Notes under the pieces: model-generated
Told to the model about the DNA's origin: nothing
Database searches by the model: none
The model's input: the letters and a program-made list of their open reading frames with translations, nothing else
Made by a program: the position numbers and the translations under genes
In this document: piece by piece, positions 1 to 26,302 of the stretch
How positions within the stretch are numbered: position 1 is the first letter of the stretch
Layout of the letters: every line of letters begins with the position of its first letter
IMG/VR virus record: IMGVR_UViG_3300043803_000381
Span: 1-26,302 of that record
Reading direction: 5' to 3' (one strand)
DNA from: a virus
Length of the DNA stretch: 26,302 nt

Positions 1-2833
1 TGCTGCAGATGTATTAAACGTAGTGTTAAACGTTGTTGTCGTGTTAAACGCAGTAGTTGTATTAAACAACGTTAAGTATGCAGTTGTAGTGTTAAACACA
101 GTCGTAGTGGCATACGCAGTATCATACAAAGTCGAGGTAGACTTAGAAGTCCCCGTAGTCTTAGAAGTTGATTTAGACGTAGAACCTGTAGTATTAAACG
201 TTGTATTAAACGTTGTTGTAGTATTAAACGTTGTTGTGGTGTTAAATACAGTCAAGAAAGTTGTAGTCGTATCATATGCAGTTGTTGTTGCGTATGCTGT
301 ATTGAACGTCGTCGTCGTGCTTCTCGAAGTACTGGTAAATCTATTAGTACCAATTTGTGTTAGATACGTCGTTGTTGTATTAAACGCAGTAGAGATCGTG
401 GTGTCAGTAGATTTTGACGTTTCTTTGGTTGTCTCTGTGGCTTTACTTGTTTGAGCACTGGTGCTTGTAGACTTAGTGGTCGAACCAGTAGTATTAGTTT
501 CAATTGTTGTACCATACACAGTAGTTGTATTAAACAACGTGGTCGTTGATTTTGAAGTCGCCGTTGCTTTTGAAGTGGCGCCAGTCGTATCAGTTGACTT
601 ACTTGTTGCTGTTAAAGCAGAAGTTTGTGTTGAGAAAACAGTTTGATATGCTGTATCAAACGTAGTATTATATGTTGTAGAAGTAAACGCACCGCTACCA
701 GTAGTTGTTAGTTTACTTGTTGCCGTTGAAGCAGAAGTTTCTTTACTTGTAGAAGTATCGCGTTCGGTAATCTTTGAAGTATTAGTGCTAAAGAACGTAT
801 CAAAAGCAGTATCATATTTCGTAGTGTAAGAAGTCGTCGTAGCATACGCTGTCGAGGTATCGTAAACCGAGTTAGTTAGACGCTTAGTAGAACGATTTGT
901 GTCTGTATAAACCAACGTTGCAGTCGCAATAGTTGTGTCGGTATTAAACACAGTAGTGGTCGCAATGGCAGTATCAAATATGGTCTGAGTATTAAACACA
1001 GAAGTTGTAGATTTACTGGTAGCAGTTACATATGCTGTCGTTGTGTTAAATGTACTTGTTGTAGATTTATTAGTCGATGTAGCATATGCAGTTATAGTGT
1101 CAAAAACTGATGACGTAGATTTATTTGTTGCAGTGGCAAATGTCGTTGTTGTATCGTATGCAGTCGTGGTCGTTTTACCAGTACCATATGCAGTAGATTT
1201 TGACGTTTGAGTTGCAAACTTAGTATCAATCGTTGTAGAAGTATACAACGCAGTCGCTGTTAAAAAATTAGTGGCAAATGCTGAATCGGTGTACTTAGCA
1301 GTTCTATAATTTGTATCAGACAAATATTCAGTTGTAGTGTTTGTAGATTTTGAAGTACCTGTTTCCGTTGAAACTGCAGTTGAATATGCTGTACCAAGCG
1401 CAGTTTGCTTAAATGTATCTGTCGACTTAGAAGTATCTTTATTAGTTGCATAAGAAGTTGCAACTGTTGTCAATACTTCGCCAGTTGTAAAATATGTCTG
1501 AACATCTGTTGGACGCGACGTCGCAACCTTAGTAATGATATCAGTTTGTTTATTTGTCAGCGTAGTTACATCTGTGTCTAAAGTCGTGTCTTTGAACTTG
1601 GTATTGTAAAAAGTTGCAAACTCAGTTTGGAACGAAGTATCATAAATCGTGTTGATAGTAGTCAACAGATTTGTCATAAATGTCGTGCCAGTAAACTTCT
1701 GCGTGTCGACTGTGGTATCTTTTGAAGTAGCATACGCAGTTGTAGTCGCAATCTTTGTTGCGTACGCTGTTAAGAATACAGTTGTTGTTACGCCAGCAGT
1801 TCGAGTGGCTCTGGTCGTCGCATATGCAGTTTGAACTATTGTACCAGCACCACTGTCTGTAGAGATCTTAGTATCAAACGTGGTGGTCGTATTTGTAAAG
1901 TAGCTGGTAACAGTAGCAGTTACTGGTAGAGTATCAATTGTTATGGCTGTATCTACTAACGTATTTGTGTCATACGTTGTTGTTGTGGACACACTAGTAT
2001 CAAATTTTGTAGTACGAGTTGTATCAATCGTAGTATCAGTATTGTAATTGGTAGTGGTATTAATTGTTGTATTGACTAGAGTTCCGCCACTGGTATTAAA
2101 AATTGTATCGTATGTGGTAGAATAACTTGAGTTGATAGCTGTGCTTCTAGACGTGGCAAAAGCAGAAGTTTCTGATACTGTAACTTCTTTTGAACAAGAG
2201 TAAGACCAGACTCCAGGAGGAGCGTCATTAAGGAAAATACAATCATCAAATGTAAATCCTTTCGCAGCAGCATCCGCTATCGCAGCATTTTGATTGACAA
2301 ATCCAGTTTCACTAGCGGAAGTTGTAAATGTTGTATCTGCAGTTATACTTGTATCAAACACAGTTGTTGTGAAGAAGTTAGTTACAACAGATGTTTGGAA
2401 GTTAGTAGCAGCAACACCGCTTAGAGTACCGTAGCTGGTAGCAGTTGTTTTAGATGTGCCAGTCGCATACGCAGTAGCAAATTTAGTGCTTCTACTAGTA
2501 TCATATACTGTAGCTGTACTCTTAGTCGTAGCTGTATCTCTAGCTTCTTGGCCAGCATACGTTGTGCTTGTATAAACAATTGTTCCTACAGCAGTATTAA
2601 TTGCAGTGGCAGTAGTAATTAACGTGCTAAATGCAGTTGTTGTAGAGGTCGAAATTGCTGTTTCGAATGTGGTATCGATAGCAGTTTCGCGCTTTGTCAA
2701 GAACGAAGTTCCATATGCAGATGTGGTTAGATACTCCGTCGCAATTGTAGTCGCGCCAGCAGTTTCTGTAAATCTGCTTGTTGTAACACCAGTAGAAGTC
2801 GTAAGTGTTGTAGAAGTAGAAGTTAGATACTGA
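1..2833 (-). repeat. Degenerate 18-bp (hexapeptide) coding repeat, threonine rich
   Basis: Read on the minus strand, the DNA cycles in 18-bp units encoding hexads of the type x-T-x-[F/Y/K]-x-T, for example TTTFNT, TTTAYV-T and TATSKST. The cleanest units lie at about 20-60 and 190-245. Copies differ at many synonymous positions: all four Thr codons (ACA, ACG, ACT, ACC) are used freely. The protein pattern is therefore conserved better than the DNA, which argues against recent slippage expansion. A non-repetitive segment interrupts it at about 2165-2320. Confidence 0.85.
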
Positions 2834-4434
2834 GTTTCTAGATAATCAATTAGAGCTTCTAGGGTGGTTCCACGAGAAACAGGAACAGATTGAATTACAG
2901 TTCTACCAAATCTTTCCATACCAGCTGGATGCCACAAATCACGAAGAATGCTAGAATACTTGTTAAACGCAGTAACAGCTTGAACTTCGTATGAATATTC
3001 TTGGTAATAATAATTGTCGTGAATATACTTGTCAGAGTTTAAGAAACCGCGAGTAGATTTAAAGAATCCTTCGCCCTTACCCTGACCAAGATAATCAATT
3101 GTACCTGTTGCAACATGCGAAGCATTCGTTACACTTGTTAGCGAAACAGTCGTATTGTTAGTGTAGCCAACACCAGAATTATAGATGGATACAGTAGAAA
3201 CAGCACCAGGACCACTACCAGAAACGCCAGCAATATTTGCATTGAAACCGAGGAATCCGCCAGCTCCATCAGACAGACGAAGCGGATAAATTAAATTATC
3301 GACGATTGCTACGTTTACGTTTGCTTGATAACCACCACCAGGATTAATATTTGTTAATGTAGCAATTGTACCATAAGTGTAGGTGTTTAATGTAAAAATA
3401 CCATTAAACGCAGTCAAATATGTTGCAGATGTATTTGATGAAAATGCAGTATAAGCTGGGGCTGCAGCATTAATTTGAATACTAAGCGCGTTAGTAATTG
3501 GCGTAGAAGTCAAGTCAATTGTGCTTGTATTGCTTAATGATCCAACATCAAAAGACGCAACGCTGGTTGGCGTTTCGCCTAGTGATGGTGTAACTGTTTC
3601 AGAAGCAGTTAATGTAAAACCTGTACCACCATTTCTAATGTCAAAAGTTACAACACCTTGTAGTCTTTGCAGACCAGTTACAATGGCTTGACCATTTACA
3701 CCATCACCGCCAACAACGTTGACGAGTTCACCAAGAGAAAAACCAGGAGAGCTACCGAGAACTTGAATGCTAGAAAGTGATCCGTAAACTTTTGGACTAT
3801 CTGTAACTTCGATGCCCAAGTCGTCTATTACATCTAAATTGATAATTTCTTCATCTGCCGCAAATGTTCCGACAATGTCAGTAATATACAAAATATCGTG
3901 GCGCTGATTACCAGTTACAAATACTTTATAATCATCTACGAAAGCTGTCGCCCCAGAAATGCGACCAGTAATCGTTTTACCGATATATGATGCAATGTTT
4001 GCATTATATTCTAGCTCCAAGTATCTTGGAACAAGCCATTGTGAATCAGATGCACGGATTACGTCTGTTCCAGGAGAATAGACGTTAATGTCTTCGTTGA
4101 ATAAAACGCGGAATAATAATTCTAAACCACGTTCTGTGCCTTTAGAAGAGTATAATTCTTTGATGTGTTTTTGTAGAAGACGTTTATCTGCAGCAACATC
4201 AAGCGGAATACCATGCATGTATTTTTTACGAAAATAATCTACGAACTCATCAAGAGTAGTATCAATATCGCGCCAAGTTGGTAGTCGACGAGCGTCGTAG
4301 ATTACTTGATTAGTTTGTTCTAACCACTCAAAATATGCTCTAACAAATGCAACGAAAGTTGGTCCTTCTTCTCGGTAGATAGAAGGAAACTGACTTTCAA
4401 TGAGTGGAGAAATTAACTTCTCAAGGTCTTTCAT
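1..4434 (-). CDS. Giant Thr-rich baseplate/fibre structural protein (gp7 position), C-terminus outside window
   Basis: An uninterrupted reading frame runs from ATG at 4434 to the left edge: 1478 codons and no stop, so the protein is larger still. It starts inside the gp6 stop (TAATG), so it occupies the place of gene 7 in T4. Residues 1-190 (MKDLEKLISPLIESQFPS...) resemble the N-terminus of the large structural proteins found after gp6 in marine T4-like phages, which I infer is the baseplate-docking part. Residues about 190-530 are Gly/Asn/Thr/Ser-rich and beta-like. From about residue 535 on, the chain is almost half threonine, in loose six-residue units (x-T-x-F/Y/K-x-T, such as TTTFNT), broken once by a non-repetitive island. 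I infer an extended fibre or whisker anchored in the baseplate. Sequence homology to T4 gp7 itself is not visible to me, so no symbol is given. Confidence 0.8.
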   Translation of the reverse strand, partial: MKDLEKLISPLIESQFPSIYREEGPTFVAFVRAYFEWLEQTNQVIYDARRLPTWRDIDTTLDEFVDYFRKKYMHGIPLDVAADKRLLQKHIKELYSSKGTERGLELLFRVLFNEDINVYSPGTDVIRASDSQWLVPRYLELEYNANIASYIGKTITGRISGATAFVDDYKVFVTGNQRHDILYITDIVGTFAADEEIINLDVIDDLGIEVTDSPKVYGSLSSIQVLGSSPGFSLGELVNVVGGDGVNGQAIVTGLQRLQGVVTFDIRNGGTGFTLTASETVTPSLGETPTSVASFDVGSLSNTSTIDLTSTPITNALSIQINAAAPAYTAFSSNTSATYLTAFNGIFTLNTYTYGTIATLTNINPGGGYQANVNVAIVDNLIYPLRLSDGAGGFLGFNANIAGVSGSGPGAVSTVSIYNSGVGYTNNTTVSLTSVTNASHVATGTIDYLGQGKGEGFFKSTRGFLNSDKYIHDNYYYQEYSYEVQAVTAFNKYSSILRDLWHPAGMERFGRTVIQSVPVSRGTTLEALIDYLETQYLTSTSTTLTTSTGVTTSRFTETAGATTIATEYLTTSAYGTSFLTKRETAIDTTFETAISTSTTTAFSTLITTATAINTAVGTIVYTSTTYAGQEARDTATTKSTATVYDTSRSTKFATAYATGTSKTTATSYGTLSGVAATNFQTSVVTNFFTTTVFDTSITADTTFTTSASETGFVNQNAAIADAAAKGFTFDDCIFLNDAPPGVWSYSCSKEVTVSETSAFATSRSTAINSSYSTTYDTIFNTSGGTLVNTTINTTTNYNTDTTIDTTRTTKFDTSVSTTTTYDTNTLVDTAITIDTLPVTATVTSYFTNTTTTFDTKISTDSGAGTIVQTAYATTRATRTAGVTTTVFLTAYATKIATTTAYATSKDTTVDTQKFTGTTFMTNLLTTINTIYDTSFQTEFATFYNTKFKDTTLDTDVTTLTNKQTDIITKVATSRPTDVQTYFTTGEVLTTVATSYATNKDTSKSTDTFKQTALGTAYSTAVSTETGTSKSTNTTTEYLSDTNYRTAKYTDSAFATNFLTATALYTSTTIDTKFATQTSKSTAYGTGKTTTTAYDTTTTFATATNKSTSSVFDTITAYATSTNKSTTSTFNTTTAYVTATSKSTTSVFNTQTIFDTAIATTTVFNTDTTIATATLVYTDTNRSTKRLTNSVYDTSTAYATTTSYTTKYDTAFDTFFSTNTSKITERDTSTSKETSASTATSKLTTTGSGAFTSTTYNTTFDTAYQTVFSTQTSALTATSKSTDTTGATSKATATSKSTTTLFNTTTVYGTTIETNTTGSTTKSTSTSAQTSKATETTKETSKSTDTTISTAFNTTTTYLTQIGTNRFTSTSRSTTTTFNTAYATTTAYDTTTTFLTVFNTTTTFNTTTTFNTTFNTTGSTSKSTSKTTGTSKSTSTLYDTAYATTTVFNTTTAYLTLFNTTTAFNTTTTFNTTFNTSAA

Positions 4435-6227
4435 TAGATGCGAATTCCAGTTACAACGACAGAAATATCTTCGTTATCAATTAGTAATATTTTATTTGTT
4501 AGCGTATCAATATCAGCATTTTCAGTTCTTGCGTATATTTTAATACTGTCAGTATCATAAGAATCAACAATTAAATTTGTAATTTTAATTTCGCCTGTTT
4601 CATAATTTACTGTACCGACATTATTATTTAGAACTGTAGTATTACCATTATTTATGGTGTAAATATAAAGAGTTCCAACACCATTGTCATTAATATAAGC
4701 AGTATATTTGTCATAAACAAATGCGGTTGAAGATACGATTGGTTCATGGCCAACTGGTAAAACATATCTTATATCTTCATCATGTAATCGATTTTCAAAA
4801 CTCCAGTTAGAAGAAAAGCTAACAAGAGGAGTAGGAGTTATGCGCTTAGAAATACGAACTTGTGTATCGTTTGAAATGATTGATACATCAGCAGCATCAA
4901 TAGCAGCAGACAGTTTAGAGAACCTTAAATCAGAGCCAAAGTCTGATAGATAACTTGTATTAAAAGATGTGATGGCAGTAATAACATTTGACACCAATTG
5001 AGATGGTGTTTTTGTTGTGGCGCTTATGTTGTACTTGACGCGAGAAATAATATCAAGATACAAATACTCAGGATCAACTATTAATGGTTCAATCGATACT
5101 GGTGTCTTATCTTCTAAGAAAGTCAAGATGCTTTGTTTTATGCTAGAAGAAAGCATTTCTCCGCCAACTGGTTTAGCAGAGATAATAACTTTTCCATATA
5201 ATTTTGGAACTGACTCTTCGCCACCGTAGGCGATTACAGTTTCAATCGAAGGGTAGTTTGCCTTGATTAAAGAAATAAAGTCTTCAGCAGTAACAGCTCT
5301 GTTCTGCGCTGTAAATCCGCGAATCGCATTATAACGAATTGATTCAGCATCTTCCGCTTGCGAGCCACCAGCTGAAGTTTCGGTAGTAGATAACAAAAAT
5401 GTATTTGAAGAAAAACCATCAGCAGAACTGATAGAAGTAAACGTACCGCATCCGTTACCATCTTCGCCTGCAGTTTGTCTGTATGTAACTAAAACAATAT
5501 TACCTGCTGTCAATTTCTTACTGGAAACACCGTTACCAAACGAAACAGCATACTTAAATTCGTCAGCACCCTGAACAAAAAATACTGTGCTATTTGCATT
5601 CAAACCAAACAAGTCAGTGGCTTTGCTCCACGCCACTGCTGTGGTATTTGTTGATGAGTTTCTTATTTCAACAGTAATAGAAGAAGTATCTAATGTATTA
5701 GAAGACAAAGTAAATGTTTGGTTGTTCGCAGAGTTCGCAACAAATGCTTCTGTTTTAATGCTGCCTTCGTGGAAAGAAACATTAGAAACGGTGTAGTTGT
5801 TTGAGCGATACAAAACAATAGTTTCGTCTGTTGAAAATGTGTATGTTTCATTAGCATCATTAGTACCTCTGATGCTGTAATACTGTGGCAGAGTAATTGT
5901 GTCTGGAGTATTTGCTGGCTGCGCAGTAACAGTGACATCAATTGTTGAAGCTGCGCGCGATCTTGGCGTATAGTTTAATTCTTTAGCGTGAGATACAATT
6001 GAGTCGCGAAGTTGCGCGGTATCCAAAAACATCTCACTGCCAATCATGTTGAGATACATGGCGTTGTGATAGGTATTGTATGCTAATAAGTCCAACAGAA
6101 CTGATAAGTTAGAACCTTCAAAATCATAGTCCCTAAACTCAGTTTGCTGACTTAAATATGTCTTTAGACTTTCTTTGTATGCAGCAAAGTCTAATTCAGT
6201 GGTGGTGAGAAATCCTTGATTCGACAT
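4434..6227 (-). CDS. 6: Baseplate wedge protein gp6
   Basis: A 597-aa protein, close to the roughly 660 aa of T4 gp6. In T4 this protein dimerises to form the inner ring joining the baseplate wedges. The N-terminus (about residues 8-90, with DYDFEGSNLSVLLDLLAYNT then YLNMIGSEMFLDTAQLRDSI) is the hallmark of the gp6/J-type wedge family. The middle part contains SIRYNAIRGFTAQNRAVTAEDF, also typical. It starts one base after the gp25 stop (TAA-A-ATG), and its own stop overlaps the start of the giant gene, so the three are translationally coupled in the order 25-6-7-like. Assignment is firm; only the far C-terminal domain is less conserved. Confidence 0.93.
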   Translation of the reverse strand: MSNQGFLTTTELDFAAYKESLKTYLSQQTEFRDYDFEGSNLSVLLDLLAYNTYHNAMYLNMIGSEMFLDTAQLRDSIVSHAKELNYTPRSRAASTIDVTVTAQPANTPDTITLPQYYSIRGTNDANETYTFSTDETIVLYRSNNYTVSNVSFHEGSIKTEAFVANSANNQTFTLSSNTLDTSSITVEIRNSSTNTTAVAWSKATDLFGLNANSTVFFVQGADEFKYAVSFGNGVSSKKLTAGNIVLVTYRQTAGEDGNGCGTFTSISSADGFSSNTFLLSTTETSAGGSQAEDAESIRYNAIRGFTAQNRAVTAEDFISLIKANYPSIETVIAYGGEESVPKLYGKVIISAKPVGGEMLSSSIKQSILTFLEDKTPVSIEPLIVDPEYLYLDIISRVKYNISATTKTPSQLVSNVITAITSFNTSYLSDFGSDLRFSKLSAAIDAADVSIISNDTQVRISKRITPTPLVSFSSNWSFENRLHDEDIRYVLPVGHEPIVSSTAFVYDKYTAYINDNGVGTLYIYTINNGNTTVLNNNVGTVNYETGEIKITNLIVDSYDTDSIKIYARTENADIDTLTNKILLIDNEDISVVVTGIRI

Positions 6228-6228
6228 T

Positions 6229-6642
6229 TTATCTTATCCTGTTTAGAAGGAACTCTACAGTTCCTACTTGTTCGTTTCTTATTAGTGAGAAAGCAATGCT
6301 CACAAAATACGTGTTTCTGTCATAATCTGGCGTAACATCAACTGTATCAATATTGATTCTTGGTTCGTACTGTTTAAGCGTCTGAATAATTGTTTCGCGC
6401 AAAGCAATTGTGGTTAGTGGCGTCATTTGCTCAAACAACAACTCGCTAACACCAGCGCCAAGATTTGGATCTAATAACCTTTCATATTTATCAGTCATAA
6501 TTAGATTCTTTACAGATCTCTTTGCTGCGTCTAGATCTGTGAGCCTAACAACATCATTTGTAATGACGTTTCTGCTAAACGATGCGCTAAAATCGCTATA
6601 CGTCGGTGGCGCTTTGATTGGATTTTCTTTACGGAAAGCCAT
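6229..6642 (-). CDS. 25: Baseplate wedge protein gp25 (lysozyme-like fold family)
   Basis: A 137-aa protein (T4 gp25 is 132 aa). Residues 20-60 (SFSRNVITNDVVRLTDLDAA then KNLIMTDKYERLLDPNLGAG) and the following LLFEQMTPLTTIALRETI are the conserved core of the GPW/gp25 family, which initiates sheath assembly at the wedge. The conserved glutamate of the EPRI motif (around residue 93) is present, as in the sheath-initiator role of TssE/gp25 proteins. It is coupled upstream to the 71-aa gene by TAATG and sits directly before gp6, as in other T4-like phages. No sign of enzymatic activity is expected; the family is structural. Confidence 0.95.
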   Translation of the reverse strand: MAFRKENPIKAPPTYSDFSASFSRNVITNDVVRLTDLDAAKRSVKNLIMTDKYERLLDPNLGAGVSELLFEQMTPLTTIALRETIIQTLKQYEPRINIDTVDVTPDYDRNTYFVSIAFSLIRNEQVGTVEFLLNRIR

Positions 6643-6857
6643 TATTCGCCACCATTTCCGCCGTCACCACCATCACCATTACCACCGTCATTACCTTCTG
6701 CTGAACCATCTGGACCATCGCCCTCAGTTCCTCTTCCAGGAAACGCTTTGGCTAACTTACCATTAATCATGCGAATTGGTTTTTTGGTGACTTTGATTCT
6801 CTTCCCTTCAAATCCAGGAACTGTAAATTCAACCATAAAGTCTTTAAGAGTTTTCAT
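6642..6857 (-). CDS. Small basic protein with Gly/Asp-rich tail, unknown function
   Basis: 71 aa. Residues 1-42 are basic (KRIKVTKKPIRMINGKLAKA) and may form a small beta unit. From residue 43 the chain is a low-complexity acidic tail of Gly, Asp, Asn and Glu. It has a good ribosome site (GGAG, 8 nt before ATG), a separate 36-bp leader with a CTAAATAC box, and is coupled to gp25. By position, between the spike protein and gp25, it could be a spike-tip or wedge accessory protein. In related phages a PAAR-type tip protein may lie nearby, but I see no PAAR motif here. I do not recognise the family. Confidence 0.7.
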   Translation of the reverse strand: MKTLKDFMVEFTVPGFEGKRIKVTKKPIRMINGKLAKAFPGRGTEGDGPDGSAEGNDGGNGDGGDGGNGGE

Positions 6858-6879
6858 GTAAATTCTCCGCTGTTATAGT

Positions 6880-6887
6880 GTATTTAG
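6880..6887 (-). promoter_or_regulatory. Possible variant late promoter CTAAATAC
   Basis: CTAAATAC on the minus strand lies 22 nt before the ATG of the 71-aa gene, in the only real gap (36 bp) inside the baseplate block. It differs from TATAAATA only at the first bases and sits at the same distance from its gene as the CTAAATAA box before gp48. A functional role is inferred. Confidence 0.35.
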
Positions 6888-6893
6888 TAGCGT

Positions 6894-8069
6894 TTAAGAA
6901 CCGAGTTTGTATTCTTTTTTCTTTGGATCGCCAAGTTTTTGCGCGTCGGAAGCATTCGCAGCGCCACCGCCACCAACAGCAAGATTGTGATTATCGCCAC
7001 GAGAATCTTTACCAGTAGCTTTAAGGTTTGTACTACCTTTTACGTTTAGAGCAGTTCCAACTTCAACAGAAGAACCATCAAGAATTGTTTGACTTCCTGA
7101 TTTTAAGTTTGTTGCTTTAGAAGCAGTTTGGTTTATACTAGCTCCACTATTGAGATTAATATCGCCTTTAACATCAACATTAAATTTGCCACCGACTTTC
7201 CAGTTTACATCACCGACTGTGTCAATATTCGTATTACCGTTTGTAGAAATATTGGTGTCGCCAATCACTGTAATGTTTATGTTTCCGCCAACGAATAGTT
7301 CGTTGTTGGCATAGGTAATAATCTGTATGCCATTTTGTCCACGGATTACAATGGACTTGTCTTGGTGAATGGTAATGAACGCGCCATTCTTATGTTGAAT
7401 GTTAATTCGCTCTACACCCTCAGTATCATCCATCTCAATAAAATGACCAGTGTTAGATTTTACCAGAATATTCTTACCGTATTCTGCGGCGAACTGGCTT
7501 GCTTTTTCTGTAATGGTGGCACCGCCAGCAGTCTCGACAGATAACTTTGTTTTATCTTTCCAGTCAGAAAGAGGAGTCTTTCTATCAATCGGACGTTCTT
7601 CTGCTAAGAATGTGTCTGGGAAACTAATTTGCTCGTTTCCAAGCATATCCAGCTTTGGAACCTTTCTGGCATATTTTTTAATTAGAGCTTCGTTTACTGG
7701 TATATCATCAGGAAACTTCGCAAGTTTTGATATATTAGTAAAATCTATTTTGTTCTTGATAATACTATCAATGTCGTCCAAATATGTTTGTAAATTAGAA
7801 ACCGAATCTAATGCTCCGCCAAAAGAACCACCGAGATCAGAACTTAATGTTTCCAACGCGCTATTGATGTCTGAGAATTGACTAATAGTTCCTACGATTG
7901 CAATGTTTTCTGGCTTGATACCATTTTTTACTAGTTGATCAAACTCTGTTTTTGCTTTCGCTAAAACTTGTTCTTTAGATTCTGTTGCGCTGATGTTTAA
8001 ATCTAACGCGACAGTAGTATCTGCGTCAAATTTAACTAGGTCTTTTGCGCTCTTAATTACGTTAGCCAT
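6894..8069 (-). CDS. Central spike protein, gp5 C-terminal (VgrG-like) beta-helix as a separate gene
   Basis: 391 aa. Residues 1-180 are helical or mixed with no motif I recognise. From about residue 205 (SNTGHFIEMDDTEGVERI, then IQHKNGAFITIHQDKSIVIRG) it enters the VgrG/gp5 spike signature, followed by short beta repeats (GGNINITVIGDTNI, GNTNIDTVGDVN, GGKFNVDVKGDINL) of the triple-stranded beta-helix. The tail end is Gly/Ala/Lys-rich. In T4 this needle is the C-terminal part of gp5; here it is its own gene, coupled by TAATG to the OB-fold/CHAP gene upstream. It should sit below the gp27-type hub as the membrane-piercing tip. Recognition rests on the beta-helix half. Confidence 0.8.
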   Translation of the reverse strand: MANVIKSAKDLVKFDADTTVALDLNISATESKEQVLAKAKTEFDQLVKNGIKPENIAIVGTISQFSDINSALETLSSDLGGSFGGALDSVSNLQTYLDDIDSIIKNKIDFTNISKLAKFPDDIPVNEALIKKYARKVPKLDMLGNEQISFPDTFLAEERPIDRKTPLSDWKDKTKLSVETAGGATITEKASQFAAEYGKNILVKSNTGHFIEMDDTEGVERINIQHKNGAFITIHQDKSIVIRGQNGIQIITYANNELFVGGNINITVIGDTNISTNGNTNIDTVGDVNWKVGGKFNVDVKGDINLNSGASINQTASKATNLKSGSQTILDGSSVEVGTALNVKGSTNLKATGKDSRGDNHNLAVGGGGAANASDAQKLGDPKKKEYKLGS

Positions 8070-9016
8070 TAGCTTGTACTTCCTCCTGTTGATACAGCAA
8101 CACCCGTGGTATCATAAGTTTCTGGTCGTTTACCAGGAGGTCTAGTTATACTTAACAAATCGCTGACATATTTTTTAGTCAGTGTGACTTTATCTGATTG
8201 GTTGCCTCCTAAAATAACAACACGATTTCCTGGAAATCCTATTTGAGCTACAAACGCGACATGGCCAAAACCACTGGAAATTGGTCCTCGCTTGAATACT
8301 GCGATATCACCAACTTGAATATTGGCTTCATCTAGTTTACTTTCTTTTGTTCCTTTTTCCCAAACAGTTGTTCCATAACCATTTTTGCTGTGAGTGTTAT
8401 ATTTCGGAGAAGCATATGCTCTAGAACTATTAACTGCTGATGGATATGAGTACCCTTGAGAAGAAAGTATAGAACCCACAAATGCTCCACACCACGGAGT
8501 TACAGAAGGATCTATTCCGCTATTTACTCTTGTCTTAAACAGATTCATTAAACAAGCCTTATCAGTTCTTTCTTGATATCCTAACCATGCTGCAGCAGAA
8601 TTAACAAGTCCTTGTTTTGGTTGTGGGCACGAGCCGTCGGTTGGTCTGTTGGCAGCAGGAGAATTAACACCAGAAAGATTTTCAACAGAACCTTCTAGTC
8701 TGTTTACTGCGCCTGTTGCAGCATAGGAAGCCGAAGAAACACCACCATTAATAACACCAAGAATAAATGGTTGTTGTAATAATTCTCCATCCATAAAGAA
8801 ACCAAGAACCATCTGTCCTGCGTTTATCTTAGCAGAGCCACCATTCAACACAGGAGCCAGTGGTAGATTCTCAGTCGGCAATACTTCTGACGAAGGATGA
8901 AATCCGATAGCTCGAACGCGAACGCGCCCAAGTTGAGTTGGGTCTGAAAAAGTATCTTCGGCAACTCCGACAAACCAGATAAACTTTCCGTATGGTGTAT
9001 TTTTTAAGTCTCTCAT
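8069..9016 (-). CDS. gp5-type baseplate hub OB-fold protein with CHAP-like (TIGR02594-type) peptidase domain
   Basis: 315 aa. Residues 1-92 are the gp5/VgrG OB-fold (LGRVRVRAIGFHPSS, GQMVLGFFMDGELLQQPFIL). They match the upstream paralogue at about 64 of the first 91 positions without a gap. After a linker, residues about 140-295 form a cysteine peptidase/amidase-like domain. PWCGAFVGSIL carries the likely nucleophile Cys, VGDIAVFKR and GHVAFV the likely His, and VVILGGNQSDKV is a signature I associate with the TIGR02594 family. It would be carried in the tail tip to cut murein during entry. It overlaps the paralogue by ATGA and the spike gene by TAATG. Unlike T4 gp5, it has no lysozyme domain and no beta-helix. 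Confidence 0.82.
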   Translation of the reverse strand: MRDLKNTPYGKFIWFVGVAEDTFSDPTQLGRVRVRAIGFHPSSEVLPTENLPLAPVLNGGSAKINAGQMVLGFFMDGELLQQPFILGVINGGVSSASYAATGAVNRLEGSVENLSGVNSPAANRPTDGSCPQPKQGLVNSAAAWLGYQERTDKACLMNLFKTRVNSGIDPSVTPWCGAFVGSILSSQGYSYPSAVNSSRAYASPKYNTHSKNGYGTTVWEKGTKESKLDEANIQVGDIAVFKRGPISSGFGHVAFVAQIGFPGNRVVILGGNQSDKVTLTKKYVSDLLSITRPPGKRPETYDTTGVAVSTGGSTS

Positions 9017-9900
9017 ATTCTAGTTGGTATCTTATCTTTTGAAACAAATGATGGAACTGGATATAATACGTTTTTTCTGTAATTACCGTTTTTGTTAAAA
9101 CCAAAATCATTACTTATGCTACTTCTACGCACTGCATTTACTAAATCTTGTGCTCGTCCACCTCTAAAATCTGTTCGACCTTCGACATGTGCAGCAGCAG
9201 AATTCTGTTTGATTGAATCTGTTAGAGCGTTAGCGACAGCAACCAAATATGACTTATCAAGCTGACCACCTTTTGCTGTATTGACAGCAATCAAAGCTGT
9301 ATCTATATCTTTAATCGCTTTCCATGCTGACGGATTAGCAAAGGTAGGCTCATATTGACCAGGAGATGTAATGATTCCCTTAACAGTTTTTTGTTGATAT
9401 GCGCCAGAGCCAACTCTGTTGTAAATACTTTGAGCTACGTCCGCGCAACCTTGAAAATCATTACCAAACGCTTCGCGCGAACAAATAGCAACTAAAGACC
9501 AGAATTCTTCGTCTGGTGCTCCATCAGTAAATAATTCTTCGATGGCAGATTTTGTAGCTTCTAATATACTCTTTACAGAGCCACCTACTTTTCTCAAAGA
9601 GTCAAATATACCACTACCGCTTGTTGCGCCATTAATAGTTCCTAGCACAAATGGTTGTTGTATCAAACTTCCGTCCATAAAGAAACCTAGCACCATTTGA
9701 CCTTTTTTAATAGGCTGGATTCCTCCATCTAATACAGGCGCAAGCGGTAAATCTTTGGCGCGAAGTTCTTTCGAAGAAGGATGATAACCAAACGCGCGAA
9801 CACGAACTCTTCCTAGTTGCAAAGGATCGTCAAAAGTATTCTCTACTACACCAATAAACCAGTAGAATTCATCATAAGGTGTATTTGTCAAATCTCTCAT
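9013..9900 (-). CDS. gp5-type baseplate hub OB-fold protein with SleB-like cell-wall hydrolase domain
   Basis: 295 aa. Residues 1-92 are the gp5 OB-fold (LGRVRVRAFGYHPSS, GQMVLGFFMDGSLIQQPFVL). Residues about 133-250 resemble the SleB/Hydrolase_2 family. SREAFGND holds the presumed catalytic Glu, followed by CADVAQSIYNRVGSG and TVKGIITSPGQYEP, matching the order NETRGN, VFNR, CGV, QFT in the secreted hydrolase encoded at 20787-21317. I infer a tail-associated murein hydrolase. It overlaps the gp27-like gene by ATGA upstream and the CHAP paralogue by ATGA downstream, so these hub genes look like one translationally linked set produced by duplication of the OB module. Confidence 0.82.
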   Translation of the reverse strand: MRDLTNTPYDEFYWFIGVVENTFDDPLQLGRVRVRAFGYHPSSKELRAKDLPLAPVLDGGIQPIKKGQMVLGFFMDGSLIQQPFVLGTINGATSGSGIFDSLRKVGGSVKSILEATKSAIEELFTDGAPDEEFWSLVAICSREAFGNDFQGCADVAQSIYNRVGSGAYQQKTVKGIITSPGQYEPTFANPSAWKAIKDIDTALIAVNTAKGGQLDKSYLVAVANALTDSIKQNSAAAHVEGRTDFRGGRAQDLVNAVRRSSISNDFGFNKNGNYRKNVLYPVPSFVSKDKIPTRI

Positions 9901-11264
9901 CGTGCACCATTTATCAAATCTTTTTCATATGCGTCTTTATACAAATCTACATAAGTTTGAAATATAGTACCTTTGATATTATGTTTTACAGCACCAACTA
10001 TGAAGTCGCCAGATTGTCTATTTGAATTTTCGTCTTCTGTAATACCACTCTTAGCAGGAACATTTAGATTTAAGATATCTCCTGGTTTGATGTAAGGATT
10101 ACCATAGACTTCAATTGTTATTTTGGTTTGTTCTAACAATGCTCTTTGCGCGCGAGCATAGAGATATTTTTCTTCTAAATAATCATCACGTTCCCAAGCA
10201 TTTTCGGATACGGCAATATACGAAGCTGGTGTAAAATCATATTTTAATCCTTGTGGATTCAAATCGACATTAGTAGCAAACACTGGATATTTCGTATCAA
10301 ACGCGCTGTTCTTGCCTAGCAAGAATATGTTTTTACTATCTTTTTCATATTCAAATGTTTTGGTCGGTGTTTTAACTTCTCTGTTTATTAAATCGATTAA
10401 CATTATCTCACTTCTAAGCACACCAGAAGCAATCAAATCAAAGTAGTTTGAGTGTTCATATTGAGAAAGATACAATACTCGGAAGTAATCTTTTTCAACA
10501 CTAGCATCAAGATCTGTATTGTTTCGTTCTGGATAAAACGTATATCTGAATGCTCTTTGTTTGTTGGCGTCGCTCGCAATAGATCTAGCAGTTTTTAACT
10601 TAAAACCCTGATAATCTTGATAAAAGAAGTATGTGCTATCATCAGATTGAGAAGATAACGACTGAGACAATAATCTAGATATAGCGTCGAATGGCTTTAT
10701 CTGATTGAAGATAAATCCATTTTTAATGATATTCTTGCTGCTAATCCAGTCATCCCCAGTGCCAATTTTTTCTCTATCTGGCGGATCCTTTTTAACAAAC
10801 CTAGACTCAACGATTTGCTTGATGACATCCGAAGGTGTGCCTTCTGGATAAAACTTAATCAGTGGCCACGCGTTCGTTACAGCAGGAAAAGTATACGCAA
10901 CAATATCATATACCTTTTCTTTTTGTGTTGTGGTTTGAATTGAATTTTCTATGTTTGTAATATAAAAATTCAATATAATTTTGTTTTCTATAGGATCATC
11001 TTGAAATTTGAATAGTGTTACTTCTATGACACTACCGAGAGATAAAAAGCCGTCGTCGACCAAATTTATACCATCTACCAACGATGCTTCTAAACTAATA
11101 GAATATCTAAGCAAAGATTGTTTTAATGATATAGAATTTATAAGTGTAGCGATACCAACGCCATCTTTTACTGACCTATCTTTTTTCAAAACAACAGAAT
11201 AGCTAAATTCATTTACTGTATTGCTATTTTGCACGATGAGATGTGGCTTCAAACTCGTATCCAT
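9897..11264 (-). CDS. 27: Baseplate hub protein, gp27-like
   Basis: 455 aa (T4 gp27 is about 390). It lies between gp53 and the gp5-type proteins, where the hub ring that binds the tail tube above and gp5 below is expected. The mid region (PEGTPSDVIKQIVESRF ... FDAISRLLSQSL) and the C-terminal part (NPYIKPGDILNLNVPAKSG ... SGDFIVGAVKHNI ... TYVDLYKDAY) have the shape of the late-control/gpD/gp27 family, in which a final beta domain follows a PGD motif. It starts one base after the gp53 stop. Identity rests on position plus these motifs; sequence similarity to T4 gp27 itself is low, so another hub protein of the same fold remains possible. Confidence 0.78.
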   Translation of the reverse strand: MDTSLKPHLIVQNSNTVNEFSYSVVLKKDRSVKDGVGIATLINSISLKQSLLRYSISLEASLVDGINLVDDGFLSLGSVIEVTLFKFQDDPIENKIILNFYITNIENSIQTTTQKEKVYDIVAYTFPAVTNAWPLIKFYPEGTPSDVIKQIVESRFVKKDPPDREKIGTGDDWISSKNIIKNGFIFNQIKPFDAISRLLSQSLSSQSDDSTYFFYQDYQGFKLKTARSIASDANKQRAFRYTFYPERNNTDLDASVEKDYFRVLYLSQYEHSNYFDLIASGVLRSEIMLIDLINREVKTPTKTFEYEKDSKNIFLLGKNSAFDTKYPVFATNVDLNPQGLKYDFTPASYIAVSENAWERDDYLEEKYLYARAQRALLEQTKITIEVYGNPYIKPGDILNLNVPAKSGITEDENSNRQSGDFIVGAVKHNIKGTIFQTYVDLYKDAYEKDLINGAR

Positions 11265-11265
11265 A

Positions 11266-11793
11266 TTATCCTCTTAGACTTTTCTCTAACTCTAAAGTAA
11301 TTTGTTTACTAAATGTTTTATCGATAAGTCTAATGTTTCTTTTTTGTTCATTAAGATCAAATTCTTTGTCGTAAGCATAAACAGGAACAAGCCAGCCGTC
11401 AAAATCATCACCACTAAAAACATAGTTAAATGTATCTAGAGAATATCGTTCATCAGATATGCTGTCAGCATATTCAACAACTAAAGTTTGTGCTGCAGTA
11501 ATAGAACCATATTTCTTTACAATAAATTCTTGAAATTCTTCATCGCTCAGAACCCAATCAAAGTACGGATCAATCATTTGATTAGAAATCATAACTAACC
11601 AAGCATAGTCAACAGAACCATAATAGTTATGCGCTACCATAGAAGGCTTTTCGCCATCTTTAACTTCGTAAGTGTAAAACAATGATTGCCCTAAAAGTAA
11701 TTCTTTGATGATGTTGGACTTCAACATAATGTTTCTAAGAACAGCACCATTATACTGTATCAGTGGAAAATTGCTAAAATATTGCTTTGCCAT
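11266..11793 (-). CDS. 53: Baseplate wedge protein gp53
   Basis: 175 aa (T4 gp53 is 196). Residues 3-20 (KQYFSNFPLIQYNG) and 45-85 (DGEKPSMVAHNYYGSVDYAW, then VMISNQMIDPYFDWVLSDEEF) match the gp53 family, where T4 has a YGNPQLYWVLLMCN stretch followed by DPYYGWI. T4 gp53 binds the iris-like wedge ring and links wedges to the hub. The C-terminus (KRNIRLIDKTF) also follows the family ending (RQIKIIAKS in T4). The spacing to gp48 upstream is 13 bp, with an A-rich leader rather than a clear ribosome site. Confidence 0.9.
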   Translation of the reverse strand: MAKQYFSNFPLIQYNGAVLRNIMLKSNIIKELLLGQSLFYTYEVKDGEKPSMVAHNYYGSVDYAWLVMISNQMIDPYFDWVLSDEEFQEFIVKKYGSITAAQTLVVEYADSISDERYSLDTFNYVFSGDDFDGWLVPVYAYDKEFDLNEQKRNIRLIDKTFSKQITLELEKSLRG

Positions 11794-11806
11794 TTCTTTT
11801 TTTACC

Positions 11807-13132
11807 TTATACGAATGGTAGAGGTTTTAATTTCTTTCCAGTTCTATCCGTGTAGTTAATTTTAGCTTGTAGGGATTGAACTTCTGTTGCTATTAAATTC
11901 ATGTCTACTTTAACTTGAGTTATTTGAGCTTTAATGTTGGCGACTCTATTCGGATCGTTTACACCAGGACCACTTAAAATAGTGCGTTCTTCCTCTTTGA
12001 GTGCTTCTAATTGATTAAATTTGAATTTCCAATCATTTACTAATTGATTAATCTCAGCTTCGGTTTCTGCTCTAGATTGAGAAACAGGTGTTTCTACAGT
12101 TTTATCTGACTGAGATGCATCTTGGCTAAACATATCAAGTTTATTTGGTTTCATAGCAATCCCACCAGAATTAAGAATGACATTTTTGTTTAGCGGGAAT
12201 ATTTCTTTAAACGAAAGAGAAAGCGAAACTGCCTGCGGTGCATCTTCTGTTGTAAACACATTAAAACCATTTGGCGCATAGTTTACTTCAATGTTAGTTA
12301 GCGCGCATCTAGAGAAAGAGTAAAGATAATTGGTTCCTAGAAATGCCAACTCAAATTCATGCGGTGTCTTCAACAATAATCCATCGGGTTCTGGTAAAGC
12401 AAAATATCTTAATAGATTTATGATTTCGCGTAGATTATCAGATTCTTCTTTATTTTTAGGTTGTAGCATTGGCCAATCTAATCTAAAATTTCTTGGTTCC
12501 ACGTTTTCAAAGATATTTGCAGAAAATGGATTTGCGATATTTCCCAAGGCAAGAGTACTAATTCCTCTTACCGAATCTATATTTTGTAGTAGAGTTCTAG
12601 CAAGATAATCTCCTGCACGAGCTGCCGCCAACGCGCCATCGGTACCAAATGAATCTTGCACTTCCAATCCGAGACTATATCCTGCTCCAGCAATACCAAG
12701 TTTATCTAGAGAATATTCAATATTTAATGATTCTGTTGGTATCTGCGCTGGTAACGGAAGAGAAATATACGTATCTGTTTTTACTTCTTGGGAAGTGAGA
12801 AGTTTTGGTCTAAAGGTATCTAAAAAAACATTTGCAGTTTTTTGTGCTTCTTGTTTTGCTGTATCTTTAAGAGTTTGATCTTTCTGTAATTCTTCGGTCG
12901 TTTTTGCGGCGGCTTCTGCATTGTATTTAAGTATCTTACTAATTTCGTTACCAGCTTTTGTATAGCTTGTTTTTACAGGTTTAATAAGAAAACTGTAATG
13001 ATTGCTGCCTTGGTCAGTCAAGAATTGTATCGATTTAGCGACTTGTGTTTCGTTTCTCGCTCTGTCGATATCCTGCGTCGCAACATTTTTGCCACGCGCG
13101 CCACCTCTTGATCTTGGTCCTGTACTAGTCAT
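11807..13132 (-). CDS. 48: Baseplate tail-tube cap protein gp48, with C-terminal coiled-coil extension
   Basis: The chosen start at 13132 gives 441 aa (MTSTGPRSRGGARG...). An AAGG site lies 8 nt upstream, and the box CTAAATAA lies 26 nt upstream. A start at 13180 would run through the promoter region and has no ribosome site. The middle (FENVEPRNFRLDWPMLQPK, LREIINLLRYFALPEP, RCALTNIEVNYAPNG, SLSLSFKEI) is the conserved gp48/gp54-type tube-cap region of marine T4-like phages. Residues about 340-425 are charged and helical with heptad-like spacing, longer than in T4 gp48 (364 aa in total). It should cap the baseplate where the gp54-type protein (14207-15154) starts the tube. Confidence 0.82.
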   Translation of the reverse strand: MTSTGPRSRGGARGKNVATQDIDRARNETQVAKSIQFLTDQGSNHYSFLIKPVKTSYTKAGNEISKILKYNAEAAAKTTEELQKDQTLKDTAKQEAQKTANVFLDTFRPKLLTSQEVKTDTYISLPLPAQIPTESLNIEYSLDKLGIAGAGYSLGLEVQDSFGTDGALAAARAGDYLARTLLQNIDSVRGISTLALGNIANPFSANIFENVEPRNFRLDWPMLQPKNKEESDNLREIINLLRYFALPEPDGLLLKTPHEFELAFLGTNYLYSFSRCALTNIEVNYAPNGFNVFTTEDAPQAVSLSLSFKEIFPLNKNVILNSGGIAMKPNKLDMFSQDASQSDKTVETPVSQSRAETEAEINQLVNDWKFKFNQLEALKEEERTILSGPGVNDPNRVANIKAQITQVKVDMNLIATEVQSLQAKINYTDRTGKKLKPLPFV

Positions 13133-13139
13133 ATAAATA
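13132..13139 (+). promoter_or_regulatory. T4-type late promoter (TATAAATA) for gp4 operon
   Basis: A perfect TATAAATA followed by C, 34 nt before the gp4 ATG and in the right orientation. It overlaps the start codon of the divergent gp48 gene. The expected transcript start is near 13145. gp4 through the tape measure would be one transcript, since no terminator is seen before 17726. Confidence 0.75.
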
Positions 13140-13157
13140 CCTTGTTGATTATACTCT

Positions 13158-13165
13158 TTATTTAG
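13158..13165 (-). promoter_or_regulatory. Variant late promoter (CTAAATAA) for gp48/baseplate block
   Basis: CTAAATAA on the minus strand lies 26 nt before the gp48 ATG, a normal late-promoter distance. It points toward the opposite-strand TATAAATA box only 18 bp away. It is a variant rather than the perfect octamer, so it competes with the box at 13239-13246 as the true start. Confidence 0.45.
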
Positions 13166-13173
13166 GCGATAAA

Positions 13174-13608
13174 ATGGCATGGAAGGGAAAATACAAGGTC
13201 AAGAACCCAGCTAAATATAAGGGTGACCCGACCAAAGTTATTTATAGGTCAAGTTTAGAACTAAAGTTTATGAACTTTCTTGACACTCATTCTGATGTAA
13301 TTGAGTGGAACTCGGAGGAAGTTGTAGTTCCTTATCGCTGCGTAACAGACAACAAGATGCATCGATATTTCGTAGACTTTTGGTTTAGAAAGAAAACGCC
13401 AGATGGCAAAATAGAAAGCATACTTGTTGAGATTAAACCACTAGCTCAGACGCGCGAACCTAAGAAACAGCAGCGAAGAACTAGACGATATATCAACGAA
13501 GTTATGACTTGGGGTAAGAATCAGTCGAAGTGGAAAGCTGCGGAAGAGTATTGTAAAGATCGCGGTTGGAAGTTTCAAATTATTACAGAGAAGGAATTAA
13601 ACGGCTAA
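13174..13608 (+). CDS. 4: Head completion protein gp4 (nuclease-fold)
   Basis: 144 aa (T4 gp4 is 150). The alignment with T4 gp4 is clear along the length: MAWKGKYKVKNPAKYKGDP corresponds to the T4 MAYSGKW-type start, then YRSSLELKFMNFLD, HRYFVDFWF, ILVEIKPLAQT and SKWKAAEEYCKDRGWKFQII. The FVDFW and EIKP segments are the D and ExK of a PD-(D/E)XK nuclease-like core. T4 gp4 (50/4) acts after DNA packaging to complete the head before tail joining. It is the first gene of the rightward block, behind a perfect late box; its stop overlaps the next start (TAATG). Confidence 0.93.
   Translation: MAWKGKYKVKNPAKYKGDPTKVIYRSSLELKFMNFLDTHSDVIEWNSEEVVVPYRCVTDNKMHRYFVDFWFRKKTPDGKIESILVEIKPLAQTREPKKQQRRTRRYINEVMTWGKNQSKWKAAEEYCKDRGWKFQIITEKELNG
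13239..13246 (-). promoter_or_regulatory. TATAAATA box pointing left, inside gp4
   Basis: A perfect TATAAATA (then A, C) on the minus strand, 107 nt upstream of the gp48 start and within the gp4 coding sequence (codons for VIYRS). It could be a second late promoter for the baseplate block or a chance hit in an AT-rich gene. Confidence 0.4.
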
Positions 13609-14207
13609 TGTCAGCATATATTTACACAAGGTTGGTTAAAGACGCTACGAAAGCTGGCGTTGATATTTCGCAACACACTACAAAAGCTGTTACATGGTTA
13701 AGATCAAAATATGCCGAGATTGGTAAAAATACAGTCGTTCCTTCTAAGTTTATTAATGAATCAGAAAACAAAAGAAAACGTGTAAAGATGGGCAGAATGT
13801 ATATGTTCTTGTATGACCCAAAAGGAAAGAAAGAACTTCCATACTACGACCGCTTTCCGCTAATCTTTCCTGTTCAGTTTGCCCAAGATGGATTTTATGG
13901 TCTAAACTTACATTATCTTCCACCGATCCTAAGAGCTAGATTATTGGACGCTCTATACGAGTTGAGAGTCAATACTGAAAAGAAAGACGAAACAACTCGT
14001 CTTCGTTTGACATACAGACTATTATCGGGAGCAGGTCGTTACAAATTATTTGCTCCTTGTTTTAAGCATTACCTTTACGAACACACTCGTTCTTCGTTCA
14101 TCTATGTTCCACCAGAACAATGGGATATGACAGTGTTTCTACCAACAGAACAATTCAAGAAAGCTACCAAAGAGAAAGTTTGGAAAGATAGCAGGAGCAA
14201 AGTATAA
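13608..14207 (+). CDS. Conserved virion protein, gp2-like (DNA end protector) candidate
   Basis: The start at 13608 (TAATG with gp4, AAGGAA upstream) gives 199 aa. The core GRMYMFLYDPKGKKELPYYD, then FPLIFPVQ and GFYGLNLHYLPPILRARLLD, followed by SSFIYVPPEQWD, is strongly conserved in marine T4-like phages. There it is often annotated as a structural protein or DNA end protector. T4 gp2, next to gp4 in the head-completion set, protects packaged DNA ends from RecBCD. The neighbourhood fits, but I cannot align it convincingly with T4 gp2, so the function is tentative and no symbol is given. Confidence 0.7.
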   Translation: MSAYIYTRLVKDATKAGVDISQHTTKAVTWLRSKYAEIGKNTVVPSKFINESENKRKRVKMGRMYMFLYDPKGKKELPYYDRFPLIFPVQFAQDGFYGLNLHYLPPILRARLLDALYELRVNTEKKDETTRLRLTYRLLSGAGRYKLFAPCFKHYLYEHTRSSFIYVPPEQWDMTVFLPTEQFKKATKEKVWKDSRSKV

Positions 14208-15154
14208 TGGCAGAAGAACTTAATCGCTTTAGCGTAGATACTTTCGTAAGTAAATTCTTACAAGTTGGTTTAATTCAGGGTTCTAATTTTTATGTGAAGT
14301 TTACTCCACCAGTCGATGGATTTAGCGATGTAGCTATGTTATGCTCTGCTACAAATCTTCCTGGGAGAAGAATTGCTACATCTGAACAAAGACCTTATGG
14401 TTATGGCCAAGTAATAAAAATGCCATATGATGTATTATATGACGAAATCGAATTAACTTTTTATATTGATGCCAGAAACGCTGCAGCGTTACAACTGTTT
14501 GATAAGTGGCTTTCCAAAGTTATAAACACTGGTAAGGAATTTCCTAATAATAAACACAGAGTCGCATATAAAGACGACTATACTTGCAAAGATTTAAAGA
14601 TATATGTAATGAATCAAATGGTCGGCACAGAAAATGCTGCTGATGCTGATTCTTCAAATGAAAGTAATTCTATGGCGGTAATCGAATGCGAGCTAGTAGA
14701 AGCATATCCTATACAGATGGGGTTTCCAGTTTCATTAGATTGGGGTAATGGCGACGAGTTTTTGAGAATTAATGTTTCGTTTGCGTACAGAACAACAGAA
14801 TATAGATTTGGTCAGTTGAGCCTAGAAGCTGTTGATGGTAAATACTATAACACTCGCTCTCCTTATGATACGCCAACCAGAGTCGACCAGGATGCTAAGG
14901 ATATTTCTGATTTCCTAAACAGCACCGCAAACTTTATTGGTACCATTGCTGATACAGCACAGAAGATTAATGAGTTTAAGACTAATTTAACTATTCTCAA
15001 GAGAGCAGATGGTATTCTCAATACCACAAACTCGTTGCTACCATTCCTTGGCAACAACAGAACCGCAATCGACACTATAAATAATGTTAATAAGATTATC
15101 TCTGGAACAAGATTTATCAAACAGAACCTGAATAATATTAGAAAATTCCCTTAA
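14207..15154 (+). CDS. 54: Baseplate tail-tube initiator gp54 (tube-fold protein)
   Basis: 315 aa, almost exactly the T4 gp54 length (320). Residues about 20-210 are a tail-tube (gp19-type) domain: GSNFYVKFTPPVDG, SATNLPGRRIATSEQRPYGYG, then DEIELTFYIDARNAAALQLFDKW, and near its end a VSFAYRTTEY strand. The C-terminal 100 residues are helical and Asn-rich, unlike the simple tube protein gp19 (about 163 aa), which is why I prefer gp54. T4 gp54 sits on gp48 and starts tube polymerisation. Both neighbours are joined by TAATG-type coupling or short gaps. Confidence 0.75.
   Translation: MAEELNRFSVDTFVSKFLQVGLIQGSNFYVKFTPPVDGFSDVAMLCSATNLPGRRIATSEQRPYGYGQVIKMPYDVLYDEIELTFYIDARNAAALQLFDKWLSKVINTGKEFPNNKHRVAYKDDYTCKDLKIYVMNQMVGTENAADADSSNESNSMAVIECELVEAYPIQMGFPVSLDWGNGDEFLRINVSFAYRTTEYRFGQLSLEAVDGKYYNTRSPYDTPTRVDQDAKDISDFLNSTANFIGTIADTAQKINEFKTNLTILKRADGILNTTNSLLPFLGNNRTAIDTINNVNKIISGTRFIKQNLNNIRKFP
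15076..15083 (+). promoter_or_regulatory. TATAAATA inside gp54, possibly a secondary late promoter for gp26
   Basis: A perfect TATAAATA lies 100 nt before the gp26 start, within codons for a TINNVNK segment of gp54. It could give extra late transcripts of gp26 to the tape measure. Asn/Ile-rich coding sequence makes the match likely by chance, hence the low confidence. Confidence 0.25.
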
Positions 15155-15182
15155 TTACTGATTGACTGATTGGAGAAATACA

Positions 15183-15878
15183 ATGGCTTTACCCAAAATT
15201 AAACAACCTATCTTTGAACTAGAGATTCCATCGTCGGGTCAAAAGATTCGTTATAGACCATTTACCGTAGCTGAAGAAAAGATTCTTCTTATCACAAAAG
15301 AAAGTGATGATATAAAAGATACGATAAATGCATACAAAGCAATCGTAAATAACTGTTGCTTGGATAAAATTGATGTTGACAAATTATGTTCATTCGACTT
15401 AGAATATTTCTTTCTGAACATTAGATCTAAATCTGTTTCTAATATTGTTGCAGCAAGAGTAAAAGACGAAGACGATGGACAGATATATGAAGTAGAAGTT
15501 GATCTTGATAAATTAATGGTATCAAAAATGAAACCAGAAAGATTAATCAAATTAACTGATGATATTTCGGTCTTCATGAACTATCCTACTTTTGATGTTA
15601 TTGCAAAGATAGGAAAGGTAGACGAAACCACTCAAATGCTGAGAACCATGATTGCTTGCATTGAACAAATCTATCAAGGTGAAGAAGTATTTGAAACATC
15701 AGAATATTCGCAAAAAGATATGGAAGAATTCGTTCTTTCTATGGGTGTTAAGGAACTTCAAAAGATTAAAGAGTTTTTCGACGCTATGCCAAAAGTATAT
15801 GCAGAAGTAAAGTATAAAACAAAAGATGGCGTCGAGAAAATGATTACGCTAGAGGGTATTCAAAGTTTTTTCGATTAA
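15183..15878 (+). CDS. 26: Baseplate hub/tail assembly protein gp26 (T4_baseplate family)
   Basis: The start at 15183 has GGAG 9 nt upstream; 231 aa (T4 gp26 is 208). The N-terminus (MALPKIKQPIFELEIPSSGQ, then KIRYRPFTVAEEKILLITKES) and LEYFFLNIRSKSV are typical of the gp26 family (Pfam T4_baseplate, from memory). It lies between the tube-initiator gene and the tape measure, the classical place of tail assembly chaperones (lambda G). The last codons are AGT TTT TTC GAT TAA; T-TTT-TTC is a perfect -1 slippery heptamer followed by a hairpin, so a fraction may continue into the next ORF as a 289-aa G-T-like fusion. An upstream in-frame ATG at 15162 has no ribosome site and is not used. Confidence 0.87.
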   Translation: MALPKIKQPIFELEIPSSGQKIRYRPFTVAEEKILLITKESDDIKDTINAYKAIVNNCCLDKIDVDKLCSFDLEYFFLNIRSKSVSNIVAARVKDEDDGQIYEVEVDLDKLMVSKMKPERLIKLTDDISVFMNYPTFDVIAKIGKVDETTQMLRTMIACIEQIYQGEEVFETSEYSQKDMEEFVLSMGVKELQKIKEFFDAMPKVYAEVKYKTKDGVEKMITLEGIQSFFD

Positions 15879-15900
15879 TGGTAGGGTATATGTCCCTACC
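15866..15900 (+). promoter_or_regulatory. Predicted -1 programmed ribosomal frameshift signal
   Basis: The slippery heptamer T TTT TTC (15866-15872) is in the zero frame of gp26 as X-XXY-YYZ. A 7-nt spacer follows (15873-15879, containing the gp26 stop TAA). Then comes a perfect 7-bp hairpin, GGTAGGG (15880-15886) with CCCTACC (15894-15900) around a 7-nt loop. Slipping back one base gives frame CGA TTA ATG GTA, which runs open through 16051. Heptamer, spacing and stem are all canonical. Confidence 0.75.
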
Positions 15901-16051
15901 GCATTATTACGAACTTAACTTTGCATTGATGCAGCATCACAAGTATTCTCTTGAAGATATCAATGAGTGGCTACCATTCGAGCGAGATATCTACGTTAAT
16001 ATGTTACTGAAACATTTAGAAAAAGAAAAAGAACAATCAAAGAGAAAATAA
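15878..16051 (+). CDS. Small tail assembly chaperone ORF (lambda T-like part / gp51 position)
   Basis: 57 aa from the ATG at 15878 (TAATG with gp26), or 53 aa from the ATG at 15890. The same frame is also reached by a -1 shift from gp26. The sequence (SLPHYYELNFALMQHHKYSL, then EDINEWLPFERDIYVNMLL and a Lys/Glu-rich end) has the WxPFERxIYVxML pattern I associate with the C-terminal, T-like part of phage tail chaperones. In T4, gene 51 (a hub assembly factor) belongs to the same pathway, but is much longer (249 aa). The ATG at 15890 and the GGTAGGG before it lie in the hairpin, which should hinder independent initiation. It abuts the tape measure (TAA then ATG). Confidence 0.75.
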   Translation: MVGYMSLPHYYELNFALMQHHKYSLEDINEWLPFERDIYVNMLLKHLEKEKEQSKRK

Positions 16052-17722
16052 ATGGCAACCAAACCGCTACCAACAATCGCTACTGATTCACAAGGGCGTC
16101 CAGTAAAAGAAGATGAGAAATCAACAGATATTAAAATATCAGTTGACACTCAAAAAGTGCAACTCGCTGTCCTTACAGATCTTCTCGGTGTTGTTAAAAA
16201 CATAGCAGATAATATGGTTGCTGTGATGCGCTCTCAAGGAATTATGTATGCAGGCATGGACGCTTATCTTGATGTAGCGCGTGTAGAAACCAAGAATAGA
16301 CTAGCCGAAAAAGAAAAAGAAAAAGAAGCTAAATTAGGCGAAGGCGAGCAAGAAAAAAGTCCGCTTGGGAAATTGTTTGACGAATACTTTGGTAGTCTCA
16401 AGAGATTATTGACAATAATTACAGCAGTTCTGGTACCATTTCTATTAGGATTCGTATTAAGTTTTATCGATCTTACCAAACCACTAGATTTATTAAAGGC
16501 TGCTCTTATCGGTCTGGCTGCATACATTGGTGGTAAGTTTCTACTGCTATTGGCGAAAAATTGGATTAAGAACATGTTCTTAGGTCCAAAAACAATCATG
16601 GCTCCTGGTTCTACTATAATCGCAACTCAAGGAATTGGCGGAGTCGCAGGTAAAGGTAAAAAAGGTATTCCTAAAGGAGTCGGGACAACCATTGGTACTG
16701 GAGTCGCAACTACTGAAGTGGCTGCTGGTGGCGGTATGCTTGCTAGATTTGGTAAAGGACTTTTGGGATTGGTGAAAACTGTTGGTAAACTGTCTGGAAT
16801 CCTTGCGCTTGTTATGGGTGCTATCGAAGGTCTATTCGGTGGTATTACTGGAGCAATCGAAGGATTCGAAAAAGGTGGCATTGTCGGGGGATTTAGAGGT
16901 CTTTTAGCAGGAGTCACCACTGGTTTTATTAATGGCTTATTAGGAATCTTCGTAGATATAGGACAATTTCTTCTTTCTGGTCTTTTAGATTTGATTGGAC
17001 TTGAAGATGCAGCGAAGATAGTTGAAGAGTTTAATTTTAAAGAATTCTTAGACAAATATGTCGGGTTCTTAAATCCAATCGTAGGATTTATTGATTTATT
17101 TGATGAAACTAGTGTAATTAGAAAAAACTTCGACAAAGCACTTGATAATGTTAGCAATGTCGGTGATTTTGTTTCTAACATCTGGGAAGACATCACAAAA
17201 GCGATTCGCGAAGTTTTAATAAAGCTGGCGGGAGCTGTTCCGTTTGGTAACACTCTATTAAGCTGGTTAGGAATAAAAAAACCATCTGGTCCAAAGCCAG
17301 TAGACGAAGAAAAAGCAATAGGTTCAGCACAAGAACAATTAAAGAAAGGTGGGCGCGAAGATATAGCAGAAAAATTGGAAGGTGTAACCACCGTAAAAGA
17401 AGCCAAAAAAATTATAACAGATGCAGGATATAGTGAAAGCCTAGCATCAGAATTACTTGGCGTACCACAAGCATCTGCAGTACCAAAAGCAGTACCAGCT
17501 CCAGCCGCAAACAGAGCAGAAGAACTTAACAGAAAAACTGAAGAAGCAAAAGCCAAACCACCAGCGGCACCTGCACCAGCTGTAAACAATACAACAGTTG
17601 TAAATGCACCAAATAATATTCGATCAACCACTAATATGAATCAAGCACCACACGCAGAACGAGCTGGTCTCGGCAGTAGAGGAAATGCTGGGTTCAGTGG
17701 ATTCAGTAAAGCATATACCTAA
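16052..17722 (+). CDS. 29: Tape measure / tail length determinator (gp29-like hub protein)
   Basis: 556 aa (T4 gp29 is 590). A charged helical N-terminus (residues 1-110, ending in Lys/Glu repeats) is followed by strongly hydrophobic stretches at about 119-141 (LLTIITAVLVPFLLGFVLSF), 143-167 and 225-320 (Gly/Leu/Ile-rich). The C-terminus is Ala/Pro-rich, ending with Asn-rich NNTTVVNAPNN. Central hydrophobic helices are usual in tape measures, which run through the tube and may enter the membrane at DNA ejection. It directly follows the chaperone pair, as in virtually all tailed phages. Sequence similarity to T4 gp29 is weak; position and architecture carry the call. Confidence 0.78.
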   Translation: MATKPLPTIATDSQGRPVKEDEKSTDIKISVDTQKVQLAVLTDLLGVVKNIADNMVAVMRSQGIMYAGMDAYLDVARVETKNRLAEKEKEKEAKLGEGEQEKSPLGKLFDEYFGSLKRLLTIITAVLVPFLLGFVLSFIDLTKPLDLLKAALIGLAAYIGGKFLLLLAKNWIKNMFLGPKTIMAPGSTIIATQGIGGVAGKGKKGIPKGVGTTIGTGVATTEVAAGGGMLARFGKGLLGLVKTVGKLSGILALVMGAIEGLFGGITGAIEGFEKGGIVGGFRGLLAGVTTGFINGLLGIFVDIGQFLLSGLLDLIGLEDAAKIVEEFNFKEFLDKYVGFLNPIVGFIDLFDETSVIRKNFDKALDNVSNVGDFVSNIWEDITKAIREVLIKLAGAVPFGNTLLSWLGIKKPSGPKPVDEEKAIGSAQEQLKKGGREDIAEKLEGVTTVKEAKKIITDAGYSESLASELLGVPQASAVPKAVPAPAANRAEELNRKTEEAKAKPPAAPAPAVNNTTVVNAPNNIRSTTNMNQAPHAERAGLGSRGNAGFSGFSKAYT

Positions 17723-17725
17723 AGA

Positions 17726-17747
17726 AAAGGGAGCCGAAGCTCCCTTT
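17726..17747. terminator. Bidirectional rho-independent terminator
   Basis: A perfect 9-bp stem (AAAGGGAGC with GCTCCCTTT) closes a CGAA tetraloop, with T-rich tracts on both strands (TTTCTTTT rightward; TTTTCTTT leftward). It sits in the 28-bp gap between the converging tape-measure and gp32 genes and should stop both transcripts. Confidence 0.85.
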
Positions 17748-17750
17748 CTT

Positions 17751-18662
17751 TTAACCAGCTAATTTTCGGAAGAAATCCAAATCATCATCTTCATCAGAAG
17801 CTGGAGTATCTGCTACTGGAGCAGATTGCGCTTCAGCGACTTTCGCGCGAGGAACGTACTCGGCGACTTCTTCATCAGTGTCAGCAGCAGTTGCACCAGC
17901 AACACCACCAGCACCTAGAACGCGGTCAAGCTGTGCTTTCAGCTCATCATACGACTTGAAGTTCGACGGATCGACGATTTTCTTCAAGCTGTGTTCAGAA
18001 GCCCAGACAGATTCTAGCTTCGCGTCATCATCAAGCAACGGACTCTTCGGATCGAACTGCGACTGATCGTAGTTGCGATAGCCAGCAACTTGACGAATCT
18101 TCAGACGGAAGTTTGCGCCTTCCCACAAATCAAATGGGTTGACTGCTTCGTCGCCTTCAAACTCAGGATACATTACAGCCTGAATCTTATCCCAGATCTT
18201 CTTGCCGAACTTGTACAAGAATACCTTGCCATCATTTTCAGGATGGGCTGGATCTTTTACAATATAGACGTTGGCGATATAGGACAAGCGACGCTTTTGC
18301 TTACGAGCCTGTTGGCGATTAGGATGTTCATCATCCTTAGTTGAATTCCAGAGTTGCGAATTGAGTTCGCTTACTGGGTCTTTGCCACCGATAGTGGTCA
18401 GAGAGTTTTCGATATACCACTTACCAGTCGGACCTTGGAAACCATGGTCAAACATTTGTACGAAAGGTACATCTTCACCTTGCGGTGCAGGTAGGAAACG
18501 GATTACAGCGAAACCATTACCAGCTTTATCTACTTCAGGCTTCCAGTAGTTGGAGTCATCCTTAGCGTAGGTTTTCTTTTCATTCAACTTCTCAAGCTGT
18601 TCGGTCAGCTTGCTGAATGAATCTTGGCGACTGCGTTTTAATTGTTCGAACGATTGTGTCAT
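17751..18662 (-). CDS. 32: Single-stranded DNA-binding protein gp32
   Basis: 303 aa (T4 gp32 is 301). Residues 9-12 (KRSR) match the basic N-terminal cooperativity (LAST-type) motif. The core follows T4 closely (KWYIEN, YIVKDPAHPENDGKVFLYKFGKKIWDKI, WEGANFRLKIRQVAGYRNYD), and the C-terminus is acidic (DEDDDLDFF), the usual platform for gp59 and the polymerase. The zinc-binding cysteines of T4 (after KWYIENC) are gone: the segment reads KWYIENSLTTIGGKDPVSEL, and the whole protein contains no cysteine. It coats replication-fork ssDNA and works with gp59, encoded just upstream. It has a 63-bp leader with early and late promoter elements and a tandem repeat. AAGGAA precedes the start. Confidence 0.95.
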   Translation of the reverse strand: MTQSFEQLKRSRQDSFSKLTEQLEKLNEKKTYAKDDSNYWKPEVDKAGNGFAVIRFLPAPQGEDVPFVQMFDHGFQGPTGKWYIENSLTTIGGKDPVSELNSQLWNSTKDDEHPNRQQARKQKRRLSYIANVYIVKDPAHPENDGKVFLYKFGKKIWDKIQAVMYPEFEGDEAVNPFDLWEGANFRLKIRQVAGYRNYDQSQFDPKSPLLDDDAKLESVWASEHSLKKIVDPSNFKSYDELKAQLDRVLGAGGVAGATAADTDEEVAEYVPRAKVAEAQSAPVADTPASDEDDDLDFFRKLAG

Positions 18663-18675
18663 AAGTATGTTCCTT

Positions 18676-18697
18676 GTATTGACGGTGTATTAACGGT
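18676..18697 (-). repeat. Tandem 11-bp repeat in gp32 leader
   Basis: Two adjacent copies (minus strand ACCGTTAATAC then ACCGTCAATAC, 10 of 11 identical) end 5 nt before the AAGGAA ribosome site of gp32. T4 gp32 represses its own translation by binding its mRNA leader, so this is a candidate operator. The role is inferred. Confidence 0.55.
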
Positions 18698-18708
18698 TTC
18701 ACATGTTC

Positions 18709-18736
18709 ATAATATAGTTGACTATTTATATGTCAA
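18709..18736 (-). promoter_or_regulatory. Host sigma70-type promoter for gp32
   Basis: On the minus strand, TTGACA (18736-18731, perfect -35), a 16-bp spacer and TATTAT (18714-18709, 5 of 6 at -10). The expected start near 18702 gives a leader of about 40 nt. The -35 lies inside the last codons of gp59. Confidence 0.6.
18723..18730 (-). promoter_or_regulatory. T4-type late promoter (TATAAATA) for gp32
   Basis: A perfect TATAAATA on the minus strand overlaps the gp59 stop codon and lies wholly within the spacer of the sigma70-type promoter, directly after its -35 hexamer. It is 60 nt from the gp32 ATG. Confidence 0.7.
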
Positions 18737-19313
18737 ATCGACTATCAATTATCTCTTTCATCTTAGCTTTGTCGAATTCTAAGAACGGTGTGTACTTTTT
18801 GATGAGAAGTTTGGTTTCTTTCCACGTTGGGTCATACTCGCTGATGTTTTTATCCCAGTAGGGAACAAAGTTGAGTACAGTATTCATAATACAAAGAGAA
18901 TCCAAGCTAAACTCCTTTAGGAGATACAACCTGAGTAGATACGGATGATTGCCACCATCCATAACTAGGTTGTCATCCAACTCATCCTTCAAATTGGACA
19001 ACTCTGACTTGAAGTTGTACGAAAGTGATTCCTTCCGCTTCTTCCATGCCAGATAGGTTTCCTCGCCAGATGAATCGATAATATCACCGATCCATGCTTT
19101 AGTACCGCGAGAGGAAATGTTTGCCAACAAATACTCGAACGGCTCTGGTTTCTTGGAAAGTTTCATGAAGAAATACTTATCTCGGCGAACCTCGAATGTA
19201 TCTTCCTTCAAATTCATTTTACCACCATAGCGGTGATAGTCATAACTCGGTGAAGAGAAATGAGTCTTGAGTGCTAGATAGGTGCTGTAACATTCAAACG
19301 GTGTCACTCTCAT
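18726..19313 (-). CDS. 59: Loader of DNA helicase, gp59
   Basis: The start at 19313 (MRVTPFECYSTYLALKTHF, ATGA overlap with the upstream stop) gives 195 aa (T4 gp59 is 217). Shared landmarks with T4 are the N-terminal xYxLxLxxxxHF helix, RRDKYFFMKLS (T4 RRDKYFFQKLS), KAWIGDII (T4 DAWIGDI), and near the C-terminus FDKAKMKEII (T4 DSQKAKNVF). The protein loads the replicative helicase gp41 onto forks covered by gp32. Its gene lies directly before gp32, a functional pair. An in-frame ATG 33 nt upstream (19346) would add residues not found in the family and lies deep in the neighbouring gene. Confidence 0.87.
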   Translation of the reverse strand: MRVTPFECYSTYLALKTHFSSPSYDYHRYGGKMNLKEDTFEVRRDKYFFMKLSKKPEPFEYLLANISSRGTKAWIGDIIDSSGEETYLAWKKRKESLSYNFKSELSNLKDELDDNLVMDGGNHPYLLRLYLLKEFSLDSLCIMNTVLNFVPYWDKNISEYDPTWKETKLLIKKYTPFLEFDKAKMKEIIDSRFDI

Positions 19314-19855
19314 GCCCACCACACTGGCACTTGTCGTTTCTTCCAACTAGCCATGCGCTGTTTATCACCGATGTAATAGTTGCGATAAGATTTCACAGAG
19401 TCACCTTTGACTTTGTATTTGTCTGGCATCGCAGGTGTAGGTTGAGTGAATGGTTTGGTTGCAATGTTTTCTGGGATGCAGTTTACAAGCCATTTGACAA
19501 GTCCGATTTCCTCGCACTTGTGTACCTTACCATAGCGGTGAGTGTATTCCTTACACAACTCGACGAGCAGATAAGCGAGCCACTGATAGTTGGCTTTGCT
19601 CTCTCGCGCCCAGATAGCGGAAGGATGATTGATATGTGTGGCTTTGTAAAGCAAACTGTCACCAGCGAAACTGTTGTCTAGCTTCCAGCGTTTGATACGT
19701 CGTCCGCTGGAATCATCAACATACTGTTGCCCATCTAGGACACGATGCGCCGTGGAAAGCAGTTGCGAATACTCAAGAATCATCTTGACAACATGCTTGT
19801 CCACGTGCATTTCGGCACACGTTTTAGGTTCTAGGTGAAGCGCAAATATATTCAT
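19310..19855 (-). CDS. Conserved T4-like phage protein of unknown function (KHVVKMILEYxQLL family)
   Basis: 181 aa. The start MNIFALHLEPKTCAEMHVDK, then HVVKMILEYSQLLSTAHRVL, and the later NHPSAIWARESKANYQWL and SYRNYYIGDK are the conserved blocks of a protein common in T4-like phages of many hosts. I know no proven function. Several conserved His, Glu, Asp and Lys residues suggest an enzyme, but I would not guess which. A strong host-type promoter ends 6 nt before the ATG and no ribosome site is visible, so the transcript may be leaderless. Its stop overlaps the gp59 start (ATGA). It is not similar to DenV. Confidence 0.75.
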   Translation of the reverse strand: MNIFALHLEPKTCAEMHVDKHVVKMILEYSQLLSTAHRVLDGQQYVDDSSGRRIKRWKLDNSFAGDSLLYKATHINHPSAIWARESKANYQWLAYLLVELCKEYTHRYGKVHKCEEIGLVKWLVNCIPENIATKPFTQPTPAMPDKYKVKGDSVKSYRNYYIGDKQRMASWKKRQVPVWWA

Positions 19856-19861
19856 AATGAT

Positions 19862-19890
19862 ATTATACCCTAAAATGTGTTGTTAGTAAA
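19862..19890 (-). promoter_or_regulatory. Host sigma70-type early promoter, start at the ATG
   Basis: Minus strand TTTACT (19890-19885), 17-bp spacer, perfect TATAAT (19867-19862). The expected start is about 19855, the A of the gene's ATG. The surrounding sequence (ATTTTACT and TAGGGTATAAT) is the same as at 21723-21751. Confidence 0.75.
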
Positions 19891-19891
19891 A

Positions 19892-20545
19892 TTATGCTTC
19901 TTTCTTTTTGCGTGATACTGGCTTCTTCGTCTTCGGAGTATGGATGGTTCCGATGATGTTATCAACGCAACCAAGAGTAAGTGCTTCCTCGGACGACATA
20001 TAGAAGTCGTGACGCATGTTGTAGATTTCTTCTAATTTCTCAGGAGTAATCTTAGTTTGACGAAGAGTAATATCTTCGATGCGATCTTGTAAGCGCGATG
20101 CTTCCAAGAATTCTGTTTCTACTTCTTTCAGTGTACCGATGATACCAGTCGAAACTTGGTGGTACATGTGAGTAGAATCAGCATAGCAAGAACGAACATG
20201 ACCGCTAATAGCAATCAGAAAGCCACAGCTCATAGCTGTACCAGTCACGATTGTATGAATCGGTGTGCTACATTCACGCATGATTGACAACAGACCGAAG
20301 CACTGGTAGACCATACCACCATAGCTGTCAATGTAAATGTTAATGGGACGTGGTGAATATTCAAGATTGTGAAGCGCATACAGCTTCTTGATATATTTGT
20401 CATGCTTCTCGATAGCAAGAATACTTTCGGTTAGAGCAGCGATGCTGTCTTGGTCGACCTGCTTTGTAAAGAATAGGTCACGCTTCTTCGGTTGCGGTAG
20501 ACTTACTTCTTCACTCGAATCAATAACAGTTGTTTCTTCGCTCAT
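19892..20545 (-). CDS. ClpP-like serine protease
   Basis: 217 aa. The ClpP fold is clear: INIYIDSYGGMVYQCFGLLSI (residues 68-88), the nucleophile region GTAMSCGFLIAISG with Ser106, MYHQVSTG with His129, and near the end MSSEEALTLGCVDNIIG. The third catalytic position appears to be Asn176 (IYNMRHDFYMS) rather than Asp if aligned without gaps. It has an acidic/basic N-terminal tail of about 20 residues and a Lys-rich C-terminus. Phage ClpP-like proteins may act as head maturation proteases or alter host proteolysis. Here it lies after gp33 in the SleB operon, far from any head gene in view. AAGGA precedes the start. Confidence 0.85.
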   Translation of the reverse strand: MSEETTVIDSSEEVSLPQPKKRDLFFTKQVDQDSIAALTESILAIEKHDKYIKKLYALHNLEYSPRPINIYIDSYGGMVYQCFGLLSIMRECSTPIHTIVTGTAMSCGFLIAISGHVRSCYADSTHMYHQVSTGIIGTLKEVETEFLEASRLQDRIEDITLRQTKITPEKLEEIYNMRHDFYMSSEEALTLGCVDNIIGTIHTPKTKKPVSRKKKEA

Positions 20546-20560
20546 AATATATTCCTTTAA

Positions 20561-20797
20561 TTATAATGGTAATTTTGCAGTTCTTTCCAACAAATTCATA
20601 TCTCGACATTCAGCTTCTAATTTCGATTTAATCACGTCAGACTTTTTGACCAAGTTCCCAATTGCTGTTGGTTCCATGTCATTCTCTTCGCAGAAAGAGA
20701 GGATGGCTTCGAGATAGCCCATCCCCATTTTTACTTTGCTTTCTACTGCCATAGCAAATGTATTGGCATCAAATTTCTTTTCAAGTTTATCTAGCAT
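20561..20797 (-). CDS. 33: Late transcription coactivator, gp33-like
   Basis: 78 aa. The pattern VESKVKMGMGYLEAILSFCE, then ENDMEPTAIGNLV, an acidic/basic helix, and the ending NLLERTAKLPL match what I recall of the short gp33-type coactivators (Trans_coact family) of marine T4-like phages. There KLP(I/V/L) is a typical C-terminus. T4 gp33 bridges RNA polymerase and the sliding clamp at TATAAATA promoters, and such promoters occur in this window. It overlaps the SleB gene by 11 bp and is transcribed with it, apparently from a late promoter. Short length limits certainty. Confidence 0.7.
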   Translation of the reverse strand: MLDKLEKKFDANTFAMAVESKVKMGMGYLEAILSFCEENDMEPTAIGNLVKKSDVIKSKLEAECRDMNLLERTAKLPL

Positions 20798-21317
20798 AGA
20801 AAATGTGCGCTCCTACTTTTGCTACGCGCTTCTTTTTGTAAGACCATTTCGGTTTTACAGATGTATTGTGGAAGTACATAACACGTTTGTTTAATGTACC
20901 GTTTTCATATCGTTCGATGATTTCTTGAACGACATCCCTAGTTTGTTTGTTGATGTGGTGCGGTTTTACTTTGCGAACATTAGTAAATTGCGCTTTTTGG
21001 TATGCTACACCACAAATTGTTTTTGGATAGTATTTACTATTCGCGCGATTGAAGACTGTCGCTCCGACGAGAATAGCACCCTGTGCTTTGTTACCTCTGG
21101 TTTCATTATAGATTACTGCCTCTAAACAGGCAATGTCACTCTTGGATAACGCTTTGATTGGTTTAGATTTGACTGGGTTAGTAATTGGAAAGTTTGGTGT
21201 TAATTCTTGAAACAGTTTGTCATTATCTAAAAGTTTTGCATCAGCACTTCGTTGATTTATTACAGTCAGACTTGCTAGTACAACAGCAAGGATAACCGAT
21301 TTCTTCATAAAAGTCAT
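20787..21317 (-). CDS. Secreted SleB-like cell-wall hydrolase (probable endolysin)
   Basis: 176 aa. Residues 1-27 are a signal peptide or signal anchor (MKK, then VILAVVLASL, with an ADA-K cleavage-like site). Residues 60-176 are the SleB/Hydrolase_2 domain: IACLEAVIYNETRGNKAQGA with the presumed catalytic Glu, LVGATVFNRANS, CGVAYQKAQFT, and a C-terminal MYFHNTSVKPKW with H(I)FYAR. The first ATG is preferred because AAGGA lies 6-8 nt upstream. A perfect late box 30 nt upstream and a terminator before it make this the first gene of a late operon. Export by the host Sec system would remove the need for a large holin pore. A role in lysis is inferred. Confidence 0.82.
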   Translation of the reverse strand: MTFMKKSVILAVVLASLTVINQRSADAKLLDNDKLFQELTPNFPITNPVKSKPIKALSKSDIACLEAVIYNETRGNKAQGAILVGATVFNRANSKYYPKTICGVAYQKAQFTNVRKVKPHHINKQTRDVVQEIIERYENGTLNKRVMYFHNTSVKPKWSYKKKRVAKVGAHIFYAR

Positions 21318-21347
21318 CGCATTTCCTTTTTTGGTTGGACGAGAAAT

Positions 21348-21355
21348 TATTTATA
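21348..21355 (-). promoter_or_regulatory. T4-type late promoter (TATAAATA) for the SleB operon
   Basis: A perfect TATAAATA (then A, T) on the minus strand, 30 nt before the hydrolase ATG and directly after the terminator of the upstream gene. Confidence 0.8.
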
Positions 21356-21360
21356 GGAAA

Positions 21361-21380
21361 GGGGGAGTTTGACCTCCCCC
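21361..21380 (-). terminator. Rho-independent-like terminator after the winged-helix gene
   Basis: A 7-bp GC-rich stem (GGGGGAG with CTCCCCC) around a 6-nt loop lies 23 bp past the stop of the 87-aa gene. The following tract (TTTCC) is only weakly T-rich. It separates the early transcript from the late promoter beside it. Confidence 0.65.
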
Positions 21381-21402
21381 ATTTCTTAACAACTATTAAG
21401 TA

Positions 21403-21666
21403 TTAGTTGCGGGTAAACAGCGTAGAACCGCCAGCGTTGTAAGCAGCAGCAATCATGCGACGGCTTGGGGTGCCAAGACGATAGGTGGTTTTGCCATTGC
21501 TATCAGTGTTGGTGTAAACAGCATAGCCTTCCGAACGAAGTTGACGGATGACTTCAGAAGCCGAAGTGACTTTGTAGCTGTTGGTGATTTGGGCGGTCGT
21601 CAGAGTCTTGCCGTTTTTCAGGGCATTCAGGACGGTTTCTTTCTGCGAGTTAGTATTCTTACTCAT
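21403..21666 (-). CDS. Small winged-helix/HTH-type protein
   Basis: 87 aa. Residues 5-60 read as a helix-turn-helix with wing: QKETVLNALKNGKTLTTAQI, then TNSYKVTSASEVIRQLRSEG and the beta wing YAVYTNTDSNGKTTYRLG. The tail (PSRRMIAAAYNAGGSTLF) is basic then polar. Small proteins of this type are common in marine T4-like phages; the target is unknown, and it may be a DNA-binding regulator. It has its own strong host-type promoter, a 50-nt leader with a hairpin, a good ribosome site (GAGGAA) and its own terminator, so it is expressed as a single early gene. Confidence 0.75.
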   Translation of the reverse strand: MSKNTNSQKETVLNALKNGKTLTTAQITNSYKVTSASEVIRQLRSEGYAVYTNTDSNGKTTYRLGTPSRRMIAAAYNAGGSTLFTRN

Positions 21667-21700
21667 TGTGTTTCCTCATTATATTAAACATAGATGTAAT

Positions 21701-21716
21701 ACTGGCTTTTACCAGT
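21701..21716 (-). promoter_or_regulatory. 5'-leader hairpin of the winged-helix gene
   Basis: ACTGG and CCAGT form a 5-bp stem with a 6-nt loop at the very start of the predicted transcript (start about 21716). A 5'-end hairpin can protect mRNA from decay; this role is inferred. Confidence 0.45.
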
Positions 21717-21722
21717 TCAATT

Positions 21723-21751
21723 ATTATACCCTATTTGGGGTTCAAAGTAAA
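21723..21751 (-). promoter_or_regulatory. Host sigma70-type early promoter for the winged-helix gene
   Basis: Minus strand TTTACT (21751-21746), 17-bp spacer, perfect TATAAT (21728-21723). It shares the longer words ATTTTACT and TAGGGTATAAT with the promoter at 19862-19890. Confidence 0.78.
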
Positions 21752-21856
21752 ATAATGGTAAACCGAGCCAGTCGGGGTCGGTCACAAAATAGACCTCGGC
21801 TGCAAGCCCTTGATTTATAAGGAGTTTTTAGGGGTGGTTTTCAGTCCACTTAAACG
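21752..21856 (-). other. Structured non-coding stretch without an ORF
   Basis: Part of the 270-bp gap between the metalloprotease and winged-helix genes, with no convincing ORF on either strand. It contains an imperfect hairpin (CCGAG at 21763-21767 with CTCGG at 21795-21799) and G-rich runs on the plus strand (GTCGGGGTCGGTC). A cloverleaf was looked for and not found. It may hold an untranslated regulatory RNA or simply spacer and promoter-upstream sequence. Confidence 0.35.
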
Positions 21857-21907
21857 AAAAAACCTAATAAAATCAATGACTTAGGTCAAAAAGTCGCAAA
21901 CATTAGG
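21857..21907 (-). terminator. Possible terminator after the metalloprotease gene
   Basis: On the minus strand, CCTAAT and ATTAGG (6 bp) enclose an inner GACTT/AAGTC hairpin and are followed directly by six T residues. It lies 30-80 nt past the metalloprotease stop. The outer stem closes a long loop, so it may be weak. Confidence 0.4.
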
Positions 21908-21936
21908 GTAAAACAGGGGTCAGGGTCGGGTTCAGG

Positions 21937-22416
21937 TCAAAATACGCTTTGCAGGGTCGTTCCCATATTGTATGCTTTGCCATAATCAATCACTAATCCT
22001 TTTTCGCGTCCATGCGCGTCAATTTCCCAAGGGCGATCCCAGTAGTGCATTTCCCACTCATATCGCTTTCCTAGCCATTTACAGATTTCGTTATTTGTGC
22101 TTGGGAGTTGGCGGAGTTCGCGTTTCGCATATTGCTTGATATGCACCATTTCGTGAGCGAGAGTTCTAAGGTAGTTTACCAGAAGGATATCGTCTGGTGC
22201 GAAAATCTGAATGTGGTATTTCTTTGGTGGATCTTCTTCATCCGTCCATACACAATCAGCGAGATCGGTGACGTCATGAACATACGGATGATGCTCTATT
22301 TTTACAGAGAGAGTTTTTGATAGTTCGTCTTTGAAGAACTTCTTCGCGAAGAACTTACAGAATTGTTTAGCGTGCAACCTTTGCTCTTCTGTACCACCCT
22401 TAATAGTGATTCTCAT
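21937..22416 (-). CDS. SprT-like zinc metalloprotease
   Basis: 159 aa. The zinc site LRTLAHEMVHIKQY gives His88, Glu89 and His92 (HExxH). WEIDAHGREKG (130-140) supplies an acidic third-ligand candidate (Glu131). The preceding Phe-Ala-Pro-Asp-Asp strand and the Trp-rich region (WEMHYWDRPWEIDA) are as in small SprT/WSS1-type phage proteases. The substrate is unknown; in cells the family includes proteases for DNA-crosslinked proteins. It overlaps the nuclease gene upstream by 17 bp, so the two are co-expressed, and the neighbourhood (nuclease, RNase H, PhoH) suggests a DNA-processing role. Start context is weak (no strong ribosome site). Confidence 0.78.
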   Translation of the reverse strand: MRITIKGGTEEQRLHAKQFCKFFAKKFFKDELSKTLSVKIEHHPYVHDVTDLADCVWTDEEDPPKKYHIQIFAPDDILLVNYLRTLAHEMVHIKQYAKRELRQLPSTNNEICKWLGKRYEWEMHYWDRPWEIDAHGREKGLVIDYGKAYNMGTTLQSVF

Positions 22417-23083
22417 TTCGGAACTGTTCCCTTAGATCTTTAAGCTGGTTGATGTGTTCGTCAACATAGGCATGATATACGTGGGTCTTTCCTGTTTCTT
22501 CTGTGGCAATAAAGATTAAAACATGGTCGATTTTCATACCAGTTCTTTCTTCCCACATTTTAGCATAACCAGCACCTTGGCAAAAGTAGTTGGTTATTTG
22601 TTCCTTGGACTTTTCTTTACGAGAAGTCTTCCAGTCCATTACTGCATATTTAGCCATATACTTCCCTATACAGTCAACCGTGCCAGCGACTTCTAATTCG
22701 TCTGACCATAGTCTGGCTTCTACTGCTAGGATTTCTTCCAAGCCCATGTCAATTTTCTCTTTGAGAGTATTGAACATTTGTATTGCGTCGGGCATGGCTT
22801 TTTGTGCTACATTAGCAAAGCCCTCTATATCGTCGAGGATATAGTGTTCTGCTAATGTATGCATCGATGTACCACGGCTGGATGCCATACGCGATACACG
22901 ATTTGCTTCAGCTTCACCTACTCTGGCTCGCCACGCTTTAATTCCTTCGCGTCCGAGCAAACCAGTAACACCAGTCAACGAGGGATAGTTTTTCCCCGAC
23001 GGTGTTTTATAGGTGCGCTTACCATCTTCATTAACCTGCATAATCTGCGGGATAACGAACTCATCAATTCTATTTTTGAACAT
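22400..23083 (-). CDS. PD-(D/E)XK superfamily exonuclease
   Basis: The ATG at 23083 (TGATG with the upstream stop) gives 227 aa; a GTG one codon earlier is possible. The nuclease core reads: the GTSMHTLAEHYI helix (His upstream of the active site), AVEARLWSDELEVAGTVDCI with the conserved Asp, and AVMDWKTSRKEK giving the D-x-K pair, then QITNYFCQGAGYAKMW with the typical Gln/Tyr motif. This is the Cas4/RecB-like or MGME1-like exonuclease group common in marine T4-like phages. It likely acts on DNA ends in recombination, repair or host DNA breakdown. The Cys residues do not form an Fe-S cluster pattern. Confidence 0.85.
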   Translation of the reverse strand: MFKNRIDEFVIPQIMQVNEDGKRTYKTPSGKNYPSLTGVTGLLGREGIKAWRARVGEAEANRVSRMASSRGTSMHTLAEHYILDDIEGFANVAQKAMPDAIQMFNTLKEKIDMGLEEILAVEARLWSDELEVAGTVDCIGKYMAKYAVMDWKTSRKEKSKEQITNYFCQGAGYAKMWEERTGMKIDHVLIFIATEETGKTHVYHAYVDEHINQLKDLREQFRNENHY

Positions 23084-23505
23084 CACTTCTTCTTTGGTCC
23101 GTAGAACCCATTTTGCATATCTTGAACAAAGCGGTTTGCTTCTTCAGTTTTCAATTGTCTTGCTTCTCTTACTGAAGCAACACCCAAGTCTTCCTTTGCT
23201 TTCTTTACACGCTCAACTTTTTTCATGGCTTGTTCTGGTGTAATCTCATTTCGGAGAACACGCTTCAACAAAGCACACTTGTAACCAGAACAGGTCTTTG
23301 GTCTTGTTTCGTAGATAGAGCAACTTCCGTTCACGTGCGCGGGACAAGGTTGAAGGAAGAAGTGTTTATCCTCTTCCTCCTTGTACTTGGTTTCCGCACC
23401 GAGGAATATCATCTGTACTAATTCGTGGTCGTGCGCCACTACGTTGCCGAACATTGTTCCGTCGCAACACATACCACACGCTACACAAAGGTCAGACGGT
23501 GTCAT
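23083..23505 (-). CDS. YkgJ-type cysteine-cluster protein
   Basis: 140 aa. The N-terminus CVACGMCCDG (Cys7, 10, 13, 14), then CPAHVNGSCSIYETRPKTCSGYKC (Cys54, 62, 72, 77), is the YkgJ family pattern (CxxCGxCC ... Cxx(Y)xxRPxxCxxYxC), thought to bind a zinc or iron-sulfur cluster. The second half is helical and Lys-rich. The biochemical role of the family is unknown. Start/stop overlaps join it to the secreted-protein gene upstream (ATGA) and to the nuclease gene downstream (TGATG). Confidence 0.82.
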   Translation of the reverse strand: MTPSDLCVACGMCCDGTMFGNVVAHDHELVQMIFLGAETKYKEEEDKHFFLQPCPAHVNGSCSIYETRPKTCSGYKCALLKRVLRNEITPEQAMKKVERVKKAKEDLGVASVREARQLKTEEANRFVQDMQNGFYGPKKK

Positions 23506-23969
23506 ACTTTAGTTGTAAAGTAGCATTGACCGACACGAGCAATAGCTTGCTTCATGTCATCAAGTTCAAAGCCAAACACGAAGTCATCATAATTTCCAAC
23601 TGCATAAACTTTCATTGCGCTAGAATTAACGATGATGTCTAGGTTTTCTACTGAGCCTTCGAGTTCCACAATTACGGTGCTCGAGTCGCGCGAATAAACC
23701 ATAACTGGAATGCGGATCCCGTCAAAGTCAGCTTCAGCTGTGCTCTCGAATGGGTTTTCTTTACTGGCTTTGATATTCCACTTTGCGTTGATTGCGGAAA
23801 GATAGAGTTTATCGTCAAACCAACCAAATCGTGTTTCGCCGATATTACCATTGCCCCAATCAATTCCGTTTCTTGCGATACAGAACTCTGAGCTGGGAAC
23901 CATCTCCCAATCCGCTGCGACGGACTGGGAGGATACTGCAAGCATTGCTGCTAATAAAATCTTTTTCAT
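23502..23969 (-). CDS. Secreted (periplasmic) protein of unknown function
   Basis: 155 aa with a clear Sec signal peptide (MKKILLAAMLAVSSQSVAA, cleavage likely after VAA near residue 19). The mature part is beta-rich, with Cys29 near its start and another Cys in the ending GQCYF. The ending FELDDMKQAIARVGQCYF recalls the C-termini of many proteobacterial periplasmic proteins in which a last helix with Cys closes a disulfide. That is an impression, not an assignment. It starts 6 nt after the PhoH stop with AGGAA as ribosome site. It could be host-derived cargo acting in the periplasm, for example in exclusion or envelope change. Confidence 0.68.
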   Translation of the reverse strand: MKKILLAAMLAVSSQSVAADWEMVPSSEFCIARNGIDWGNGNIGETRFGWFDDKLYLSAINAKWNIKASKENPFESTAEADFDGIRIPVMVYSRDSSTVIVELEGSVENLDIIVNSSAMKVYAVGNYDDFVFGFELDDMKQAIARVGQCYFTTKV

Positions 23970-23975
23970 ATATTC

Positions 23976-24680
23976 CTATGCCAGACCCATCTCCGTCTTA
24001 GTGACAATATAATCGCGAACCAAACCAGATCGTACGATATCGGTTTCTAAAAACTCAATGTGGTCAAATTTTTTCATTTTATCTAAGATACTCATGAAGT
24101 CATGAATACCGCTCTTTTCTTTTGCATTCTTTAAGTCAGTTTGGCGGAAGTCACCGCAAAAGACAATCTTTGTCCCTTCGCCTACACGAGTGATAACTGA
24201 GTCAAGTTCCGCGAACGAAAGGTTCTGAATCTCATCTACAATCACTACTGCATTGTCAATAGTCAAACCACGAATGAACGAGGTTGACATGAATTCTATT
24301 ACATTTTTACTCTTGAGAATATCATAAGCATCACCGCGACTTAGCAGGTTGTTTACGATTTCTCGATAGGGTTGCTCATAAACTCTTAGTTTTTCATCCA
24401 ATGTTCCTGGCATAAAGCCAACGTCGCGTGTTGCCACTGCGCTTCTAACAATATAGATCTTTTTGAATGTACCATATTCCAACATTTCCTTTAACGCAAG
24501 ATATAACGAAATAAATGTTTTACCTGTACCAGCTATTCCGTGGAGAAGTAAGTGATTATCATAGAAAGAACGAAACACTATATTCTGCGTTTCTGTCATA
24601 GGATTTATCTCTCTTAACTCTAAGCCCAAACTATTAATCTTTACCACTTTCTTAGCTGCTGTTTTGGCGGTTCTTTTCAT
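23976..24680 (-). CDS. phoH: PhoH-like P-loop ATPase
   Basis: 234 aa. Walker A is GIAGTGKT (residues 48-55) and Walker B VVIVDE (145-150), in the context NAVVIVDEIQNLS. The family motif GFMPGTLDEKL is at 88-98, and sensor-like FCGDFRQTDL follows. This is the short, single-domain PhoH found in many marine phages, without the KH or PIN domains of some bacterial versions. Its role in infection is unproven; related PhoH2 proteins are RNA helicase/RNase-like. It has AAGGATC before the ATG and a 33-bp gap upstream. No phosphate-regulation (Pho box) sequence was seen. Confidence 0.93.
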   Translation of the reverse strand: MKRTAKTAAKKVVKINSLGLELREINPMTETQNIVFRSFYDNHLLLHGIAGTGKTFISLYLALKEMLEYGTFKKIYIVRSAVATRDVGFMPGTLDEKLRVYEQPYREIVNNLLSRGDAYDILKSKNVIEFMSTSFIRGLTIDNAVVIVDEIQNLSFAELDSVITRVGEGTKIVFCGDFRQTDLKNAKEKSGIHDFMSILDKMKKFDHIEFLETDIVRSGLVRDYIVTKTEMGLA

Positions 24681-24713
24681 TGAAGATCCTTGTTGTGTTT
24701 GTTTATGGATTCA

Positions 24714-24941
24714 TCACCAATCGTTTATAGTGTTCCCCCTGTGTTTGGATTTAATCTTTTGTAGAACTTCGCGGAAACCAGCGTCTGGTTTCTTAGCGTC
24801 GTTATAGCTAAATGTTGTTGGCGTTTCATGCCATTGTATGACGTGCGGATTCTCCGAGAGGAATGTTTCCATCTCGGAGATCTTCATAAACTTTTCGAAG
24901 ACTTCTTCAGTTTCGGTGTTTTTGAGATTGTACAGTGGCAT
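24714..24941 (-). CDS. Small conserved T4-like phage protein, unknown function
   Basis: 75 aa. The beginning MPLYNLKNTETEEVFEKFMK, then ISEMETFLSENPHVIQWHET, and the ending DAGFREVLQKIKSKHRGNTIND have the form of a small protein frequent in marine T4-like phages. Its first strands recall FmdB-type zinc ribbons, but it has no cysteines, so no metal site is expected. The conserved C-terminal GF(R/N)(E/D)VL-x-KIK helix is basic and could bind nucleic acid. It overlaps the membrane-protein gene by 35 bp. Function unknown. Confidence 0.68.
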   Translation of the reverse strand: MPLYNLKNTETEEVFEKFMKISEMETFLSENPHVIQWHETPTTFSYNDAKKPDAGFREVLQKIKSKHRGNTINDW

Positions 24942-25167
24942 CTTTAATCTGCTCTATAAAGTGATCAATTAACTCATTATTAAGTGCTGGAAGAATCTGT
25001 TTTGCTTGTGTGCGCGTCAGCGTTTTCTCATGTATGAGCTGAGAAAGAACTACGCTTCCGCCACAAATAGCACCCCTGATAAAGCCAGCGGTCTTACCTT
25101 GTCGGTGCATGTACCAGCCATAGCAACCAAGAATTACCAAAATACCTGCGAATGTTATCATTTCCAT
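24907..25167 (-). CDS. Small membrane protein, unknown function
   Basis: 86 aa. Residues 4-20 (ITFAGILVILGCYGWYM) form one transmembrane helix, followed by HRQGKTAGFIRGAICGGS, a Gly-rich segment that may be a second, weaker one. The rest is soluble and helical (LTRTQAKQILPALNNELIDH). A positive stretch after the first helix suggests a cytoplasmic C-terminal part. GAGG lies before the ATG; the start overlaps the stop of the 57-aa gene. I do not recognise the family. Confidence 0.68.
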   Translation of the reverse strand: MEMITFAGILVILGCYGWYMHRQGKTAGFIRGAICGGSVVLSQLIHEKTLTRTQAKQILPALNNELIDHFIEQIKDATVQSQKHRN

Positions 25168-25331
25168 CGATAATCCTCTTCGTCATCAAACTCATCTTCG
25201 GTATATTCCAGCAGATGGTCGAGATCGTTAGACCTAAGTGCATTTTTGAGATTACGTTCTTTGCGCTCAGGACGTTTTGGTTTTTTGATGTTGTCTTCCC
25301 TTTCGTGAAAAGACGTTCGTTTTATAGTCAT
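25158..25331 (-). CDS. 57-aa highly charged protein, unknown function
   Basis: ATG at 25331 overlaps the upstream stop (ATGA), and the stop TGA overlaps the next start by 10 bp. It has a basic first half (MTIKRTSFHEREDNIKKPKR, then PERKERNLKNALRSND) and an acidic second half (EYTEDEFDDEEDYRW). Tight packing between two coupled genes and the filling of an otherwise empty 160-bp gap support it as real. Similar short KKPKRP...RN proteins occur in marine T4-like phages as far as I recall. Function unknown. Confidence 0.65.
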   Translation of the reverse strand: MTIKRTSFHEREDNIKKPKRPERKERNLKNALRSNDLDHLLEYTEDEFDDEEDYRWK

Positions 25332-25801
25332 ACAGCTTGTGTCTTAGCTTCTTTTTCAGCTTTAGCATTATCTTCTGCAACTTGCTTGGGAAACAATTGC
25401 GGATATGCCTTCCTAGCAACATGAGCCGACATCGGTTTCCACGGTGTACGATGCTCCTTCATAGCAAGGATTAATTTTGCGTCCTCGGGATGTAATCCTT
25501 CGAGATATTGAATGAATAGTTGTTCGCGACGAATCCTAGCAACGTTGTTTCCAGGAAGGAAAAGATACATCTTCTTCCACTCTGAATACAAACGCTCTTC
25601 TAAATCAGAAGATTGTTCTTGAGTCGCTGGTTTGTAGGGAGGTTCGCCGTCTGGAAGATCCATATTGATATCTTCGTCGAACATAACTTTAAGGACACCT
25701 TGCAGGACTACACTATCATGTTTGTGTAAGTGTTCTACTCGGGATTGTACATCGGGAAGCGCAGCAGCTTCCTCGAGAATTTGGGAGATGCGTTTCATCA
25801 T
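25328..25801 (-). CDS. Conserved marine T4-like phage protein (DUF6433-type)
   Basis: 157 aa. The pattern ISQILEEAAALPDVQSRVEH, HDSVVLQGVLKVMFDEDINM, then PDGEPPYKP, LYLFLPG-type MYLFLPGNN, RREQLFIQYLEGLHPEDAKL and finally YPQLFP matches a family widespread in cyanophages and relatives, which I believe is DUF6433. Function is unknown. Its steady place next to replication genes suggests a DNA-metabolism role, but that is inference. It starts at the RNase H stop (TAATG) and ends with a Lys/Ala/Glu-rich tail. Confidence 0.72.
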   Translation of the reverse strand: MMKRISQILEEAAALPDVQSRVEHLHKHDSVVLQGVLKVMFDEDINMDLPDGEPPYKPATQEQSSDLEERLYSEWKKMYLFLPGNNVARIRREQLFIQYLEGLHPEDAKLILAMKEHRTPWKPMSAHVARKAYPQLFPKQVAEDNAKAEKEAKTQAV

Positions 25802-26302
25802 TAGAATTCCGAAATGTTTTCCATTAAAAACTTTAGTTTGTGTTTGATAAAGTAGTTGAACAGTTGGTTCCTATCTTTACCTGCTTCCGAGTCATACTCT
25901 TGGATAATCCTATCCTTAATCTCATTCGGTATATTATTTAGTGAAATCAAAAGCTCGTTTCGTTTCCAGTTGCGTTGCTCTTCGTCTTTCAACTGCTCAA
26001 ACGGAGTAGTCATAAAGTAGTCAAGTCGCTTCTGGGTAATGATACCCTGTCGCGTACCAGTCACAAGGCAGTCATCCTTAGACAGGATGTTCGGAATACC
26101 GTCGCTAGTATCACCACGGATAATATGCTCGCGCAGGAACTCGTCGGCATCCGTACAGCTCAGCATGCGTTTGCGCGTAGGATCGTACTGCTCGACGTTA
26201 TTATAGCATTGCAGTTGCTTGAAGTCTTTGTCACCAGAGACAATCATAATCTTTTCAGCATTACCAAACTCGACACCAAACTTGTGTACGAGAACACCGA
26301 TA
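25801..26302 (-). CDS. rnh: RNase H / 5'-3' exonuclease (T4 rnh family), N-terminus outside window
   Basis: The last 166 residues are present; the frame stays open to the right edge (IGVLVHKFGVEFGNAEKIMI, then VSGDKDFKQLQ). IMIVSGDKDFKQLQ corresponds to T4 RNase H ILIISSDGDFTQLH, with a metal-binding Asp pair. RGDTSDGIPNIL corresponds to KGDKKDNVASV, and the ending KLKFLMENISEF to KLTNSINEF. The enzyme removes RNA primers from lagging-strand fragments, aided by gp32. The first methionine visible (26247) is internal and not the true start. Confidence 0.92.
   Translation of the reverse strand, partial: IGVLVHKFGVEFGNAEKIMIVSGDKDFKQLQCYNNVEQYDPTRKRMLSCTDADEFLREHIIRGDTSDGIPNILSKDDCLVTGTRQGIITQKRLDYFMTTPFEQLKDEEQRNWKRNELLISLNNIPNEIKDRIIQEYDSEAGKDRNQLFNYFIKHKLKFLMENISEF

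Follow-up and report, generated by a model that had tools for sequence, protein, structure and literature searches.

A conserved, predicted -1 frameshift signal joins gp26 to a T-like domain in an uncultured relative of phage T4

Phage lambda makes a short protein, gpG, and a frameshifted long form, gpGT, using the slippery heptamer G GGA AAG and a small open reading frame (ORF) in the -1 frame that directly precedes the tape measure gene. Among T4-like phages, frameshifting is reportedly kept in several groups and T4's own group uses genes 26 and 51, as the abstract of Vladimirov and co-workers is said to state. The title of that study names tail assembly chaperone (TAC) genes of T4-like phages (Vladimirov, Gautam and Davidson 2022, Virology 566:9-15), and it is credited with poly-T slippery sites in T4-like TAC-N genes (PMC12846349) and, for some T4-likes, with a short gene and a fused long gene that are separate (PRFect). 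A frameshift-made tail chaperone is therefore known in principle, because that work identified the TAC genes of T4-like phages. To judge from its title and from PMC12846349, it also made the link between T4-like hub genes and the tail-chaperone system, for which an initial sequence-only reading of the DNA described here had implied novelty. A 2016 review still listed G-T frameshifting as widely conserved "except T4" (Atkins et al. 2016, PMC5009743); the comparison below puts most T4 relatives among the frameshifters. In T4, gp26 and gp51 are both listed as hub assembly chaperones (PMC3004832), and gp51 was reported as missing in Aeh1 and as ~20% of full length in cyanophages (Sullivan et al. 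2010, PMC3037559). The E. coli dnaX gene combines an internal Shine-Dalgarno (SD) sequence, a slippery heptamer (A AAA AAG) and a 3' stem-loop, and the SD spacing for -1 stimulation is 9-14 nt (PMC5009743).

The window analyzed here is a 26,302-nt stretch of DNA from an uncultured T4-like phage, in which the last codons of gp26 are CAA AGT TTT TTC GAT TAA (Table 1). A 7-nt spacer (15873-15879) with the TAA inside separates the heptamer from a stem in which GGTAGGG (15880-15886) pairs with CCCTACC (15894-15900) around the loop TATATGT. Past the shift, the -1 frame stays open until a stop whose last base is 16051, and it reads FF-RLMVGYMSLPHYY..PFERDIYVNML.., also written FF-RLMVGYMSLPHYYELNF...PFERDIYVNML.... 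All of these elements had been located correctly, to the base, by the sequence-only reading. The arrangement resembles lambda G/GT in having a short protein, a frameshifted long form and a small -1 ORF immediately ahead of the tape measure gene; it differs in its heptamer, in its SD-like and stem elements and in the ~230-aa length of gp26. It resembles dnaX in its three elements, with an SD spacing of 8-11 nt among relatives; it differs in that the heptamer is U-rich and the shifted product is the longer one.

Table 1. Features at the gp26 junction in the window (TAC-N and TAC-C, N- and C-terminal parts of the predicted chaperone).
Feature	Position	Strand	Basis
gp26/TAC-N (G-like) ORF, 231 aa + TAA	15183..15878	+	PF12322, phrog_150, AF2 model
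Internal SD-like GAGGG, putative frameshift stimulator	15852..15856	+	9 nt 5' of heptamer; duplex energy -6.3
Slippery heptamer T TTT TTC	15866-15872	+	X XXY YYZ phase in gp26 frame; read directly, conserved
-1 frame T-like domain (TAC-C)	15872..16051	+	reads FF, then RLMVGYMS..., post-shift; phrog_634, phrog_150 C-terminal end
0-frame stop TAA of gp26	15876-15878	+	overlaps ATG 15878
Putative stem-loop stimulator, 7 bp, loop 7 nt	15880..15900	+	folding energy, covariation in window clade
Probable tail tape measure ORF, 556 aa	16052..17722	+	mainly position; phrog_28 E=0.0023

We consider it very probable that gene 26 ends in a cassette for programmed -1 ribosomal frameshifting, made up of these elements. 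At the TAA (15876) the majority of ribosomes would terminate, and their product would be gp26 by itself (TAC-N, the short, G-like form). The remainder, detained by the hairpin and by base pairing between 16S rRNA and the internal GAGGG, would shift by -1 on T TTT TTC and read on as far as 16051, yielding a 289-aa gp26-T fusion (TAC-NC, GT-like). By analogy with lambda G/GT, the short form may coat the product of the tape measure gene that follows, and tail tube subunits may be recruited by the T domain. Signal, frame, conservation, stem covariation and homology of the fusion to T4 gp51 are all read from sequence; the slipping itself, its efficiency and the chaperone function we infer.

The gp26 protein of the window belongs to PF12322 (T4_baseplate; E=4.6e-53, 180.6 bits against a gathering cut-off of 24.5) and to phrog_150 (E=2.9e-57). 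Its AF2 model (pLDDT 88.7) had no significant match to solved tail chaperones in Foldseek, where HK97 gp13 (2ob9) came up only at E 2.2-3.4, prob 0.06-0.13 (best E=2.2, prob 0.13), and a PDB sequence search with the gp26 profile gave no match. The small ORF, 57 aa when read from ATG 15878, is annotated elsewhere as "gp51 baseplate hub assembly catalyst". Its product matches the family of that name (phrog_634, E=5.5e-23) and the last 40 columns of phrog_150, and the T profile matches the C-termini of T4-type gp51 (E 3e-12 to 5e-7), which bears out the T-like identity first proposed from its letters. One base past the T stop, at 16052, begins the ORF that had been labeled the tape measure. The label agrees with the position just after T, and family support is weak (Table 1). 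Relatives also carry a long co-directional ORF after T, with four hydrophobic segments, and T4 gp29 found no match among the ORFs downstream of T (phmmer). Mainly from position and the hydrophobic segments, the 556-aa ORF is likely the tape measure. Upstream of gp26 in the window is an ORF of the tail tube family phrog_45, and the two-ORF layout, with the second in the -1 frame and the order tube-type genes, gp26, T, is found in the window and in relatives.

Relatives were collected using gp26 protein patterns rather than the heptamer, and annotated phages were added; the T-like domain alignment (A1) was too divergent for scanning. Every relative examined with a complete junction has the T ORF in the -1 frame, including phages of Synechococcus, Stenotrophomonas, Sinorhizobium, Pseudomonas, Delftia, Aeromonas, Vibrio and Ochrobactrum. 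An in-frame T TTT TT(C/T/A) lies within four codons of the gp26 stop in 167 of 169 distinct junctions, and the two without it are from Ackermannviridae-type phages. Among 124 representatives (junctions <80% identical in nucleotides), third positions are saturated (median pairwise identity 0.33), and only the two slippery third positions are invariant: the third base is T at codons -1 and 0 in 100%, and the next best of the last 70 codons reaches 73%. The amino acid before FF varies (Ser, Asp, Asn, Thr, Ala), yet its codon always ends in T (124/124). Given the amino acids, the T codons have a rough probability of ~2e-10 over 28 lineages (<60% nucleotide identity), with independence assumed. The heptamer is not a chance occurrence, because it is conserved in 167 of 169 junctions with invariant slippery third positions. 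That it merely reflects conservation of Phe-Phe at the C-terminus of gp26 appears scarcely credible: FF is invariant in gp26 alignments and T4 gp26 also ends KEFFELL, but the codons differ. T4 gp26 as a query of viral contigs found only close relatives, so T4-type controls were taken from phage records. Eight phages that have gp51 as a separate gene, T4 among them, carry TTC TTT, TTC TTC or other codons at the FF position of gp26; those that keep FF use TTC TTT or TTC TTC, and the heptamer is absent (0/8). All 124 representatives of the frameshift group have TTT as the first Phe codon, preceded by a codon that ends in T whichever amino acid it specifies, and none of the 167 junctions has FF as TTC TTT with an intact T ORF.

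Upstream of the heptamer, SD-like 8-mers peak across relatives over -18 to -7. Those at -15 to -8 have a mean anti-SD binding energy of -5.4 versus a background of 0.5 kcal/mol. The element is found in 18 of 28 lineages (<60% identity) compared with 10% in background (p=5e-12), and the distance from the end of the SD tetramer to the heptamer is 8-11 nt in nearly all cases. Codon choice follows it: for Glu before a GG codon, GAG:GAA is 60:21 at the SD-like site and 16:62 elsewhere in gp26 (p=6e-25). The GAGGG of the window fits the published 9-14 nt range for -1 shifting, and its putative role as a stimulator is open to direct test. Downstream, mean folding energy over 124 relatives has one strong peak at +5 to +54 nt (40-nt windows starting 0-15 nt past the heptamer start). 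The stem of the window folds at -12.6 kcal/mol (z -2.96), and 2 of 200 shuffles did as well. Within its clade, 97.4% of cells are paired, and both sides have changed in 8 cells over three stem pairs, compared with 0-3 in slid controls. Both the SD elements and the stems are stronger at TTTTTTC than at TTTTTTT sites (p 1e-4 and 4e-4 among the 124 representatives, with kinship ignored), which is suggestive of a trade-off in which stimulators offset slipperiness and are weaker at TTTTTTT sites.

The same fusion product would arise if RNA polymerase slipped on the run of six or seven T and the resulting indel mRNAs were translated normally. We regard such transcriptional slippage as highly improbable. 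Six T is short next to the runs of 9 A or T on which it has been described in bacteria (Atkins et al., PMC5009743), and it would give no selection for X XXY YYZ in a fixed phase, for an SD-like element 9 nt ahead of it or for a stem 7 nt behind it. Slightly less improbable, and still very unlikely, is that ribosomes terminate at TAA 15876 and restart at the overlapping ATG 15878, producing a free 57-aa T protein and no fusion. This had been offered as a competing explanation at the outset and has proved weak. Databases do list "gp51" as a separate gene, the stop and an ATG overlap in 24 of 162 relatives, and TAATG in the window could permit some reinitiation. However, ATG 15878 has no SD at initiation spacing, as is true of all but one of 61 internal ATGs in relatives. 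In 45 of 162 relatives no ATG, GTG or TTG lies ahead of the T domain, so reinitiation cannot make T there. Among these 45 is the near group L023-L027, in which the stem holds its register and shows compensatory changes. Reinitiation further leaves unexplained the invariant heptamer, the 8-11 nt SD-heptamer spacing and the covarying stem, and the encoding of the gp26-T unit as a fusion in T4-type phages speaks against it. In relatives without a start codon, frameshifting is predicted to be the sole route to the T domain, barring a very unusual start. The original proposal of -1 frameshifting has withstood these comparisons, and the site is a genuine one that T4 relatives share.

T4 itself is arranged differently. 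Its gp26 and gp51 both match PF12322, and a T-like C-terminus is present in gp51. The profile of the predicted fusion aligned to T4-type gp51 over 243 columns, across the joint (hhalign, prob 99.6, E 8e-25), so that the long form is the short form plus a C-terminal domain, and the proposed G/GT analogy holds on this point. The short (gp26) and long (gp51) forms of T4 are paralogous genes, gp51 being a gp26 paralogue with a T-like domain fused. They are separate genes on opposite strands and gp26 has no heptamer, in line with the initial remark that T4 has separate genes 26 and 51 and no established slippery site. Because the fusion aligns with gp51 and gp26 there lacks the heptamer, duplication and fusion seem to have taken the place of the frameshift in T4-type phages. 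On this comparison, frameshifting is indicated for most relatives of T4, with T4 itself derived; the direction is drawn from the wider distribution of the frameshift form. In the Klebsiella phage vB_KpnM_05F (Slopekvirus; L219 1501-2795), gp51 and a gp26-like gene are adjacent on the same strand in the order 51 then 26, unlike the divergent layout of T4. Separately, T4 gp26 (L037 2803-3429) has a weak match (E 9e-4) to phrog_1140 (hub distal subunit gp28), and a distant kinship of hub proteins is possible.

The frameshifted form also bears on published accounts of gp51. In Aeromonas phage Aeh1, the unannotated gap after gp26 (L247 18836-19001) codes in the -1 frame for the T domain, preceded by T TTT TTC. 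There is no start codon ahead of the domain; gp51 was called missing because it lies in the -1 frame without one. The frameshift form likewise accounts for cyanophage gp51 resembling no more than the last, C-terminal fifth of the T4 protein. Among the genes named "baseplate hub assembly catalyst" in phage records, many are probably the downstream half of a gene that is read by frameshifting.

Ackermannviridae (L043, L044, L210, L220-L244) keep the T-like -1 ORF and have no canonical heptamer. The combination of both ORFs without a heptamer had been named as the case that would count against frameshifting; it was found in this family and in none of the relatives outside it. In these genomes gp26 ends [GA]TT TTC ATY TRA or CTT TTT, the -1 codon overlapping the gp26 stop is ATG, ATT, ATC or ATA, and most of the enterobacterial members have no ATG at the junction. 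Entry to the -1 frame may be by a one-tRNA slip, a near-cognate restart or a stop-hop. A stop-hop from ATY to ATY fits some genomes; in others the landing position is ATG or ATA.

Taken tentatively, and with a little less than even confidence, tail-chaperone frameshifting in the T4 superfamily may be a three-part dnaX-like cassette (internal Shine-Dalgarno, U6/U7 heptamer and stem-loop), with U7 paired with weaker stimulators so that the short:long ratio stays steady, T4 reaching its 26/51 pair by duplication and fusion and Ackermannviridae using a different, non-canonical -1 entry. The genes appear to be those of the Vladimirov et al. 2022 system (26 and 51 families, as named in its title and in papers that credit it), while the lineage of the window is distinct in that a DNA-level search of this region against phage isolates gave no match. 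Neither the SD-like stimulator nor the Ackermannviridae variant was found described in the searchable literature, and Vladimirov et al. 2022 may cover them. The SD-like element, the account of the "missing" gp51 in Aeh1 and the non-canonical Ackermannviridae variant are apparently new details. Elsewhere in the window, the minus strand of positions 1-4434 holds an ORF of 1478+ aa that runs off the end, possibly a fiber or adhesin, and its C-terminal half consists of short, Thr-rich degenerate repeats (TTxFNTTT-like).
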